From NCBI GenBank assembly GCA_030652115.1, contig JAUSBK010000013.1, positions 1-64,000 on the forward strand: a DNA stretch of 64,000 nucleotides, in the 5' to 3' direction. Below the pieces are notes generated by a model. It saw only the letters and a program-made list of their open reading frames with translations. It searched no databases and was not told where the DNA came from. The translations under genes were made by a program, and so were the position numbers. This DNA comes from Coriobacteriia bacterium (lineage in GTDB: Bacteria; Actinomycetota; Coriobacteriia; Anaerosomatales; Anaerosomataceae). Numbering within the stretch: position 1 is the first letter of the stretch; each line of letters opens with the position of its first letter. Below, one piece after another: positions 1 to 64,000 of the stretch.

Positions 1-516
1 GAGGAACTCGCGCGTACCAGCCTTGCGGTAGTCTGCGCGGGCGCCAAGTCGGTCCTCGACATCGGCCTCACGCTCGAGTACCTCGAGACGCGTGGTGTCC
101 CGGTGCTCGGCTACGGGACGGACGCGTTCCCGGCGTTCTACACGCGCGACTCCGGCTTCGGCGTGGACGCCCGTTTCGACACGCCGGCCGAGATCGCCTC
201 GGTGCTGCAGGCCAAGTGGGAGACCGGTCTTCAGGGCGGCGTGCTGGTGTCGAACCCTATCGCCGAGGAGCATGCGCTCGACAAGGCCATGATCGACGAG
301 ATCATCGACGCGACGCTCGCCGAGGCACGCGAGAGCGGGGTGCGCGGCAAGGCCATCACGCCGTTCTTGCTCGCCCGCATCCACGAGCTCACCGACGGCA
401 AGAGCGAGGCTGCGAACAAGGCGCTCGTGTGGTCCAATGTCCGCGTCGCCTCGAAGATCGCCATTGCGCTCGCCGCGCGTGCACGGACCACCCACGTCGC
501 CGGGAGGCACTCGTGA
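1..516 (+). CDS. psuG: Pseudouridine-5'-phosphate glycosidase, C-terminal part
   Basis: The reading frame is open from the first base, so the N-terminus lies outside the window; 171 residues are visible. PsuG reversibly cleaves pseudouridine 5'-phosphate to uracil and ribose 5-phosphate in the cytoplasm. The family is recognised by the stretch AGAKSVLDIGLTLEYLET near residues 18-35, followed by GVPVLGYGTDAFPAFY, and by the C-terminal helices with ITPFLL and NKALVWSN. These match the conserved core of the indigoidine synthase A-like/PsuG family. The stop overlaps the GTG of the next gene (GTGA, 513-516), so the two are probably co-translated. Confidence 0.93.
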   Translation, partial: EELARTSLAVVCAGAKSVLDIGLTLEYLETRGVPVLGYGTDAFPAFYTRDSGFGVDARFDTPAEIASVLQAKWETGLQGGVLVSNPIAEEHALDKAMIDEIIDATLAEARESGVRGKAITPFLLARIHELTDGKSEAANKALVWSNVRVASKIAIALAARARTTHVAGRHS

Positions 517-1235
517 CAGACGAACCCAACGGCAAGCGCGCATTCGACGAGTCGCTCCTGGAGATGGTCCGCGGTACCGAAGCCGACTTCCTGGCGAGCA
601 AACACGGGAGATACGGCGACGTCGAGGGCGCCGTGCGAATCTTCCTCGAGATCCTTCGCGGGTTCGAGTTCATGCAGGTCGACCGTCCCTGCGTGACCGT
701 CTTCGGCTCGGCGCGTTTCCGCGAAGGGCACAAGTACTACGAGCAGGCGCGCGAGATGGGCCGGGCGCTCGGCGAGGCCGGATTCTGTGTGATGACGGGC
801 GGTGGCCCGGGAGTCATGGAGGCGGCCAACCGCGGCTGTAAGGAGGCGGGCGGCCTCTCGATCGGGGCTAACATCCACCTCCCGGCGGAGCAGAACCCGA
901 ATCCCTATATCGACCGTTTCATGGAGTTCGAGCACTTCTTCGTGCGCAAGGTGATCATGGTCAAGTACTCGTCGGCGTTCGTGGTCTGCCCCGGTGGCTT
1001 CGGCACGCTTGATGAGATCTTCGAGACGCTCGTGCTCATGCAGACCGACAAGATCGATGACTTCCCGGTGATCGCCCTCGGCGCCGACTTCTGGGGGCCG
1101 ATGATCGACTTCTTCCAGAGCAGGATGGTGGCCGAAGGCACGATCACGCCCGCGGACATCGACCTGATCCGGATCACCGACTCGATCGACGAGGCGATGG
1201 TCCAGATCCTGAGCAGCCCGTACGCGCGTCCCTAG
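513..1235 (+). CDS. LOG-family (TIGR00730) Rossmann-fold protein
   Basis: 240-residue protein. GTG start at 513 overlaps the psuG stop and has a GGGAGG ribosome site at 502-507. It carries the two LOG-family signatures: GGGPGVMEAANRG (nucleotide-binding loop and catalytic Glu) and PGGFGTLDEIFE. The family includes cytokinin-activating phosphoribohydrolases that remove ribose 5-phosphate from adenosine monophosphates; in bacteria many members are annotated as lysine decarboxylase by mistake. Pairing with psuG suggests nucleotide or nucleobase salvage (inference). Its stop shares the CTAG at 1232-1235 with the stop of the convergent gene. Confidence 0.88.
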   Translation: MTDEPNGKRAFDESLLEMVRGTEADFLASKHGRYGDVEGAVRIFLEILRGFEFMQVDRPCVTVFGSARFREGHKYYEQAREMGRALGEAGFCVMTGGGPGVMEAANRGCKEAGGLSIGANIHLPAEQNPNPYIDRFMEFEHFFVRKVIMVKYSSAFVVCPGGFGTLDEIFETLVLMQTDKIDDFPVIALGADFWGPMIDFFQSRMVAEGTITPADIDLIRITDSIDEAMVQILSSPYARP

Positions 1236-2161
1236 CGGCGCTTGAGGTCGCGCGAAAGTGCCATCGCTGCCCGGGCGCCCTCGCCAGCGGCGATGATGAT
1301 CTGCTTGCCGGGCGTGTCGGTCACGTCACCCGCGGCGTAGATGCCCACCGCGCTCGTGGCCCCGCGGTTGTCGATGACGATCTCGCCCTGCTCGTTCATC
1401 TCGACGAGGCCGGCGGTGAACTCGGAAACCGCGATCGAGCCGCTTTCGATGAACACGCCGGAGACTGCGATCGTCTGCTCGGCGCCCTCCTTGGGATTCT
1501 TCAGCTTCAGGCCGGTCACGCGGGAGTCGCCTGCGATCTCGGTCACCTTCCAGCCGGTCATCAGCGTGATGCTCGCCGACGCCGTCACGCGCTCGAGCAT
1601 CGCCTCGGGCACTTTGAGCGCCTGGAGGGTGATGAGCGTGACGCGAGCGCCGAGGGTCGCGAGTTCCAGTGCGGCATCGGCAGCGGACTCGCCCGGGCCC
1701 ACCACGGCCACGTCGGCGTCTTTGAAGAACGCGGCATCGCAGGTGGCGCAGTACGACACGCCGCGGCCCACGAACTCCTGCTCGCCGGGTACCGCGAGCC
1801 GGTTCGGCGCCTTGCCCGTGGCGATGATGATCGCGTGGGTGGGCAGCACGGTGCCCTCTCGGGTGTAGACCTCGAAGCCGTCGTCGGCGGGCACGATCGC
1901 GTTCACGAGCTGCCCCTCCAGGCACTTCACGCCGAACTGCGCCACGTGGTCGCGGAAGTTCTGCACGAGTTCCTTGCCGGTCACGAGCCGCCAGCCGAGG
2001 TAGTTCTCCACCTCGCCGGCCCACAGCGCCTGCCCGCCGACCTCGCCGCCCACGATCGCGGTCTTGAGGCCTTGGCGCGACGTGTACATCCCGGCGGTGA
2101 GTCCTGCGGGACCGGCGCCGATCACCACCACGTCGTACCGCTCGCTGCCCTGCTCGCCCAT
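1232..2161 (-). CDS. Thioredoxin reductase-like FAD flavoprotein
   Basis: 309 residues, starting at ATG 2161 behind GAGAGGAG. The N-terminus has the FAD-binding GAGPAG (about residues 15-20) and the redox-active CATC pair sits at about 138-141, as in TrxB. The C-terminal Rossmann region has GPGESAADAA instead of the usual GGGxSAxEEA, and the HRRxxxR segment that binds the NADPH 2'-phosphate is not visible; the equivalent stretch reads LITLQALKVPEAM. It may therefore use NADH, ferredoxin or F420-type donors rather than NADPH (inference). Divergent from the DUF362 gene. Confidence 0.85.
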   Translation of the reverse strand: MGEQGSERYDVVVIGAGPAGLTAGMYTSRQGLKTAIVGGEVGGQALWAGEVENYLGWRLVTGKELVQNFRDHVAQFGVKCLEGQLVNAIVPADDGFEVYTREGTVLPTHAIIIATGKAPNRLAVPGEQEFVGRGVSYCATCDAAFFKDADVAVVGPGESAADAALELATLGARVTLITLQALKVPEAMLERVTASASITLMTGWKVTEIAGDSRVTGLKLKNPKEGAEQTIAVSGVFIESGSIAVSEFTAGLVEMNEQGEIVIDNRGATSAVGIYAAGDVTDTPGKQIIIAAGEGARAAMALSRDLKRR

Positions 2162-2243
2162 GAGGCGCTCCTCTCGCGTGCACCCGCGCCCGGCGTGGCG
2201 CGCACTCGTGTCACAATTGCCACAACCGCCGAAAGGACCAGAC

Positions 2244-3377
2244 ATTCCGAAGGCTCGTGTGGCTGTCATCAGGTGTGATACCTACGATACTCCTGCCGTC
2301 CAGGCGGCGGTATCCCGCGGCCTGGACCTGCTCGGCGGCGCAGAGGCGTTCGTGCGCGCGGGCGAGCGCATCGTCCTGAAGCCGAACCTGCTGGTGCCGA
2401 GCGGCGCCGACAAGGCGGTCACCACGCACCCCGCGGTCTTCTCGGCGGTCGCACGGGAGCTGGCTGCGGCTGGCGCACGACTCGCATGGGGAGACTCGCC
2501 CGGATTCGGCACCACGGCAGGTGCGGGCAAGCGCGCCGGGATCGTCGAGGCCGCCGAGATGCTCGGCCTGTCCATGGCGGATTTCGAGCACGGACGGACA
2601 CTCTCGTTTCCCGACGGGCGGCTCATCAAGCAGTTCACGATCGCCGAGGGGGTTGCCTCGGCCGACGGGCTCGTCTCGCTCCCGAAGCTCAAGACCCACG
2701 CGCTTACGCGAATGACCGGCGCGACCAAGAACCAGTTCGGGTGCATCCCCGGGCTGCTCAAGAACGAGTTCCACTCGCGGGTGCCGGACATCGAGCACTT
2801 CAGCCAGATGCTGGTGGACCTCAACCGCTTGCTGCGCCCCCGGCTGGCCGTGATGGACGCCATCGTAGCGATGGAGGGCAACGGGCCGCGCAACGGCGAC
2901 CCCAGGCAGGTCGGGGTGCTGCTGCTGTCCGATGACATGGTTGCGCTCGACGCGCTCGGTTGCCGGATCATGGCGCTCGACCGTGCGCTCGTGGACACGG
3001 TGGTCTACGGCGAGCGCTGGGGCCTCGGGAACGCGACCGACATTGAGCTTCTTGGCGATGAGTTGCCGGTGCTCGACGACTACGTCGTGAACCGGAGTCA
3101 CGCCTCTACGACCGGCGGGCGGATGAGCAGCTCGACTGTGAAGCGCCTCATCACACCCCGCCCGTTCATCGTCCACGACCGCTGCACGCGCTGCGGCACC
3201 TGCGTGCAGGTGTGCCCTGTCGATCCGAAGGCCGTGGACTGGGTCGGTGGCGACCGGAGCGTGCCGCCCGCGCACGACTACGAGCGGTGCATCCGCTGCT
3301 ACTGCTGCCAGGAGATGTGCCCGGAGCGTGCCATCGAGGTGAAGACGCCGCTGCTGGGGCGGATCATCCGGCGGTAA
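2244..3377 (+). CDS. DUF362 protein with C-terminal 2x[4Fe-4S] ferredoxin domain
   Basis: About 377 residues. The N-terminal DUF362 domain opens with VAVIRCDTYD and GERIVLKPNLL, a typical family beginning. The C-terminus has two ferredoxin motifs, CTRCGTCVQVCP and CIRCYCCQEMCP, so the protein should carry two [4Fe-4S] clusters. Its exact reaction is unknown; the family is common in anaerobes. No ATG or GTG lies at the expected start: GAAAGGA at 2231-2237 is spaced six bases from an in-frame ATT at 2244, giving Met-Pro-Lys-Ala-Arg-Val. The alternative is GTG 2259, which is too far from that ribosome site. Confidence 0.85.
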   Translation: MPKARVAVIRCDTYDTPAVQAAVSRGLDLLGGAEAFVRAGERIVLKPNLLVPSGADKAVTTHPAVFSAVARELAAAGARLAWGDSPGFGTTAGAGKRAGIVEAAEMLGLSMADFEHGRTLSFPDGRLIKQFTIAEGVASADGLVSLPKLKTHALTRMTGATKNQFGCIPGLLKNEFHSRVPDIEHFSQMLVDLNRLLRPRLAVMDAIVAMEGNGPRNGDPRQVGVLLLSDDMVALDALGCRIMALDRALVDTVVYGERWGLGNATDIELLGDELPVLDDYVVNRSHASTTGGRMSSSTVKRLITPRPFIVHDRCTRCGTCVQVCPVDPKAVDWVGGDRSVPPAHDYERCIRCYCCQEMCPERAIEVKTPLLGRIIRR

Positions 3378-3394
3378 TCGCTCTGGCGCGCGTT

Positions 3395-4864
3395 CTATTC
3401 GTAGACCAGCCGTCCCTCCACAGCACGACCCACGTTCGGGTGGGTGCGAAGCCACTCGTCGAGCACCTGCTGTGCTGAGGTCGACACGACTTTCGAGTCG
3501 CCCGCAGCCATGAGCTCGGCGGCTGTCACGCCCAGGTACGGCTCGCAGTTGGCGGCGTGGTAGCCCTGCAGCCCGACCGTGTAGATCGCGTCGTCAGCCA
3601 CCGGCGCGCCGCCCAGCTCGAGAGAGACGAGCGTCTCGCCGGCGTCGCGGTATCGCGCCCGCACGGCGCCGTTCACCTGGTAGCACTCGCCCTCACCAGA
3701 GAGGCGGTTCTCGGTCCGCATCCACCGCGCGAACATCGTCTTGAGCGTCTTCCCGGTCACGGTGTAGCGGGTCACGCTGTCGTCGTACGGGAAGCAGCCC
3801 ATGAAGTCCATGAGCGTCACGGTGGGGCCGAGTTCCTTCACGCGCACCGAGCCGGCGCCGAGGAGCATCACGTCGAGTCCGAGGGACTCGGCGAGCGCGT
3901 CGGCAAGCAGGTTGCCGAGCGCGCTTTCCTCCTCGCGCAAGGGGTGTGTGAGCCTATCAGTGAACTTGCAGATCACCACGCCATACTTGCGGTCCACGAT
4001 GTCCTTGAACGAGTCGATGAACTCAGTGAGCTTGAGGTCTGGCTCGGCGATGTTCTCGTCGATGGGGATGAGCTGCCACGTCCAGTTCACGATCGAGTTG
4101 GTGTCGTCGTCCACCTCGATGTCGAAGCGGCCGATCTGGTTGGTGCCGGTGCCCGCCTGCGCGATGAGCACGCCGTTGACCTGCGCGGGCTCGCTCAGGA
4201 TCGTGTGCGAGTGCCCGCCGATGATCATGTCCACGCCCCACGCCGGGTCGAGGTGCTCGGCGAGTTCCTTGTCGCTCTCGAAGCCGATGTGGGTGAGGAT
4301 GATGGTGAGGTCGATGTCGTCGTTCTTGTACGCGTTGGTGATGCGCCCCACCTCGTCGGCCGCCTCGTGGATGTCCACGAACGTACCGATGAGCTCGTCG
4401 AGCCTGATCGCGTCGAGCGCCTTCTCGGTCAAAATGCCGGTGAACAGGATCTCGAAGCCGTCCTTCTCCATCACGTAGTGGGGCATCATCATCCGTTTGT
4501 TGAACGGCTTGATGTAGATGTTGGCGTTCACGATGGGGAAGTTGGCGATCTTCTCGAGGAACAGCAGGTGCGGCACGCCGTAGTCCACCTCGTGGTTACC
4601 GAGGCCGACGATGTCCGGCGCGAGGTAGTTCATGACCTCGATCGTCGAGACGCCCTTGAAGTCCGAGTCGATGATCGATCCCTGCAGCATGTCGCCCGAG
4701 ATGCAGTAGATGACGTTCTTCTCCTCGGCGCGGACCTTGTTGAGGTAGCCCGAGAGCAGCGGCAGGCCACCGGTGAGCGGGCCTCCTCCTGCTGCCTGCT
4801 CGGCGAAGAAGTCGCCGTGCATGTCGTTGGAGTGCAGGATGGTGAATCTCCGCGTGCTGCCCAT
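3395..4864 (-). CDS. 5'-nucleotidase/UshA-type metallophosphatase
   Basis: 489 residues from ATG 4864 (GGGGGG upstream). The N-terminal calcineurin-like phosphoesterase domain shows the metal ligands in ILHSNDMHGDF, GLGNHEVDYG, LTHIGF and GGHSHT. The C-terminal 5'-nucleotidase substrate-binding domain includes LGNLLADALAE. The family hydrolyses 5'-nucleotides, UDP-sugars or cyclic phosphodiesters. No signal peptide is visible after the chosen start: the protein begins directly with the phosphoesterase strand, so it looks cytoplasmic, which is unusual for UshA relatives. Convergent with the DUF362 gene. Confidence 0.9.
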   Translation of the reverse strand: MGSTRRFTILHSNDMHGDFFAEQAAGGGPLTGGLPLLSGYLNKVRAEEKNVIYCISGDMLQGSIIDSDFKGVSTIEVMNYLAPDIVGLGNHEVDYGVPHLLFLEKIANFPIVNANIYIKPFNKRMMMPHYVMEKDGFEILFTGILTEKALDAIRLDELIGTFVDIHEAADEVGRITNAYKNDDIDLTIILTHIGFESDKELAEHLDPAWGVDMIIGGHSHTILSEPAQVNGVLIAQAGTGTNQIGRFDIEVDDDTNSIVNWTWQLIPIDENIAEPDLKLTEFIDSFKDIVDRKYGVVICKFTDRLTHPLREEESALGNLLADALAESLGLDVMLLGAGSVRVKELGPTVTLMDFMGCFPYDDSVTRYTVTGKTLKTMFARWMRTENRLSGEGECYQVNGAVRARYRDAGETLVSLELGGAPVADDAIYTVGLQGYHAANCEPYLGVTAAELMAAGDSKVVSTSAQQVLDEWLRTHPNVGRAVEGRLVYE

Positions 4865-4960
4865 GGTTCCCCCCGGGTGACGGTCGGCATCTGGTGATGA
4901 TGTTACCCCACGGTGAGGCGCGGGCATTCTCAGGGCAACACCGACAACGGGAGGTATGGG

Positions 4961-5740
4961 ATGCAGGCGATCGCACAGGCGTATCTGATCGCGGCGGCGG
5001 CCGTCCTCGGCTACATGACGGTCTGGTACGTGATCGCGCTCGTTCGCAAGCGCAACGATCTTGCCGACACCGCCTGGGGCCTCGGCTTCATCATGATCGC
5101 GGGCCTCGCGCTGCTCGGGCAGGAGCCCGTCTCAGCGCGCCTCGGGCTCGTAGCCGCGCTCGTGCTCGCCTGGGGCGTGCGACTCGCCGTTCATGTGTAC
5201 TCGCGCAACCGCGGCAAGGCCGAGGATTTCCGCTACGCGCAGTGGCGCGCGGACTGGGGCAAGTGGTTCCTCATCCGCACCTACCTGCAGGTCTTCCTGC
5301 TCCAGGGCGTGTTCATGCTGGCGATCGCCGCGTCCATTGTCGTGGTAGGCGCCGATGGCGGCGGTCCGCTCGGCTGGCTCGACGGTCTCGGAGTCGCCGT
5401 CTGGTTGCTCGGCTTCGTCTTCGAGTCGGTCGGTGACGCCCAGCTCAAGGCGTTCGTCTCCGACCCGGCCTCACGCGGACGAATCCTGGACACCGGTCTG
5501 TGGCGCTACACGCGTCATCCCAACTACTTCGGCGAGGCTACGCAGTGGTGGGGCCTGTGGCTGATCGCGCTCTCGGTGCCGAACGGGTGGCTAGCGATCA
5601 TCAGCCCGCTCTCGATCACGCTGGTGCTGCTGTTCGTCTCGGGAGTCCCGTTGCTGGAGAAGAAGATGGCCGAGAAGCCAGGGTGGGCCGAGTACGCGCG
5701 TAAGACGAGCGTGTTCGTTCCGCTGCCGCCGAAAGAGTAG
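4961..5740 (+). CDS. DUF1295 membrane protein (steroid reductase/ICMT-like)
   Basis: 259 residues; ATG 4961 is preceded by GGGAGG. About six hydrophobic segments and the signature TGLWRYTRHPNYFGE near residues 180-195 place it in the DUF1295 family, related to steroid 5-alpha-reductases and isoprenylcysteine carboxyl methyltransferases. The RHPNYFGE region binds the cofactor in those relatives. Substrate unknown. It stands alone and ends in a strong intrinsic terminator. Confidence 0.85.
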   Translation: MQAIAQAYLIAAAAVLGYMTVWYVIALVRKRNDLADTAWGLGFIMIAGLALLGQEPVSARLGLVAALVLAWGVRLAVHVYSRNRGKAEDFRYAQWRADWGKWFLIRTYLQVFLLQGVFMLAIAASIVVVGADGGGPLGWLDGLGVAVWLLGFVFESVGDAQLKAFVSDPASRGRILDTGLWRYTRHPNYFGEATQWWGLWLIALSVPNGWLAIISPLSITLVLLFVSGVPLLEKKMAEKPGWAEYARKTSVFVPLPPKE

Positions 5741-5747
5741 TGAGCCG

Positions 5748-5778
5748 GGCGCGTCCGGGAAGAGGGAACGCGCCTTTT
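5748..5778 (+). terminator. Rho-independent terminator after the DUF1295 gene
   Basis: Stem GGCGCGT (5748-5754) pairs with ACGCGCC (5768-5774), with a 13-base loop, followed directly by TTTT at 5775-5778. It sits 8 bases after the stop at 5740 and overlaps the end of the convergent ABC gene. Confidence 0.75.
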
Positions 5779-6556
5779 ACCAGAGGCGGTACCAGCCGTC
5801 GCGCTCTTCGATCATCGCCGGCACGCCGTAGAGGTTCGTGAGCGCCCCACCCGTGAGCAGATCGGCCTTGGGCCCGTCGCGAAACACGCGGCCGTCCTTC
5901 AGCATCACGACCCGCTCGACCTCGGGCACGATATCGGCAACGTGGTGGGTGACGACCATGAGCGCGGTGGTCTCGGCGAGTCGGCGAACCAGCTGCAGGA
6001 AGTGATAGGTGCCCGCCAGGTCCAGACCGTGCGTGGGCTCGTCGAGCACGAGCAGCGCCGGTTCGTGCACCAGCGCACGGCCGATCAGCGCGCGACGGGC
6101 CTCGCCGGTCGAGAGCGTCTCCATCGTTCGTCCGGCCAGAGGCTGGATTCCGAGGTAGTCGAGCAGCTCGTCGGCACGCGCGGCCATCGCCGGAGTCACC
6201 TCGGCGCGGCGATAGAGTCCGATCGAGCCGAAGAAGCCCGAGAGCACCACGTCGCGCACGGTGACGGCCTTGCGGTAGTCGTCCTGCAGAAGGTCGGACA
6301 CCACGCCGAACACACGCCGGGCCTCGAAGAGGTCCCAGCGGGCCTGCCCGCGGAGCATCACAGGTGCGGCATCGCGCGCGAGCGGCCGGACATCGCGGGT
6401 CACCAGGCCGATGAGCGTGGACTTGCCGGCGCCGTTGGGGCCGAGGACCGCCACGTGCTCGCCCTCGAGGAAGGAGAGCGAGTCCACCTGGAGGATCGTC
6501 CGCCCGCCGCGGACGACCTCGGCATCGCGGAGTTCGATGAGGGTGTCATGCGTCAC
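5777..6556 (-). CDS. ABC transporter ATP-binding protein (stand-alone)
   Basis: 259 residues, GTG start at 6556. Walker A is GPNGAGKST, the signature helix is LSTGEARRAL (a variant of LSGGQ), Walker B is LLVLDEPTHGLD and the switch His is in VVTHHVADI. Layout and C-terminus resemble YlmA/ModF-like ATPases that lack a partner permease. It starts only one base after the TAA of the zinc-ribbon gene, so the two form one transcription unit. No membrane subunit is adjacent, so its role in transport is uncertain. Confidence 0.88.
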   Translation of the reverse strand: MTHDTLIELRDAEVVRGGRTILQVDSLSFLEGEHVAVLGPNGAGKSTLIGLVTRDVRPLARDAAPVMLRGQARWDLFEARRVFGVVSDLLQDDYRKAVTVRDVVLSGFFGSIGLYRRAEVTPAMAARADELLDYLGIQPLAGRTMETLSTGEARRALIGRALVHEPALLVLDEPTHGLDLAGTYHFLQLVRRLAETTALMVVTHHVADIVPEVERVVMLKDGRVFRDGPKADLLTGGALTNLYGVPAMIEERDGWYRLW

Positions 6557-6557
6557 G

Positions 6558-7163
6558 TTATGCCAGGCCGACCTCTTTGAACTTCTTCTTCACAGAACTC
6601 AAGCTGCCCAGCACGTGGAACTTCCACTTGCCCGTCGCGGCTTTGATGATCAGCACGTCGGGTGTGCTGTTGTTCTCATCGGCCATGCTCGTGCGGAACT
6701 TCGCGCCCTGGTACTGCGAGCGCTCGACCGCCCAGTTGCCCGGCGTCTCCGCCAGCGCGGCATCCGGCGACATCTGCCAGTACACATCGTTGTAGCTTGT
6801 CGACGACTTCATCTGCGCACCCCACTGCCCGAAGAAGCCCTTGCCTTCGGCCTTCGCGCCGTCACGAGCCGCGTCGATGATCGCCTTGGCCCTCTCCTTG
6901 TTGACCTCGGAGAAGATGAGGCGACGCTCGGTGATGATCAGCGTGTACGCCTTCTGCTTGAGGCCCATGAAGCCTTCGACGAGGGTCAGCCCGCCGATCA
7001 CGGCGATCACGCGCTCGCCGGATGGTTCAGCCGCGGGCCGCACGGGCGTGGAAGCTGGAGCAGGCGGTGCGGCCGCGGGCAACTGCGTTCCGCATCTCGT
7101 GCAGAACGTGTCAGCAGGCACAGCGGGGGACCTGCATGCGCCGCAGTGCCGGTCCTCGGTCAT
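6558..7163 (-). CDS. Zinc-ribbon protein with C-terminal PH-like domain
   Basis: 201 residues; ATG 7163 with TAGGAG upstream. The first 26 residues form a zinc ribbon with CxxC at residues 7-10 and 21-24. An Ala/Pro linker (about 28-50) leads to a soluble domain with ERVIAVIGGLTL and LIITERRLIFSEV, which resembles bacterial PH-like or DUF4429-type domains. No enzyme motif and no membrane segment is visible. Likely an accessory or scaffold protein co-expressed with the ABC ATPase; function unknown. Confidence 0.7.
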   Translation of the reverse strand: MTEDRHCGACRSPAVPADTFCTRCGTQLPAAAPPAPASTPVRPAAEPSGERVIAVIGGLTLVEGFMGLKQKAYTLIITERRLIFSEVNKERAKAIIDAARDGAKAEGKGFFGQWGAQMKSSTSYNDVYWQMSPDAALAETPGNWAVERSQYQGAKFRTSMADENNSTPDVLIIKAATGKWKFHVLGSLSSVKKKFKEVGLA

Positions 7164-7245
7164 CTCGGCTCCTACTCTCGTGGGGACACATCCGAGTGTA
7201 GCCGACGAACGGCCATCGGGGCATCGGGGACGTCGCGGAGGCTGG

Positions 7246-7273
7246 TTGACAGCATCGCCGGAGGGGATATAGT
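7246..7273 (+). promoter_or_regulatory. Promoter of the GbsR-ABC exporter operon
   Basis: TTGACA at 7246-7251 and TATAGT at 7268-7273 are separated by 16 bases, close to the vegetative sigma factor consensus. The predicted start of transcription near 7280 falls at the edge of a perfect inverted repeat, so a bound regulator would block initiation. Confidence 0.8.
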
Positions 7274-7281
7274 AGTGAAAG

Positions 7282-7306
7282 TTCACAACGTACTGAACGT
7301 TGTGAA
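7282..7306 (+). promoter_or_regulatory. Perfect inverted-repeat operator
   Basis: Ten-base arms TTCACAACGT (7282-7291) and ACGTTGTGAA (7297-7306) flank a 5-base spacer. The site lies just after the -10 box and about 36 bases before the start of the GbsR/MarR gene. It is the obvious autoregulatory site for that protein (inference from position and symmetry). Confidence 0.8.
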
Positions 7307-7342
7307 TATGGGCAACATAAGCTCGACCTTGTGGAGGTGCAT

Positions 7343-7822
7343 GTGGGCGCACACGCCGATCAAGATGCAGTGATGCGGTTCGTCGAGGAGTTCGGGTCGT
7401 ACTTCGCCGGGTTCGGCCTCAGCCGGGCCACCGGGCTCATCTGGGCGTACCTGCTCGTCTCCGACCCGCCCGAGCAGTCCACGAGCGACCTCACGGAGGC
7501 TCTGCAAATCAGCAAGGCGTCCGTGAGTACCGGCGGACGACAACTCGCCGCGATGGGTGCCATCCGGCGGTCCCACAGGCGTGGTGAGCGCGAGTGGCAG
7601 TTCAGCGCCGATCCGGAGATATTCTCGACGCTTCTCAAGTCCAAAGTGCGCGAATACACGAACATGCGGCTTCTGCTCGAGCGTGGGATCGAGGCGATCG
7701 GGGACGATCCGGCGCGGCTTCACAACATCGAGGAGATGCGGGACATCTTTGCCTTCTACGAGGAGCGCGTCCCGGCATTGGTCGACGAGTACATCGCGAA
7801 ACGGAAGAAGGAAGGACGATGA
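7343..7822 (+). CDS. GbsR/MarR-family transcriptional regulator
   Basis: 159 residues. GGAGG at 7333-7337 fits GTG 7343 best; upstream GTG codons at 7331 and 7337 overlap that ribosome site. The N-terminal winged helix includes TSDLTEALQISKASVSTGGRQL, the recognition region, followed by a wing (SHRRGEREWQFS) and a C-terminal dimerisation helix. This is the GbsR type that represses export or osmolyte genes. It overlaps the ABC ATPase start (ATGA) and has a palindromic operator upstream, so it probably represses its own operon in response to an exported compound. Confidence 0.87.
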   Translation: MGAHADQDAVMRFVEEFGSYFAGFGLSRATGLIWAYLLVSDPPEQSTSDLTEALQISKASVSTGGRQLAAMGAIRRSHRRGEREWQFSADPEIFSTLLKSKVREYTNMRLLLERGIEAIGDDPARLHNIEEMRDIFAFYEERVPALVDEYIAKRKKEGR

Positions 7823-8700
7823 CTGACGCAGCACGCACGGGAGCGCACGCCATCCAGGTGGAGGGGCTGCGCTTCTCCTACGGGGACCTCGAGGCGGTGA
7901 AGGGAATCGACTTCGACGTGCAGCCGGGCGAGATCCTTGGCTTCCTCGGCCCGAACGGCGCCGGAAAGTCGACCACCATCAAGATGCTCACCGGTCAGCT
8001 CACGCCCAAGTCCGGCGTAGCGAGAGTGCTTGGGATAGATGTAGCCACAGACAATCCCGAGCTGCAGGCGCGCATCGGGGTGTGTTTCGAAGAGAAGAAC
8101 CTCTATATCAACATGTCGGCCAAGGAGAATCTCGAGTTCTTCGCGAGTCTCTATGGGATCAAGGATCCTGACGCCGAAGGAGTGCTCCGGCGTGTCGGGC
8201 TGGCGGACCGCGCCAAGGACCGCGTCAAGACGTTCTCCAAAGGCATGCGACAGCGCATGATGATTTCGCGCGCGTTCATCAACAAGCCCGACGTGCTCTT
8301 CTTAGATGAGCCCACCGACGGGCTCGACCCGGTCACCTCGGCGGCCATCCGCAGGACCATAAAGGAGGAGGCCGAGCGCGGTGCGGCGGTCCTGCTGACA
8401 ACGCACGACATGTTCGAGGCGGACGAGCTCTCCGACCGGGTCGCCTTCATCAACGAGGGCGAGATCGTGGCGCTCGACTCCGCCGAGAACCTGAAGCTCA
8501 AGTACGGGACCCGCTCGGTGAAGGTGCGCCTGCGCGAGGGCGATGTCGTGCGCGAGGAGGTCCTGCCGCTGGACGGCGACGGTTCCTCGGCCCGGCTCGC
8601 GGAGCTGGCCGCCAGTCCGAACCTCCTTACCATCCACACCGAGGAAGCGACGCTGGAGCAGATCTTCATCCAGCTGACGGGTAGGGGGCTTGAGGGATGA
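7819..8700 (+). CDS. ABC-2 exporter ATP-binding subunit
   Basis: 293 residues; ATG 7819 overlaps the regulator stop. Walker A GPNGAGKST near residue 47, signature FSKGMRQR, Walker B VLFLDEPTDGLD and switch TTHDM. The C-terminal extension with LRLREGD-like strands and LEQIFIQLTGRG is typical of NatA/CcmA-type drug or sodium exporters. It works with the two permeases encoded immediately downstream, whose genes overlap by ATGA junctions. Confidence 0.93.
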   Translation: MTDAARTGAHAIQVEGLRFSYGDLEAVKGIDFDVQPGEILGFLGPNGAGKSTTIKMLTGQLTPKSGVARVLGIDVATDNPELQARIGVCFEEKNLYINMSAKENLEFFASLYGIKDPDAEGVLRRVGLADRAKDRVKTFSKGMRQRMMISRAFINKPDVLFLDEPTDGLDPVTSAAIRRTIKEEAERGAAVLLTTHDMFEADELSDRVAFINEGEIVALDSAENLKLKYGTRSVKVRLREGDVVREEVLPLDGDGSSARLAELAASPNLLTIHTEEATLEQIFIQLTGRGLEG

Positions 8701-9944
8701 GCCGCGCCGTGTCGCGCCCTGCGATCATCTGGGCGCTGCTCAAGAAGGAGTTCAAGGCGTACTCCCGCGACACCGTGTACCTGCTGCTGACGCTGCTGGT
8801 GCTGATCGCGGTGCCGATCACCTTCCGTTTCCTGCCCGACTCGGTCGACGAGACCATCACGCTTGCGGTATCGCCACCGGTCTCGGCGCTCATCGAGGAC
8901 GGCAAAGACACGCTCCGTGACCTCGGCGCCACCGAGGAGCAGCTCGCCGAACTCGACGAGGCCGATCTCACCGGCGAGCAGGAGGGCCTGCTTCTCCTCG
9001 AGTTCGAGGACGAGGGGCAGATGACCGGCGTCATCGAGGGCACGATCGAGGCCTGGCAGACCGCCGACGGCGAGTTCGTCTTCCGCGACAAGGAGGCCGA
9101 CGAGGACAAGCCCGACAACGCCGAGCGCGTGAACGTGGACATCGGCATCGCCTTCCCGACAGGCTTCATCTCCCAGGTCGCCACCGGCAAGGACGACATC
9201 ACCGTCACCGTCTACTCCGATGCGGGCGTGCCGGATGAGATCAAGGGCGCGATGCGCTCGTTCGTCCGCGAGGCAGCCTACCAGCTCGCGGGCAAGGAGC
9301 TGCCCGTGAGCATCCCCGCCGAGGAGTCGATCATCCTCGGGCAGGACCGCTCGGGCGATCAGGTGACGCTGCAGGAGAAGACGCGTCCGCTCCTGCTCTT
9401 CATGATCCTTCTGATGGAGACGTTCTCCATGGCCTCGCTCGTCTCGACCGAGGTGCTCCAGCGCACGGTGACCGCCGTGCTCGTGACGCCCGCGAAGGTG
9501 GGCGACTTCCTCGCCGCCAAGACGATCTTCGGGACGGCCATGTCGTTCTCGCAGGCGCTCATCATGCTTGCCCTCATCGGTGGGATCACCGCCGAGAACT
9601 GGTCGCTCCTGCTCGTTGTGCTGCTCATGGGCGCGATCATGTTCACGGGAGTCGCGCTGTTCGTCGGCTCGGCAGGCAAGGATTTCATGGGCCAGCTGTT
9701 CTACGCGATGCTGTTCACCATCCCGCTGCTCATCCCCACGCTGTCGATCATGTTCCCCGGATCGGTGGCGCCCTGGGTGCGCATCATCCCCACGTATCCG
9801 ATCATCGACGTGCTCGTCCGGTCCACGGTCTACGGTGCCACCTGGTCCGACTCATGGGGGTCGCTCGCGTATGCGGCGGCGTGGCTCGTGGTGCTCTACG
9901 GAGCCGGCCTCATCGCACTCAAGCGGAAGGTGGAGTCGCTATGA
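8697..9944 (+). CDS. ABC-2 exporter permease 1
   Basis: 415 residues. One membrane segment near residues 25-43 is followed by an acidic extracytoplasmic domain of roughly 180 residues, then about five more membrane segments from residue 230. This is the NatB/ABC-2 arrangement. The start overlaps the ATPase stop (ATGA 8697-8700) and the stop overlaps permease 2 in the same way. Together with permease 2 it should form a heterodimeric channel. Confidence 0.9.
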   Translation: MSRAVSRPAIIWALLKKEFKAYSRDTVYLLLTLLVLIAVPITFRFLPDSVDETITLAVSPPVSALIEDGKDTLRDLGATEEQLAELDEADLTGEQEGLLLLEFEDEGQMTGVIEGTIEAWQTADGEFVFRDKEADEDKPDNAERVNVDIGIAFPTGFISQVATGKDDITVTVYSDAGVPDEIKGAMRSFVREAAYQLAGKELPVSIPAEESIILGQDRSGDQVTLQEKTRPLLLFMILLMETFSMASLVSTEVLQRTVTAVLVTPAKVGDFLAAKTIFGTAMSFSQALIMLALIGGITAENWSLLLVVLLMGAIMFTGVALFVGSAGKDFMGQLFYAMLFTIPLLIPTLSIMFPGSVAPWVRIIPTYPIIDVLVRSTVYGATWSDSWGSLAYAAAWLVVLYGAGLIALKRKVESL

Positions 9945-11005
9945 GTCTCTCTCGCATATGGAGGGTCCTGAGGAAGGATCTCGCGCTCGGCCCGCGCTCG
10001 CCGATCTTCTTGTGGGCGATCGTGCTGCCCGTGGCGCTCACGCTGATCCTGCAAGTGGCGTTCGGGTCGCTCTTCGATCCAGAACCCCGTCTCGGTGTCG
10101 TCGACCAGGGCGATTCGGCCATCACGGCGGGTATCGAGGACACGGAGGGCATCGAACTCACCTTGTTCGATGACGAGGCCGAGCTGAAACGGCAGGTCGA
10201 GGCCAACGATCTCGACGCCGGACTCATCCTCCCCGAAGGCTTCGATGAGGCCGTCAAGGGCGGCGACAAGCCAACGCTTCAGTTCTTCATCGGCGGCGAG
10301 AGCTATGCCTCCAACCGCATCATCCTTACCGTGACCGCTCTCGATCTCGTGCGCGAGCTCGAGGGGAGCGTGGCGCCGGTGACGGTGGACATCGTCGACT
10401 TCGGCGAAGAGGGGCTTCCCATCTCGATCCGCCTGATCCCGGTCATCGTCTTCTACGCACTGGTCATCGCGGGGCTGTTCGTGCCCGGTTCCAACATCGT
10501 CGAGGAGAAGGAGCAGGGCACGCTCATGGCGATCCTCGTGACGCCGGTCAAGACCGCCGAGGTCCTCGCGGCCAAGTGGCTGTTCGGCGTGATCCTCGCG
10601 TCGGTCATGGGCGTGGCCTCGCTTGCGATGAACGGCGCAATCGGTTCGAACTGGCTCGATGTCGTTCTCGTGGTGATCATTGCGGCAATGCTGTCGGCCA
10701 TGCTCGGCGTGGTCGTGGGCGTGTTCGCCAAGGACTCCGCGATGATGTTCGGCATCGTGAAGGGGGCGGGCATCTTCCTCTTCGCGCCGGCCGTGTTCTA
10801 CATCTTCCCCGACTGGCCGCAGTGGATCGCCAAGCTGTTCCCGCTCTACTGGATCATCGAGCCGATCTGGCAGGTGTCGGTGATGGGCGAGTCCGTGACC
10901 GCAGTCTGGAGTGAGCTTGCCGTGGCGCTCGGCATCACAGCAGCGCTCGGCGTCCTCGCGTGGTGGCTCGCAAAGCGTATGCAGGCTCAGATGGCGGGGC
11001 AGTAG
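9941..11005 (+). CDS. ABC-2 exporter permease 2
   Basis: 354 residues with the same layout as permease 1: membrane segment near residue 25-45, extracytoplasmic domain of about 130 residues, then about six membrane segments from residue 165. The EEKEQGTLMAILVTPVKTAEVLAAKW stretch (in permease 1 the related EVLQRTVTAVLVTPAKVGDFLAAK) shows that the two subunits are paralogues. ATG 9941 overlaps the previous stop. Confidence 0.9.
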   Translation: MSLSRIWRVLRKDLALGPRSPIFLWAIVLPVALTLILQVAFGSLFDPEPRLGVVDQGDSAITAGIEDTEGIELTLFDDEAELKRQVEANDLDAGLILPEGFDEAVKGGDKPTLQFFIGGESYASNRIILTVTALDLVRELEGSVAPVTVDIVDFGEEGLPISIRLIPVIVFYALVIAGLFVPGSNIVEEKEQGTLMAILVTPVKTAEVLAAKWLFGVILASVMGVASLAMNGAIGSNWLDVVLVVIIAAMLSAMLGVVVGVFAKDSAMMFGIVKGAGIFLFAPAVFYIFPDWPQWIAKLFPLYWIIEPIWQVSVMGESVTAVWSELAVALGITAALGVLAWWLAKRMQAQMAGQ

Positions 11006-11039
11006 CGACAACCGATCAACCGAAGGGAGCCGGGAGCAC

Positions 11040-11174
11040 ATGGACTGGTACTGGTGGGTGCTGATCGTGGTGGCCGTCGTGGGTATCGGCTACCTCAAGC
11101 TCAAGGTGTGGGGCAAGATCATGGCCAACATGAAGGCCAAGAAGGCCGCACAAGCGGAGCTCGAAGACGAGTAG
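11040..11174 (+). CDS. 44-residue single-span membrane peptide
   Basis: ATG 11040 is preceded by GGGAGCCGGGAG. The peptide has an aromatic N-terminus (MDWYWW), one hydrophobic helix (VLIVVAVVGIGYL), then a basic Lys-rich tail ending in LEDE. It is the last gene of the GbsR-ABC operon, 34 bases after permease 2. It may be a small accessory subunit of the exporter; I do not recognise a family. Confidence 0.6.
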   Translation: MDWYWWVLIVVAVVGIGYLKLKVWGKIMANMKAKKAAQAELEDE

Positions 11175-11207
11175 GCGTCGTCCACGCTTTGTTCGGATCA
11201 AGACGAC

Positions 11208-11235
11208 TGAGGCCCTCCCGACCAGGAGGGCCTCA
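11208..11235. terminator. Bidirectional terminator hairpin
   Basis: Perfect 11-base arms 11208-11218 and 11225-11235 with a 6-base loop lie between the convergent 44-residue peptide gene and the HAAS/RDD gene. The T-tract is weak on both sides. Confidence 0.6.
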
Positions 11236-11242
11236 CGTTCGC

Positions 11243-12016
11243 CTACCCCAGTATCCGCGGCGGCAGGAACGGGCCGATGCACATCCACAGGTAGTAGAGC
11301 AGCAGCACGATGCATAGGCAGCCGGTCGGGATCGCCGCTACGAGGATCCACCAACGGTTTCGGCCGACGCCGAGCGGTTCGGGGTGCTGGGCGATGTCGC
11401 GCTCGCGCACCACGATGCGGTCATCGTTGAGGCGGATGCCGCGTAGGCCGGTCATCCACATTCCGAGGCTCTTCGACATGCCCCGCCGGAGGACGATCCA
11501 GTAGAACGCTGCCCAGCCGAGGAGCAGGCCGCCCATCACCAGGTGCCACACCGGCACCGGCTCCGGGACGATCAGGGCGGTGTAACCGAGTGCGGTGAGC
11601 CACCAGTACGCCACGTGTTCGGCGAGCTGGATCCAGACGGGCGCGAATACCGAGTCGCCGATTCCCACCAGCGCGAGCCACAGGAAGGTGAGTGCCGTGG
11701 GCACGAGAAGAATCGGGCCGAACCCGACCACCGCGTCGGTAGCCCAGGCGCTGTACCGCCGCCCGAGCGATGCCTGCGGCACGGGCGGGCCGTCCTCGGG
11801 GCGTATCCGCCGCTCCACGATCGCCGAGGCCACCGCGACGGCGTCGCCAAAGTCCGCGAGAACGGCCTGCGCGTCGCCGCGCTCGCCGATCTCCTCGAAC
11901 AGGTGCGTGCGGATCTCCTCGACCGTGTCGTCCGCATCCACCTTTGGCAGACCGCGCAGCGCGCGGCGCACCTCGGCGAGATACCCCTGCACGTCGCGGT
12001 GTTCCTGCTCGGTCAT
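11243..12016 (-). CDS. HAAS-domain protein with RDD-like membrane domain
   Basis: 257 residues. The first 75 residues (YLAEVRRALRGLP, IRTHLFEEIGE, LADFGDAVAVASAIV) match the HAAS fold that normally sits next to PadR regulators. The rest has about five hydrophobic segments and the RDD-like stretch LGRRYSAWATDAVVGF plus SLGMWMTGLRGI. It starts directly after the PadR stop (TAG|ATG), the usual PadR-HAAS pairing in which the membrane protein is thought to act with the regulator. Substrate unknown. Confidence 0.82.
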   Translation of the reverse strand: MTEQEHRDVQGYLAEVRRALRGLPKVDADDTVEEIRTHLFEEIGERGDAQAVLADFGDAVAVASAIVERRIRPEDGPPVPQASLGRRYSAWATDAVVGFGPILLVPTALTFLWLALVGIGDSVFAPVWIQLAEHVAYWWLTALGYTALIVPEPVPVWHLVMGGLLLGWAAFYWIVLRRGMSKSLGMWMTGLRGIRLNDDRIVVRERDIAQHPEPLGVGRNRWWILVAAIPTGCLCIVLLLYYLWMCIGPFLPPRILG

Positions 12017-12376
12017 CTACTCGCCCCTCAGTTCGTCGAGCGCGGAGGAAACAACGCCCCACTCCGCCCAGGCGCGCTCGAGGAACGCACTGCCTGCGCT
12101 CGTGATGCGGTAGTACTTGCGCGGACCCGCCGGGCCCTCGTCGGACCACGCGGCGGTCACGAGCCCGTCCGACTCGAGGCGGCGCAAGACGGGGTAGACG
12201 GTCCCTTCGCCTGCGACGAGCCCGCCGCGCTCCTTGAGCTCACGGACGATCGCGTAGCCGTACAACTGCTCACGGCTCACGAGGCTCAAGATCATGAGCT
12301 CGATGATGCCCTTACGCAGCTGGGTCGCCCACGAATCAAAGTCGTCGGGTGCGCTCTGTGTCGGCCGTTTGGCCAC
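12017..12376 (-). CDS. PadR-family transcriptional regulator
   Basis: 119 residues from GTG 12376, AGGA six bases upstream. The winged helix includes LRKGIIELMILSLV, YGYAIVRELKERGG and EGTVYPVLRRLESDGL, followed by RKYYRITSAG, the PadR hallmark. It contacts DNA as a dimer and probably represses itself and the adjacent HAAS/RDD gene. Confidence 0.9.
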   Translation of the reverse strand: MAKRPTQSAPDDFDSWATQLRKGIIELMILSLVSREQLYGYAIVRELKERGGLVAGEGTVYPVLRRLESDGLVTAAWSDEGPAGPRKYYRITSAGSAFLERAWAEWGVVSSALDELRGE

Positions 12377-12397
12377 GGTGGTCCTGTCCCCCGGGGA

Positions 12398-12425
12398 ATA
12401 CTATGCAATAGACAGTACCAGGCAA
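12398..12425 (-). promoter_or_regulatory. Promoter of the padR-HAAS operon
   Basis: On the minus strand TTGCCT (12425-12420) and TAGTAT (12403-12398) are 16 bases apart. A short dyad CTAT-gca-ATAG at 12401-12411 overlaps the -10 box and could be the PadR operator, though its arms are only four bases. Confidence 0.5.
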
Positions 12426-12511
12426 TACGAGGTAGCCGCAAGCGCCTGTCGCGCCGGGTGCGCTAGACTGGCCGGGTGCCATCGCCGCCCCGCGACCCAC
12501 AGGAGACGACT

Positions 12512-13300
12512 CTGAGCATCATCGACGTCCATACGCATGCCTTCACCGACGCGATCGCGCCGGCGGCCGTCGCCTCGCTCATCGAGTTCGGCGGGGTTAC
12601 CGCGCACTACGACGGGACGATTCTCGGTCTCGTCGCAGCTATGGACCGCACCGGCGTGGACCGCTCGCTGGTGGCGCCTGTGGCGACCAAGCCCTCGCAG
12701 GTGGTGACCATCAACGACTGGATCGCCTCACTCGACCGCACACGTATCATCCCGTTCGGCGCGATGCACCCCGACTTCCCGGAACCCGCGGCCGAAATGG
12801 CGCGGCTCGTCTCCCTCGGCGTGCGCGGTATCAAGCTCCACTCGCAGAACCAGGACTTCTCGCCGGAGGAGGCACGCCTCGCCCCGATCTACGAGGCGGC
12901 CATCGACCTCGGCATGGTCATCTTGTTCCACGCGGGCGGCTTCGTGGTCGAAATGGGAGTGGAGGCGCGGCCGGCGTCATTCGCCCGGGTGCTCGACGAC
13001 TTCCCGGCGCTTACGTGCATCCTCGCGCACATGGGCGGCTACCAGTGCTGGGCCGAGGTGTGCGAGCACCTCTGCGGGCGCGACGCGTACTTCGACACGG
13101 CGTACGTGCCGCGCCACCTGCCCGACACCGAGTTCCTGGCGCTCATCCGCGATCACGGGGCGCATAAGGTGCTCTTCGGCTCGGATGGGCCGTGGACCGA
13201 CGCGGCTGTCGAGATCGCGCATCTCAGGCGGCTCGGGCTGGACGCCGGGGAACTCGACGGTATCCTCGGCGGGAATGCCGAGCGGCTTCTCGGCGAGTGA
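12512..13300 (+). CDS. Amidohydrolase-2 family metal-dependent hydrolase
   Basis: About 262 residues. The chain opens with IIDVHTHAF, giving the first metal-binding HxH, and continues with GVRGIKLHSQ, LFHAGG, LAHMGGYQCW and VLFGSDGPW, the ordered motifs of TIM-barrel amidohydrolases of the decarboxylase/lactonase group. AGGAGA at 12501-12506 is five bases from an in-frame CTG at 12512, which gives a normal-length N-terminus; the only other start, GTG 12476, has no ribosome site. Substrate unknown. Confidence 0.85.
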   Translation: MSIIDVHTHAFTDAIAPAAVASLIEFGGVTAHYDGTILGLVAAMDRTGVDRSLVAPVATKPSQVVTINDWIASLDRTRIIPFGAMHPDFPEPAAEMARLVSLGVRGIKLHSQNQDFSPEEARLAPIYEAAIDLGMVILFHAGGFVVEMGVEARPASFARVLDDFPALTCILAHMGGYQCWAEVCEHLCGRDAYFDTAYVPRHLPDTEFLALIRDHGAHKVLFGSDGPWTDAAVEIAHLRRLGLDAGELDGILGGNAERLLGE

Positions 13301-13312
13301 GCGCGGGTTGGG

Positions 13313-13343
13313 TTGGCGATGAGTGCGGCGCCGTGGTTACAAT
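13313..13343 (+). promoter_or_regulatory. Candidate promoter of the response-regulator gene
   Basis: TTGGCG (13313-13318) and TACAAT (13338-13343) are 19 bases apart, and TGG precedes the -10 box. The spacing is long but the -10 is good and lies 30 bases before the GTG start. Confidence 0.4.
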
Positions 13344-13372
13344 GGGAGAGACCGGCGGCTGAAGGGATTGCA

Positions 13373-13741
13373 GTGGCCAAGCGCATTCTCATCGTGGAAG
13401 ACAATCCGCAGAACCGCTACCTGATGTCGTTTCTGCTCGAGCAGCAGGGCTACGAACTCCTGGTGGCCGAGGACGGCGCCGAGGCGCTCGAGATGCTCGA
13501 GCAAGACGTGCCGGACCTCATCTTGATGGACATGCAGCTGCCGCGGATCGACGGCTACGAGGCCACGCGGCGCATCAAGGCCGATGAACGGTTCCGGAAC
13601 ATCCCGCTCGTTGCGCTTACCGCACACTCGATGGAGCGGGATGAGGAGCGGGCACGCGACGCCGGGTGCGACGAGTTCGTCACCAAACCGGTGGATGCTG
13701 ACGGCCTGCTCGCGATGGTAGCGAACCTACTCGCCGAGTAG
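13373..13741 (+). CDS. Single-domain response regulator (DivK/CheY-like)
   Basis: 122 residues; GTG 13373 is preceded by GAAGGGA. One receiver domain only: the acidic pair in IVEDN, the phospho-acceptor Asp in LILMDMQLP (about residue 53), Thr in LVALTAHS and Lys in FVTKP. The sequence is closest to DivK-type regulators, which act by protein contact, not DNA binding. No kinase gene is adjacent. Confidence 0.9.
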   Translation: MAKRILIVEDNPQNRYLMSFLLEQQGYELLVAEDGAEALEMLEQDVPDLILMDMQLPRIDGYEATRRIKADERFRNIPLVALTAHSMERDEERARDAGCDEFVTKPVDADGLLAMVANLLAE

Positions 13742-13817
13742 CTCTGGGCTCAATCCGGGACTCCCGCGGCGGCTTGCGTTCATTCCGGCCGTTGGGTACT
13801 CTCTTGCAGCACCACAT

Positions 13818-13893
13818 GGCCAGGTAGCTCAGTTGGTAGAGCAGGGGACTGAAAATCCCCGTGTCGGCGGTTCAAGTCCGTCTCTGGCCACCA
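13818..13893 (+). tRNA. tRNA-Phe (GAA)
   Basis: 76 bases including an encoded CCA. The acceptor GGCCAGG (13818-13824) pairs with TCTGGCC (13883-13889). The anticodon arm GGGGA-CTGAAAA-TCCCC gives anticodon GAA, and the T arm contains GGTTCAAGTCC. Its 3' half is repeated downstream at 14304 and 17525. Confidence 0.97.
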
Positions 13894-13896
13894 TAG
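13851..13896 (+). repeat. tRNA-Phe 3' half, attachment-type repeat copy 1
   Basis: The segment from the anticodon to three bases past CCA is matched at 17525-17570 (37 of 46 positions), and its last 17 bases (13880-13896) are matched at 14304-14320 with one mismatch. This is the pattern left by elements that integrate in tRNA genes. Confidence 0.7.
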
Positions 13897-13912
13897 ATAC
13901 TTCCGAAGGGTC

Positions 13913-13933
13913 GGGCCGAAGGGTCAGGCCCTT
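13913..13933 (+). terminator. Weak terminator after tRNA-Phe
   Basis: GGGCC (13913-13917) pairs with GGCCC (13927-13931) and is followed by TTTG. The rest of 13934-14140 shows no open frame with a ribosome site; nothing else is recognised there. Confidence 0.45.
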
Positions 13934-14140
13934 TGTGCGTGTGAGCTGGGGATTTCCTCACCTGCTACGCCTTCGGTTCCGCTTCGCAGCCGCGAGATCG
14001 CCTGTTGCTGTAGGCCCAACCACTGAATCCTTCCGGCCGATTCACCGTCGTGCCGGGACAACGGCAACGCATCCGGCCGAACGCCAAGGACGAGATGGAC
14101 AGCGGCGTTGGGAATCAACTCGAACAGGGAGGTGAATGAC

Positions 14141-14296
14141 ATGAAGTCACCCAAGAATCTCGGACTGATACTGCTGGCTATCTGGCTTATCGTGACGGGC
14201 GTACTGCAGGTGGTCAGCATTTCGATTCCCGGCATCGGTATCATAACTGCTGCGCTTGCCATCGCTGCGGGCGTCCTGATCCTGCTCGGCCGATAA
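14141..14296 (+). CDS. 51-residue two-span membrane protein
   Basis: ATG 14141 has a strong AGGGAGGTG at 14126-14134. After a basic start (MKSPKNLG) there are two hydrophobic helices separated by a short SIPGIG turn, ending LLGR. Small proteins of this form are often stress-induced. It opens the tRNA-Phe-bounded cassette and is followed by a terminator. Function unknown. Confidence 0.7.
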   Translation: MKSPKNLGLILLAIWLIVTGVLQVVSISIPGIGIITAALAIAAGVLILLGR

Positions 14297-14303
14297 GCAC
14301 TCT

Positions 14304-14320
14304 GTCTCTGGCCATCATAG
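14304..14320 (+). repeat. tRNA-Phe 3' end repeat, copy 2
   Basis: Seventeen bases that match the end of tRNA-Phe plus its downstream flank (13880-13896) at 16 positions, including TCTCTGGCCA and CATAG. It lies eight bases after the stop of the small membrane protein gene. Confidence 0.65.
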
Positions 14321-14331
14321 TGATGATCGAA

Positions 14332-14358
14332 GAGCCGTCCCACTGGGGCGGTTCTTCT
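14332..14358 (+). terminator. Terminator after the 51-residue membrane protein
   Basis: A nine-pair stem (14332-14340 with 14346-14354, two G-T pairs) is followed by TTCT. Confidence 0.5.
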
Positions 14359-14452
14359 GCGCGCGCCTCCGCAGCGGACTGGTGGTACAGCTGTGGTTAG
14401 CCAAAGGTAACTGCGGGTAAGAATAATTAGCAACCACGGAGAGGTGAGGTCA

Positions 14453-14911
14453 GTGCCTGAGTTCGTGAGCGTCCCGGTTCCGGCCGATCGTGTCCAGGAA
14501 GTCTACGAACTGCTCTCACGAGAGCCGTTCAGGCCATCCGCCGAGCGCCATATCTCCGGGGACGATCACTCGGAGGTCTGGACCCCGTCGATGATCGATC
14601 GGATGTTCATCGAGTCATCGTCCGCGATGCGGCAGATTCTGCTCGCGATAGCCGAGGGGTCACCCGGATGGGTCACCATCAAGGACATCTCCCTCGTCTC
14701 CGGCCTGACGGCGCGCCAGGTTGCCGCCTCGCTTGGCCCGTTCGAGAAGCGCGTTCGCGGTCGCTACTCCATGAGCAGCTGGCCGTTCGAGGCGAGGCAC
14801 TTCGTTGATGCAGGCATATTCAAGTACTCCATGTCGCCGGAAACGGCGGACAGGATCATCACGTTGGCGGCAGACGTTCGCCAGCACGAGGGAGGCGATG
14901 AGAGAAAGTGA
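14453..14911 (+). CDS. Winged-helix-like protein of unknown function
   Basis: 152 residues. GTG 14453 lies just after GAGGTGAGG; GTG 14444 is inside that ribosome site. The N-terminus (FVSVPVPADRVQEVYELL) is an alpha/beta stretch. Residues about 70-105, including WVTIKDISLVSGLTARQVAAS, look like a helix-turn-helix followed by a basic wing (KRVRGRYS). No membrane segment. It could regulate the cassette, but the family is not recognised. Confidence 0.65.
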   Translation: MPEFVSVPVPADRVQEVYELLSREPFRPSAERHISGDDHSEVWTPSMIDRMFIESSSAMRQILLAIAEGSPGWVTIKDISLVSGLTARQVAASLGPFEKRVRGRYSMSSWPFEARHFVDAGIFKYSMSPETADRIITLAADVRQHEGGDERK

Positions 14912-14981
14912 CCGGATGTGGGTAGACCCGGAGTAACTGACCCTGGACTAATCACTTGCTCGCCTCAAGGAGGAGAGAGAA

Positions 14982-15125
14982 ATGCTGTGGACCATCTTCG
15001 TCATCCTGGTAGTCCTTTGGCTGCTGGGCTTCAGCTTCGAGATCGGCGGTAGCCTCGTCCACATCCTGCTGGTGATCGCACTGGTCGTGCTCGTGTACAA
15101 CCTGATCACAGGCCGTCGGTCGTAG
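14982..15125 (+). CDS. lmo0937-like 47-residue membrane protein
   Basis: ATG 14982 follows AAGGAGG. The peptide reads MLWTIFVILVVLWLLGF, then EIGGSLVHILLVIALVVLVYNLITGRRS: two hydrophobic helices around a short polar Gly-Gly turn, and a basic end. This is the recognisable form of the lmo0937 (DUF5670) family, a general-stress membrane peptide in Gram-positive bacteria. Too short to be found by length-filtered gene calls. Confidence 0.8.
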   Translation: MLWTIFVILVVLWLLGFSFEIGGSLVHILLVIALVVLVYNLITGRRS

Positions 15126-15215
15126 CCCGCACGAGGAGTGAGGGCCGACCAAGGGCAAGACCGGCGGGTCGTTCGGACATCGGCTTCCCGCCACCTACAA
15201 AGGAAGTGAAGTGCC

Positions 15216-15623
15216 ATGGTTAATGCAAATGCGGTTTCGACAGATCGTCACAGTCAAGTCCACACGGAAGTCCGTTCACCGGTCGAGGCGGTAGTCTCGC
15301 GCGTCATCATGTTCGTCTTCGGCGTTATCGAGGTGCTCATTGCGATCCGCTTCGTTCTCCTGCTGCTCGGTGCCAACGCCGAGGCCGGTTTCGCGAAGAT
15401 GATCTACGGCCTGTCCGGGATCTTCGTGGCTCCGTTCGCTGCGCTGTTCAATACGCAGCAGGCAGGCGGTTCCGTCTTCGAATGGAGCTCCCTGGTCGCC
15501 ATCGCCGTGTACGCCTTGGTGGCGTGGGGGCTGGTCGCGCTGATCCGTGCCGTGAGTCCGCGAGAGCAGGCTCAGACCGTAGAGCGTATAGTATCTGAAG
15601 ACGATGCTACGACCGCTCACTAG
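15216..15623 (+). CDS. YggT-family membrane protein
   Basis: 135 residues; ATG 15216 with AAAGGAAG upstream. A hydrophilic N-terminus is followed by IMFVFGVIEVLIAIRFVLLLLGAN and a second hydrophobic pair around ALVAWGLVALI. The pattern matches YggT proteins, which are linked to osmotic stress and cell-division zones. Its place beside the lmo0937-like peptide suggests an envelope-stress group. Confidence 0.75.
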   Translation: MVNANAVSTDRHSQVHTEVRSPVEAVVSRVIMFVFGVIEVLIAIRFVLLLLGANAEAGFAKMIYGLSGIFVAPFAALFNTQQAGGSVFEWSSLVAIAVYALVAWGLVALIRAVSPREQAQTVERIVSEDDATTAH

Positions 15624-15694
15624 CCGACGGACGTCTTGCGTGCGGCCTGGAGTATCGAACGGTCATTCGACCCTTGGAGGGGCGGGATAGGATC

Positions 15695-16879
15695 GTGAAG
15701 ACGTTGATGAGAGTACGCTCGATTTCGTTTCTACTGGCACTCTCGCTTGTAGCGGTGCTCGCAGTTCCAGCCGTAGGCATGGCTGCGGAGCCCACGCTCA
15801 ACCTGGGAACCAGCGCGAGCTACGCGGTACTGGCCGGCTCGACGGTCACCAACGTCGTATCCCCGGGGACTGTGATCAACGGCGACCTCGGCGTGTGGCC
15901 GGGCCTCGCGGTAACCGGGTTCCCGCCGGGGGTAGTAACCCCGCCTGGAGCGATTCACGCTGGCGATGCCGCTGCCCAGCAAGCTCAGAGCGATCTAACG
16001 GCCGCCTATCTCAACGCCGCGGGCCGTACGCCGGTCACCCAGAACTTGAGCGGTCAGGATCTGGGCGGACTCACCCTCACGCCTGGCATCTACAAGTTCG
16101 ACAGCTCTGCTCAGTTGACCGGGACGCTGACGCTCGACGCGCAGGGCGACCCGGACGCTGTCTGGGTCTTCCAGATCGCCTCCACGCTCACCACTGCTTC
16201 GAACAGCAGCGTGAACCTCATCAACGAGGCTCGCTTCTGCCGTGTCTTCTTCCAAGTCGGGACTTCTGCGACCCTGGGAACTGGCACCGACTTCTACGGC
16301 CACATCTTGGCGCTGACCTCCATCACCGCCAATACCGGCGCGACGGTGACCGGACAGCTACTGGCCCAAAACGGCGCGGTCACTCTCGACGAGAACGTGA
16401 TCACGAGTGGTGTCTGCGCCACCTCGCGCGTGATCGACATAGACAAGAGCGCGAATCCCGCGTCGCTGACTGCGCCAGGTCCTGTTACCTATACCTACCT
16501 CGTGACCAACCCTGGTAGCGTCGTCTTGGGAAACATCGTAGTCACGGACGATAAGATCAGCCTCGTCACGTACGTCTCCGGCGACACGAACGGGGACAGC
16601 CTACTGCAGCCGGGCGAGACGTGGCGCTACACGGCCACGGCAACCCTGGCAACGGCCACCACGAATACGGCGACCGTAACGGCCGACGACCGCGGAACAC
16701 CTCTGCTGACCGCCACAGACACGGCAGCTGTGACCGTGCCCGTCGGCATTAGGACCGTCACCGGTGGACAACTCCCAAGGACCTCTACCCCTTGGTACAA
16801 CGTGCTTGTTGCGAGCATCGCGGTCATGTTGCTCGGGGCGGTGGGTCTTTCGAGAGCCACCAGAAGGATCAATGACTGA
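15695..16879 (+). CDS. Exported DUF3494 (ice-binding-like) surface protein with sortase signal
   Basis: 394 residues from GTG 15695 (ATG 15707 also possible). A signal peptide (SFLLALSLVAVLAVPAVGMAAE) precedes a DUF3494 ice-binding-like beta-solenoid domain (about 35-245; NLGTSASYAVLAGSTVTN, LTPGIYKF). Next comes a DUF11/DUF7507-like repeat of about 100 residues (IDIDKSANP, QPGETWRYTATA). The C-terminus, 35 residues from the end, is LPRTS, a hydrophobic span and a basic tail: a sortase cell-wall sorting signal with S in place of G. The stop overlaps the sortase gene. Confidence 0.88.
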   Translation: MKTLMRVRSISFLLALSLVAVLAVPAVGMAAEPTLNLGTSASYAVLAGSTVTNVVSPGTVINGDLGVWPGLAVTGFPPGVVTPPGAIHAGDAAAQQAQSDLTAAYLNAAGRTPVTQNLSGQDLGGLTLTPGIYKFDSSAQLTGTLTLDAQGDPDAVWVFQIASTLTTASNSSVNLINEARFCRVFFQVGTSATLGTGTDFYGHILALTSITANTGATVTGQLLAQNGAVTLDENVITSGVCATSRVIDIDKSANPASLTAPGPVTYTYLVTNPGSVVLGNIVVTDDKISLVTYVSGDTNGDSLLQPGETWRYTATATLATATTNTATVTADDRGTPLLTATDTAAVTVPVGIRTVTGGQLPRTSTPWYNVLVASIAVMLLGAVGLSRATRRIND

Positions 16880-17522
16880 GACCAAGCGCTCACGAGCCAA
16901 GCCTTCGCTCGGCGTCATCCTGTCTCTGGGGTGCCTGGCTCTCGGAATCGCAGGTCTGGTCTGGGCTGGGCTGAACATCGGGACGCAGCTGCTGCGTCCC
17001 GATGTCGCCGATTCCGGCCTTGTAGCCCCGGCGGTGGTGAAGCAGAAACCGCAAGGAGGGTATGCCGAGTCGGTCGTCCCCTCCGACCCGCCCGTCCCGC
17101 AGGTTCTCTATCCCGTACGTCCCGCCGAGGGCGACCCCGTCGGGACGCTCCTGATTCCGGCTCTCGACCAGACGCTGCCGATAGTCGAGGGGACCGGCGA
17201 CGACGAGCTCAAGGAGGGCGTGGGGCACTACGTCCAGAGCGTGCTCCCCGGGGAGCCGGACAACTGCGTTCTCTCGGCGCATCGCGATACGCACTTCTCG
17301 GGCTTGGGGGCGCTGAAGGTCGGCGATTGGCTGATCGTCCAGACATCGGCTGGCACGTTCTCGTATGAGATCAGCGTTATCCGGATCGTCGACAAGGACG
17401 ATCGAACGGTGATCGTGCCCACGGATCACGCAGTCCTGACGCTGAGCACCTGTTACCCGTTCGACTATGTTGGAAGTGCCCCGGATCGCTACATCATCAG
17501 CGCGGATGCGGTTGTTCCGTAG
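16872..17522 (+). CDS. Class D sortase
   Basis: 216 residues; ATG 16872 overlaps the previous gene by 8 bases, AGAAGGA upstream. It has one N-terminal membrane anchor (about 14-33), a linker, and the sortase barrel with catalytic His137 in SAHRDTHF, Cys194 in LSTCYPF and Arg206 in APDRYII. The enzyme should join the preceding LPRTS protein to the cell wall. Dedicated substrate-sortase pairs like this are common on mobile or accessory segments. Confidence 0.93.
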   Translation: MTETKRSRAKPSLGVILSLGCLALGIAGLVWAGLNIGTQLLRPDVADSGLVAPAVVKQKPQGGYAESVVPSDPPVPQVLYPVRPAEGDPVGTLLIPALDQTLPIVEGTGDDELKEGVGHYVQSVLPGEPDNCVLSAHRDTHFSGLGALKVGDWLIVQTSAGTFSYEISVIRIVDKDDRTVIVPTDHAVLTLSTCYPFDYVGSAPDRYIISADAVVP

Positions 17523-17524
17523 CC

Positions 17525-17570
17525 GGAAACCCCCGTGTTGGCGGCCCAAGCCGGTCACTGGCCACCATGG
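17525..17570 (+). repeat. Degenerate tRNA-Phe 3' half, copy 3
   Basis: 46 bases beginning two bases after the sortase stop match 13851-13896 at 37 positions, including CCCCGTGT, GGCGG and CACTGGCCACCAT up to the CCA end. The 5' half of the tRNA is absent, so it is not a working tRNA. It marks the right edge of the 13.9-17.6 kb cassette. Confidence 0.75.
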
Positions 17571-17579
17571 AACACCAAG

Positions 17580-17606
17580 GCCGGCCCCGCAGGGGCGCCG
17601 GTCTTC
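17580..17606. terminator. Terminator between sortase and ABC permease
   Basis: GCCGGC-CCC and GGGGC-GCCGGT form a bulged hairpin (17580-17602), followed by CTTCTC on the plus strand. It separates two convergent genes. Confidence 0.5.
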
Positions 17607-17612
17607 TCATGC

Positions 17613-18410
17613 CTAGATGCTCAAGTCCCTCGCATTGTAGAAGCGGTACGTCCCGACGATTGCGGCGACGATGATCACGACGGAGAGACCCACGAAGACC
17701 GGGTCCAGCGCCCCGTCGGTCATGAGGTTTCCGGCCTCGAAGTACTTGAACGGCGTGAGGTACTTCAAGAAGTCCAGGTCCGCGTTCAAGTTGACCACGT
17801 AGAAGAGCAGGAACGTCCCGAACATGATGGAGGTCGCCCGCGAGGCGGCCGTCTTCGGCTTCCGGCTGCTTCCGGCCACAGCCGCGCCGATCGCAAAGAA
17901 GATCACCTGCAGGAAGAACAGACCGATCATCAGCAGGACGATGTCGCTGCCAAACGGCGCGTCTTTGTTGAAGAAGTCGACGAAGTAGAACGACGAGACT
18001 GCGGTCACCAGGTTCAAGACGACGAGGTTCGCAAGCCCTGCGAGAAGCTTCCCGGACAGAACCCTGCTCCGCGAGGCAGGCTTCGCGTAGAGGAACTCGG
18101 AGGTGTGATCGCGCTCCTCCTTGGCGATAAGGTGCGCACCCAGGAGCGCGGCGTGTACGGCGCCCATCACCGCAAGGTAAAGGAACAGCATTCCGAAGAA
18201 GCCGGCCGCAGTGGTGAGGTCGAATCCGGTCATGCCGAAGACGGCCTGCACCGTGCCGGGGATCTGGTCGAGGATCGCTGTGACCGACTGGCCGGCCGCC
18301 TCGTAGGCGCCGTACTTCGCCATGCCGGAGTAGATCATCATCACCATGCCGAGGCTCCAGAACAGCAGCCCCCACCGGTGTGCCTTCATCTCACGCAGGA
18401 AGACGTTCAT
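17613..18410 (-). CDS. ABC-2 permease A of second exporter
   Basis: 265 residues; ATG 18410 with AGGTGG upstream. About six hydrophobic segments; the loop AKEERDHTSEFLYAKPASRSRVLSGKL is the conserved cytoplasmic part of ABC-2 permeases and has the counterpart SKEISGKTADFLLTKPVRRAEVVTGKL in the neighbouring permease. The two share the start MNVFLRE and length, so they are paralogues. Last gene of a three-gene unit with the ATPase at 19221. Confidence 0.88.
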   Translation of the reverse strand: MNVFLREMKAHRWGLLFWSLGMVMMIYSGMAKYGAYEAAGQSVTAILDQIPGTVQAVFGMTGFDLTTAAGFFGMLFLYLAVMGAVHAALLGAHLIAKEERDHTSEFLYAKPASRSRVLSGKLLAGLANLVVLNLVTAVSSFYFVDFFNKDAPFGSDIVLLMIGLFFLQVIFFAIGAAVAGSSRKPKTAASRATSIMFGTFLLFYVVNLNADLDFLKYLTPFKYFEAGNLMTDGALDPVFVGLSVVIIVAAIVGTYRFYNARDLSI

Positions 18411-18418
18411 ATCGCCAC

Positions 18419-19216
18419 CTATACGGCCGTGTGGATGTCTCTCTTGGCGAAGATCACGTAGGTCGCTGCAGTCGCTGCCACCACGAATGCAGCCACGACG
18501 AGCAGGTACTCTGCCTCAAGGCCGCCCTCGCTGATCATGTACGCCGGATCGAAGTACCTGAAGGGCGAGATCCAGCGCAGCTCCACGTTCTCGAGCACGT
18601 CCCCAATGGCCCCGATGATGTAGAACGCGAACACCGTGGGCAGCGTGACCGCCACTACCGACTTGATCTTGGGGATCGTCACCGAGAGCAGGGCCCCGAG
18701 AGCCATGAAGACGAGCTGGAGCAGCAGCAGCGTTGAGGACATCAGCAGGAGGGTCGCACCGTCGAATGAGGCCCCGGTCGCCACGACGGCAAGGTACGAG
18801 GCACCGATGAAAGCCACGCTCGTCACAAGGATCACCGCCAGCACCGCGGAGAGCTTCCCCGTCACTACCTCGGCCCGGCGCACCGGCTTGGTGAGCAAGA
18901 AGTCCGCGGTCTTGCCGGAGATCTCCTTCGAGATGATCCCCACGCCGAGGTTCATCGCATGGATCGATGCCGCCAGCCACGCGAAGCTCAGTAGGTAGCC
19001 ATAGAAGCCGAGCACCGACATGAACGTCTCGGGCGTGATGTTCACGAGCGCCTTGATCGCCTCAGGGAAGTTGGCGAGCACCTCGTTCAGACCCTCGATG
19101 TCATTCGCGAACGCAGGGTAGAGAGCCATGAACAGACCCACGATCCCGCTGAGTGAGATCACCCAGGTGATCGTCGACTTTCGGTAGGCCCTGAACTCCC
19201 GGAGGAAGACGTTCAT
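18419..19216 (-). CDS. ABC-2 permease B of second exporter
   Basis: 265 residues, ATG 19214-19216. Same fold as the downstream permease: a long first extracytoplasmic loop, then hydrophobic segments around VLAVILVTSVAFIGASY and MSSTLLLLQLVFMALGALL. It lies 4 bases after the ATPase gene and 8 bases before permease A. The pair should form the heterodimeric membrane part of a drug or lipid-type exporter; substrate unknown. Confidence 0.88.
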   Translation of the reverse strand: MNVFLREFRAYRKSTITWVISLSGIVGLFMALYPAFANDIEGLNEVLANFPEAIKALVNITPETFMSVLGFYGYLLSFAWLAASIHAMNLGVGIISKEISGKTADFLLTKPVRRAEVVTGKLSAVLAVILVTSVAFIGASYLAVVATGASFDGATLLLMSSTLLLLQLVFMALGALLSVTIPKIKSVVAVTLPTVFAFYIIGAIGDVLENVELRWISPFRYFDPAYMISEGGLEAEYLLVVAAFVVAATAATYVIFAKRDIHTAV

Positions 19217-19220
19217 GCGT

Positions 19221-20114
19221 CTACTCCTCCTTCTGGTAGTAGTGCAAGAAGATCTCCTCGAGGTCGGGTTCCTCGACCTGCAGGTCCAGCAAGTCGAGTC
19301 TCGCCAGCAGCCCGGTCAGGTCGTTCACGCGCCCGCGGTAGAGGAAGCTCGCCGTGTGGTTGGTGAACGCGAGGTCGCTGACTCCTTCGAGAGCGAAAAC
19401 CGACTCATCCACCAGTGTCGCCAGCTCGAGCGTCAGCCGCTTGGTGGCGTTCTCGAGGAGCGTCTTGATCTGATCGACCCGGATGATCGAGCCTTCCTTG
19501 ATGATCGCCACGCGGTCGCAGAGCTTCTGCACCTCCGAGAGGATGTGCGAGCTGAACAGCACCGTCGCTCCCTCGGCATTCTGCTCCTTGAGCAAGTGGA
19601 AGAACTCCTGCTGGATGAGCGGGTCGAGGCCGCCGGTGGGCTCGTCGAGGATGATGAGCTTCGGCTTGTGCGCGAGGCCCTGGATGATGCCGACCTTCTT
19701 CTTGTTGCCGTAGGAGAGGTCGTCGATCTTCTTCTTGAGGTCGAGGTCGAAGCGCTCCGCAAGCTCCTTCGCGCGCTTCTCGGTGGCCTTCGGATCCTTG
19801 CTGTAGAAACTCGCCGAGTAGCGCAGCAGGTCGATCGCGCGCATGTCGTCGTAGTAGAAGACCTCGGAGGGGAGGTAGCCCACTTCCTGGCGGATCTCCG
19901 GGCCGGAGGTAACGATGTCCTTCCCGAACACCTTCGCCGAGCCGCTCGTGGGATGGATGAGGCCGAGCAGCGTGCGGATGGTGGTGGACTTGCCCGCACC
20001 GTTCGGGCCGATGAAGCCGTAGATCTCGCCCTCCTGGACGGTCATGTCGAGGTCGACGATGCCCCGTGACGTGCCGTAGTACTTGGTCAGCTTCGAGGTC
20101 TCGATCACGTTCAT
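19221..20114 (-). CDS. ABC-2 exporter ATP-binding subunit
   Basis: 297 residues; ATG 20114 with GGAGCAGAG upstream. Walker A GPNGAGKST near residue 40, signature DLSYGNKKKVG (a YG variant like the YhaQ/EcsA group), Walker B LIILDEPTGGLD and switch SSHIL. The C-terminal extension ends in EEPDLEEIFLHYY. It drives the two permeases encoded downstream. Divergent from the small membrane protein gene at 20322. Confidence 0.92.
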   Translation of the reverse strand: MNVIETSKLTKYYGTSRGIVDLDMTVQEGEIYGFIGPNGAGKSTTIRTLLGLIHPTSGSAKVFGKDIVTSGPEIRQEVGYLPSEVFYYDDMRAIDLLRYSASFYSKDPKATEKRAKELAERFDLDLKKKIDDLSYGNKKKVGIIQGLAHKPKLIILDEPTGGLDPLIQQEFFHLLKEQNAEGATVLFSSHILSEVQKLCDRVAIIKEGSIIRVDQIKTLLENATKRLTLELATLVDESVFALEGVSDLAFTNHTASFLYRGRVNDLTGLLARLDLLDLQVEEPDLEEIFLHYYQKEE

Positions 20115-20321
20115 CTCTGCTCCATCGATCGCCCGCACGTTGTCATGCCGCACCAATCCAGTATCCACCTGTTGCGGACCACCGTGAACATGCGTTTCGA
20201 TGTGTGGAGGGCCCTGCGGGGGAGGCGGCTGCCGCTGCGCTCGGGCATATACGTACGAGGGCCCGGTCGGCCCACTGGGGTGGGACGACTGCAGTTCGCC
20301 CGGATGCGGACGGTGGATCGC

Positions 20322-20657
20322 ATGCGTGATGGCAGCGAGGGTTCGGCAGACCGCAGACGCACTTCGCGAACGATCCTGATCGCGGGGCTCGCGGTCCTTG
20401 TGGTCGTCGGCGTCGGAGCTCTCTTCGTCTCGACGGCGCTCGGGCACTACCACGTCGGCCGCATTGAGAGCACCCGCGGAGACATGGCCTTCATCAGTGT
20501 GGCGGACCTGGACGGGACATTCACCGCCGAGGTGGTGGACCCGGACCTGGCCGAAGGAGCCGAGGTGGTGCTCTACGTCGCAGACGGCGAGGGCACTATC
20601 GTGGCGACCTCACCGGGACGGGTGAGGTTCATCACCGCGCTCAAGGAACTGCTGTGA
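20322..20657 (+). CDS. Small membrane-anchored protein of unknown function
   Basis: 111 residues; ATG 20322 has GGTGGA upstream, ATG 20304 is an alternative. A basic stretch (DRRRTSRT) leads into one membrane segment (about residues 17-40), then a 70-residue beta-rich domain (GDMAFISVADLDGTFTAEVVD, VVLYVADGEGTIVATSPG) resembling an OB-like barrel. It is divergent from the ABC unit and lies 46 bases before the radical SAM gene. No family recognised. Confidence 0.65.
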   Translation: MRDGSEGSADRRRTSRTILIAGLAVLVVVGVGALFVSTALGHYHVGRIESTRGDMAFISVADLDGTFTAEVVDPDLAEGAEVVLYVADGEGTIVATSPGRVRFITALKELL

Positions 20658-20703
20658 GACGCTCCGGGCGCGCGGGTCTCGTCACGCGAGCGGAGGCGGC
20701 GCG

Positions 20704-22038
20704 GTGCAGGTGACGCTCATCAAGCCGACGCTCGGCCGGACGGAGCGCGGCGACCGATTCATCGACGACGCGCGCATGGAGCCGCTGCCGCTCGGCGTGC
20801 TCGCCGGTCTCACGCCCGCAGGCGTGGACCTGCGGCTGCTCGACGATCGCATCGACACGATCGACTACGACGAACCCGCTGACCTGGTGGCGATCACTGT
20901 CGAGACGTTCACCGCGAGGCGTGCGTACGAGATCGCTGCCGAGTACCGTGCGCGCGGTGTGCCGGTGGTGATGGGCGGTATGCACGCGACGCTGCTGCCC
21001 GAGGAGGTGGCCGAGCATGCCGACGCGACCGTGACAGGTGATGCGGAACGCGTGTGGGCCGAGGTGGTCGGCGACACGCACGACGGGCGCCTGCAGCCGC
21101 GTTATCACGGCGCGTTCGGCACACCGCAGCCCGGCAGCGTGCCTCGCCGGGATCTCTACAAGGGCAAAGGCTATCTCCCGCTCTCCTTACTGCAGTTCGG
21201 ACGCGGATGTACCAACCGCTGCGAGTACTGCGCGGTCACCGAGTACTTCGGGCACCATCACTACGCGCGGCCGGTCGCCGAGGTCGTGCACGAGATCGAG
21301 AGTCAGGGCCTGCGCGACCTGTTCTTCGTTGATGACAACCTCGTGGCCGATCACGAGGCGGCCAAGGAGCTCTTCCGGGCGCTCGTGCCGCTCAAGGTCC
21401 GGTGGGTCTCGCAGGTCTCCCTCGACCATGTGAACGATCCGGCGCTGCTCGATCTCATGGTGGAGAGTGGATGCCTCGGTAATGTCATCGGCTTCGAAAG
21501 CCTCGATGCCGAGTGTCTCCGGCAGATGCACAAGGCGCCCAACCTGCGAAGCGCGGACGCCTACGCCACCGAGGTGGCCGAACTCCGGCGCCGTCACCTA
21601 CAGACGTGGGCGGCGCTCGTCCTCGGCTACGATCACGACACCGTGGACTCGCTCCGCGCGATGTGCGACTGGGCGATCGGCAACCGCTTCACGTTCGCGG
21701 CCTTCAACGTGCTGATGCCGTACCCGAACACCCCGCTCTATGCGCGCCTTGCCGAGGAGGGCCGACTGCTCTACGACGGGCGGTGGTGGTTGCACCCGGA
21801 GTACCGCTTCAACCACGCGGCGTTCAAGCCTGCGCGGATGACCGCCGATGAACTCACCGAGGTAGGGTGGGAGTGCCGGCGCCGCTGGAGCAGCTTGCCG
21901 TCGATCGTGGCGCGGGCGCTCGAGCCGCATACGAATCTCGCCACGCCCGCGCGATTTGCGCTGTACTGTGCATACAACCCGCTGTTCCGACGCGAGACGT
22001 ATCGGAAGCAAAGCATGCATCTCGGAACACAGCCGTGA
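20704..22038 (+). CDS. B12-binding-type radical SAM protein
   Basis: 444 residues, GTG 20704. The first 130 residues form a cobalamin-binding-like Rossmann domain (TLIKPTLG, VMGGMHATLLPEE). The radical SAM core begins with the cluster motif CTNRCEYC near residue 169, and continues with FFVDDNLV, GFESLD and LVLGYDHDT. Members methylate or rearrange small molecules or lipids. Its stop overlaps the GNAT gene (GTGA 22035-22038), so the two gene products probably act on the same substrate. Confidence 0.9.
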   Translation: MQVTLIKPTLGRTERGDRFIDDARMEPLPLGVLAGLTPAGVDLRLLDDRIDTIDYDEPADLVAITVETFTARRAYEIAAEYRARGVPVVMGGMHATLLPEEVAEHADATVTGDAERVWAEVVGDTHDGRLQPRYHGAFGTPQPGSVPRRDLYKGKGYLPLSLLQFGRGCTNRCEYCAVTEYFGHHHYARPVAEVVHEIESQGLRDLFFVDDNLVADHEAAKELFRALVPLKVRWVSQVSLDHVNDPALLDLMVESGCLGNVIGFESLDAECLRQMHKAPNLRSADAYATEVAELRRRHLQTWAALVLGYDHDTVDSLRAMCDWAIGNRFTFAAFNVLMPYPNTPLYARLAEEGRLLYDGRWWLHPEYRFNHAAFKPARMTADELTEVGWECRRRWSSLPSIVARALEPHTNLATPARFALYCAYNPLFRRETYRKQSMHLGTQP

Positions 22039-23144
22039 GCGGCACATTCGACATTGGGCTGGCGCAGCCGGCCGACGAGCCCGACATCAGGGCGCTCGTC
22101 GGGTCGGTAGCGATGCCCGGCGACGTGTCGGTCCGCTTCGCCCGCGAGCCCGACTACCTTCTCGGCACGACCATCATGGGCGACCCGTGCGACGTGCTCG
22201 TGGCGCGACATCAGCTGGACGGGCAGCTCGCGGGCATCGCGTGCCGTGCCGAGCGACGGTCGTTCCTGAACGGCGAGGAGACCACCACCGGCTACATCGG
22301 GCAGATCCGCATCGCCGAGGAGTTCCGCGGCAACTGGCTCATCCAGCGTGGCGCGCGCATCGTTCGCGATCGCAGCCCGAAGGGCCTCATCTACCTGGGC
22401 GTGATCTCGCACGAGAACCCCCGGGCGCGTGCGGCGCTGATCGAGCGACGTCCCCCGGCGGGCCTGCACGCCAAGCGCCTGTCCGGTCTCACGACCTGCG
22501 CGCTCATCCTCAGGCGGCGACCGCAGCGCAAAGTGCGCTCGACAGGGGGCCTCACCGTCGGGACCGCAACTGCGTCTCTGCTCCCCCAGGTGGTCACATT
22601 CCTGCAGGGACACGGAGGCAAGCGACACTTCTTCCCCGCCTACACGCTCGAGGACTTCACCGGCGGGACCGCGCTCCGCGGACTCGCAGCCGAAGACGTG
22701 CTCGTCGCGCACCGGGGCAATCGCATCCTCGGCGTGCTGGCGGTGTGGGACCAGCACGAATACAAGCAGGACATCGTGGACAGCTACGGCCCGCGTCTTG
22801 CGCGCACCCGCCCGGCGTACAATGCGGCTGCTCGGCTACTCGGCGCGCATCCGCTCACTCCCGTGGGGGAGGCGATCCCGCTCGCATTCGGCGCCTGCAT
22901 GTCGGTTGCCGAAGAGGACCCCGAGGTGATGCACGCGCTCGTGCATGCCGCGTGCGAACGCGCGGCAGGACTGGGGAAGGCCTATCTCATGCTCGGCTTC
23001 GCGGACACCGATCCGTTGCTGCAAGTCGCGCTTCACTGGCCGCACATCACGTACCACAGCGACGTGTACGCGCTCTCGTGGAGCGTCGATCCTGCCAAGG
23101 TGCTCGATCGCCGGCTACCGTACGTGGAGGTGGCGACGCTCTGA
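22035..23144 (+). CDS. GNAT-fold N-acyltransferase-like protein (tandem)
   Basis: 369 residues; GTG 22035 overlaps the radical SAM stop. An N-terminal half with GYIGQIRIAEEFRGNWLIQRGARI resembles the GNAT acetyl-CoA-binding region (RxxxxG/A is weakly kept). A second half of similar size ends with LGKAYLMLGFADTDPLL. This two-lobed form suggests a fused or FemAB-like acyltransferase. Substrate unknown; operon context suggests it modifies the radical SAM product. Confidence 0.65.
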   Translation: MSGTFDIGLAQPADEPDIRALVGSVAMPGDVSVRFAREPDYLLGTTIMGDPCDVLVARHQLDGQLAGIACRAERRSFLNGEETTTGYIGQIRIAEEFRGNWLIQRGARIVRDRSPKGLIYLGVISHENPRARAALIERRPPAGLHAKRLSGLTTCALILRRRPQRKVRSTGGLTVGTATASLLPQVVTFLQGHGGKRHFFPAYTLEDFTGGTALRGLAAEDVLVAHRGNRILGVLAVWDQHEYKQDIVDSYGPRLARTRPAYNAAARLLGAHPLTPVGEAIPLAFGACMSVAEEDPEVMHALVHAACERAAGLGKAYLMLGFADTDPLLQVALHWPHITYHSDVYALSWSVDPAKVLDRRLPYVEVATL

Positions 23145-23164
23145 GGCGGGGCGAGGGGGTTCGT

Positions 23165-24319
23165 ATGGAGGGGCATCGGCTCACGCGCTGGGAGGCCACG
23201 TCGCTCATGGTGGGTGCGGGGGTGGGCGCCGGCGTCATGGCGGTGCCGTACCTGGCGCGGGAGGTCGGCCTGATCGGCCTCGCGCTCATCCTGCCGGTCG
23301 CCTGGGCGGCGAGCGCGCTCGTGCATCTCATGCTTGCCGAGGTGCTGTTCCGCACGGGGCGCGACATGCAGATCGTGGAGCTCATGCGCCTCTACGTCCT
23401 CCGGGGCCGGGTCGGGCAGGTGGTGCTGTGGAGTGTATTCGCACTCCTAAGCCTTGCGTTCCTCGCCAATCTGGCCGCCTACGTGTCCGGCGCGGGCGAG
23501 ATCGTCGCCGATCTCACTGATCTCCATCGCCGCCTTGCCGAGGTGCTCGTGTACGTCGTCTCGGCAGGTGTCGTGTTCTTCGGCCTTAAGGCGGTCGGCA
23601 TCGCCGAGCGCTTCGGCGCCGTCGTGCTCGTGGGCTTCGTGGCTGCGATCGGCGTGGGCGCGTTGGGCGAGCCGTTCCGGCTCCCGGCGGCGTCCTCGGC
23701 CCCGGCGACCGGCTGGCTCGCGCTCTACGGCATGGTGATGTACGCCTACTGGACCTTCTACAGCGTTCCGCAGGTGGTGCAGGGACTCGGGGACGATCGG
23801 CGCGGCGCGGCCCGCGCGATCCAAGTCGGTCTCGCCATCAACGGTGCGCTCACGCTTGCTGTCGCACTCATCGCGCTCGGCGTTTCTGCCGAGGTGACCG
23901 AAGTGGCGGTGATCGGCATTGCCGAAGCGATCGGCCCGTGGGCCGGCGTTGTGGGATCGCTCCTCATCGTTGCGGCGCTCGTCACGAGCTACTGGTCGGT
24001 CTCGCTCGCGCTATCCGACATCCTGCGCGAACGCACCGGCATCAGCCCACGGCTCGCATGGCTTCTCGCCACGCTGCCGTCGCTCCTGGTGTTGTGGCTC
24101 GGCGCGCTCGAGTTCCTCGAGTGGCTGCGGCTTGCAGCGGGGGCGACGGCCCTCGTGGTCGCGCTGATCACGCTGCCGATGTACCGCGCCGCGCGCAGGG
24201 ACGGGGCGGTGCGCGACCCCGCGTGGGAGCTCGGGCGGTGGGGAAGCCCGGCGATGCTCTCGCTGTGCCTGCTCGCCCTCGTGCTCATGGCGGTCGGATC
24301 GTTGGTGTCGGTGAGCTAA
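23165..24319 (+). CDS. APC-superfamily amino acid permease
   Basis: 384 residues, ATG 23165 behind GAGGGGG. About 11 hydrophobic segments; the first carries GAGVGAGVMAVPYLAREVG, the unwound substrate-binding helix typical of aromatic amino acid/HAAP permeases. A central MVMYAYWTFYSVPQVVQGL also fits. It lies 20 bases after the GNAT gene and is probably co-transcribed. It could import the precursor or export the product of that pair. Confidence 0.82.
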   Translation: MEGHRLTRWEATSLMVGAGVGAGVMAVPYLAREVGLIGLALILPVAWAASALVHLMLAEVLFRTGRDMQIVELMRLYVLRGRVGQVVLWSVFALLSLAFLANLAAYVSGAGEIVADLTDLHRRLAEVLVYVVSAGVVFFGLKAVGIAERFGAVVLVGFVAAIGVGALGEPFRLPAASSAPATGWLALYGMVMYAYWTFYSVPQVVQGLGDDRRGAARAIQVGLAINGALTLAVALIALGVSAEVTEVAVIGIAEAIGPWAGVVGSLLIVAALVTSYWSVSLALSDILRERTGISPRLAWLLATLPSLLVLWLGALEFLEWLRLAAGATALVVALITLPMYRAARRDGAVRDPAWELGRWGSPAMLSLCLLALVLMAVGSLVSVS

Positions 24320-24330
24320 GCCGTGCCGAG

Positions 24331-24353
24331 GGCGCGCGAAGGGCTGGCGCGCC
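24331..24353 (+). terminator. Hairpin after the permease gene
   Basis: GGCGCGC (24331-24337) pairs with GCGCGCC (24347-24353), loop of nine, 12 bases after the stop. No T-run follows, so termination is uncertain. Confidence 0.35.
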
Positions 24354-24430
24354 ACACGCCGAATCGTCACAATGGCTGCCACAGCGCCGCCTGACGCGCT
24401 CACCGACAACCGCGTGAAGGAGAGTCAAAC

Positions 24431-25330
24431 GTGCCGAAGACGCCATGGGTTCAGGAAACCCGCCCGCAGTTCCTGCTGCTCGCCGTGCTGCTCGTGGCAC
24501 ACGCTTCGGCCCTTGCGGCCTGGCAGGGGTCGTTCAACTGGCTGCACGCCGTGCTCGCGGGCGTCGCGCTCGTGCTGATGCACGGCAGCGTGAATGCGCT
24601 GAACGACTGGCATGACTGGTCGAAGACCGGGATCGACCGTGAGACGCCGCGCACGCCGTTCTCCGGCGGCAGCGGCCTCATCCCCGCCGGCAAGATCACG
24701 GCCAAGCAGGCGCTCATCGTGGGCGTTGTAACGCTCGTTGCGGGCTGTGCGATCGGCCTCTACCTGGCGTGGGTGGCCGGATGGCAGCTGCTTGCCATCG
24801 GCGCCGCGGGCGCGCTCATGATCGTGCTGTACACCCCGGTGCTCAACAAGCTGGCACTCGGTGAGATCTTCGCCGGTCTCGGCCTCGGCCTGCTCCCCGT
24901 GGTGGGCACGTACTTTCTGCTCACCGGACGGTTCGACGCCGTTGCGTGGATCTCCGGTATCCCGGCCTTCTTCCTCACGTACAACCTGCTGCTCCTGAAC
25001 GAGTTCCCGGACGTCGAAGCCGACAAGGCCGGTGGCCGCACGCACATGGTTACCATCCTCGGCAAGAAGGGTGCGCGCTGGCTGTACGCGGCCGTTGAGG
25101 TGGGCGCCTACGTGGCGATCGTCGCGGGCGTCGTGGCCGGCGTGCTCACGCCCTGGGCGCTGCTCGGACTCGGCGGAGCGGTCTTTGCGGCGCGGGCCAT
25201 CAAGGGCGCGGTCACGGACTACGAGAGCTTCGAGAAGACCGTGGCTGCGCAGGGCGCGAACGTCATCGCCGTGCTGTCCACCAACGCGCTGCTGTTCATC
25301 GGCTACCTGATCGCCGCGCTCACGTCGTAG
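24431..25330 (+). CDS. UbiA-family prenyltransferase
   Basis: 299 residues; GTG 24431 with AAGGAG upstream. About nine membrane helices. The two Asp-rich, Mg-binding motifs are NDWHDWSKTGID (near residue 58) and NEFPDVEADKAGG (near 190), the order and spacing of UbiA/MenA enzymes. These join polyprenyl chains to an aromatic acceptor in the membrane, as in menaquinone synthesis. No men genes are adjacent, so the acceptor is not certain. Confidence 0.9.
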   Translation: MPKTPWVQETRPQFLLLAVLLVAHASALAAWQGSFNWLHAVLAGVALVLMHGSVNALNDWHDWSKTGIDRETPRTPFSGGSGLIPAGKITAKQALIVGVVTLVAGCAIGLYLAWVAGWQLLAIGAAGALMIVLYTPVLNKLALGEIFAGLGLGLLPVVGTYFLLTGRFDAVAWISGIPAFFLTYNLLLLNEFPDVEADKAGGRTHMVTILGKKGARWLYAAVEVGAYVAIVAGVVAGVLTPWALLGLGGAVFAARAIKGAVTDYESFEKTVAAQGANVIAVLSTNALLFIGYLIAALTS

Positions 25331-25345
25331 ACGGGATGAGGGGCG

Positions 25346-25855
25346 TCAGACCGTCTTCTCGAGGTCGACCTCACGCGCCCAGCCCTTGATCGCGTCCCAG
25401 TCGCGGCAGTCGCCCTCGCCGCCGCCGCCGAACGCCTTGAACGCCCAGCGCGCGATGCGCGACGACTCGGCGGCCTCCGGCCCCTTCCCGGCGAAGAACG
25501 CCTCAGCGACGGGGGAGAGAACCGCCCGCACCGCGGTCGTGTACGCGCGGCGTTTCCGGGTCGCCTTCTCGTCATCGCCGAGGTTCATGATGTGCACGCT
25601 GAAGATGGACGTGGGCACCTTCCCCAGTGCTGCGGCATTTCGCTCGGCGAACTGCACGGCCTCGGGCAGCCACGCTCCGCCGTTGACTGCGCTGCCGAGG
25701 AGCACCGCGTCGTAGCCAGAGACGTCCGGCCGCTCGTTGACCGGCTTCACGTCGACGGTGTAACCGCGCTCGGCCAGCGCTTCGCCGATCGCCTGGGCCA
25801 CGCCTGTGGTCGCACCGGTCTTGGTCGCATAGCCCACCAACACGCGCTTGCTCAC
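25346..25855 (-). CDS. Flavodoxin-domain protein (HemG-like)
   Basis: 169 residues from GTG 25855. The FMN phosphate loop GYATKTGATTGVAQAI is near residues 8-23, followed by DAVLLGSAVNGGAW and FSVHIMNLGDDEKATRKR. This matches menaquinone-dependent protoporphyrinogen oxidase (HemG)-like flavodoxins. No heme genes are nearby, so a general FMN electron-carrier role is also possible. Convergent with the UbiA gene. Confidence 0.82.
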   Translation of the reverse strand: MSKRVLVGYATKTGATTGVAQAIGEALAERGYTVDVKPVNERPDVSGYDAVLLGSAVNGGAWLPEAVQFAERNAAALGKVPTSIFSVHIMNLGDDEKATRKRRAYTTAVRAVLSPVAEAFFAGKGPEAAESSRIARWAFKAFGGGGEGDCRDWDAIKGWAREVDLEKTV

Positions 25856-25947
25856 GCCGCTCTCGCCTCCGTCTTGGTCTCAGAACACCTCGGAACGTCC
25901 TCGTCTACACTCATTCTCGATACGCCCCGAGGAACCTGCAGCGGCGC

Positions 25948-26100
25948 ATGGCCGAGTGGCGCGAGGGGACCTTCACGCGCACGATGCGCGTGATTCTGCA
26001 AGGATATGATGACGCGCACAGGCGCCAGCCCGGCTCATTCGACGAGGAAGACGGCCCACAACGTGACCGATCACTACCAGTTGCTCCAGGTGCGCCGTGA
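25948..26100 (+). CDS. Possible 50-residue protein upstream of the J-domain gene
   Basis: ATG 25948 opens a 50-codon frame with high third-position GC, giving MAEWREGTFTRTMRVIL and then an acidic and Pro-rich end. GAGGA is 14 bases upstream, which is too far for a good ribosome site. It overlaps the start of the J-domain gene in another frame. Could be real, or the remnant of a longer gene. Confidence 0.3.
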   Translation: MAEWREGTFTRTMRVILQGYDDAHRRQPGSFDEEDGPQRDRSLPVAPGAP

Positions 26101-26359
26101 CGCATCGCCCGAGGTGATCTCGGCAGCCTATCGGCGTCTCATGAAAGACGCTCATCCCGACCGCGGCGGCGACGCCGAGCGCGCGAAGCGGCTCAACGCC
26201 GCATACGAGACACTCTCGGACCCCGCCGCTCGCAGGTCGTACGACGCTTCGCTCCCAACCGAGGCGCAACCGCCCCGCGCGTTCGGTCCTGAGATCGCCT
26301 TCCGCGTGGGACGCGGACTCGGGCGTCAGCTCGGCCGCCTCCGCCGAGAGATGCAGTAG
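26063..26359 (+). CDS. Small J-domain (DnaJ-like) protein
   Basis: 98 residues from GTG 26063; ATG 26006 would add 19 residues and has AAGGA just upstream. The J domain occupies the first 65 residues (DHYQLLQVRRDASPEV, HPDRGGD, LNAAYETLSDP) with the HPD motif that stimulates DnaK. No G/F region or zinc fingers follow; the tail is basic and Arg-rich. Likely a specialised DnaK partner. Confidence 0.85.
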   Translation: MTDHYQLLQVRRDASPEVISAAYRRLMKDAHPDRGGDAERAKRLNAAYETLSDPAARRSYDASLPTEAQPPRAFGPEIAFRVGRGLGRQLGRLRREMQ

Positions 26360-26436
26360 GCTCTCGCCTCGTATCCCGCCCGGCCGCGCGCACGTTTCCG
26401 GCAGTGGGTACACTGGTCGCACGGAGAGGAGACGCC

Positions 26437-27123
26437 ATGCCGCGTGCGCTGGTGGTGGACGACGAGGCGAACATCCGCGAGCTCGTGGGGCTGTACCTCG
26501 AGGGGGCCGGGTACTCCGTCGTGCAGTGTGCCGACGGTGCCGAGGCCGTCACGCTCGCGTGCGGCGGCGGGTTCGACATCGTGATCCTCGACGTGATGCT
26601 GCCCTCGCTCAGCGGTGTCGAGGCGTGCCGAAAGATCCGCGAGTGCTCGGCAGTGCCCATCATCATGCTCACGGCCCGGGATAGCGATCTCGAGATCGTG
26701 AGCGCGCTCGAGATCGGCGCCGACGACTACGTGACCAAGCCGTTCAGCCCGCCCGAGCTGGTGGCGCGCGTTCGGGCGATCCTCCGACGCACGACAGGCG
26801 AGAGCAGCAGGGGCCCCATCGCGCTCGGCCCGCTCTCACTCGATCCGGCCACGCGTGAGGTCGCGGTGGACGACGCTCCGGTCACGCTCACCGCCAAGGA
26901 GTTCGATCTGCTACACGCGCTCGTACGCGAGCCGGGCGTGGTGATGACGCGGCAGCAGCTCCTCGAAGCGGCATGGGGCTTCAGCGACTTCGTGGACGAG
27001 CGCGGCGTGGACGTCCACATCCGCCACATCCGCGAGAAGCTCGGGGACGACGCGACCTACCCCCGGTTCATCGAAACGCTACGCGGGGTCGGCTACCGCG
27101 CACTGCGCGGCGAACGGTCGTGA
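26437..27123 (+). CDS. OmpR/PhoB-family response regulator
   Basis: 228 residues; ATG 26437 preceded by GGAGAGGAG. N-terminal receiver: acidic pair in VVDDE, Asp in IVILDVMLP, Lys in YVTKPF. C-terminal winged helix: LTAKEFDLLHALV, RQQLLEAAWG and RGVDVHIRHIREKLG. Its stop overlaps the sensor kinase start (GTGA), so the two form a cognate pair. Possible targets are the exported proteins at 28679 and 29242. Confidence 0.94.
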   Translation: MPRALVVDDEANIRELVGLYLEGAGYSVVQCADGAEAVTLACGGGFDIVILDVMLPSLSGVEACRKIRECSAVPIIMLTARDSDLEIVSALEIGADDYVTKPFSPPELVARVRAILRRTTGESSRGPIALGPLSLDPATREVAVDDAPVTLTAKEFDLLHALVREPGVVMTRQQLLEAAWGFSDFVDERGVDVHIRHIREKLGDDATYPRFIETLRGVGYRALRGERS

Positions 27124-28568
27124 GTGTCCTGCGACCGCGTGGCATGACCGTGACACGCCGGACCCGCCTGGCAGCGCTTGGGGTCGCGGCGGCCTCGATA
27201 GCTCTGGCGGTCGGCCTGCTCTATGCAGCCTGGCTGCAGGCGACCGTAGCGGTTCGGACCGACGAGCTCGCCCGGCAGGTCTACGCCATGGCCGAGGGGA
27301 TGCCGGCAGGAGGCGCTGTCGACTTCTCGGCCGAGTCTCCGCTCACGGGCCTGCGGCAGCAGCTCTTCGAGGTTGAGGCGGGCCTCATCGGCGCGCGTCT
27401 CGTCCTGACCGACGCCGACGGGAACGTGGTTCAGTCGTCCAGCACCGGGGGCACTATCGAGACTTACGACCTCGAGGGGCTGACCGGCGAGCCGGACGAC
27501 CGCGGCTTGCGAACGGGCGTCAGGTCGCTCTCCGGCATCGGACGCGTGATCCTCGTCGTGGCGCCCGTGCAGGGGAGCCCGGAGGACGGTTATCTGCTCG
27601 GCATCCAGCCGCTGACCGAGCTCGCGTCGCTCCAGCGAACCGGCGCGCTCGTGGTCCTCGGCGTGGCGTTCGTGTCGCTCATCGTCGCGTGGCTCGTCGG
27701 CGGCATGGTCGCGCGTCGGACCACCGCCCCGCTGGTGCGACTGCGTGGAGGTGCCGAGGCGATCACCGCCGGAGCGTGGGGGCATCAGGTCCCCGTCGAC
27801 GGGGACGAGGAGGTGGCCGCGCTGGCCGAGTCGTTCAACGCGATGTCCTCCCGGGTCGAGGCTGCCTACAACGCGCAGCGCTCATTCGTCGGCGACGTGT
27901 CGCACGAGCTTCGCACGCCCATCACGTCGATCCAGGGCTTTGCGGGCGCGCTTCTGGACGGCATGGCGGCAACAGAGGACCAGCGCGAGCGGTACCTGCG
28001 GATCATCAAGCAGGAGTCGGCCCGACTGATGGAACTCACCGGGACCATGCTCGAGCTTGCCGACCTCGATTCGGGGCGCGTTGCGATCGCGCGTGAGCCG
28101 GTGGACACAACAGCGCTCGCCGAGGCGCTCCACGCACGACATTACGGACCCGCCTCGGACGGCGCGATCACACTCGAGATCGGCGATCTGGGCGCTGAGG
28201 CGCGGCCGCTTGCCGACGAGTGGCGCGTGCTGCAGGTGGCGTCCGCGCTCGTGGGAAACGCGCTCGCCTACACGCCGAAAGGCGGGCATGTGCGCGTGAG
28301 CGCGGAACTCGCCGAAGGGCAGTGGGAACTGCGTGTGTGCGACTCCGGTCCTGGCGTGCCGGTTGCTGAACGTGAGCGGATCTTCGAGCGCTTCGCCCGG
28401 CTCGACGAGAGCCGTACGTCCTCGTCAGGAGGCTTCGGCCTCGGGCTCGCCATCTGCCAACGTCTTGTCGAGGCGATGGGCGGCGCCATACGGGTGCAGG
28501 GCTCAGAACTCGGTGGTGCGTGCTTTGTCGTGGCCCTCGAGGCCACGGGAGTGTCGGATGCGTCTTAA
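27120..28568 (+). CDS. Sensor histidine kinase
   Basis: 482 residues; GTG 27120 overlaps the regulator stop. First membrane helix about residues 17-37, an extracytoplasmic sensor of about 130 residues, second helix about 170-195, then HAMP. The H box is DVSHELRTPITS, N box GNALAYTPKGG, G boxes DSGPGVP and GGFGLGLAI. It phosphorylates the upstream OmpR regulator. The sensor domain has GSSTGG-like and Asp-rich segments but no recognised ligand fold. Confidence 0.93.
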   Translation: MSVLRPRGMTVTRRTRLAALGVAAASIALAVGLLYAAWLQATVAVRTDELARQVYAMAEGMPAGGAVDFSAESPLTGLRQQLFEVEAGLIGARLVLTDADGNVVQSSSTGGTIETYDLEGLTGEPDDRGLRTGVRSLSGIGRVILVVAPVQGSPEDGYLLGIQPLTELASLQRTGALVVLGVAFVSLIVAWLVGGMVARRTTAPLVRLRGGAEAITAGAWGHQVPVDGDEEVAALAESFNAMSSRVEAAYNAQRSFVGDVSHELRTPITSIQGFAGALLDGMAATEDQRERYLRIIKQESARLMELTGTMLELADLDSGRVAIAREPVDTTALAEALHARHYGPASDGAITLEIGDLGAEARPLADEWRVLQVASALVGNALAYTPKGGHVRVSAELAEGQWELRVCDSGPGVPVAERERIFERFARLDESRTSSSGGFGLGLAICQRLVEAMGGAIRVQGSELGGACFVVALEATGVSDAS

Positions 28569-28678
28569 CGCTAGCTCAACCGAGGCTCCATTGAGCGTCA
28601 ACGCGTGCGGTCGATAGTGAACATGCAGGTTCGCACGACCAAAGAGCGCATGGCGCTACTATCGATGAGGTGAATGGG

Positions 28679-29245
28679 ATGGTCAGGAATACGACCAAGC
28701 TGACGGTGATCGGACTCGTGGCGCTGCTCGTGGTGGCGCTCGCGCTGCCAACGGTGGCGTTCGCGGGCTCCGGCTCCACGGCTGGCTACACCGGCGGACA
28801 GACCGCCGGTACGGGCGCCGTCGGTACGGGTGCCGCCGGTACGGGTGCCGCCGGGAGCGACGTACTCCGCTCGCGTGTTGTGGAGGCACTGCAGCGGCGC
28901 GCGCAGCGCTTCGAGCAGGCCGCGCAGACCATGGAGCAGCGCCGCGAGCGCATCATGGAGCTCGCAGGCGTCGTGGAGCAGGCCGGCGGCGACGTAGAAC
29001 CGGTTCGCACCAGGCTCGCGGAGTGCGAGCGCCTGCTCGTTCAGGCGCGCGAGCAGGAGCAGGTCGCAGCTCAGATGTTCCGCAGCGTGCCGGATGCCGG
29101 CGATCGGCGCGGTGCCTTCATGCAGGCCAGGATCCAGGCGCGCACCGCCGTGCAGACCATGAACCAGGCGCGGGTCCAGCTGCGCGAGGCCGCGCAGGTG
29201 CTCAAGGATATCGCCGACGACCTCGACGAGGATGACGACGCGTGA
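28679..29245 (+). CDS. Exported helical (coiled-coil) protein
   Basis: 188 residues; ATG 28679 fits GAGGTG at 28666-28671. A signal peptide (LTVIGLVALLVVALALPTVAFA) is followed by a Gly/Thr/Ala linker made of five-residue repeats and a long helical region (about 65-185) rich in Gln, Arg and Glu, ending in DDLDEDDDA. Exported helical proteins beside two-component genes can act like CpxP, but no CpxP motif is visible. Overlaps the lipoprotein gene (GTGA). Confidence 0.72.
   Translation: MVRNTTKLTVIGLVALLVVALALPTVAFAGSGSTAGYTGGQTAGTGAVGTGAAGTGAAGSDVLRSRVVEALQRRAQRFEQAAQTMEQRRERIMELAGVVEQAGGDVEPVRTRLAECERLLVQAREQEQVAAQMFRSVPDAGDRRGAFMQARIQARTAVQTMNQARVQLREAAQVLKDIADDLDEDDDA
28808..28852 (+). repeat. 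Three tandem 15-base repeats
   Basis: Three copies of GGTACGGGtGCCGcC (28808-28822, 28823-28837, 28838-28852); the first differs at two bases. They are in frame and encode the linker Gly-Thr-Gly-Ala-Val/Ala, so copy number can change without a frameshift. Confidence 0.85.
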
Positions 29246-29559
29246 CACGTTGGATCGCGGTGGCCCTCGCCCTCGTTCTCGTGATGGCGACGACGGCCGG
29301 ATGCGACAAGTCTGACGGCACTGACGAGACGACCTCACGCGAGGCCGTCTCGTCGGCTACGGTCGAGACCACGGCAGCCGCGTTGCCGGATGGCGCCAGC
29401 GGCGAGACCGGCTCAGCGACGTCCGGCACCACCGGTGTCAGCGGCACCGCCGAGGAGGACGCGCTTCAGGCCGAGCTGGAGGCCATCCAGCGGGAGCTTG
29501 ATGCCATGGTGCTTCCTGATGACACGGACTTCGGCGCGATCGAAGGAGCGCTGCAGTAG
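29242..29559 (+). CDS. Small lipoprotein
   Basis: 105 residues, GTG 29242 overlapping the previous stop. A signal peptide ends in the lipobox TTAGC, after which the chain is Thr/Ser/Gly-rich and low-complexity to about residue 75. It ends with a short acidic helix (ALQAELEAIQRELDAM). It would be anchored to the outer face of the membrane. Probably part of the same signalling unit; function unknown. Confidence 0.72.
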   Translation: MTRWIAVALALVLVMATTAGCDKSDGTDETTSREAVSSATVETTAAALPDGASGETGSATSGTTGVSGTAEEDALQAELEAIQRELDAMVLPDDTDFGAIEGALQ

Positions 29560-29586
29560 CGGTAGCGGCACGGACGCAGAAGACGA

Positions 29587-29622
29587 ACAGGGGCGCCCCC
29601 CATCGGGAGGCGCCCCTGTCTT
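29587..29622. terminator. Bidirectional terminator
   Basis: Eleven-base arms at 29587-29597 and 29609-29619, with an inner CCC/GGG pairing, lie between the convergent lipoprotein and HD-GYP genes. Confidence 0.65.
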
Positions 29623-29636
29623 GCATACGGTTGTTC

Positions 29637-31115
29637 CTACAGGTACTGCCAGACGTCGTCGATGCCGGCGTCGCTTGCCGGGATGCACTCCTCGATCGTC
29701 CGGTCGTAGGTGCCCGTCTCCGGGTTGATGAGGCGGAGGTCGACCGTCTCCGGCTCGGTGAGCCACCGTCCTGCAGCGTCGATGATGCGCTTCACTCGCG
29801 GACGCAACAGGTCGTCTTTGTTGACGCGGAAGACGACGGCCGTCGTCTTGTCGTCGAGGGTCACCACAGCACCCATCGGGTAGATGCCGAGCATCGCCAC
29901 GAGCGCTTTGGTGACGCTCGGATCGTAGGCCTTCGCACGACCCTGCATGAGCACCGCGAGCGCCTTGTCCGGCCGGATCTCGCGCCGGAACGGCCGCCGC
30001 GTGGTCATCGCATCGTACGCGTCGCAGAGCGCGACGACCTTCGAGAACAGGTGCTGCTCCTGCGGCGTGGCCGGCGCGGGGTAGCCCTGCAAGTCGTGCC
30101 GCTGATGGTGCTCGTACGCCACGACCATCGGCATCTGGTCCACGAGCTGGATGCGCTTCAGCAAGTCGGCACCCTCGGTGGTGTGGCTCTTCACGATCTG
30201 CCACTCATCCGCAGTAAGGGGGCCCTCCTTGTTGAGGATCTCCTCCGGGATACGCACCTTGCCGAGGTCGTACAGTAGCGCCGAGAGGCCGAGCGACTTC
30301 AGCGTCTCGCTGTCCAGGCCGAGGGAGGCGCCAAGCGAGATCGACAGAATGCAGACGTTGAGCGAGTGGTTGAGCGTGTAGTCGTCGTGGCTCTTGATGG
30401 CCGTCAGCCCCAGGATGGCGGCGGGGTCCTTGAAGAGCGTGTCGAGCAGGGCGCTCACCATGTGCTGCAGCGGCTCGATCTCGAAGACCTTACCCAGCTT
30501 GGCCTGGGTCTCCACATCGCGCATGAGCCCGACGCCCTGGTCGTACGACTCGCGTCCGTGCGCCTTGTTCTCCCGCTCTTCGGCCTCACGCACTGCGTCG
30601 TCGAGGTCGGTCGTCTCGGCTACGGCAACATTGGACGCGCCGAGGTTCGCGAGGAAGGCGCGCGCCTGGTCGATCGACGTGATGTCGGTGGCGTTGATCA
30701 TGGCCGCGATCGCCGAGGCGTCGGTCGGCGTGAAGCCGAAGGACAGCGTGAGCGCGGAGACGCCGCGCGCGAGAAGGTCCTCGATGAGCTTGCGGTAGGT
30801 GACGCTCTCCTCGGGAAGCACCTGGTTCTCGATGAACAGCGTCGCCTTGTAGACGTTGACGGTCACGTCTTCGAAGCCGAGTTCCATGACGGCGGACACG
30901 GCGTCGGCGAACTCCTGCATCGACTGGACCACGAGCGGGTGGCTGGCAGGGTAGAGTGCGGCGTTGTTCTGCGCCACGGCCAGGGCGCGCGCCACACTTC
31001 GTGCCGCATCCAGCCGCTTCGCCGTCGCAAAGGGCGCGCGGGCGGCCGGTCCTGCGAGGGTGGCGAGCTCCTCGGCAGTCTCCAGTCTATCCTCATTGGC
31101 GGGGTTGTCGGTCAC
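29637..31115 (-). CDS. HD-GYP-like protein with N-terminal partner module
   Basis: 492 residues; AAGGGGGA fits GTG 31115, while GTG 31136 has poor spacing. Residues about 35-165 are a module also found in the next gene (NAALYPASHPL, SNVAVAE). The HD-GYP domain follows (about 235-420), with HSLNVCILS, HHQRHD and GYP. The usual HD metal pair is Tyr282-Asp283 (LLYDLGK), and the HHE motif reads HHQ. Cyclic di-GMP hydrolysis is therefore doubtful; a binding or scaffolding role is possible. Confidence 0.83.
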   Translation of the reverse strand: MTDNPANEDRLETAEELATLAGPAARAPFATAKRLDAARSVARALAVAQNNAALYPASHPLVVQSMQEFADAVSAVMELGFEDVTVNVYKATLFIENQVLPEESVTYRKLIEDLLARGVSALTLSFGFTPTDASAIAAMINATDITSIDQARAFLANLGASNVAVAETTDLDDAVREAEERENKAHGRESYDQGVGLMRDVETQAKLGKVFEIEPLQHMVSALLDTLFKDPAAILGLTAIKSHDDYTLNHSLNVCILSISLGASLGLDSETLKSLGLSALLYDLGKVRIPEEILNKEGPLTADEWQIVKSHTTEGADLLKRIQLVDQMPMVVAYEHHQRHDLQGYPAPATPQEQHLFSKVVALCDAYDAMTTRRPFRREIRPDKALAVLMQGRAKAYDPSVTKALVAMLGIYPMGAVVTLDDKTTAVVFRVNKDDLLRPRVKRIIDAAGRWLTEPETVDLRLINPETGTYDRTIEECIPASDAGIDDVWQYL

Positions 31116-31145
31116 TCCAGGTCCCCCTTCAGTCACGTCCTTGTG

Positions 31146-33035
31146 TCATTCGAGCGATTCGAGGACTCGTTGGGCCAGGTAGCGCAGTTCGCGGTTCCTC
31201 TTTCCCAGCACGAAGCCCCGCTTTGCCATTCGCTTCAGTGCAGGAACAGCCTGGGGCGACCGCAGCGTCTCCAGGCTCTTAAGTACTTCTTTCTTCAGCT
31301 CGTAATTCCTCTCGAACATGCTCACTTCGGCAATCACCTTGAGAAGTGCCGGAACGGCATCGACGTTGCCCGCCCGCCCGATCTCGCGCGCCGCGATCCG
31401 TCGCGTCTCGGGGTCCCAGTGCGCAAGCGCCTTGGCAAGCAGCTGCGTGCTCTCCGGGCTTGGGCTCCCGGCGAGCGCCACGATGGCGGCCTCGCGCACG
31501 CCCACGTCCAGATGCTCGAGCCCCGAGGCGATCGTGGGCGCGAGCCGACGCGAATGCATCGAGCCGAGTAGGCGCAGGACCGCCGAGGCCGACGCGGCGT
31601 CGCCTGAACGCAACACGCGGCCCGCGATCGGCGCCACGCTCTCGATCATCTCGGCTGCGGCGGGCAGCAGGTTCGCGCGCTGCAGTTCGCTCGCGCCGAG
31701 GTAGGTCCCGACGAGGGCTTCGGCCCCCGGTGTGCCCGCGTGCGCAAGCAGCGCGCGGGGGGCCTGAGCGGTGGGTTCATCGGCCAGGCGCCGGGTGCAG
31801 GTCTCGAGGAGCGCCGGGTCGGCGAGCGCGGAGCGCGCAGCCTGGACGGCCGATGCCAGCCCGGGATCGTCCGCGAGGGTCCGCACGAGTTCGGCCGCCC
31901 GGGCGAGCTCATCGAGTGCACCCTGCTGCGCGGCCGGCTTGATCGCCTCGGCGACCGACTTCACGGCGTCCTCGGATGGCCGGTCTGTTGCCATCTGCAC
32001 GGTGGTGGTGAGTCCGCGGGCCGCAGCCGAGCGGGCCGTCGTCGCCTGGACCAGCGTGGTGATGTGAGCCACGTCCTGCTCGTCGGCAGCGGCGACCTCG
32101 TGCACGATGCCGTCCACGTCGGCTTCGGCGGGCACGCCGCGTTCGGCCTCGGTCTGCGGCGATGGCCTGAGAAGCAGCGCCAGCTCGGCGGCGAGCTCCG
32201 GTGGGAACTCGATCGCGCCGATGATCTCGCCGGTGTCGGTGCCCCGGCTGTCGGCGGTGAGACGGAGCAGGCGAGCGAGAGCGGCGGGCGGCATGTGGGC
32301 CACGACCTCGAGCAGGCCGTCCATTGCCGACTCGGTCACACCAGACGCCATCGCCGAGGACAGCATGCGCTCCCGCGTCTGTTCGTCGAGCAGCATGAGC
32401 GCCTCGGCGCACCGGCGCATCGCCAGGTCGCGCGCCGCAGGTTCGAGCCGCTCGATCGCCTCTCCGATGAGGTCGAGAGCGTCGGGGTCGGTGGCGGACT
32501 GCTCGATCCACGACTCCACAGCACCCGACAGCTCGCGCGCGATATCCTCGATCGGCGCGGTCGTGAGGTCGAGGCCAAGCAGCCCCTCTTCCGAGGACGC
32601 TTTGAGTGAGACCTCGATGACGGCGATGTTCGCAACGCCTGCGCCGAGCAGTGCCGAACGAACCCCGCCGCCCGCCCGCACGGCGTGCGCATCGCTGCCG
32701 ATGACATCGAGGAAGCTCGCGGATTCGGCTGCGCTCAGACTCGGCGCGATGATGAGCTGACCGATCTGAAGCGCATGGAGCGTCTCGGCGAGCGCGGCGA
32801 CTTGTGGAAGTCCTTCACCGATGGCGATTTCGCCGACGATGAAGCGGCCGCGGTCCACCCGGAGTTGCAGGGGGCCGGCCATGGTGGCGGCACGCGCTTC
32901 GCTTGTGAAGCGCGTGATTGCATCGGTGCGCAGGGGACTCGCCTCGGGGTAGAGGCGCACGGCGTTCATCGCCGCCGCCAGCAGCCGGAGCAGGTCTTCG
33001 GCGATCGCGGCGACCCCGCCACGCGTACGATCCAC
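31146..33035 (-). CDS. HEAT-repeat protein with N-terminal partner module
   Basis: 629 residues. GAGAGGAG at 33041-33048 places the start at GTG 33035. Residues about 10-150 carry the same module as the HD-GYP-like protein (MNAVRLYPEASPL, GVANIAVIEV). A long helical middle part leads to C-terminal HEAT repeats (about 430-620: LEHLDVGVREAAIVALAG, DPETRRIAAREIG, NYELKKEVLKSLETL). HEAT arrays bind proteins. The gene lies 30 bases upstream of the HD-GYP-like gene, so the two probably form a complex. Confidence 0.78.
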   Translation of the reverse strand: MDRTRGGVAAIAEDLLRLLAAAMNAVRLYPEASPLRTDAITRFTSEARAATMAGPLQLRVDRGRFIVGEIAIGEGLPQVAALAETLHALQIGQLIIAPSLSAAESASFLDVIGSDAHAVRAGGGVRSALLGAGVANIAVIEVSLKASSEEGLLGLDLTTAPIEDIARELSGAVESWIEQSATDPDALDLIGEAIERLEPAARDLAMRRCAEALMLLDEQTRERMLSSAMASGVTESAMDGLLEVVAHMPPAALARLLRLTADSRGTDTGEIIGAIEFPPELAAELALLLRPSPQTEAERGVPAEADVDGIVHEVAAADEQDVAHITTLVQATTARSAAARGLTTTVQMATDRPSEDAVKSVAEAIKPAAQQGALDELARAAELVRTLADDPGLASAVQAARSALADPALLETCTRRLADEPTAQAPRALLAHAGTPGAEALVGTYLGASELQRANLLPAAAEMIESVAPIAGRVLRSGDAASASAVLRLLGSMHSRRLAPTIASGLEHLDVGVREAAIVALAGSPSPESTQLLAKALAHWDPETRRIAAREIGRAGNVDAVPALLKVIAEVSMFERNYELKKEVLKSLETLRSPQAVPALKRMAKRGFVLGKRNRELRYLAQRVLESLE

Positions 33036-33176
33036 CACCGCTCCTCTCACCCGTGGGGTCCCAACGGGTATATCGGCATTGTCCGATATGCCGGACGGCT
33101 GCACACTAGAAGTGGAACGCCCATACTTCCTGCGTACCTATATCCTAATCGCTTCAGACGCAACCAGAAGGGTCTT

Positions 33177-33671
33177 GTGCCGATTCAAGACGAAAAGCGC
33201 TACCGGCGTCTGGTGGAAGACGAGCTGCGCGCCGCCGGATTTGCGGAGCCGCCGGTATCGATGCATGCGGTCGCCGCGCATCTCGGCGTGCCGATTCTCG
33301 AGCACGCGCTGCCGCTGTGGTTCACCGCGGCACTCATCTATGAGGACGGCCTGCCCGCGATCCTGCTGAACAGCATTCGGCCGCTCGCGATCAAGCGCGC
33401 GGGCCTCGGCCACCTGCTCGGGCACATCCTCGTCGTGATGGACACGCCGGGCGCGCACTACCCGCGTGATGGGGAGCCCGAGCATGGGGCCGCAGACTTC
33501 ATCGCGGCGGAGTTCGAGACGCCCGAGTTCATGGTGCGCGATCAGGCGCAGAAGTGGTTCAACGACTACCGCTATCTGGCCGGACTCTTCGGCGTGACAG
33601 AGCTGCGCATGTTCGAGGCCATGCGCGATCTCGGCATCATCAAGAGCAAAGGCGTGATCTGGGAGTACTGA
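33177..33671 (+). CDS. ImmA/IrrE (M78)-like protein with altered active site
   Basis: 164 residues; AGAAGGG and GTG 33177. Near residue 79 the chain reads GLGHLLGHIL where M78 peptidases have a HELGH active site, so both zinc-binding His are kept (79 and 83) but the catalytic Glu is Leu. The region HGAADFIAAEFETP matches the following conserved helix. The C-terminal 30 residues look like a small winged segment. It may bind zinc or a partner without cleaving it. Confidence 0.72.
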   Translation: MPIQDEKRYRRLVEDELRAAGFAEPPVSMHAVAAHLGVPILEHALPLWFTAALIYEDGLPAILLNSIRPLAIKRAGLGHLLGHILVVMDTPGAHYPRDGEPEHGAADFIAAEFETPEFMVRDQAQKWFNDYRYLAGLFGVTELRMFEAMRDLGIIKSKGVIWEY

Positions 33672-33691
33672 CCGGTGGGTGTCAGCGCTCC

Positions 33692-33700
33692 TGGTATCAT
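33692..33700 (+). promoter_or_regulatory. Extended -10 promoter of the ROK gene
   Basis: TGGTATCAT at 33692-33700 is an extended -10 element 42 bases before the start. No good -35 box is present. Confidence 0.35.
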
Positions 33701-33742
33701 CGAGGCGCAGCTTGCGCGGGAACTGCGGTCGGGAGGTCTTCG

Positions 33743-34720
33743 GTGCGCACGTCGTATGCCATCGGTGTCGATGTGGGGGGTACGCGGATCGCCGCGGGCC
33801 TGATCGAACGCAAGGGTCGCAGCCTGAAAGAGGTTCGCGAGCTGACGCCCCGCGATGCTGGCCCGTTCGCCGTCGTGGACACGATCATCGAGCTCATCGA
33901 GGACGTCGCCACCACCGTGCATCCCGGCGAGATCGCCGGGATCGGTGTCGGGCTTCCCGCACAGATCGACTTCCTCAAGCAGACGGTCGAGTTCTGCACG
34001 AACCTGCCGCTCGCCGGCGTGGACATGCGCTCGCTGATCATGTCGCGCGTGAAGCACTCGGTCACCATCGATAACGACGGCAACTGCGCCGGCATCGGCG
34101 AGAGCCGCTTCGGCGCCGCCAAGGGCGTGCGCGACTTCGTGATGATCACCCTCGGCACGGGCGTGGGTGGCGCGCTCGTCCTCGATGGGGAGCCGTACCG
34201 CGGGTCGCGCGGGCTGGGCGGCGAACTGGGTCACATGGTCGTGCAGCTCGACGGGCCGCTGTGTCCGTGCGGCGGCAACGGTCACATCGAGTCGTACCTG
34301 GGCCGGCCGGCCATCGCCGCCAAGGGTCGAGAGGCAGCTGCCGAGTACAAGGGCACAGCGATCCGCGATGAGGCGGGCGGCGAGGCGAGTGCGGTGAGCG
34401 CCGAGAACGTGATCAACGCGGCGCTCAAGGGCGACGAGATAGCCCGCACCATTCTGCTCGACGCGGGCGAGGTCCTCGGGCAGGCGCTGGTGGGCATCGT
34501 GAACCTTCTCAATCCCCGGCTGATCGTTGTGGGCGGCGGCATCGGCGAGTCGTGTGGCTTCCTGGTCGAGCGCGCTGCCGAGGTCATCGGCGAGCACGCG
34601 CTCGCGGGACGGCGCGATGTTCGCGTCGTGCAGGCTGAGCTCGGCAACGACGCCGGCGTGCTCGGTGCGGCGGCTCTTGCGTTCGACGAGCACGACTCGA
34701 GGGAGGGACTACACCGGTGA
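33743..34720 (+). CDS. ROK-family sugar kinase (glucokinase-like)
   Basis: 325 residues; GTG 33743 with GGGAGGT. The ATP-binding start is GVDVGGTRIAAGLIE, the active site includes DNDGNCAGIGE and the ROK metal signature reads CPCGGNGHIESYLG, with His for the usual last Cys. A C-terminal LIVVGGGIG completes the ATPase fold. It probably phosphorylates glucose or an amino sugar at the 6-position. Overlaps the DUF362 gene by GTGA, an unusual partner. Confidence 0.9.
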   Translation: MRTSYAIGVDVGGTRIAAGLIERKGRSLKEVRELTPRDAGPFAVVDTIIELIEDVATTVHPGEIAGIGVGLPAQIDFLKQTVEFCTNLPLAGVDMRSLIMSRVKHSVTIDNDGNCAGIGESRFGAAKGVRDFVMITLGTGVGGALVLDGEPYRGSRGLGGELGHMVVQLDGPLCPCGGNGHIESYLGRPAIAAKGREAAAEYKGTAIRDEAGGEASAVSAENVINAALKGDEIARTILLDAGEVLGQALVGIVNLLNPRLIVVGGGIGESCGFLVERAAEVIGEHALAGRRDVRVVQAELGNDAGVLGAAALAFDEHDSREGLHR

Positions 34721-35823
34721 GCGTCACCGTCTACCACGCCCCCATGCGCTCGCAGATGAAGCGCAGCATGGTCGGGCGGGCGGGCAGCTTGCTCGCGCGC
34801 GCCGGTCTGGCCGACGCGATCGCCCCAGACGACCTCGTGGCGGTGAAGCTGCACTTCGGCGAGCAAGGCAACACCGGTTTCGTCCACCCGATCTACCTTC
34901 GCGAGATCGTGAAGCGCATCCGCGAGGCGGGCGGCAAGCCCTTCCTCACCGACGCCAACACGCTCTATCGCGGTCAGCGTGCGAACGCCGTCGACCACCT
35001 CGCGTGCGCCATCCATAACGGCTTCTCGTACGCCACCGTGGAGGCGCCGCTCATCATCGCCGACGGCCTCGACGGCCGCGATGCGGTGGACGTTCCGGTG
35101 TCCGGCCGCCACTTCGACAGTGTGCGCATCGGCGCCGCGGCGGTTCATGCCGATGCGATGGTGGTCGTGACGCATGTGAAGGGCCATGAGGCCACCGGCT
35201 TCGGCGGGGCGCTCAAGAACGTGGGGATGGGGCTCGGCTGCCGTTCGGCCAAGCAGCGGATGCACGCCGACTTCAAGCCTGAGGTCACGGCGGCAACGTG
35301 CACCGCATGCGGGCGCTGCGTGAAGTGGTGCCCGGTGAGCGCGATCAGCATCGGGCCGGATCGGGTGGCCGAGGTAGACTATGCGATCTGCTACGGCTGC
35401 GGGGAGTGCGTGGCGGCGTGTCCGTACGGGGCGATCGCGACGCAGTGGAAGACCGACGCGTCAATGCTGCAGGAGAAGATCGTCGAGCACGTCGCCGGCG
35501 CGCTGGCGGGCAAGGACGGCAAGGTCGTGTACCTCTCGTTCGTGACCGCAGTCTCGCCCGACTGCGACTGCTGGAGCTTCTCGGACGCGCCGATCGTGCC
35601 CGACCTCGGCGTGCTCGCCTCCACCGACATCGTGGCGATCGAGCAAGCTGCCTACGACCTCGTCACGCAGGCCGCAGGTCTGGCCGGGTCGCTTGGTGAA
35701 GGCATGGGCAGCGGCGAGGACAAGTTCACGGCGATCACGGGTGTGGACGGCACGCGCGCCATCGCGTATGCCGAGGAGATGGGTTTGGGTACACGGCACT
35801 ACGAGTTGGTGACGGTCGACTAG
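34717..35823 (+). CDS. DUF362 protein with internal 2x[4Fe-4S] domain
   Basis: 368 residues. The DUF362 domain (VAVKLHFGEQGNTGF, VTHVKGHEATGFGGALKNVGMG) is followed near residue 190 by ferredoxin motifs CTACGRCVKWCP and CYGCGECVAACP, then a C-terminal part of about 130 residues. This differs from the DUF362 protein at 2244, where the clusters are at the end. Reaction unknown; an electron-transfer enzyme of anaerobes is likely. GTG 34717 overlaps the ROK stop. Confidence 0.86.
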   Translation: MSVTVYHAPMRSQMKRSMVGRAGSLLARAGLADAIAPDDLVAVKLHFGEQGNTGFVHPIYLREIVKRIREAGGKPFLTDANTLYRGQRANAVDHLACAIHNGFSYATVEAPLIIADGLDGRDAVDVPVSGRHFDSVRIGAAAVHADAMVVVTHVKGHEATGFGGALKNVGMGLGCRSAKQRMHADFKPEVTAATCTACGRCVKWCPVSAISIGPDRVAEVDYAICYGCGECVAACPYGAIATQWKTDASMLQEKIVEHVAGALAGKDGKVVYLSFVTAVSPDCDCWSFSDAPIVPDLGVLASTDIVAIEQAAYDLVTQAAGLAGSLGEGMGSGEDKFTAITGVDGTRAIAYAEEMGLGTRHYELVTVD

Positions 35824-35857
35824 GCGGCTCGTGCCGCCGCCCGGACAGGAGCTCTCA

Positions 35858-37069
35858 GTGGACTACTTCGGGATCCTCAAGAAGGCGTGGAACATCACCT
35901 GGAAATACAAGATGCTCTGGGTGCTCGGCTTGTTCGCCGGCGCGGGATCAAGCGGCGGCAACAGCTCGACCAACAGCTACCAGCAGGGCAGCGGTGACGC
36001 CTCGAGCGCCAGCATGGATCAGTTCGGGCGGTGGGTGACCGACAACGTCGTGCTGGTGGCGATCATCTTTGGCGTGCTCGTGGTGATCGGCCTCGTGTTC
36101 TGGGTGCTCTCGATCGCCGCGCAGGGTGGCCTCATCCATGGCGCGAACGAGGCTGCTGAGGGTCGCACGCCGTCACTCCGCAACTGCTGGGGCGTCGGGT
36201 TCGGCAAGTGGGGTCGCACCTTCATGATCTACCTCATGACCGCACTCCCGATCATCGCCGTGGTGGCGGTCATGACGGTGCTCTTCATCGGCGTGATCGG
36301 TGGCGGCGCTGCTGCGGGCGATGAGGCGGCAGGTCTGGCCGCGGTCGGCGGCATCTGTCTCCTGCTCCCGCTCATGGGATTCATCATCCTGGTCCTCGGC
36401 GTCATCTTGAGCATTGTGATCCAGCTCGCACTTCGGTACGGGGTGCTGGACGACGTTACCTTCGGCCAGGCGATCAAGCGCGGCTGGAACGACCTGTGGG
36501 CCAAGCGAGGGGCGTTCGTCATGTTCCTCGTGATGATCCTCCCCGGCATCGCGTACGGCTTCGCCACGCTGATCGTGCTGATCCCATTCGCGCTCCCGGC
36601 GGTGGCGGCGTTCATGGCCGGGCAGTACATCATCGGCGTCGCGCTCTTCGTGCTGATGATCCTGGTGCTGATGGTGCCGGGTGCCATCTACGGTACGTTC
36701 GTTTCGAGCGCGTGGACGATCTTCTTCCGACAGATGACCGGTCGTGAGCCCAAGACGGCCTCCGTTCCTGCCACGCCGCCGTCCTATATCCCGCCGCCCG
36801 CTCCGTTCGCGGCGTCCGATGCGCCCGTGCCGCCGGCTGCGGAGGCCTCTGCCCCTGTCGCCGAGGCGCCCATCGTGGACGTCGAGCCCGCGCCCGTGAC
36901 CACCTGGGCAGCGGATGCAGCACCCGAACCGATCGCCGCGGAAGCGCCGCCGCTCGTGGCGGCCCCCGAGCCGCCGTCTCCCTCGGCCGGCTTCGCGGTG
37001 CCCGAGAGCGCAGACGTTCCCGCCACCGAGGCCCCACCCGCTGACGAGGTGCCGCCTGCCGATGCCTGA
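35858..37069 (+). CDS. Multi-span membrane protein with Pro/Ala-rich tail
   Basis: 403 residues; GTG 35858 with AGGAG upstream. About seven hydrophobic segments lie between residues 20 and 290. The region FGQAIKRGWNDLWAKRGAFVMF is a conserved amphipathic loop seen in DUF975/YciC-like glycerophosphoryl membrane proteins. The last 110 residues are Pro, Ala and Glu rich with no fold. Overlaps rsmI by 8 bases. Function unknown. Confidence 0.72.
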   Translation: MDYFGILKKAWNITWKYKMLWVLGLFAGAGSSGGNSSTNSYQQGSGDASSASMDQFGRWVTDNVVLVAIIFGVLVVIGLVFWVLSIAAQGGLIHGANEAAEGRTPSLRNCWGVGFGKWGRTFMIYLMTALPIIAVVAVMTVLFIGVIGGGAAAGDEAAGLAAVGGICLLLPLMGFIILVLGVILSIVIQLALRYGVLDDVTFGQAIKRGWNDLWAKRGAFVMFLVMILPGIAYGFATLIVLIPFALPAVAAFMAGQYIIGVALFVLMILVLMVPGAIYGTFVSSAWTIFFRQMTGREPKTASVPATPPSYIPPPAPFAASDAPVPPAAEASAPVAEAPIVDVEPAPVTTWAADAAPEPIAAEAPPLVAAPEPPSPSAGFAVPESADVPATEAPPADEVPPADA

Positions 37070-37898
37070 GACCGCTGGCGTCTTGCTCGTGTGCGCCACG
37101 CCCATCGGCAATCTGGGCGATGTGACGTTGCGCGTGCTGGACGCCCTGCGGACGGCCGACATCATCCAGGCGGAGGACACGCGCGTCACGCGCAAGTTGC
37201 TTTCGCGCTATGAGATCCACACCCCGCTCGAGCCGTACCACGAGCACAACCGGGCGGTTCGCACGCCCGAGCTGGTGGCGCGCCTCGAGCGGGGTGAGCG
37301 CATCGCGCTCGTCTCGGACGCCGGCACTCCGGGCATCTCGGACCCTGGCGAGCATCTCGTTGACGCGTGCCTCGAGGCGGGCGTGCGCGTGGAGGTGCTG
37401 CCGGGCGCCTCGGCGATCGTGACCGCGCTCGTGGCAAGCGGGCTGCCCACGCATGCGTTCTACTTCGGCGGCTTCCTGCCGCGCAAGGCGGGGGAGCGCG
37501 GGAAGGCTCTTGCGGCACTCGCGACACTCGACGCCACCCTCGTCTTCTACGAGTCGCCGGGCCGCACGGCTGCCACACTCGCGTCGCTCGCCGAGGCGTT
37601 CGGTGGCCGCCAGGCCGCGCTCGCACGCGAGCTCACCAAGCTCCACGAGGAAGTCGCGCGTGCCGAGGTGGGGGAGCTGGCGAAGCGTTTCGCCGAGCGG
37701 GTGCTGAAAGGCGAAGTCGTGCTGCTGGTGGGGCCGCCGATTGCTCAGGAGCAGTTGACGCTCGATGAGGATGCGATCCGTGAGCGGCTCCAGGCGCTGC
37801 ATGCCGAAGGTGTTTCCAGGCGCGACGCGGTACGGGAAGTCGCCTCGGAACTCGGCCTGCCCCGCAACGACGTGTACCGGGTGTCGCTCGGGGAGTAG
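37062..37898 (+). CDS. rsmI: 16S rRNA (cytidine(1402)-2'-O)-methyltransferase
   Basis: 278 residues. RsmI uses SAM to methylate the ribose of C1402 in the decoding centre. The family motifs are LLVCATPIGNLGDVTLRVLDAL at the start, AEDTRVTRKLL, SDAGTPGISDPG and LPGASAIVTAL, then FYESPGR. Length is normal. ATG 37062 overlaps the preceding stop, and metG follows downstream after the toxin-antitoxin and abrB genes, as in many Gram-positives. Confidence 0.96.
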   Translation: MPETAGVLLVCATPIGNLGDVTLRVLDALRTADIIQAEDTRVTRKLLSRYEIHTPLEPYHEHNRAVRTPELVARLERGERIALVSDAGTPGISDPGEHLVDACLEAGVRVEVLPGASAIVTALVASGLPTHAFYFGGFLPRKAGERGKALAALATLDATLVFYESPGRTAATLASLAEAFGGRQAALARELTKLHEEVARAEVGELAKRFAERVLKGEVVLLVGPPIAQEQLTLDEDAIRERLQALHAEGVSRRDAVREVASELGLPRNDVYRVSLGE

Positions 37899-37916
37899 CT
37901 CGGCCAGAGCGAGCGC

Positions 37917-38183
37917 CTACCGCCGCCGGTAGACGTCTGCCCGGTGATCGATGCGCACGACGTGCACAGCAGCGCCGTCCGCAATTCGATAGATCACCCG
38001 GTACGCGCCCCTACGAGCACTGAGGTAGCCCTCGAGCTCAAGGCTCAGGCGCTTACCCACACGCTCGGGATTCTCGAGCAGCGGCCCTGTGATGAATTCG
38101 ACGACCGCTGCCGCGGCGAACTCGGGCAGTCTCGCCAGCGCTCGTTCGGCGGATGCAGCGAGTCGAAGCTCATAGGCCGACAC
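37917..38183 (-). CDS. RelE/ParE-family toxin
   Basis: 88 residues, GTG 38183. The fold is shown by YELRLAASAERALARLP, a helix pair, RRGAYRVIYRI and VHVVRIDHRADVYRR, the conserved basic C-terminus of RelE mRNA interferases. It lies 3 bases after the antitoxin gene and would be translated from the same mRNA. Confidence 0.9.
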   Translation of the reverse strand: MSAYELRLAASAERALARLPEFAAAAVVEFITGPLLENPERVGKRLSLELEGYLSARRGAYRVIYRIADGAAVHVVRIDHRADVYRRR

Positions 38184-38186
38184 GGC

Positions 38187-38462
38187 CTACTCCTTCGTGA
38201 GGTACTTCGCGCGGAGCTCGGCAGCGGTGAGGAACTCGCCTCGGCCGATCTCGCCTTCGGCAGCGCGGATGCCCTCCATAGCGCCGGGCGCGGACAGTAT
38301 GCCCAGGGTCTCCTCGATGCTTTCGAGGTCGGCGGGGCTCACGATCACCGCGACGGGGCGGCCATGCCGGGTGATGACCACGCGCTCGTGCTGACTCTCG
38401 ACGAGATCGACGATCTCGGAGAGGTGAGCTTTGACATCAGCAAGTGAGCGGGTCTCAGACAT
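38187..38462 (-). CDS. Phd/YefM-family antitoxin
   Basis: 91 residues. The N-terminal DNA-binding part reads TRSLADVKAHLSEIVDLVE and HERVVITRHGRPVAVIVSPADLESIEETL, the Phd/YefM signature; the C-terminus wraps the toxin. ATG 38462 has no ribosome site: the -10 box ends 7 bases upstream, so the message is probably leaderless. Confidence 0.92.
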   Translation of the reverse strand: MSETRSLADVKAHLSEIVDLVESQHERVVITRHGRPVAVIVSPADLESIEETLGILSAPGAMEGIRAAEGEIGRGEFLTAAELRAKYLTKE

Positions 38463-38469
38463 GACCAGA

Positions 38470-38498
38470 ATTATAGTCACGCGCGGGCGGCAGTTCAA
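38470..38498 (-). promoter_or_regulatory. Promoter of the toxin-antitoxin operon
   Basis: On the minus strand TTGAAC (38498-38493) and a perfect TATAAT (38475-38470) are 17 bases apart. Only 7 bases separate the -10 box from the ATG at 38462, so transcription should start at or next to the start codon. Confidence 0.85.
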
Positions 38499-38549
38499 GC
38501 GCTTTCGCGGGGGCCCTGGTGCCACCTGGGAGCAATGCGAGGGTGCGGT

Positions 38550-38658
38550 CCGGGTGTCTTCTGCGGAGTCACTCCGCAGCCGGGGGAGGCGGTGAGGACG
38601 CATGCCGTCCGGACCGCCGAGGGCCCCCGGCGAGGACTACGCAGCAGGAGACACCCGG
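38550..38658. repeat. Three-way-junction hairpin element, copy A
   Basis: Closing stem 38550-38559 with 38649-38658 (10 pairs, CCGGGTGTCT). Hairpin 38562-38568/38572-38578 with loop TCA. Long arm: 38579-38586/38624-38631, 38588-38593/38613-38618, and tip GGACG-CATGC-CGTCC (38596-38610). The copy at 49717 has the same layout with compensating base changes. It begins 8 bases after the stop of the minus-strand abrB gene. No T-run follows on either strand. Could be a structured RNA or a palindromic mobile repeat. Confidence 0.8.
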
Positions 38659-38666
38659 AGTGCGCC

Positions 38667-38909
38667 CTACTTCCGCTTGATCTCCGCGATGCACCCGGCG
38701 CACACCGGCCGGTCCTTGACCTTGCGCACGTCCTCTTCGCTGCCACAGATCACGCACGATTCGCGGTACTTCTCGAGGACGATCTTCTCGCCGTCGACCG
38801 ATATCGAGATCGGGTCCTTCACGTGGATGCCGAGCGTGCGCCTGAGCTCCATCGGGATGACGATGCGGCCGAGGTCGTCCACGCGGCGGACGATGCCCGT
38901 GTCGTTCAT
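38667..38909 (-). CDS. AbrB/SpoVT-type regulator with zinc-ribbon tail
   Basis: 80 residues; ATG 38909 with GAGGAG. The swapped-hairpin DNA-binding domain is TGIVRRVDDLGRIVIPMELRRTLGI, with KDPISISVDGEKIVLEKY after it. The last 30 residues add two CxxC pairs (CVIC and CAGC), a zinc ribbon not found in plain AbrB but seen in clostridial AbrB. It is a transition-state-type global regulator by family; targets are not known. Divergent from metG. Confidence 0.9.
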   Translation of the reverse strand: MNDTGIVRRVDDLGRIVIPMELRRTLGIHVKDPISISVDGEKIVLEKYRESCVICGSEEDVRKVKDRPVCAGCIAEIKRK

Positions 38910-39020
38910 GTGCTCATCTCCTCGGAAAGCGGCTGGTGCCGCATGGTGCGCTATCATGGCAACGCCGAAGCGTGCGCATCGCTTCCATAAATACCCATCC
39001 TGAAGACGAGGTAATCACCG

Positions 39021-40580
39021 GTGAGCAAGGCCCCGTTCTACGTCACCACTCCCATCTACTACGTGAACGCCGAACCGCACCTTGGCACGGCGTACACGAC
39101 CATCGCAGCCGACGCCATCGCGCGGTACCGGCGCATGACCGGCAACGACGTGCGCTTCCTCACCGGTCTCGACGAGCACGGGCAGAAGATCGCGCAGGCT
39201 GCAGAAGAGCACGACATGGACCCCCAGGCGTGGGTGGACTCGATCGCACCCAAGTTCCAGGAAGCCTGGGCCATGCTCGGCATCACCTACGACGACTTCA
39301 TCCGCACCACAGAAGAGCGTCACAAGCGCGGTGTGGCTGCGTTCTGGACGAAGCTTCACGACGAGGGTTGGCTCTACCAGGGCCACTACGAGGGCTGGTA
39401 CTGCGTGCCCGACGAGACCTTCTGGACCGAGGAGCAACTCGAGGACGGCAAATGCCCGCAGTGCGGCCGCGACGTGCAGCAGATCCGCGAGGACAACTGG
39501 TTCTTCAAGCTCTCCGAATTCGGCGATCGGCTGCTCGAGTTCTACGCCGCCAATCCCGAGTTCGTGCAGCCCGACACACGCCGCAACGAGGTCGTCTCCT
39601 TCGTGACCGGCGGCCTCAAGGATCTCTCGATCTCGCGCACCAACTTCACCTGGGGTGTGCCGCTCCCGTTCGCCGATGGCCATGTCACCTACGTGTGGAT
39701 CGACGCGCTGCTGAACTACATCACCGCACTCGGCTACGGGAGCGACGACCCTGCCGACGCGGAGCGCTTTGCGCGCTACTGGCCGGCCGACTACCACTTT
39801 GTGGGCAAGGACATCATCCGGTTCCACTGCGTGATCTGGCCGGCGATGCTCATGGCGGCCGGCATCGCGCCGCCCAAGAGCGTCTTCGCGCACGGATTCC
39901 TGCTCACCAAGGGCGAGAAGATGAGCAAGTCCAAAGGCAACGCGCAGACGCCGGCCTCACTCGTGGAGCGCTTCGGCGTGGACGCGTACCGCTACTACTT
40001 CCTGCGCGACGTGGCGTTCGGCCACGACGGGTCGATCTCGATGGAGGCGATGGTCCAGCGCTACAACGGTGACCTCGCCAACGACTGGGGCAACCTGTGT
40101 TCGCGCCTGTTCAACATGACCGAGAAGTACTTCGAGGGCCTCGCGCCAGCCGCACCCGACCTGGAGAACGAGACCGACGAGGACGAGACCATGCGTGCCA
40201 TCGCCGGCTCGCTTCCCGAGACCTACGAGGACCACATGCGGCGCCTCGACTACTCGGCGGCGCTCGAGAGCGCCTGGGAGCTCATCAAGTACGCGAACCG
40301 CTACATCGAGAACGCCGCGCCGTGGACGCTCGCCAAGGAGGGCGACACCGCGCGCCTTGGTGCCGTGCTCTACAACGCGCTCGAGGCCGTGCGCATTGCC
40401 GCGCTCTTCACCGCGCCGGTGATGCCCAACACCTCGGCCGATGTGTGGCGCCGTCTCGGACTCGGCGACATCACGCGGGTCACCGACGTCCTTGCTGCTG
40501 CCGAGTGGGGCGGCCTGCCCGCGAGATCGCCCGTTACCAAGGGCGAGGCGCTGTTTCCGCGCATCTACCAGGACGAGTAG
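39021..40580 (+). CDS. metG: Methionyl-tRNA synthetase
   Basis: 519 residues; GTG 39021 with GAGGT upstream. Class I motifs are HLGT (PHLGTAYTT) and KMSKS. The connective peptide has CPQCG but only one Cys of the other usual pair (WYCVPDE), so zinc binding may be partial. It lacks the C-terminal tRNA-binding Tbp111-like domain found in longer forms. It charges tRNA-Met and starts the core block that runs to pth. Confidence 0.96.
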   Translation: MSKAPFYVTTPIYYVNAEPHLGTAYTTIAADAIARYRRMTGNDVRFLTGLDEHGQKIAQAAEEHDMDPQAWVDSIAPKFQEAWAMLGITYDDFIRTTEERHKRGVAAFWTKLHDEGWLYQGHYEGWYCVPDETFWTEEQLEDGKCPQCGRDVQQIREDNWFFKLSEFGDRLLEFYAANPEFVQPDTRRNEVVSFVTGGLKDLSISRTNFTWGVPLPFADGHVTYVWIDALLNYITALGYGSDDPADAERFARYWPADYHFVGKDIIRFHCVIWPAMLMAAGIAPPKSVFAHGFLLTKGEKMSKSKGNAQTPASLVERFGVDAYRYYFLRDVAFGHDGSISMEAMVQRYNGDLANDWGNLCSRLFNMTEKYFEGLAPAAPDLENETDEDETMRAIAGSLPETYEDHMRRLDYSAALESAWELIKYANRYIENAAPWTLAKEGDTARLGAVLYNALEAVRIAALFTAPVMPNTSADVWRRLGLGDITRVTDVLAAAEWGGLPARSPVTKGEALFPRIYQDE

Positions 40581-40603
40581 GCGCACCCGCGCCGGAGGGA
40601 CGC

Positions 40604-41455
40604 ATGGTCGAAACGCTGCCCACACTTCCGGACCTCGGCGTGCCGAGCGTGGACGCGCACGCGCATCTCGACATGCTCGAAGACCCCGTAGCCGCGCTCG
40701 TGCGGGCGGCCCAGGCCGGCATCGCGCTCGTGGCCACCGTTGTCGACCTCTCGGAGAGCCCCGAGACCACGCTGGACGGCCTCAGCGGCTGGCTCACCTC
40801 CGCGAGCGAGCTGCTGGCGCCTGAGGGACTCCAGACGCCCGAGGTGCGCCTGATCGCGGGCTGGCACCCGCACAACGCCAAGGAAGGCGACGAGGCGATG
40901 TTCACGCGCCTGCGCGAACTGGCGAGCGATTCGCGCGTAGGTGCCTTCGGCGAGCTGGGTCTCGACTTCCACTACGACCACTCGCCGCGCGACGACCAGC
41001 GCGCGTGGTTCCGGCGGCACCTCGAGCTTGCGCACGAAGTGGGCCTGCCCGTGGAGATCCACCTGCGCGAGGCGCACGACGAGGGGCTCGCGCTCCTCGC
41101 CGAGGTGGGCGCCCCGTCCGCCGGCTGCGTGATCCACTGTTTCACCGAGGGCCCGGAGCTCGCCGAGCGCTTCCTGGAGCTCGGCTGCTTCATCTCCTTC
41201 GCCGGCCCCGTGACCTTCAAGAAGGCCGACGCGCTCCGCGAGGCCGCACGTATCGTGCCGCTCACGCGGCTGCTCGTGGAGACCGACTGCCCGTTCCTCG
41301 CGCCCGACCCGTACCGTGGGCGTCGCAACGAGCCCGCATTCGCAGTGCTCAACGCGGCCGCCGTGGCTGCCGCCAAGGGCATCGAGCCCGCCGAGGTGGC
41401 CAACGCCGCCCTCGCCAACGCACGCGCGCTCTTCGCGCGGGAGCACCTGCGATGA
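40604..41455 (+). CDS. tatD: TatD-family metal-dependent DNase
   Basis: 283 residues; ATG 40604 with GGAGGG. Motifs: DAHAHLD (metal ligands), GWHPHNA, GELGLDFHYDHSP, EIHLREA, VIHCFTEG and LLVETDCPFLAPDP. The family are 3'-5' exonucleases or deacylases. It lies 23 bases after metG, as yabD does after metS in Bacillus. The stop overlaps the next gene (ATGA). Confidence 0.93.
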   Translation: MVETLPTLPDLGVPSVDAHAHLDMLEDPVAALVRAAQAGIALVATVVDLSESPETTLDGLSGWLTSASELLAPEGLQTPEVRLIAGWHPHNAKEGDEAMFTRLRELASDSRVGAFGELGLDFHYDHSPRDDQRAWFRRHLELAHEVGLPVEIHLREAHDEGLALLAEVGAPSAGCVIHCFTEGPELAERFLELGCFISFAGPVTFKKADALREAARIVPLTRLLVETDCPFLAPDPYRGRRNEPAFAVLNAAAVAAAKGIEPAEVANAALANARALFAREHLR

Positions 41456-42051
41456 GCCGCGCGCCGGTCGTCCTCGGCATAGCGGGCAGCCCCCGCCGCC
41501 ACGGCAACAGCGACCGGCTGCTCGCCGCCGCGCTCGACGGTGCTCGCGAGGCGGGTGCCGAGGTCCGCACGCTTGTGGCTGCCGAGGCCGCGCTCAAGCA
41601 CTGCCTCGGCTGCAACGCGTGTTCGCTCACGGGCGAGTGCATCCAGCACGACGGGGGACCGGCGGTCTACGAGGCGATCGACGCCGCTGATGCCATCATC
41701 GTTGCGAGCCCGGTCTACTTCGCGGGCGTGCCGGGGGTGCTCAAGGCGCTTCTCGATCGCATGCAGCCGTACTGGGCGCGCACGTACGTCCTCAAGCGAC
41801 CGCGGCCGGAGCGACGGCCGGGTGCGATCCTGATCGCGCGTGGCGGCGGCGACCCGTACGGGGCCGAGCACGCCGAGGCCAGCGTGCGCAGCGTGCTTGC
41901 GGTGCTCGACATCGATGTTCTCGGTGTCGTGCGCGCTGTCGGTGTGGACGAACCGGGCGACGTCGAGGCCCATCCCGGGTCGATTGCGGAAGCCCGCTCG
42001 CTTGGCGCGCAGGTGGCGGTTGAGGCTGCGCGGCGCATCCGCCAGCGATAG
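41452..42051 (+). CDS. NADPH-dependent FMN reductase/flavodoxin-fold protein
   Basis: 199 residues. FMN loop GIAGSPRRHGNSDRLL near residues 9-24, the CLGCNACSLTGEC cysteine cluster near 51-63 and ASPVYFAGVPGVLKALLDR. These mark the iron-sulfur flavoprotein-like/NAD(P)H:FMN reductase group of anaerobes; the CxxC-x5-C pattern may bind a cluster. The gene is inserted between tatD and yabE, where Bacillus has none. Confidence 0.86.
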   Translation: MSRAPVVLGIAGSPRRHGNSDRLLAAALDGAREAGAEVRTLVAAEAALKHCLGCNACSLTGECIQHDGGPAVYEAIDAADAIIVASPVYFAGVPGVLKALLDRMQPYWARTYVLKRPRPERRPGAILIARGGGDPYGAEHAEASVRSVLAVLDIDVLGVVRAVGVDEPGDVEAHPGSIAEARSLGAQVAVEAARRIRQR

Positions 42052-42091
42052 CACCGTCCGTCCTCACATCGTCGGTGGGTCGTGGCCGGAC

Positions 42092-42120
42092 AACGCCGCT
42101 CGTCGGTTTCAAGCGGCGTT
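42092..42120 (+). terminator. Hairpin between flavodoxin and yabE-like genes
   Basis: Perfect nine-base arms 42092-42100 and 42112-42120 with an 11-base loop. No T-run follows. A -10-like TATACT at 42148-42153 lies downstream, without a clear -35. Confidence 0.4.
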
Positions 42121-42201
42121 CGCGTGGTCCGCGACCCCTCGTTGGGCTATACTTCGACGGTCGCACTCTGACACCGAACGGTAACCAGTCGAGAGGCTGC
42201 T

Positions 42202-43269
42202 ATGCGTAAGCCGGTGCATCCGGCCCGCCACTTGAGGACCTCGCACATCGTCGTACTCGTCGTCGCAGCACTCGTCATACCACTCACCGTATCCGGACTC
42301 ATGTGGGCCAAGAAGGGCGTGACAGTCGTCGTTGACGGCAAGACCGCCTATCACACCACCGAAGCCGAGACCGTCTCTGAGGTCCTCGAGGAGGTCGACA
42401 TCGTCCTCGATGAGGGCGATATCGTGAGCCCGGTCCCGGAGACGCACGTGATCGACGGCACCGAGATCGTCGTTCGCCAGGCGGTTCCGGTGACGATCGA
42501 GTGCAACGGCGCCACGATCGAGGTGTCCGTCATCGGCTGCACGGTCGCCGACGCGCTTGTCACTGCGGGCATCGACCCGTCGATCGGCGTGCACGTCACA
42601 CCTTCGGTGGAAGCCGAGCTCTCCGAGGACATGACGATCACCGCTACCGACGTCTTCACGCGCATCGTGCGCGAGGACGGCGAAATCCCGTGTGAGACGG
42701 TCATTGAAGAGGACCCGACGCTGCTTGCGGGCAAGACCCGCGTGGCGCAGGAGGGCGCTCCCGGTTCAGGCATCCGCGTGTGGGAGGTCCTCATGGTGGG
42801 TTCCGCCGAGACCACCCGCACCCTCAAGGCGGAGGAAGTCCTCGTGGCATCCGTGCCCAAAGTCATCAAGGTCGGCACGCGCGTGCCGACCGCGCGTGGG
42901 AGCACGTATCTGCGCCCTGGCGCCGATCCCAAGGCCGGGGCCCCTGCATCCGGGACTACGCTCGAAGTGACCGCCACCGCGTACACGCCGTGGGATGCCG
43001 GCTGCGGCGGCATCAACGTGATCGAGCGCAAGCTCAAGTCGTACAAGATCCCCGAGAACTGGGGCATCGTGGCCGTCGATCCCTCGGTCATCCCGCTCGG
43101 CACAAAGCTCTACGTGCCCGGCTACGGCTACGCGATTGCGGCCGACACCGGAGGCGCCATCAAGGGCGCCAAGATCGACGTCTGCTACTGGACCGGTGGC
43201 GAGACGCCAGCCCGGTCCGCCTCGCGCATATGGGGCCGCCGCTCGGTGACCATCACGATCGTCGAGTAG
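42202..43269 (+). CDS. YabE-like DUF348/G5/3D-domain protein
   Basis: 355 residues; ATG 42202 with GAGAGG upstream. A membrane anchor near residues 16-35 is followed by two DUF348 repeats (about 38-125), a G5 domain (about 140-225) and a C-terminal 3D barrel with AVDPSVIPLGTKLYVPGYG and IAADTGGAIKGAKIDV, which carries the catalytic Asp residues of lytic transglycosylases related to Rpf. It acts on peptidoglycan outside the membrane. Position just before ksgA is the same as yabE in Bacillus. Confidence 0.9.
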   Translation: MRKPVHPARHLRTSHIVVLVVAALVIPLTVSGLMWAKKGVTVVVDGKTAYHTTEAETVSEVLEEVDIVLDEGDIVSPVPETHVIDGTEIVVRQAVPVTIECNGATIEVSVIGCTVADALVTAGIDPSIGVHVTPSVEAELSEDMTITATDVFTRIVREDGEIPCETVIEEDPTLLAGKTRVAQEGAPGSGIRVWEVLMVGSAETTRTLKAEEVLVASVPKVIKVGTRVPTARGSTYLRPGADPKAGAPASGTTLEVTATAYTPWDAGCGGINVIERKLKSYKIPENWGIVAVDPSVIPLGTKLYVPGYGYAIAADTGGAIKGAKIDVCYWTGGETPARSASRIWGRRSVTITIVE

Positions 43270-43280
43270 TCCAGGCCGAC

Positions 43281-44141
43281 ATGCCTCACTCCCGCCTGGC
43301 CAGTCCCTCGGCTACCATCGGCGTGCTCAAGCGCCACGGGCTCTACACCCGCAAGTCGCTCGGGCAGCACTTTCTCATCGACGACAACATCGTGGGGCGC
43401 ATCATCGAGTCCGCTGCAATCGAGCCGGGCGAGCCTGTGCTCGAGATCGGACCAGGGATCGGCACGCTCACCGATGCGCTATTGACGGCTGGTGCCAACG
43501 TTGTGGCGGTCGAGTACGACACCCGGCTGGTGCCCGTGCTGGCCGAGTTGGAGGCGCACTCCGGCTCGCTCTCGGTCGTGCATGCCGATGCCGTGACGGT
43601 GCCCACCAACCGGCTTGTGACGCCCGCAGGAGCAGTCCGGGCGCTTGTGGCGAACCTCCCGTACGCCGTCGCGGCCACGGTCGTGTTGCGGTTCTTGGAG
43701 GAGCTGCCCGCGCTCGAGCGTGCGGTCGTGATGGTTCAGGCAGAGGTCGCCGAGCGCATGGCGGCCGACCCGGGGAGCAAGTCGTACGGCGCCTACACCG
43801 TCAAGCTCGCACTCCGAGCCACCGCCGGCGCGCGATTCACCGTGCCCCGCTCGTGTTTTCTGCCGCCGCCGCGCGTGGACTCCGCGGTCATCCGGCTCGA
43901 TCGTGCCGAGCGAGGACTACCTGTGAGACTCCTCACGTCGGCGGCGCGGGCCGCAGATGCCGCGTTCACGCAGCGTCGCAAGACGCTCCGCAACTCGCTG
44001 GCAGCGGGTCTTGGCCTCGCGGTGTCAGAGGCGTCGGCCATGCTCGAAGAGGCGGGAATCGACGGCTCGCTGCGTGCCGAGAATCTTGAGGTCGAACAGT
44101 ACATCGAGCTCGGGAGAGTGCTGCAAAGCCGCAGCTCATAG
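43281..44141 (+). CDS. ksgA: 16S rRNA dimethyladenosine transferase
   Basis: 286 residues, ATG 43281. KsgA adds four methyl groups to A1518 and A1519 of 16S rRNA using SAM. Motifs: KSLGQHFLIDDNIV at the start, LEIGPGIGTLT (SAM loop), the NLPYAV catalytic motif, and QRRKTLRNSL in the C-terminal lobe. Between yabE and ksgA Bacillus has rnmV; it is absent here, with only 11 bases between the genes. Confidence 0.96.
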   Translation: MPHSRLASPSATIGVLKRHGLYTRKSLGQHFLIDDNIVGRIIESAAIEPGEPVLEIGPGIGTLTDALLTAGANVVAVEYDTRLVPVLAELEAHSGSLSVVHADAVTVPTNRLVTPAGAVRALVANLPYAVAATVVLRFLEELPALERAVVMVQAEVAERMAADPGSKSYGAYTVKLALRATAGARFTVPRSCFLPPPRVDSAVIRLDRAERGLPVRLLTSAARAADAAFTQRRKTLRNSLAAGLGLAVSEASAMLEEAGIDGSLRAENLEVEQYIELGRVLQSRSS

Positions 44142-44142
44142 T

Positions 44143-44171
44143 TTGTAATCCAGGTCCATTTTCTGTATACT
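44143..44171 (+). promoter_or_regulatory. Promoter of veg
   Basis: TTGTAA (44143-44148) and TATACT (44166-44171) with 17 bases between them; starts two bases after the ksgA stop. veg has a famously strong promoter in Bacillus. Confidence 0.8.
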
Positions 44172-44195
44172 AACGCTCTTCGAGGAGGATGATGC

Positions 44196-44477
44196 ATGGA
44201 CACCATGAATCAAGTTCAGGTCGTCGGGCGTATTCGTTCCGATCTCGAGTCCATGATGGGCTCGCGCATGAAGCTCAAGGCGAATATGGGTCGCTCGAAG
44301 GTCCTGGAGCGGGAAGGCGTTCTCGAGCAGACGCACCCGAGCCTGTTCGTTCTCAAGATTGATGAGAAGCGTGGCCGCACTACACGCGTGTCCTACAGCT
44401 ATGTGGATATCCTCACCGGAACGGTGGAATTGACCCACTGCGAGACGGGCGAGTGTATCTTCCCGTGGCTCAACTAG
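44196..44477 (+). CDS. veg: Veg family protein
   Basis: 93 residues; ATG 44196 with GAGGAGG. Recognised by IRSDLESMMGSRMKLKANMGRSKVLEREGVLEQTHPSLFVL and by VSYSYVDILTGTVEL. Veg is a small beta-barrel protein that, in Bacillus, is linked to biofilm gene control. It has its own promoter here. Confidence 0.95.
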   Translation: MDTMNQVQVVGRIRSDLESMMGSRMKLKANMGRSKVLEREGVLEQTHPSLFVLKIDEKRGRTTRVSYSYVDILTGTVELTHCETGECIFPWLN

Positions 44478-44506
44478 CCGAAAGCCGGCACTGACACGTA
44501 ACACCG

Positions 44507-44531
44507 CACGCGGGGCCCTGTGCCCCGCGTG
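44507..44531 (+). terminator. Terminator-like hairpin after veg
   Basis: Ten-base arms 44507-44516 and 44522-44531 with loop CCTGT, 30 bases after the veg stop. Followed by TCGCATATCTC rather than a T-run, so it may only reduce read-through into ispE. Confidence 0.5.
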
Positions 44532-44560
44532 TCGCATATCTCGGGGGGTCCACGACATCC

Positions 44561-45433
44561 ATGGCACTTCGCATCGCCGCTCCGGCCAAGATCAACCTGC
44601 ACCTCGCCGTCGGTCAGCTCGCGCCGGACGGCTATCACCCCGTAGACACGGTGCTCCAGACGCTTGCGTTCGGCGACACGGTTTCCATCACGCTCGGGGG
44701 CACGGGTTTCACATGCACGCCGGACCTGGGCCTGGCGGCTGACGAGAATCTCGCGTGGCGCGCGGCCCGTGCGATGGCCGAGGAGTTCGGCCACCCGCTC
44801 GACATGGCGATCGCGGTCGAAAAGCGGGTGCCTGCGGGCGCCGGGCTCGGCGGCGCGAGCGCGGATGCTGCTGCTGTCCTCGTCGGGCTGGCGACACTAT
44901 GGGGCGCTGAGGCTGGGGATCGCAGGCTCGTCGACATCGCCCGCTCGCTGGGTGCGGATGTGCCGTTCTTCCTCGAGGGCGGCGCGGCGCTCTTCACCGG
45001 ACGCGGTGACGTGCTCGCCCGTCGCCTCCGCGCACTCGAGGCCCCCATCGTGCTCGTCAAGCCTGATACAGGCGTGCCCACGGGCGCTGCGTACGCGGCG
45101 TTCGACGCGCTCGGCATTACGGCCCCGGTGTCGGCTGATTCGCTCATCGAGGCGCTCGAAGCGGATGACGTTCGAGGCGCGGCGAGCCTTCTCTACAACG
45201 CGATGACGCCCGCGTCCGTGGGTCTGGTGCCTGACGTCGCCGAAGCGCTCGCGCACGTTGCTGGCAGCGCCGGCGTCTTCGGAGCGGCGATGGCTGGCAG
45301 CGGCTCGGCCGTCTTCGGCATCTGCGCAAGCACCGCCTCGGCCGAGGACTGCGCTGCCGCAGCACGCGCCGCGGGGCTGTGGGCTGTCTCCACCCGCACT
45401 CAGCCGGAGGGCTGCGTGGTTGAAGCATTCTGA
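44561..45433 (+). CDS. ispE: 4-diphosphocytidyl-2-C-methyl-D-erythritol kinase
   Basis: 290 residues, ATG 44561 with GGGGGGT 12-18 bases upstream. A GHMP kinase of the non-mevalonate isoprenoid pathway. Substrate-binding AKINLHLAVG at the start, ATP loop PAGAGLGGASADAAA near residue 88 and AMAGSGSAVFG near the C-terminus. Follows veg as in Bacillus. Confidence 0.96.
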   Translation: MALRIAAPAKINLHLAVGQLAPDGYHPVDTVLQTLAFGDTVSITLGGTGFTCTPDLGLAADENLAWRAARAMAEEFGHPLDMAIAVEKRVPAGAGLGGASADAAAVLVGLATLWGAEAGDRRLVDIARSLGADVPFFLEGGAALFTGRGDVLARRLRALEAPIVLVKPDTGVPTGAAYAAFDALGITAPVSADSLIEALEADDVRGAASLLYNAMTPASVGLVPDVAEALAHVAGSAGVFGAAMAGSGSAVFGICASTASAEDCAAAARAAGLWAVSTRTQPEGCVVEAF

Positions 45434-45510
45434 ATGGCCTTGCTGGCAGGGAAGCCTGCTCTTCTGTCGAACAACGGGACAATGGGGCAGTGCAAAGCAT
45501 GGGGGCATGC

Positions 45511-45804
45511 ATGGACATAACAAAGGTCACTCTCCGTCCGGTCGCGATGAACAAGGTCTGCGCGATCGCGAGCATCGTCATCGATGACGTGTTCGTGATC
45601 CATGACCTGCGCGTGGTGAACGGTGACAAGGGCCTCTTCGTGGCGATGCCGTCTCGCAAGTTGCCGAGCGGCGAGTTCCGCGATATCTGCCATCCCATCA
45701 ATTCCGACGCGCGGCAGCAGATCCAGGACGCCGTGCTCACCGAGTTCGAGTCCGAGGGTGGGATCGGCGCGTTCGAGGCCGCGGCCGCCGCACTCGCGGT
45801 ATAG
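45511..45804 (+). CDS. spoVG: Septation protein SpoVG
   Basis: 97 residues; ATG 45511 with GGGGG at 45500. Recognised by MDITKVTLRPV, VFVIHDLRVVNGDKGLFVAMPSRK and FRDICHPINSDAR. SpoVG binds nucleic acids and influences cell division or sporulation genes in Firmicutes; it also occurs in some non-sporulating bacteria. Lies between ispE and tRNA-Gln. Confidence 0.96.
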   Translation: MDITKVTLRPVAMNKVCAIASIVIDDVFVIHDLRVVNGDKGLFVAMPSRKLPSGEFRDICHPINSDARQQIQDAVLTEFESEGGIGAFEAAAAALAV

Positions 45805-45846
45805 GGCACAGCCACCTTCCAGACGCCCGGGGGACCCGTGCCCCTG

Positions 45847-45855
45847 TGGTATACT
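45847..45855 (+). promoter_or_regulatory. Extended -10 promoter of tRNA-Gln/glmU
   Basis: TGGTATACT, an extended -10 element (TGn plus TATACT), 46 bases before the tRNA. No -35 box is visible. Confidence 0.6.
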
Positions 45856-45901
45856 CCCTGCGCTCGTGAAGCGACGCTTGAAGGTCGTTTCACCGGGGCG
45901 T

Positions 45902-45976
45902 TGGGGCGTAGCCAAGCGGCAAGGCAGCGGACTTTGGATCCGCCATCCGTAGGTTCGAATCCTACCGCCCCAGCCA
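45902..45976 (+). tRNA. tRNA-Gln (TTG)
   Basis: 75 bases with encoded CCA. Acceptor TGGGGCG (45902-45908) pairs with CGCCCCA (45966-45972), discriminator G. The anticodon arm GCGGA-CTTTGGA-TCCGC gives anticodon TTG. T arm GGTTCGAATCC. Confidence 0.97.
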
Positions 45977-46020
45977 CTGCAATCAGACGGGAACCACGTC
46001 CGTACGACGAAGGGATTCCG

Positions 46021-47406
46021 ATGAGCACGACTGCCCTCATTCTCGCTGCGGGCGAGGGCACTCGCATGAAGTCCGCACTCCCGAAGGTGGCGCACGAGGT
46101 GCTTGGCGTGCCTATGGTGCGCCACGTTGTGGATGCGGTTCGCGCGGCTGGCGTGGAGCGCGTCGCGGTGGTGACCGGGCACGGAGCCGAGGTCGTCGAG
46201 TCGCTGCTGTCCGGCGCCGGCGTTGAGTTCGTGCGCCAGGACGTCCAGCACGGGACGGGACACGCGGTCCTGTGCGCCGAGCCGCTGCTGGGCGCCACCG
46301 AGGGCTCGCTCCTCGTGCTGGCGGGCGACTGTCCGCTCTTCACGCCCGAGACGCTCGCGGTGCTCATCGCCGAGCGCGAACGTGCCGGTGCCGCAGCTGT
46401 TGTGCTCACGACGCGTCTGGCGGATCCGTCAGGATACGGACGCATCATTCGCGGCGGTCTGGGCGGCGTCACTCGCATCGTCGAGGACCGCGACCTCACG
46501 CCTGAGCAGCGCGCCATCACGGAGATCAACACGAGCACCTACTGCTTCGACGCGCAGTCGCTCTTCGGCCACCTGCGGCAGCTCGAGAGCAGCAACGCGC
46601 AGGGCGAGTACTACCTCACGGACATGATCGCTGTGCTTCGCGCCGAGGGGCTGGAGGTCGCGGCTGTCGAAGCACCGGAAGCGACCGAGACGCTGGGCAT
46701 CAACACACGCGTGCAGCTTGCCGAGGCAGGCCGGGTGCTCCAGCACCGTATCAACGAGCGGCACATGCTTGCGGGCGTGACGATGACCGATCCCGATCTC
46801 GTGTGGATCGGGCCACGCGTGCGGCTTGGCCGAGACGTGATGATCGAGCCGATGACGCGCCTGATGGGCGAGACGGTCATCGGCGACGGGTGCGTCCTCG
46901 GCCCGGATGCGCGAATCGCCGATTCGACCATTGGCGCATGCTGCACCATCGACTCCTCGATCGTGCTCGGTTGCACGCTCGGTGACCGCGTGAGCGTCGG
47001 TCCGCGTGCCTACCTGCGGCCGGGCACCGTGATGGCCGATGACTCGAAGGCCGGCACCAGCGTCGAGATCAAGAACTCGCGCATCGGCGAGGGCTCCAAA
47101 GTCCCGCATCTGTCCTACATCGGCGATGCCGAGGTAGGCCGTGGGGTCAACATCGGTGCGGGTACGATAACCTGTAACTACGACGGCGCGAACAAGCACC
47201 GGACCGTGATCGGCGATGGCGCCTTCATCGGTTCGGACACCATGCTGGTGGCGCCTGTGGAAATCGGGGAGGGCGCGTTCACGGGCGCGGGCAGCGCCAT
47301 CGCGCACGACGTACCGGCCCGCGCGCTGGCTGTGGAGCGTACGGAGCAGCGCACGATCGAGGAGTGGATGGCGCGCAAGCGCGAGAGCACGCAGGGCGAC
47401 GGGTAA
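46021..47406 (+). CDS. glmU: Bifunctional UDP-GlcNAc pyrophosphorylase/GlcN-1-P acetyltransferase
   Basis: 461 residues; ATG 46021 with AAGGGA. The N-terminal uridylyltransferase starts LILAAGEGTRMKSALPK and includes QHGTGHAV and LAGDCPLF. The C-terminal left-handed beta-helix contains GPRAYLRPGT, KAGTSVEIKNS and TCNYDGANKHRT, with the acetyltransferase active site. It makes UDP-GlcNAc for the cell wall. 15 bases before prs. Confidence 0.97.
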   Translation: MSTTALILAAGEGTRMKSALPKVAHEVLGVPMVRHVVDAVRAAGVERVAVVTGHGAEVVESLLSGAGVEFVRQDVQHGTGHAVLCAEPLLGATEGSLLVLAGDCPLFTPETLAVLIAERERAGAAAVVLTTRLADPSGYGRIIRGGLGGVTRIVEDRDLTPEQRAITEINTSTYCFDAQSLFGHLRQLESSNAQGEYYLTDMIAVLRAEGLEVAAVEAPEATETLGINTRVQLAEAGRVLQHRINERHMLAGVTMTDPDLVWIGPRVRLGRDVMIEPMTRLMGETVIGDGCVLGPDARIADSTIGACCTIDSSIVLGCTLGDRVSVGPRAYLRPGTVMADDSKAGTSVEIKNSRIGEGSKVPHLSYIGDAEVGRGVNIGAGTITCNYDGANKHRTVIGDGAFIGSDTMLVAPVEIGEGAFTGAGSAIAHDVPARALAVERTEQRTIEEWMARKRESTQGDG

Positions 47407-47421
47407 GGAGCGGCGGGCACG

Positions 47422-48387
47422 ATGATCTCCACATCAGGCAAGCGCATGGCGGTCTTTTCCGGTACGCACAACCACGAGTTGTCGGAGGATATCGCCCGGC
47501 ATCTCGGCGTCGAGCTGGGGAACATCAAGATCTCCAAGTTCGCCAACGGCGAGATCTACGTGCGTTATCTCGAGAGCGTGCGCGGCGCGGATATCTTCCT
47601 GGTGCAGTCGATGTGTCAGCCGGTGAACGCCGCGCTCATGGAGCTGCTCATCATGATCGATGCAGCCAAGCGCGCGAGTGCCCGCTGCATCACCGCGGTC
47701 ATCCCGCACTACGCCTACGCCCGTCAGGACAAGAAGTCGGCTGCGCGCGAGCCCATCACGGCGAAGCTGGTCGCCGACCTGCTCACCGTTGCGGGGGCCG
47801 AGCGCGTGATCGCGATGGACCTGCACCAGGGGCAGATCCAGGGCTTCTTCAACCAGCCGGTGAACCACCTGACCGCGCTACCGATCCTCGCCGACTACTT
47901 CGAAGCGCTGAACCTCGACGACCTCGTGGTCGTTTCGCCAGACGTCGGCCGGGTGAAGGCCGCCAAGAAGATGGCCGACATGCTCGGTGCGGGCCTCGCA
48001 ATCCTGCACAAGGGACGCCCCGAGCACAACATCGCCGAGATCACGCACGTCATCGGCGAGGTGGCCGGCAAGAATTGCATCGTGGCCGACGACATGATCG
48101 ACACCGCCGGCTCGGTGACCGAAGGCGCCAAGGCGCTTATCCAGAAGGGGGCCGCCAGGGTCTGGGTCACCGCGACCCACGGTCTGTTCTCGCCGCCGGC
48201 CTTCGAGCGGATCGAGACGGCGCCGATCGAAGAGGTCGTCATCACCAATACGTTGCCCATTCCGGAGGACCGGCTCCACGGCAAGATCCGCGTGCTGTCG
48301 GTCGCACCGTTGTTCGCCCGCGCCATCCAGAACGTGTACAACGACGACTCGGTCTCCGAGCTGTTCGATCCTGATTTCCAGCTCTAA
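47422..48387 (+). CDS. prs: Ribose-phosphate pyrophosphokinase
   Basis: 321 residues. Makes PRPP from ribose 5-phosphate and ATP. Signatures: AVFSGTHNHELSEDIA, KFANGEIYV, DLHQGQIQGFF (PRPP synthase signature) and the PRPP loop IVADDMIDTAGS. Follows glmU as in Bacillus. Confidence 0.97.
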   Translation: MISTSGKRMAVFSGTHNHELSEDIARHLGVELGNIKISKFANGEIYVRYLESVRGADIFLVQSMCQPVNAALMELLIMIDAAKRASARCITAVIPHYAYARQDKKSAAREPITAKLVADLLTVAGAERVIAMDLHQGQIQGFFNQPVNHLTALPILADYFEALNLDDLVVVSPDVGRVKAAKKMADMLGAGLAILHKGRPEHNIAEITHVIGEVAGKNCIVADDMIDTAGSVTEGAKALIQKGAARVWVTATHGLFSPPAFERIETAPIEEVVITNTLPIPEDRLHGKIRVLSVAPLFARAIQNVYNDDSVSELFDPDFQL

Positions 48388-48441
48388 GAGAGCGCCCGGG
48401 TAGCGTGTCCACGCCGCCCGCAACCACGGAGGGAGCACCAC

Positions 48442-49083
48442 ATGACAAACGAGGTCAAACTAAGCGCCAAGGTCCGTGAGGCTACGGGCAAGACGAGCCA
48501 CAAGATGGCCGCTGAAGGTCTCATCCCGGCGGTAGTTTACGGGCCCAAGGTCGAGGCGAAGTCGCTTTCGGTCGACCGTCGCGATTTCGAGCACCTGATG
48601 CACTACGCTTCGGTGGGCTCCACGCTCGTGGACCTCACCATCGAAGGCGAGGACAAGGTGCTCGACGTCATCATCAAGGAAGTGCGTCACGAGGAGATCA
48701 AGGGCGCGGTCCAGCACATCGACTTCTGGGCCGTCGACATGGGTCACACGCTGCAGACCACGGTCGCTATCGACTTCATCGGAAGCGCCGAAGGCGAGCG
48801 CGCCGGTGGCGTGGTCATGCATTCACTCCGCGAGCTGAAGATCGAGGCGCGCCCGAAGGACCTGCCCGAGCACGTCGAGGTCGATGTCTCGCCGCTCAAC
48901 ATCGGCGACTCCTTCACGGTGGCCGACCTGGTTGCGCCCAAGGGCGTCACGCTGCTTGACGAGCCTGAGACGGTCATCGCGTCGTGCATGCCGCCGGCGG
49001 TTGAGGAAGAGGTCGTTGCCGAGGTTGAAGAGATGGTCGAGGTGCCCGAGGTGGGCAAGGAGTCCGAGGAAGCCGAGGAGTAG
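48442..49083 (+). CDS. rplY: 50S ribosomal protein L25/general stress protein Ctc
   Basis: 213 residues. The N-terminal L25 domain (ATGKTSHKMAAEGLIPAVVYG) binds 5S rRNA, and the C-terminal TL5 beta domain (about 95-185) makes this the long Ctc form. The last 25 residues are Glu-rich. It carries GGAGGG upstream and lies 54 bases after prs. Confidence 0.96.
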   Translation: MTNEVKLSAKVREATGKTSHKMAAEGLIPAVVYGPKVEAKSLSVDRRDFEHLMHYASVGSTLVDLTIEGEDKVLDVIIKEVRHEEIKGAVQHIDFWAVDMGHTLQTTVAIDFIGSAEGERAGGVVMHSLRELKIEARPKDLPEHVEVDVSPLNIGDSFTVADLVAPKGVTLLDEPETVIASCMPPAVEEEVVAEVEEMVEVPEVGKESEEAEE

Positions 49084-49093
49084 ACCGCACCCC

Positions 49094-49660
49094 ATGACAC
49101 GCATCGTGGTGGGGCTCGGAAACCCGGGCGCCGAGTACGTTAACACGCGACATAACGCAGGGTTCATGGTGGTCGATCTGCTGGCCGAGAACCTGCGCGT
49201 CAGTTACTGGAAGGACGAGGCCGGCGCCAAAGTCGGCCTCGTCCGTCTTGGCGCAGACGACCTCGTGCTCGTGAAGCCGCAGACGTACATGAACCTCTCG
49301 GGCAAGGCTATCGCCAAACTCGCTGCAGCCTACGAGGTCGATCCTGCGGACATCATCATCGTGCATGACGACCTCGATCTCCCCGAGGAGTCGGTGCGGG
49401 TCAAGCGCGGGGGCGGCCACGGCGGGCACAACGGACTTCGCTCGCTTTCCGAGTCGCTCGGCACGGGCGACTTCCCGCGGGTGCGCATCGGCATCGGCAG
49501 GCCGCCCGGTCGGCAGGATCCGGCCGACTACGTCCTCGAGCCGATGAGTAGGCCGGTGGCCGAACGCCTGGCCGACATGATTCCTCACGCCGCACAGGCC
49601 GTGCTGCACGTGCTCGAGCACGGCGTCGATTCGGCCATGCAGGAGTACAACGCGGGATAG
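49094..49660 (+). CDS. pth: Peptidyl-tRNA hydrolase
   Basis: 188 residues, ATG 49094. Frees tRNA from stalled peptidyl-tRNA. Motifs: VVGLGNPGAEYVNTRHNAGF with catalytic His20, KPQTYMNLSG, HDDLDLP and GGGHGGHNGLRS. Standard length. Ends the core block. Confidence 0.97.
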   Translation: MTRIVVGLGNPGAEYVNTRHNAGFMVVDLLAENLRVSYWKDEAGAKVGLVRLGADDLVLVKPQTYMNLSGKAIAKLAAAYEVDPADIIIVHDDLDLPEESVRVKRGGGHGGHNGLRSLSESLGTGDFPRVRIGIGRPPGRQDPADYVLEPMSRPVAERLADMIPHAAQAVLHVLEHGVDSAMQEYNAG

Positions 49661-49716
49661 GTTCCGCCGCCCTGAGAGGGAATGTCGTTGATCCGGGTCC
49701 TGCCCTGGTTGCTGTG

Positions 49717-49842
49717 TTTGGGTGAGGCGGGGACCTAAGCGGAGTCACTCCACAGCAGGGGGAGGCGGCGAGGAGGCATGTCCTCCGAGGCGCCGAGGGC
49801 CCCCTGCGAGGACTACGAAGCGTGGTTCACGCCTCACCCAAA
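49717..49842. repeat. Three-way-junction hairpin element, copy B
   Basis: Closing stem 49717-49729 with 49830-49842 (13 pairs, TTTGGGTGAGGCG), unrelated in sequence to the closing stem of copy A. Hairpin 49739-49744/49748-49753 with loop TCA and one mismatch. Long arm 49755-49762/49800-49807 and tip GGAGG-CATGT-CCTCC (49772-49786). Relative to copy A, one stem pair changes C-G to A-T and one tip pair C-G to G-C, both conserving pairing. It begins 7 bases after the stop of the minus-strand M23 gene. Confidence 0.8.
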
Positions 49843-49849
49843 GCGACGA

Positions 49850-51082
49850 CTACTTGAGGTAGGGCATCGGATCGACGGGGGTGCCGTTGATCCTCACTTC
49901 GAAGTGCAGGTGCGGCCCGGTGGAGAGTCCCGTGCTGCCGACCTTGCCGATCGCATCTCGGCGCTCGACGGTCTGGCCCTGGCTCACCTTGAGGCTGCCG
50001 CTCTGCATGTGTGCGTAGAGCGTGGCCACGCCATTGCCGTGGTCGATGATGATGCAGTTGCCATAGCCGCCCCGGTAGCCCGCATAGATGACCTTGCCAT
50101 CCGCGGAGGCGACGATCGTGGCGCCGTTTATGTCCTTACCCACGGCTCGTCCACCGATGTCGATGCCGGTGTGGAGTCTCGTGTAGCCGAGGATCGGGTG
50201 CACGCGGTAGCCGAACGCCGACCCACCGGTGGGCGTCTGCTCGAAGCCGGGTACGGGGAAGGTCATGATGCCCGCGAAGTAGCCCGACCCGCTACCGTAC
50301 AGCTCGCTCGCGATCTTCGCCGACTCGGCCTCTTCGGCTTCGGCCATGGCACGCAGCCGCGTGGCGTTCGCTTCGTTCTCGGCGACGAGCGCTTCCTTCT
50401 GGTCCTGTGCGGCCTTCTGCTGGCTCACCTTGGACTGCCACTGCGACCGCAGCGTGACCACACGGTTCTGCTCGGCCTCGGCCTCGGCGCGCTTGGCGTC
50501 CACGTCGAGCATCACGCGCTCGATCTCCGCCTTGCTCTTCTCGATCGAGATGCGGGTCTTGCGAAGCGTTTCAGCGAGGTCGCTGTTGGACTGCATGACC
50601 CGCTGCACCATGGCGGTTCGGGTGAGCAGGTCCTCGATCGTACGCGACTCGAGCAGCAGCTCGAAGTACAGGAAGTCGGAGTTCTTGTACGTGGTCGTGA
50701 CGCGGTCGGCGAGCAGTGCCTGCTGGCGCTCGTACTCGGCCTGTGTCGCCTCGATCTGCAACTGCTTGGCATCCACCTGTGCGCGCAGCGCGTCCACCTC
50801 GGCCTGCAGCCGGGTGGTGCGGTCGGTGGCGATGGCGACGTCGTCGGCGAGGGCATCCACTTCGCCCTGGAGAGACGCGATGGTGGTGTCCAACGCGGCA
50901 GCCTCTGCAGCGAGGCGCTCCGCTTCGCTCTGGGCGGCTTCCGCTGCGGCCCGGGCGTCGCGTGCAGCCTTCTCGTGGGCGCGCAGTTCAGCCTCGGTCG
51001 CGGCGTTCGCGAAGGGCACCGAGACGAACGTTAGGATGAGGGCGAGCGAAAGTGCGGCTCTGAGGGCGCGAGTACGACGCAT
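49850..51082 (-). CDS. Secreted M23 (LytM) peptidase with coiled coil
   Basis: 410 residues; ATG 51082 with GGAGGA. A signal peptide (about 1-28) leads into long coiled-coil helices (about 29-255, EnvC/NlpD-like), then a LytM domain with HTGIDIGG and HLHFEVR, the zinc ligands of active endopeptidases, and GNCIIIDHGNGVATLYAHM. It cuts peptide cross-links in peptidoglycan outside the cell. Confidence 0.93.
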   Translation of the reverse strand: MRRTRALRAALSLALILTFVSVPFANAATEAELRAHEKAARDARAAAEAAQSEAERLAAEAAALDTTIASLQGEVDALADDVAIATDRTTRLQAEVDALRAQVDAKQLQIEATQAEYERQQALLADRVTTTYKNSDFLYFELLLESRTIEDLLTRTAMVQRVMQSNSDLAETLRKTRISIEKSKAEIERVMLDVDAKRAEAEAEQNRVVTLRSQWQSKVSQQKAAQDQKEALVAENEANATRLRAMAEAEEAESAKIASELYGSGSGYFAGIMTFPVPGFEQTPTGGSAFGYRVHPILGYTRLHTGIDIGGRAVGKDINGATIVASADGKVIYAGYRGGYGNCIIIDHGNGVATLYAHMQSGSLKVSQGQTVERRDAIGKVGSTGLSTGPHLHFEVRINGTPVDPMPYLK

Positions 51083-51232
51083 GGTATGTATCCTCCGGAC
51101 GGTCTAGGGAAGCAGGTATTCAATCCCGCCGGAAGGCGCTCCATGTGCGATGTTACCAGCGCAGCAGGGTATACTGCAAACGAAGCCTGGCGTTGGCGCC
51201 GGGCGATGTCCGCAACGAGGAGGGGTTAACAC

Positions 51233-51622
51233 ATGAGCGATGACTTCCAGAGCACGCCTCCCGCACCGACCACGCCGCCCGTGGCACCAGCAGGGCCAGC
51301 GACCGGAGGGGATGCGCCCGACAGCACAGGGAAGTTGCTTGCGACGCTAAGCTACCTGTTCTTCCTCTGGCCCATTCCGGGCATCATTGCCCTTGTGATT
51401 GAGCCCCAGAAGAACGACAAGTGGGTGCGGACTCACGCAATCCAGAGCCTTGCGCTTGGTCTGGTCATTCAGGTACTCACGTGGGTGCTCAGTTTCATAC
51501 TCATCGGTTTCGTGATCTATGTAGCCGGCGTGATCTATGGGATCGTCCTCGCACTCAAGGCGAACAAGGGTGAGTCCTTCGAGATTCCGCTGGTCACCAA
51601 CCTCGTGAAGCAGTACATCTAG
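51233..51622 (+). CDS. DUF4870-type small membrane protein
   Basis: 129 residues, ATG 51233, GAGGAGGGG upstream. A Pro/Ala-rich N-terminus (about 1-33) is followed by LLATLSYLFFLWPIPGIIALVIEP, HAIQSLALGLVIQ and a third hydrophobic span, which is the DUF4870 (Tic20-like) pattern. A TATACT at 51170-51175 may be its -10. Shares CTAG (51619-51622) with the convergent apbE. Confidence 0.8.
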   Translation: MSDDFQSTPPAPTTPPVAPAGPATGGDAPDSTGKLLATLSYLFFLWPIPGIIALVIEPQKNDKWVRTHAIQSLALGLVIQVLTWVLSFILIGFVIYVAGVIYGIVLALKANKGESFEIPLVTNLVKQYI

Positions 51623-52677
51623 GGCTCAGGGTCGCGCTTCTCATCGACCTTGAGACTCGAGTCATCGGGGGCGGGCACCACGAGTGCCCGCCCCTCGGTG
51701 TCTACCGCGTAGAGCGCCGCGCCGTGATCGGTGGCCCACTCCTGGGCCTCGTCGGGTCCCATCACGAACAGCGCGGTCGAGAGGATGTCGGTGTGTACGC
51801 CCGCGAGGGTCGCGCTGGCTACGGTGAGCGAGCGGAGTCCTTCGGCCGGTCTGCCGGTCGAGGGGTGCAGGATGTGATGGTAGCGTCGGCCATCGGCTTC
51901 GAAGTACCGCTGGTAGTCACCCGAGGTGGAAAGCGCGCCGTCGCCCTCGAACGTGAACGTCGCGACGATCTCGTCCGGGTCGCGTGGGTCCTCGATGCCG
52001 ATCACCCACGCGCCGCCATCGGGCTTTTCGCCGAAGGTGACCGTGCTGCTACCGGAGCTGATGAGCGCCGCCGTGACGGCGCCGCTCGCCTTGAGCGCTT
52101 CGCGCGCCCGGTCCATCGCGAGGCCCTTGGCGGCACCTCCGAGGTCGACGCCTGGTGCGAGCGCTCCGCCTGCGTCGAGGCGGGCATCAGGGTTGTCGCC
52201 GCGCATGAACTCCGCCGTGCCGTCGGGGTTGCGTCTGAAGGTGTTGGCGGCCGCTACGGCCAGAACGAGGTCGTCTGCGTCGGGGACGTGCGGCGAGCCC
52301 TCGAAGTCGTAGAGCCGCTCGACGCCGAGCAGCGATGGTGAGAAGTCAGCGCCCACGCCGAGAACGATGACCTCGTTGAGTATCGCGTTCGCCTCGGCGG
52401 GCAGCACCGTCTGCGTGTACGGGTTCGCATTGAACTGCGAGATAACCGAGGCGGCGTCGTACGCGTCAAGCTGCGCCTCGACGGCGGCCATCGCCACGTA
52501 GGCATCCTCGATGGCGGCGGTCACCGCCTCCTCATCCTCGCCGTACGCCGTGACCGTGACGACCGTGCCCAGCGCCTCACGGCTCACCACGACCGGATCG
52601 TCGCCTCCGCAGCCGGTCATCACCGAGAGCATTCCGAGCAGCACCAGGACCGTCCCCAACGCGCGAGTGCGCTTCAT
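51619..52677 (-). CDS. apbE: FAD:protein FMN transferase (ApbE), lipoprotein form
   Basis: 352 residues; ATG 52677 with GGAGGT. A signal peptide ends in the lipobox MTGC. The ApbE fold is shown by GTVVTVTAYG, PGVDLGGAAKGLAMDRA, ALISSGSSTVTFG and HHILHPSTGRPA, with the Mg-binding and FAD-binding residues. It attaches FMN to Thr residues of proteins such as Rnf or Nqr subunits, outside the membrane. No target protein is encoded nearby. Confidence 0.92.
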   Translation of the reverse strand: MKRTRALGTVLVLLGMLSVMTGCGGDDPVVVSREALGTVVTVTAYGEDEEAVTAAIEDAYVAMAAVEAQLDAYDAASVISQFNANPYTQTVLPAEANAILNEVIVLGVGADFSPSLLGVERLYDFEGSPHVPDADDLVLAVAAANTFRRNPDGTAEFMRGDNPDARLDAGGALAPGVDLGGAAKGLAMDRAREALKASGAVTAALISSGSSTVTFGEKPDGGAWVIGIEDPRDPDEIVATFTFEGDGALSTSGDYQRYFEADGRRYHHILHPSTGRPAEGLRSLTVASATLAGVHTDILSTALFVMGPDEAQEWATDHGAALYAVDTEGRALVVPAPDDSSLKVDEKRDPEP

Positions 52678-52704
52678 TGCCTGACCTCCGGTGGCGGGTA
52701 TACT
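52677..52704 (+). promoter_or_regulatory. Promoter of the nfnAB operon
   Basis: TTGCCT (52677-52682) and TATACT (52699-52704) are 16 bases apart, 47 bases before the start. It overlaps the 5' end of the divergent apbE gene. Confidence 0.7.
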
Positions 52705-52751
52705 TGTCCGCACGTGTACGCCGCCACTGAGTGTAGCAAGCCGGAGGACCG

Positions 52752-53591
52752 ATGTTTCCCATCGTGCACACACGTCAGCTTTCCGATGCCGTTTTCGAGA
52801 TGGGCGTGACTGCACCGGCAATCGCCGCCAAGGCGCGCGCGGGGCAGTTCCTCATCTTGCGCGTGGCCGAGGGCGGGGAGCGCATTCCGCTCACGTTCTC
52901 CGACTGGTCCGCCGAAGAAGGCTGGATCCGTTTCATCTTCATGCGCGTGGGCAAGACGACCCACGCACTCTCGCACCTGGGGGCGGGCGATTCGCTCGCC
53001 GACGTGGTGGGTCCGCTCGGCGTGCCGACGCACGTGGACGGCGTGGGGCGCGTTGCTGTCATCGGGGGCGGCGTGGGCGCCGCGGTGGCGTACCCGGTTG
53101 CCCGCGCGATGTGCGATGCCGGTGCCGAGGTCACGGTGATCCTGGGTGCGCGCAACGCTGATCTGCTCATTCTCGAGGACGAGTTCCGGGCACTGCCCCT
53201 GAAGGATCTCGTCATCACCACCGACGATGGCTCGGCGGGCCGCAAGGACCTCGTGACGGCGCCGCTCAAGGAGCTCTGCGCGGCAGGCGCACTCGATCAC
53301 GCGATGGCGATAGGCCCGGCGATCATGATGAAGTTCTGCGCGGCCACCACACGCGAGTTCGCTGTGCCCATGACCGTCTCCCTCAACCCGATCATGGTCG
53401 ACGGCACGGGCATGTGCGGCGCGTGCCGCGTCACGGTTGGTGGAGAGACGAAGTTCGGCTGCGTCGATGGTCCCGACTTCGACGGCCACCTCGTGGACTT
53501 CGAGGAGCTGATGAGCCGCCAGCGGGTCTACAACGATCTGGAGCGCGAAGCCGACGCCGAGTACTCAAGGCAGTGCTCATGCCACTCCTAG
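52752..53591 (+). CDS. nfnA: NADH-dependent reduced ferredoxin:NADP+ oxidoreductase, alpha subunit
   Basis: 279 residues; ATG 52752 with GGAGG. Ferredoxin-NADP reductase fold with RIPLTFSDW and VAVIGGGVGAAVAYP; near the end is the [2Fe-2S] binding stretch GMCGACRV with the last Cys in FGCVDGP. In anaerobes this subunit and the next one couple ferredoxin, NADH and NADP by electron bifurcation. Also annotated as sulfide dehydrogenase subunit B. Overlaps nfnB by 13 bases. Confidence 0.92.
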   Translation: MFPIVHTRQLSDAVFEMGVTAPAIAAKARAGQFLILRVAEGGERIPLTFSDWSAEEGWIRFIFMRVGKTTHALSHLGAGDSLADVVGPLGVPTHVDGVGRVAVIGGGVGAAVAYPVARAMCDAGAEVTVILGARNADLLILEDEFRALPLKDLVITTDDGSAGRKDLVTAPLKELCAAGALDHAMAIGPAIMMKFCAATTREFAVPMTVSLNPIMVDGTGMCGACRVTVGGETKFGCVDGPDFDGHLVDFEELMSRQRVYNDLEREADAEYSRQCSCHS

Positions 53592-55036
53592 ACGACACGA
53601 CCGGAGCAGAGGGCGCGGCGGAACAGCCGCGTCGCAAGCCGTCGCGGGCACCGCGCACGTCGATGCCCGAGCGCGGGCCCTCCGAGCGCGCACGCGACTT
53701 CAAGGAAGTCACGCTCGGCTACACCGAGGAGATGGCGCGCGGTGAGGCCGAGCGCTGCCTGCAGTGCAAGGTGCCGACGTGCATCGAGGGCTGCCCGGTC
53801 AACATCGACATCAAGTCGTTCATCGGCCGGATGATCGAGGGCGACTACCCCGCTGCGGTCTCCGTGCTCAAGGAGCGCAATGCGCTGCCTGCCGTCTGCG
53901 GGCGCGTGTGCCCCCAGGAGGAGCAGTGCGAGGCGCGCTGCGTGCTTGGCAAGAAGGGCGAGGCGGTGGCCATCGGCCGCCTGGAGCGCTGGCTTGGCGA
54001 CTACGACCTCACCTGCGAGCTCGACCACCGCTGCGTCCCCGAGGTTGGGGCGCCGAGCGGCAAGCGCGTGGCGGTCGTGGGCTCCGGCCCCGCCGGGCTT
54101 GCGTGCGCCGGTGAGCTTCGACGCTTCGGGCACGCGGTCACCGTCCTCGAGTCTCTCCACGCCACCGGCGGCGTGCTCACCTACGGCATCCCCGAGTTCC
54201 GACTGCCCAAGCACATCGTGCAGGCTGAGGTGGGGTTGCTCGAGGAGATGGGCGTGGAGATCCGCTGCAATGTAGTCGTGGGTGCCACGTACACACTCGA
54301 CGAGCTCATGACCGCCGAAGGGTACGATGCGATCTTCGTCGGCAACGGCGCTGGCCTGCCCGTCTTCATGAACATCGCGGGTGAGAACCTGAACGGCGTC
54401 TACTCGGCAAACGAGTTCCTCACGCGGGTGAACCTCATGCGCGCCTACGAGTTTCCGAAAGCCGACACGCCCGTCATGCGCGGCCGCAAGGTGGCCGTCG
54501 TGGGTGGCGGCAACGTGGCGATGGACTCGGCACGCACCGCCAAGCGCCTCGGCGCCGAGGAGGTCTTCCTCGTGTACCGGCGCACCGAGGATGAGATGCC
54601 GGCGCGCAAGGAAGAGGTCCACCATGCGCGCGAGGAGGGCGTGGAGTTCAAGATGCTGTGCTCTCCCGAGGAGATCCTCGGAAACGAGGGCTGGGTCACC
54701 GGCCTCACCGCCACGCGGATGGAGCTTGGCGAACCGGATGCGAGCGGACGCCGCGCGCCGGTCTGCGTGATGGACTCGTCGTTCGTCATCGACTGCGACA
54801 CGGTGATCATGGCGATCGGCACGCGCGCGAACCCGCTGCTCACAGCCACGACGCCCGACCTCGAGGTCACGAAACGCGGCTACATCGTGGCCGACGAGAA
54901 CGGCGCTACGTCGAAACCGGGCGTCTTCGCCGGCGGCGACATCGTCACGGGTTCAGCCACCGTGATCCTTGCGATGGGGGCTGGCAAGCGTGCCGCTCGC
55001 GCCATAGACGAATGGCTCTCGAGAGACGCCGAGTAG
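53579..55036 (+). CDS. nfnB: NADH-dependent reduced ferredoxin:NADP+ oxidoreductase, beta subunit (GltA-like)
   Basis: 485 residues; ATG 53579 inside the nfnA end. The N-terminus binds two [4Fe-4S] clusters (CLQCKVPTCIEGCP and CGRVCPQEEQCEARC). It continues with two Rossmann domains, VVGSGPAGLACAGEL for FAD and VVGGGNVAMDSARTA for NADPH. Length and order match NfnB and homotetrameric glutamate synthase small subunits. The NfnA partner decides the call. Confidence 0.93.
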   Translation: MPLLDDTTGAEGAAEQPRRKPSRAPRTSMPERGPSERARDFKEVTLGYTEEMARGEAERCLQCKVPTCIEGCPVNIDIKSFIGRMIEGDYPAAVSVLKERNALPAVCGRVCPQEEQCEARCVLGKKGEAVAIGRLERWLGDYDLTCELDHRCVPEVGAPSGKRVAVVGSGPAGLACAGELRRFGHAVTVLESLHATGGVLTYGIPEFRLPKHIVQAEVGLLEEMGVEIRCNVVVGATYTLDELMTAEGYDAIFVGNGAGLPVFMNIAGENLNGVYSANEFLTRVNLMRAYEFPKADTPVMRGRKVAVVGGGNVAMDSARTAKRLGAEEVFLVYRRTEDEMPARKEEVHHAREEGVEFKMLCSPEEILGNEGWVTGLTATRMELGEPDASGRRAPVCVMDSSFVIDCDTVIMAIGTRANPLLTATTPDLEVTKRGYIVADENGATSKPGVFAGGDIVTGSATVILAMGAGKRAARAIDEWLSRDAE

Positions 55037-55160
55037 TTCCGCACGAGCCGAATAGCCCGACGAGCGGCATCTGCGCTACAATCCGAGCGTAGGGCTGACC
55101 GTTCGGCAGATTACCTGACGAACGGCACACGCCGTGGCTTGAGGGCATTCGGAGGTAGCC

Positions 55161-55901
55161 GTGTCCGATCCCATCAGGGTGCTTGTGGTCGATGACGACG
55201 AGTCCATCGTCGATATGATCCGCATGGGGCTCGAGGCCGAGGGCATGAAGGTCACCTCGGCATCAGACGGCGCCGAGGCGCTCGATGCGCTCCACGCCAG
55301 CCCCACCGACGTCGTTCTGCTCGACATCATGATGCCGCGCGTGGACGGCTGGATGGCGCTCATGGAGATCCGCAACGATCCCGCGACCGCCGACATCCCC
55401 GTCATCATGCTGACCGCCAAGACGCAGGACCTCGCGCGCATCCTCGCGTTCAAGCAGGGCGTGCAGCAGTACGTGACCAAGCCGTTCAATCTCATGGAGA
55501 TGGTAGCGCGGATCCAGAGCCTCATGCGCGGACGCCCGCGCGCCGGGGCTGTCACGGCCGCCGAAGGCGACTTCCGCAAACTCGCCGTGCGCAAGGGCGG
55601 CCGGACCGTGCTGCTCGATCTCGAAGAAGTCGTCTATATCTCGGCGAAGAACAAGTCCACGTACGTGCACACGTACGAGAACCAGTACCTGGTCGACCTC
55701 ACGCTCTCGGAGCTGGAGGAGCGGCTTTCCGCCGACGCATTCCGGCGCCTTCACCGCAGTTACATGATCAACCTCAACAAGGTGAAGGAGATCGTCCGTG
55801 CCGAGGGGGCGTACATGGTGGTCGTGGCCGATCGCGACGAAACCCAGGTGCCCGTGGCGCGCCGCCAGGTGAAATCGTTCCGCGAGGCGGTGGGGATCTA
55901 G
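55161..55901 (+). CDS. Response regulator with LytTR DNA-binding domain
   Basis: 246 residues; GTG 55161 with GGAGGT. Receiver domain: VVDDDESIVDM, Asp in VVLLDIMMP and Lys in YVTKPF. A linker (about 120-140) leads to a LytTR domain with VVYISAKNKSTYVHT and FRRLHRSYMINLNKV. No sensor kinase is adjacent. Its stop overlaps the start of the next gene by one base (TAGTG), so it probably controls the surface-protein locus. Confidence 0.9.
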   Translation: MSDPIRVLVVDDDESIVDMIRMGLEAEGMKVTSASDGAEALDALHASPTDVVLLDIMMPRVDGWMALMEIRNDPATADIPVIMLTAKTQDLARILAFKQGVQQYVTKPFNLMEMVARIQSLMRGRPRAGAVTAAEGDFRKLAVRKGGRTVLLDLEEVVYISAKNKSTYVHTYENQYLVDLTLSELEERLSADAFRRLHRSYMINLNKVKEIVRAEGAYMVVVADRDETQVPVARRQVKSFREAVGI

Positions 55902-57004
55902 TGATACGCACACGGCGGGTCGCGGCGGTCCTCGCGCTCGCGATCTTGCTCGCCGCGCTGCCCGGGGCGGCGCATGCGGAGCGGACGATCGCATTGTCGT
56001 CGGGAACGTTCGCGTTCACGGTGGACGCCGGCGGCAACGGCGAGGGTGAGGTCATCGTCGGCAACGATGGCGACGAGCCGATGAAGGCGCTTGTCTATGT
56101 GAGCGATGTCGAGATCGACGCGGCGGGGGAGCAGACCTTCACGACGCCTCAGCGCGAGGGCGCGAGTCTGATGTCGACCCCGGCCTCGTGGTTCCGCGTC
56201 TACATGCCGGCGGACAGCAAAGCGGTGGGCAACACGCCGTATCTTGAGATGGAGCCCGGCGAGAACATCCCTATCAAGTTCGAGTTCACGCCGCCTGCCG
56301 GCACCGCCCCGGGCGATCACAACGTGGTGATCTTCTTCGAGATGTTCGAGTTCGCCAATGAGACTGAAGGCTCGGCGGCCGTCATCTCCGGTCGTCTCGG
56401 GGCGCGCATCGCGCTTCGGGTGAACGGCACGATCATCGAGAAGGTCACAGTCAAGCCGTTCGAGGTGCCCAAGTTCGTGATCGGAAGGACAGTGCCGTAC
56501 CAGTTCACCCTCAACAATGAAGGCAACGTCAACGAGACCGTGCTCACGATGGTGAGCCTGCTCGACAGCAGCGAGGCAACGCTCACGGCCTCACAGGTAG
56601 CCACCGATACCGCCGTGTTTGCGCAGACGGGCAGACAGTACACGGGTGAGCTCGTGTCGCCGACGGCAAGTTTGGGCCCGCACACGGTCTGGGTGAACAC
56701 CATCTTCCTGGAGGATGGGGCGACGGTACCGACCGAAGTAGTCGAGAAGCGCACCGTCTGGCTCGTGCCGCTGTGGGCCGTGGTCCTGGTCGCATTCCTG
56801 GTGGTCTACTCATTGGGATACCTGGTGTATCGATCCGTGAGGCGGAAGCGTGAACGTCGGGCAGCCAGGGCGGCCCGACACAAGTCGCATCGCGAACGCG
56901 AGGCCGAGGCCGAGGAACGGCGGCAGCGTCGCGAGGCGCGGGCGCAGGAGACGGCCGGGCCGACACGAGGCCTCGAGGACTCGCGCGCAGAATCGACCGA
57001 GTAG
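55901..57004 (+). CDS. Membrane-anchored exported protein, DUF916/WxLIP-like
   Basis: 367 residues; GTG 55901. Signal peptide (about 1-27), then two beta-sandwich domains: FTVDAGGNGEGEVIVGNDGDEPMKALVYVSD resembles the DUF916 opening of WxL-interacting proteins, and PYQFTLNNEGNVNETVLTMV the second. A membrane helix (WAVVLVAFLVVYSLGYLVY) and a long basic tail finish it. In WxL systems this type holds surface proteins at the wall. The match is by pattern, not proof. Confidence 0.7.
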   Translation: MIRTRRVAAVLALAILLAALPGAAHAERTIALSSGTFAFTVDAGGNGEGEVIVGNDGDEPMKALVYVSDVEIDAAGEQTFTTPQREGASLMSTPASWFRVYMPADSKAVGNTPYLEMEPGENIPIKFEFTPPAGTAPGDHNVVIFFEMFEFANETEGSAAVISGRLGARIALRVNGTIIEKVTVKPFEVPKFVIGRTVPYQFTLNNEGNVNETVLTMVSLLDSSEATLTASQVATDTAVFAQTGRQYTGELVSPTASLGPHTVWVNTIFLEDGATVPTEVVEKRTVWLVPLWAVVLVAFLVVYSLGYLVYRSVRRKRERRAARAARHKSHREREAEAEERRQRREARAQETAGPTRGLEDSRAESTE

Positions 57005-57034
57005 GCGCACCGTGTCGCGAACATGAAGAAGGGA

Positions 57035-57067
57035 AGAAGGACCCCGCGCGATGCGCGGGGTCCTTCT
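57035..57067. terminator. Bidirectional terminator
   Basis: A perfect 15-base stem (57035-57049 with 57053-57067) and three-base loop sit between the DUF916-like gene and the convergent small surface-protein gene; the 3' arm ends in CCTTCT. Confidence 0.8.
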
Positions 57068-57083
57068 GTGCGTTGTGCTGCGA

Positions 57084-57551
57084 CTAGTCCTGCGTCACGG
57101 TGTAGGTGACGGTCGCGGTGTAGTCTCCCGGGTCGGTGGTCCAGGGCACGTTCACCGTGTACGTGTCGGTATACGTGTTGGCGCCCTTGGCGCCCGAGGC
57201 CGGGAAGCCCGCCCGCGATAGTCCCATCAGGGCATCCTGGCCGGCCACTGAGGTGGACGAGGTCCAGCTCTTGTTGGACTGAACCGTTACATCCACGTCC
57301 TCGGTGACCGCGGCGGCACCCGGATAGACGTCACCGAACGCGGCCGTCTGCGAGCCGTCCGGGGTGTCGACCGTCAGCGTGAGCTTCGACTTGACGCTCG
57401 CCGTGACCTGGACAGGACTTGCGCCGTTCGTTGCCTCGAGATCGCCATCACCGTTCACGGCGCCGGGGTACGGTACGGCGTCCGCGAACGCGGCTCCCAC
57501 GACACCAAGCACCATGATCGCTGCCAGTGCCAGTACAACTGCCTTCTTCAT
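57084..57551 (-). CDS. Small exported beta-sandwich (WxL-like) protein
   Basis: 155 residues; ATG 57551 with GAGGAGGT. Signal peptide (about 1-24), then an all-beta domain rich in Thr and Val. The C-terminus WTTDPGDYTATVTYTVTQD is shared with the next gene (WTTDPEIPLTATVVYTVTQ), and resembles the end of WxL domains. No sortase signal or membrane anchor. Probably held at the surface by the DUF916-like protein. Confidence 0.7.
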   Translation of the reverse strand: MKKAVVLALAAIMVLGVVGAAFADAVPYPGAVNGDGDLEATNGASPVQVTASVKSKLTLTVDTPDGSQTAAFGDVYPGAAAVTEDVDVTVQSNKSWTSSTSVAGQDALMGLSRAGFPASGAKGANTYTDTYTVNVPWTTDPGDYTATVTYTVTQD

Positions 57552-57771
57552 TGCTTGACCTCCTCTTTGTCCAACGTGCGTGCCATCATGACTGCAGGTT
57601 CGATGCCACTATGATGAGCGGTACAAGCGCGCCTTGACGGCCCCTGCGCGTCCGCCGCAGCTCTCCCGCGCTTTCTTCATCGGCAAGCGTGACAAAGAAC
57701 ACAACCCCGACTTTGACGAACGGTTTTCGGCGATGATAGACGGTCATTCCGTGCTTGCGAGCGGCGCCTCC

Positions 57772-58563
57772 TCACTGCGTCACCGTGTAGACCACGGTCG
57801 CCGTCAATGGTATCTCCGGATCGGTGGTCCACAGCGGCGTCAGAACGTAGTCGTCGACATAGCCGGCCGTGCCGGCCGTCTTCGCACCCGTGGCGGTCCC
57901 CGATACGAGCAGTCCAAGCTCAGTCCAGCTTCCGCCGACCGTGCGGGCGATGGTGTAGTTTGCTGAGGAGACGACCTGTACGCTGACCTGTCTCGCCGAG
58001 GTGGCGACACCCGGATCGATCGTCCCGAAGTCCACGGTCTGCCCCGAACCAGGCGTTGTGATCGTCATGCTGAGATACGGAGCAGCCACGATGCCGTACG
58101 TTTCGCCGCTGATGTTGATCGTCTGGTTCGTCGTCCCCTGACGCGTGAACGTCACGGACGGGATGCTGTACGTGCCCGCGGTTGAGGGGTTCACGACATT
58201 CCCGAACGCGATGTCGAAGCTGGTCCGCTGGGCGATGGGGGTGCCGAGCACGACCGTGACCGTTCGGTTGTCGGCGGCCACCGTCACCACGTCACCCGCG
58301 CCCGGGGAGGTTGCGCCCGAGGCATTGGTGTCGCTCGGGAAGGTCAGTGTGTAGCCGGTCACCGTCTCACCGTTGCCCGTACGGAAGCCGCCGAGATCGT
58401 AGGTGGCAGCGTTGTACGTGCCGTTCGGTGTGACCGTGATGGCGAAGTTGCCCCGGGCGGTCACGGCTTCGGCGACCGGGGCTGGCACCAGCGCGACCGC
58501 GACGACCGCTGCAAGCAATGCCTGCAACGCGATCCGCCGCCGTGCCGTGCCTGCGCGCAGCAT
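57772..58563 (-). CDS. Larger exported beta-sandwich (WxL-like) protein
   Basis: 263 residues; AAGGAG fits ATG 58563. Signal peptide (about 1-33), a Thr-rich N-terminal beta region (about 35-150), then a domain (about 155-263) similar to the 57084 product: FGTIDPGVATSARQVSVQV versus FGDVYPGAAAVTEDVDVTV, and the common end. So the short protein corresponds to the C-terminal half of this one. Function unknown beyond surface location. Confidence 0.7.
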   Translation of the reverse strand: MLRAGTARRRIALQALLAAVVAVALVPAPVAEAVTARGNFAITVTPNGTYNAATYDLGGFRTGNGETVTGYTLTFPSDTNASGATSPGAGDVVTVAADNRTVTVVLGTPIAQRTSFDIAFGNVVNPSTAGTYSIPSVTFTRQGTTNQTINISGETYGIVAAPYLSMTITTPGSGQTVDFGTIDPGVATSARQVSVQVVSSANYTIARTVGGSWTELGLLVSGTATGAKTAGTAGYVDDYVLTPLWTTDPEIPLTATVVYTVTQ

Positions 58564-58692
58564 GCTGCCGTTTGCTCCTTCGGATGTGCAACAGGGCACA
58601 ACTATCCACATCATACATCGGCAAAGAGCAGGCCACCTGTAAGGCACGGGGCTTGTGAACCGACGAACGTGCCCGTGGGCGCGACGAACGCG

Positions 58693-60060
58693 CTAATTGC
58701 GCAGGCTTCCGAGTGGCGCGGGCATGCGCCCGCCGCGCGCGATGAGCTTCGCGCTGCTCCAGGCCGAGACGTCCATCACGGGCGCCGCGCCGAGCAGGCC
58801 GCCCCAGCTCGCGTGGTCCCCGGCCTTCTTGCCGGCCACGGGGATCAGCCGCGCTGCGGTCGTCTTGTTGTTGATGACGCCGATCGCGCAGGCGTCCGAG
58901 ATGATACCGGCGATCGTCTCGGCGGGCGTATCGCCGGGGATCGCGATCATGTCGAGGCCCACCGAGCAGACCGCGGTCATCGCTTCCAGCTTCTCAAGAT
59001 TGAGTGCGCCGCAGGCGACCGCGCGCACCATGCCTGCGTCCTCGGACACGGGAATGAACGCGCCCGAGAGGCCGCCGATCGATGAGGTGCCCATCGCGCC
59101 ACCCTTCTTCACGGCGTCGTTCAAGAGCGCGAGCGCAGTGGTGGTACCCGGCGCGCCACAACGCTCGACGCCCATCGCTTCGAGGATGTCGGCTACGCTG
59201 TCGCCCTCGGCGGGGGTGGGAGCGAGCGAGAGGTCCACGATGCCCATCGCCACGCCGAGGCGGCGGGCTGCCTCGCGCGCCACGAGCTCGCCCGCACGCG
59301 TGATCTTGAAGGAGGTGGCCTTGATGGCCTCGGCCACCGCGGTGAGGTCAGCGGTCTCCGGCATCGCCGCAACGACCGCGCGCACCACGCCCGGGCCCGA
59401 GATGCCCACGTTCACCACCACGTCCGCCTCGCCGGCACCATGAACGGCACCGGCCATGAACGGGTTGTCCTCCACCATGTTCGCGAACACCACGAGCTTG
59501 GCGCAGCCGATGCTGTCCGCCTCGGCGGTGAGCGCAGCGGTCTCCTTGATGGTGTGCGCCATGCGCGCGATGGCGTCCATGTTGATGCCCGCACGCGTGG
59601 AAGCGACGTTCACCGAAGAGCACACGCGCTCGGTGGAGGCGAGCGCAGCGGGGATCGAGCGGATGAGCGCGTCGTCGGCGTGGCCGACGCCCTTTTGCAC
59701 GAGCGCCGAGAAGCCGCCGATGAAGTCCACGCCCACTGCGGCTGCCGCGCGGTCCATCGCACGGGCCACCGGCGTGAGGTCGTCGCACGCACAGCGGCCG
59801 GCCACCGAGGCCACCGGGCTCACCGAGATGCGCTTGTTGCGGATGGGGATGCCGTACTCGCGCTCGATCGCCTCGCACACCGGCACCAGCCGCTCGGCCG
59901 CGCGCGTGACGCGCTCGTACAGTCGGCGGCTCATCTCTTCGGCGGTGTCGGCCGAGCACTCGGCGATGGAGATGCCGAGCGTGACCGTGCGGATGTCGAG
60001 GTGCTGCTGCTGCACCATGACGAGCGTTTCGGCGATCTCCTCCGGACTGATGCGGAGCAT
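58693..60060 (-). CDS. PFL/UPF0210 (DUF711) family protein
   Basis: 455 residues; ATG 60060 with GGGAGGG. Recognised by [48 protein letters not shown] and [24 protein letters not shown]. The fold is related to pyruvate-formate lyase-type barrels but there is no glycyl radical motif. Nearly always encoded after a small ACT protein, as here (13 bases). Function unknown. Confidence 0.92.
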
Positions 60061-60073
60061 GATGTCCCTCCCG

Positions 60074-60349
60074 CTACACGCGGTGCATGAAGCGGAAGAC
60101 GTCCTCCCGCTGCAACGTGATCTGCATGCCGATGCGCTCGGCCACCTCGGCCAGGCGCGCCTGCACGTCGTCGAAGGCATGCGCGTCCTCGTCGACCGTG
60201 ACGAGCATCGTCATCGAGAAGATGCCGTCGATGATGGTCTGGCTGATGTCCTCGATGTTCACGGTGTTCTCGGCGAGCGCGGTCGCGATGGCGGCAACGA
60301 TGCCCACCCGGTCTTCGCCGAGGACGGAAAGGACGGCTCTGGTCTTCAT
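60074..60349 (-). CDS. ACT-domain protein (UPF0237)
   Basis: 91 residues; ATG 60349 with GGGGGAG. One ACT domain: [31 protein letters not shown] with the ligand-binding Gly turn, then [10 protein letters not shown]. It probably senses an amino acid and controls the UPF0210 protein. Confidence 0.92.
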
Positions 60350-60426
60350 GGCTCCCCCGGATCTCAACGCATGGTCACGCGGTATACTCTACCCGCCTTC
60401 GCAGGGTCTGTCCGAGGGAGTGTACC

Positions 60427-60645
60427 GTGACCGTCCCCATCACGCCCATCAAGCTTGGCGATGTGGTGCGCCTCAAGAAGCCGCACCCGTGCGGCACCAA
60501 TGAGTGGGAGATCACCAAGCTCGGGATGGACATCGGCCTCCGGTGCGTGGGATGCGACCGCAAGGTCCGCCTCGAGCGCTACGAGTTCGACCGGCGGTTC
60601 CGGGGCTTCATCACCCGCGAGGGGAGCGGCGGAGGGGCCGGGTAG
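60427..60645 (+). CDS. DUF951 family protein
   Basis: 72 residues; GTG 60427 with GAGGGAG. Matches DUF951 (YyzM) by LGDVVRLKKPHPCGTNEWEI, GLRCVGCDRKVRLERYEFDRRF. Three Cys (in HPCG and CVGC) could bind zinc. Small, basic; function unknown. A TATACT at 60383-60388 may be its -10. Confidence 0.9.
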   Translation: MTVPITPIKLGDVVRLKKPHPCGTNEWEITKLGMDIGLRCVGCDRKVRLERYEFDRRFRGFITREGSGGGAG

Positions 60646-60656
60646 GATCGGAGGGC

Positions 60657-61550
60657 CTACGAGCCGCCGGGCTGGGCGAGCTCGCCTTCGGCGGGGATCC
60701 GGTTGAACTGCAGGTGCACGTGATCGCCCGCGTTGGCCGTGTAACCCGCGAGCTGGATGTTGATCTTGTCGGACATCATCCGCACGGATGCCAGCTGCGT
60801 CACGCCGCCGAGAACGCGGTCGCCAGCCCTCACTTTCACGCCGTCCACGTGGATGAGAACGACGTCCACATCCTCGCGGCCCTCAGGCCGGATGTGGATC
60901 TCGTAGTCCTCGTACTTGTCGTACAACAGGTACGGCCGCACGTTGACGACGGTGCCGCTCACCGGTGACCAGACCGGCGTGCCCGGGTTGGCGCCCATGT
61001 CCGCAGCCGTGTCGGGTTCCCCCGTGCGATTGCTGCGCCAGAGCCTGAGGACGCACCCCGCCCAAACGTCGTCGTCAGGGTTGTCGCCGCCGTCCACGGG
61101 CGGAACCGCGTGCAGCTCCGACGCCAGCACCATGTCGGCGTCGGGGACGAGGGCGGTCATCGGCTGCGCAAGGTCGCCTGAGGCCTGATGGAAGGCCACG
61201 GCGGTGAGATCTCCGGGGTCGATCACGAGATGGATCCGCGTGCCGCCCTGTTGGGCGAAGACCGGAGTGGGGTCGCGCTCGGGTTCCTCAGCGCGCACGC
61301 TCGCAGCCACGGCCGCGGTTGAGGGTGTCGTCTCGGCTTCCGTTGCCGGACCGTCCCACATGAGCATCCACCCGATCGCGGCGAGGCCGACAATCGTCAC
61401 GACCACCGTCATCAGGGGGTACGGAGACCGCCTGCGTTGTACGGGCCGGCGCGACCGCACACTGAGGCCGGTGTCGGGCATCGCGCCGCCGACCTGCGCA
61501 GCGGGACGTCGGGTGCGGACGCGCGTTCGCCCGGGCGCGGTCCGGCTCAC
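60657..61550 (-). CDS. Membrane-anchored degenerate LytM-like protein
   Basis: 297 residues from GTG 61550, which overlaps the CapA-type stop (GTGA); ATG 61481 is an alternative. One membrane helix (MTVVVTIVGLAAIGWMLMW), a linker, then a LytM-like barrel with GTPVWSPVSGTVVNVRPY and DHVHLQF. The HxxxD zinc motif is absent and HLHFE is replaced by HVHLQ, so peptidase activity is unlikely. It may bind cell wall or activate another hydrolase. Confidence 0.72.
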   Translation of the reverse strand: MSRTAPGRTRVRTRRPAAQVGGAMPDTGLSVRSRRPVQRRRSPYPLMTVVVTIVGLAAIGWMLMWDGPATEAETTPSTAAVAASVRAEEPERDPTPVFAQQGGTRIHLVIDPGDLTAVAFHQASGDLAQPMTALVPDADMVLASELHAVPPVDGGDNPDDDVWAGCVLRLWRSNRTGEPDTAADMGANPGTPVWSPVSGTVVNVRPYLLYDKYEDYEIHIRPEGREDVDVVLIHVDGVKVRAGDRVLGGVTQLASVRMMSDKINIQLAGYTANAGDHVHLQFNRIPAEGELAQPGGS

Positions 61551-62782
61551 GGGATCACCGCCGCCGAGTCGCCGGATATCTCCACCACGGTGTTGCGCTT
61601 GGCGGAGATCGCCTTGAGCCGTTCGAGAATGGTCGCCGCAGCTTGGCCCGTCACGTACTCGGGCCTCCCGTACTGGTCGAGGTACACGGGCGTCACCCGT
61701 ACCGCGCCGATGCCGCTGGGGCCGATCTCGGCCTCGAGCACGAACGCCTCGCCGGTCTTGCGCGAGTAGTGGTCGAAGACGAAGTCGCCGAGGGAGTAGG
61801 CGATGAGCTTCCCGTTGTAGTACTCCACCGCCTGGATGACGTGCGGGTGGTGGGCGAGAACCATGTCGGCACCGGCATCGATCGCCTTGTGCGCATCGGT
61901 CACTTGTTCGGCGTTGCAGTCGTCCACGTTCTCGATGCCCCAGTGGAACGAGACGAGCACGTAGTCGTACGTGGCGTCGGCCGCGCGGATGGCTGCCTCC
62001 ACCTCGGTCATGTTCATGCGGCCCTGCGCGATGCCCGCCCTCGTGTTCGTGGCGACGAAACCGTTCGGCAGGATGTGCGAGAACGCGAGGTAGGCCACTG
62101 TCGTGCCGTTCACATCGCGGACGGCGGGCGCCCACGCGGCGGCCTTGTCGGCGCCCGCACCGGAGTGGCCGATGCCGTTCGCGTCGAGGCGGGCGATCGT
62201 ATCGAGCATGGCGTCGGTCCCGCAGTCGAGCGCGTGGTTGTTCGCGAGCGAGACGAAGTCGATGCCCGCAGCGGCGAGTGCCTCCACCCCGCGAGGGTCG
62301 CCCTTAAAGGTGTAGTCCTTGTCGGTGCGGCGTTCACCGAGGTCGGAGAGCGTGCTCTCCAGGTTGCCCACGGTGATATCGGCAGCGGCGAGTTGCGATG
62401 CCACCTCGGCAAGCGGCGCGGTGCCGCCTGACTTGTTGATGAGCACCCGCACCTGACGGTCAAAGTGCATGTCGCCCACAGCTGCGACCGTGATGGTCGT
62501 GGGGCCCGACGGCGCGGGGGGAACGGTGGCGACGGCGGAGTACGTGGACTCGATCCCTGCGGAGGCGTCGAGCGTGGGGGTCGGCTCGGCAGGTGCCGCG
62601 GTCGAGGGGCCGATGTGGCGCACTACGAACCCCGCGGCGGCGGTTGCAGCGAGTACGGCGAACACCGACGCAGCGACGATGATGAGCCGCTTGCGCCTCA
62701 GCTGGCGGGCCTCACGGCCTGCCTCGGTTCGATGTGTGGGTCTGGCGGGCATCGCGTCTGTCCGCTCATGGTCGGCCGCCAT
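61547..62782 (-). CDS. CapA-family metallophosphatase-like protein
   Basis: 411 residues from ATG 62782 (ATG 62752 is an alternative; neither has a good ribosome site). A basic cytoplasmic end and one membrane helix (about 37-58), then the CapA domain: AAVGDMHFDRQV, NLESTLSD, SLANNHALDCG, VSFHWG, LAHHPHVIQAVEYYNG and YSLGDFVFD. This fold occurs in poly-gamma-glutamate synthesis protein CapA/PgsA. No capB or capC lies nearby, so a wall-related role is more likely. Confidence 0.87.
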   Translation of the reverse strand: MAADHERTDAMPARPTHRTEAGREARQLRRKRLIIVAASVFAVLAATAAAGFVVRHIGPSTAAPAEPTPTLDASAGIESTYSAVATVPPAPSGPTTITVAAVGDMHFDRQVRVLINKSGGTAPLAEVASQLAAADITVGNLESTLSDLGERRTDKDYTFKGDPRGVEALAAAGIDFVSLANNHALDCGTDAMLDTIARLDANGIGHSGAGADKAAAWAPAVRDVNGTTVAYLAFSHILPNGFVATNTRAGIAQGRMNMTEVEAAIRAADATYDYVLVSFHWGIENVDDCNAEQVTDAHKAIDAGADMVLAHHPHVIQAVEYYNGKLIAYSLGDFVFDHYSRKTGEAFVLEAEIGPSGIGAVRVTPVYLDQYGRPEYVTGQAAATILERLKAISAKRNTVVEISGDSAAVIP

Positions 62783-62796
62783 GCGGAATAAGAGGG

Positions 62797-62824
62797 TTCT
62801 GACGGGGTCGCTGCGTACTATACT
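62797..62824 (+). promoter_or_regulatory. Promoter of the V/A-ATPase operon
   Basis: TTCTGA (62797-62802) and TATACT (62819-62824), 16 bases apart, about 99 bases before the ahaH start. The -10 overlaps minus-strand sequence TATAGT (62822-62817) that could serve the divergent CapA-type gene. Confidence 0.65.
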
Positions 62825-62922
62825 GTATGGGTACATCGGCCGTCCCGCCCAGTGGTCAGCCCGGCACACTCGCCGATGTGATGACGTCACTGGCCAGGTC
62901 GAACTTCCGAGGGTGGGATCGC

Positions 62923-63231
62923 GTGGAGAAGCTCGAGAAGATACTGCACGCCGAGGACGCCGCACGCGCAGAGGCCGAGAACGCCCGCGCCACCGCCACA
63001 ACGATGCTCAGCGAAGCGCGCGCCAAAGCCGCCGAATTGCTGCGCGCGGGCCGGGAGGACCTCCGCGACGCCGTGGCTGCCCGGAGAGAAGCCGTGCTCG
63101 AGCAGGCGCGTGCGGACGCCGCCGCGATCGCATCCGACGCCGAGGTCGAGGCCACCACACAGATGGATGCCGCCGAGGGCCGCGCTGATGACGCGACGAC
63201 GGCCGTTCTTGACGCGCTGAAAGGGATCTAG
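62923..63231 (+). CDS. V/A-type ATPase subunit H (peripheral stalk)
   Basis: 102 residues. GTG 62923 has GAGGGTGGG upstream; ATG 62827 lies before the likely transcription start. The protein is a single long helix of Ala, Glu and Arg (VEKLEKILHAEDAARAEAENARA to DALKGI), the shape of AhaH/subunit G-type stalk helices. It overlaps subunit I by one base (TAGTG), the usual order in these operons. Confidence 0.82.
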   Translation: MEKLEKILHAEDAARAEAENARATATTMLSEARAKAAELLRAGREDLRDAVAARREAVLEQARADAAAIASDAEVEATTQMDAAEGRADDATTAVLDALKGI

Positions 63232-64000
63232 TGGCCGTTGCGCGCATGCTCAAGGTCACGGTGCTCGCCCATCGTTCAGTGATGGACGACCTCGTGGCCC
63301 GCATGCAGCGAGCGGGGGTGCTCGAGATCGAGAGCCAGCCCGCCGAACTCCCGGCTGTTGAGGTCGCTGCCGACGATGAGCGGCTGCGCCGACTCGAGGA
63401 ATACTTCGCATACGCGACTTTCGTGCGCGACTTTCTCGCGTCCTTCCACACCTCGGACCGCCCCTTCGGCGCATTCGTGTCCGAGAAGATCCATCTGAAT
63501 ACTGCCGAGTACGAGGCGATGCAGGCCGACTCCACGTTCCTGCAGGTCTACCGCGAGTGCGAGGCGATCTCCTCCCAGACCGCCACGCTCGAGCGAGAGC
63601 GCGCACGGCTCAAGTCGCTCGCCGACGATCTACTTCCGTGGGAGTCGCTGCACCTGCAGATCTCGCGGTGGAGCGGCACCGAGCATGTGGTGCTTTTCAC
63701 TGGCATCGTGCCATCGGCCGAAGGTCCGGCCGTACGCCAGGCGCTGCGCGAGGTGACGCCCGACGTGACCGTCGAAGAGCTGCAGTCGGTACGCGGCAGG
63801 GCCGCGTGGGTCGTGATGGCGCACTGCTCGACGCTCGACGAGGTACAGGCGGCGCTGGCACTTACGAGCTTCCAGGAGGTTTCGTTCCCCGGGCTCGAGG
63901 ACTCGCCGGCCGAGGAGCGCGCGATCGCGCTCGCTCGCGTCGAGGAGATCGGCGAGGAGCTGGAGCTGCTCGCCGCGTCGGCATACACGCTCGCCGAAGC
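63231..64000 (+). CDS. ntpI: V/A-type ATPase subunit I, N-terminal part
   Basis: GTG 63231; the frame stays open to the window end (256 residues seen of about 650). The soluble N-terminal arm begins AVARMLKVTVLAHRSVMDDLVARMQRAGVLEI, typical of subunit I/a, followed by long helices (LERERARLKSLADDLLPWESL) and an alpha/beta lobe (VVLFTGIVPSAEG). The membrane part is outside the window. It links the peripheral stalks to the proton- or sodium-conducting ring. Confidence 0.92.
   Translation, partial: MAVARMLKVTVLAHRSVMDDLVARMQRAGVLEIESQPAELPAVEVAADDERLRRLEEYFAYATFVRDFLASFHTSDRPFGAFVSEKIHLNTAEYEAMQADSTFLQVYRECEAISSQTATLERERARLKSLADDLLPWESLHLQISRWSGTEHVVLFTGIVPSAEGPAVRQALREVTPDVTVEELQSVRGRAAWVVMAHCSTLDEVQAALALTSFQEVSFPGLEDSPAEERAIALARVEEIGEELELLAASAYTLAE

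Follow-up and report, generated by a model that had tools for sequence, protein, structure and literature searches.

Organization of the locus

The locus occupies positions 55,161 to 58,563 of the window (the whole 64,000-nucleotide stretch of an Anaerosomatales genome that was analysed). A LytTR response regulator, composed of a receiver and a LytTR DNA-binding domain (55161..55901, plus strand; Pfam Response_reg E 1e-27, LytTR E 7.5e-26), is followed by WIP, a DUF916/WxLIP-like protein (55901..57004, plus strand); the GTG start of WIP and the TAG stop of the regulator overlap by one base, and the two are thus probably translationally coupled. Two genes for exported proteins converge on this pair, both in the same orientation and each with a separate upstream region: B1 (57084..57551, minus strand), a small protein built from a signal peptide and a single B domain, and B2 (57772..58563, minus strand), a larger one with an N-terminal DUF2808 and a C-terminal B domain, whose ATG stands after AAGGAG. 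They take the positions of the 'small' and the 'large' WxL protein, respectively. The 80 bp between WIP and B1 contain a hairpin (57035..57067, assigned to neither strand; -33 kcal/mol, z -5.7 by RNA folding), which is likely a bidirectional terminator for the two convergent genes. An earlier note on this DNA had taken the regulator, the membrane-anchored protein and the two exported beta proteins with their common ending for one locus, and Pfam, structure model and synteny agree on this.

WIP is a relative of DUF916 proteins

WIP consists of a signal peptide, two Ig-like beta domains, a C-terminal transmembrane helix and a basic tail; the signal peptide and the transmembrane helix, both features of WxLIP proteins, are seen by inspection and as helices in the AlphaFold2 model (pLDDT 89.5), at residues 2-18 and, as one long C-terminal helix, at 291-351. 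Searched as single sequences against Pfam, NCBIfam and PHROG, the proteins of the window give no DUF916, DUF3324 or WxL match, and WIP on its own thus does not match PF06030; its homologues do, with 28 of 34 hitting Pfam WxLIP_PGBD (PF06030, DUF916; best E 1.7e-7) and three relatives (G008-G010) lying above the Pfam cut-off for DUF916.

Profile-profile comparison yields the same relationship; its reference set, taken from plasmids of Lactobacillales, comprised ten classical WxLIP proteins and twelve WxL proteins. In hhalign, the WIP family matches the ten classical WxLIP proteins with 98% probability over the full length (E 3e-13); since signal peptides inflate such a score, the comparison was repeated without signal peptide and transmembrane helix, giving 96.2%, and with the first domain alone, giving 97.0% (E 1.2e-10), while 20 column shuffles and one reversal all remained at or below 0.3%. 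Other actinobacterial DUF916 proteins form a bridge, matching WIP at 99.7% and classical WxLIP at 98.6%. For the second domain the picture is different: it reaches only 1.6% against DUF3324/HBD, so that the DUF3324 domain, named in the earlier note as a profile to compare, is not recognisable, the layout of two domains plus transmembrane helix being nonetheless the same. The classical HBD scores 7.5% against the actinobacterial DUF916 proteins, and the second domain of WIP 89.5% against those proteins. The WxLIP signature NQIDKxxxYFDLK is missing near the N-terminus of WIP, where the corresponding stretch reads TIALSSGTFAFTV.

In a Foldseek search of the PDB, the WIP model finds the Enterococcus WxLIP structures 9i1y/9i25 at ranks 2-4 (E 1.7e-9 to 3.6e-9) and aligns to 9i1y over about 270 columns, through both domains. 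It also matches RbmA and the chaperones of chaperone-usher systems (CfaA, CsuC, FimC; E 5e-9 to 1e-6), a likeness that does not discriminate, because WxLIP is itself chaperone-like in fold. A phmmer search of WIP against the PDB returned only low-complexity matches to the tail of BetP, which were set aside.

WIP is thus a member of the wider DUF916 superfamily, with a first domain homologous to DUF916 as the earlier note had supposed, and is not a canonical WxLIP. Compared to WxLIP proteins (DUF916-DUF3324-TM, PF06030 + PF11797; for example Enterococcus faecium EfmWxLIP1, 9i1y/9i25), it shares the signal peptide, the DUF916-type first domain, the second Ig-like domain, the C-terminal transmembrane helix with basic tail, the length (367 residues vs 337-365) and the adjacent genes for a small and a large cargo protein; it differs from them in lacking a recognisable DUF3324 domain and the N-terminal signature, and in forming an operon with a LytTR regulator, the cargo genes being convergent and not part of the same operon.

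B1 and B2 share a C-terminal domain

B1 and B2 both begin with signal sequences and close on similar endings (...PWTTDPGDYTATVTYTVTQD in B1, ...LWTTDPEIPLTATVVYTVTQ in B2). As their families align over 100 columns (99.3% probability, E 1.8e-20), the common ending represents a whole shared domain, the B domain, and not chance; in the whole 2.38-Mb genome it occurs in these two genes only. The N-terminal half of B2 matches DUF2808 (PF10989, E 2e-7), a domain of unknown function that is mainly cyanobacterial.

The earlier note had seen in these proteins a possibly distant type of WxL protein, an identity that the profiles do not bear out. PF13731 (WxL) has no match in the 69 genomes of the order, with a Lactococcus positive control detected, and none among 19 relatives of B1. 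The B profile matches classical WxL with 13% probability, which falls to 2.5% when the B alignment is deeper, whereas the WxL-like neighbours of actinobacterial DUF916 loci reach 97% (E 9.5e-11); against these actinobacterial proteins, B scores 85-86% (E 4.6e-6 at 86%), over the last ~36 columns only. A rotated-profile control of B against WxL does not settle the matter, as the C-terminal block survives rotation unchanged. The two Trp-x-Leu motifs are absent from B1, which has SNKSWTSS and TYTVTQ instead; a W-x-L at the site of the first motif is found only in the B-related proteins of some relatives (SNRPWELS, ANRSWRLQV, STRWNLLV). The best structural matches of the B1 model (AlphaFold2, pLDDT 84.8) are the chaperone-usher pilins CfaB, CsuA/B and FimG (Foldseek; best CfaB, E 7e-4) with low TM-scores of 0.32-0.48, and the solved WxL chain 9i25_A lies outside the top 50. 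As modelled, the C-terminal Ig-like domain of the cargo thus resembles donor-strand subunits.

As in WxL proteins (PF13731), there are small one-domain and large multi-domain forms, and the domain invariably stands at the C-terminus. WxL and B domains also agree in strand pattern and in a C-terminal block of the form VP...GTYTATxTxT, and some relatives carry W-x-L where WxL has its first motif. Unlike WxL, the B domain has no Pfam match, lacks a Trp in its final strand (YTV), is shorter (about 115 vs 160-190 residues), and is nearest to pilins in the fold of B1. Judged by their sequences, B1 and B2 cannot be classed as WxL proteins, and homology of the B domain to WxL is possible at most, since the match is limited to the C-terminal block and the nearest folds are those of pilins; the W-x-L of B-related proteins in relatives is a hint in its favour. 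A match of B1 to DUF4360 (E 0.0015) was seen in one of the 19 relatives and was not retained.

Conservation and co-occurrence

The order Anaerosomatales (OPB41) comprises Gram-positive subsurface anaerobes (PMC9686372). WIP homologues are found in 43 of its 69 genomes, usually one per genome, and B domains in 42; a class-wide search with a single-sequence query found no WIP homologue in the genomes sampled from other orders. Both WIP and B are present in 40 genomes, WIP only in three, B only in two and neither in 24 (Fisher p 3.6e-13, a value that overstates independence because the genomes are related). The neighbourhood is conserved as well, as the earlier note had anticipated: most genomes keep the order M23-ApbE-SudB-GltA-regulator-WIP-[B genes]-DUF711 (Pfam names), in which the M23 peptidase is PcsB-like and the regulator, 66-94% identical in relatives, lies directly 5' of WIP.

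Many relatives have, in place of B2, proteins of ~850-1030 residues (for example L038:2741-5533, L048:8426-11311, L050:9236-11803, L056:2716-5388) that combine FixG_C/Ig_VWA7/MG2-like domains with a B domain at the C-terminus. Outside the order, one locus (L148, G191:C8:3000-12146) has a WIP homologue (profile E 2e-21) adjoining a B-domain protein (2e-10), whose B domain carries W-R-L.

Regulator and direct repeats

LytTR regulators bind direct repeats of 9-11 nt separated by spacers of 10-13 nt (PMC4847170, PMC11347149), and the locus shows this combination of a receiver, a LytTR domain and a direct-repeat candidate operator. LytTR-type repeats lie upstream of B1 (57715..57742, minus strand; ACCGTCTATC-N10-ACCGTTCGTC, with the first two bases at 57743-57744) and upstream of B2 (58662..58690, minus strand; CGTTCGTC-N13-CGTTCGTC, period 21), and an operator is predicted at the regulator's own promoter (55097..55126; GCCGTTCGTCAGGTAATCTGCCGAACGGTC read on the minus strand). 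The pattern CGTYYRTC-N12/13-CGTYYRTC, written only after the sites had been seen, has three matches in the whole genome (2.38 Mb): one precedes B1, one B2 and one the gene of a secreted DUF5648 protein. Both locus repeats are on the correct strand, and the reversed pattern, used as a control, has no match. The third match (G000:C1:124069-124097, minus strand; L111:5070-5098) lies in the gap upstream of the DUF5648 gene, which adjoins an M23/DUF5648 protein, and near-identical site sequences are found in two other genomes (G001 and G004).

A motif learned on the upstream regions of B1 genes is repeat-structured, with a log-likelihood of 189 vs 86-93 in shuffles. The site at the regulator's promoter scores 13.5 with this motif (p about 0.02), and in 20 of 38 loci the corresponding 200 bp contain a match with p<0.05. 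The data-learned motif is clear, whereas a scan with the generic LytTR consensus gives few significant sites. Summed over the 69 genomes, the repeat pattern occurs 94 times and its reversal 15 times; the former include occurrences in relatives without WIP, so that the regulon probably extends further, or else part of the matches fall in coding sequence. No sensor kinase gene is adjacent to the regulator. The repeats before B1 and B2 and the motif at the regulator's promoter are new in this analysis; judging by these putative operators, the locus is probably regulated as a unit. On a plasmid of Enterococcus gilvus, a LytTR regulator and a GHKL kinase (L097:989-1744 and 1-968) likewise flank a WxL cluster, which may be regulated in a parallel way.

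Inspection of the repeats that do not precede B genes led to an unannotated family of secreted proteins of ~100 residues with a near-invariant ANTPWxL, encoded beside and convergent with WIP in about 20 relatives (L036, L042, L044-L056 and others; for example L048:7290-7610, minus strand, and L046:6618-6938, plus strand). The family matches the B domain with 90-95% profile probability and, as far as sequence indicates, is a third component of the system, new in this analysis; the window does not contain a gene for it.

A probable divergent surface-display system

Known WxL clusters combine, in a single locus, an anchor protein with a small and a large cargo protein, and it has been proposed that a strand of the WxLIP completes the WxL sandwich while DUF916 binds peptidoglycan (PMC10599100). 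If a WxL gene cluster is taken to need a WxLIP gene and two or more WxL genes in a span of four genes, the present locus offers one WIP, one small and one large cargo protein, all adjacent, with cargo of no provable WxL identity; the WxL-system layout claimed in the earlier note thus stands for the arrangement and not for the cargo. With a probability of about 0.68, the locus encodes an Anaerosomatales system of surface display, divergent but of the WxL type, in which WIP would retain B-domain proteins at the wall and the LytTR regulator would exert control. It is real and conserved, and most likely works like WxL/WxLIP.

In such a system, WIP would be secreted, its C-terminal helix then keeping it in the membrane and its DUF916-type domain holding B-domain proteins at the cell wall. 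The cargo would be the B domain alone in B1, while B2, or the ~900-residue multi-Ig proteins of relatives, would present other domains. A strand of WIP would probably complete an incomplete Ig-like sandwich in B, as proposed for WxLIP-WxL; this mechanism is the best guess because the anatomy is the same, with a tethered two-domain anchor, a small and a large cargo protein, and a C-terminal Ig-like domain. The regulator, in one operon with WIP, would sense a phosphorylation signal, presumably from a sensor kinase, and bind the direct repeats in front of B1, B2 and its own gene; we propose that anchor and cargo would therefore be made together. In favour of this reading are the DUF916 match of WIP in profile and fold, the cluster composition, the co-occurrence of WIP and B, and the repeats. 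The three WIP-bearing genomes without a B domain count against it, as do the absent DUF3324 match and WxLIP signature of WIP, the lack of a WxL profile match and of WxL motifs in B1 and B2, and the pilin-first structural matches of B1; for the regulation, so do the late choice of the repeat pattern and its occurrence in relatives without WIP.

The same architecture could also serve polymerisation: WIP would then assist assembly as a chaperone-like factor anchored in the membrane, and B1 would be a pilin-like subunit, with strand exchange between B domains building thin extracellular fibres without an usher. Chaperone-usher systems (CfaA/CfaB, CsuC/CsuA-B, FimC/FimG) likewise pair a two-domain Ig chaperone with an incomplete-looking Ig subunit and have the idea of strand complementation in common with the present locus, and the models of WIP and B1 match their chaperones and pilins, respectively; moreover, cultured Anaerosomatales are non-motile and Gram-positive, with abundant pili-like appendages (PMC9686372). 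However, WIP has a transmembrane anchor, the cell wall is of the Gram-positive type and no usher-like gene was noticed in the locus; the chaperone match is shared by WxLIP, the TM-scores to pilins are low, the C-terminal B domain in B2 and in the ~900-residue proteins fits anchoring better than polymerising, and the appendages, reported at 0.8-0.9 nm, are thin for Ig fibres. Fibre assembly is thus unlikely, and its specific form, a monoderm variety of strand-complementation assembly without an usher, in which WIP is a tethered chaperone that completes B subunits and releases them into thin surface fibres, the pili-like appendages of Anaerosomatales, very doubtful; if true, WxL/WxLIP and chaperone-usher systems would be different results of the same principle, Ig strand exchange.

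It is rather improbable that B and WxL, both Ig-like, are unrelated to each other and came to a similar last strand by convergence, WIP, as a DUF916 homologue, having another partner and B1 and B2 being mere neighbours. B does lack an overall profile match to classical WxL, and likeness in a C-terminal beta-hairpin is a common feature of Ig folds, yet the strong co-occurrence and adjacency of WIP and B, the occurrence of the pair outside the order and the W-x-L at the expected site of B-related proteins all speak against convergence. That the proteins are ordinary secreted Ig-fold partners of envelope stress or of a hydrolase, tied to the M23/PcsB-type gene of the conserved neighbourhood and not to display, is most improbable, as M23, ApbE and the oxidoreductase pair beyond GltA look like stable housekeeping context, and repeats and co-occurrence link the regulator to WIP and B only.

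WxL systems have been described almost exclusively from Lactobacillales and Bacillales and are read as tools of gut adhesion or virulence (PMC10599100, PMC9772566). For the system preferred here, host binding is an unlikely role, because the habitat of the order is the subsurface; that anaerobes of the subsurface have a version of it, both conserved and regulated, speaks for wall display as the basic job and for host binding as a later use, which suggests a display system older and broader than a host-adhesion tool. With its candidate regulon, minimal one-domain cargo and shorter B domain, the locus would be a compact model for WxLIP strand complementation.

Related pairs in other Actinomycetota

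The earlier note had called such systems rarely described in this kind of genome, which is fair for this order and too narrow for the phylum, where pairs of DUF916 and WxL-like proteins occur elsewhere. Several of these (L132, L133, L137, L140, L143) resemble the present locus in having an anchor with adjacent cargo; their cargo, unlike the B domain, still matches classical WxL (97%), and the B domain matches this cargo at the C-terminus only (85-86%). Going by sequence, WxL systems look underannotated in Actinomycetota. In these five loci and in four others (L134, L136, L146, L151), DUF916 proteins adjoin proteins ending in WxL-like domains, in which the Trp of the last strand is replaced (TLTLS, TISHTV).
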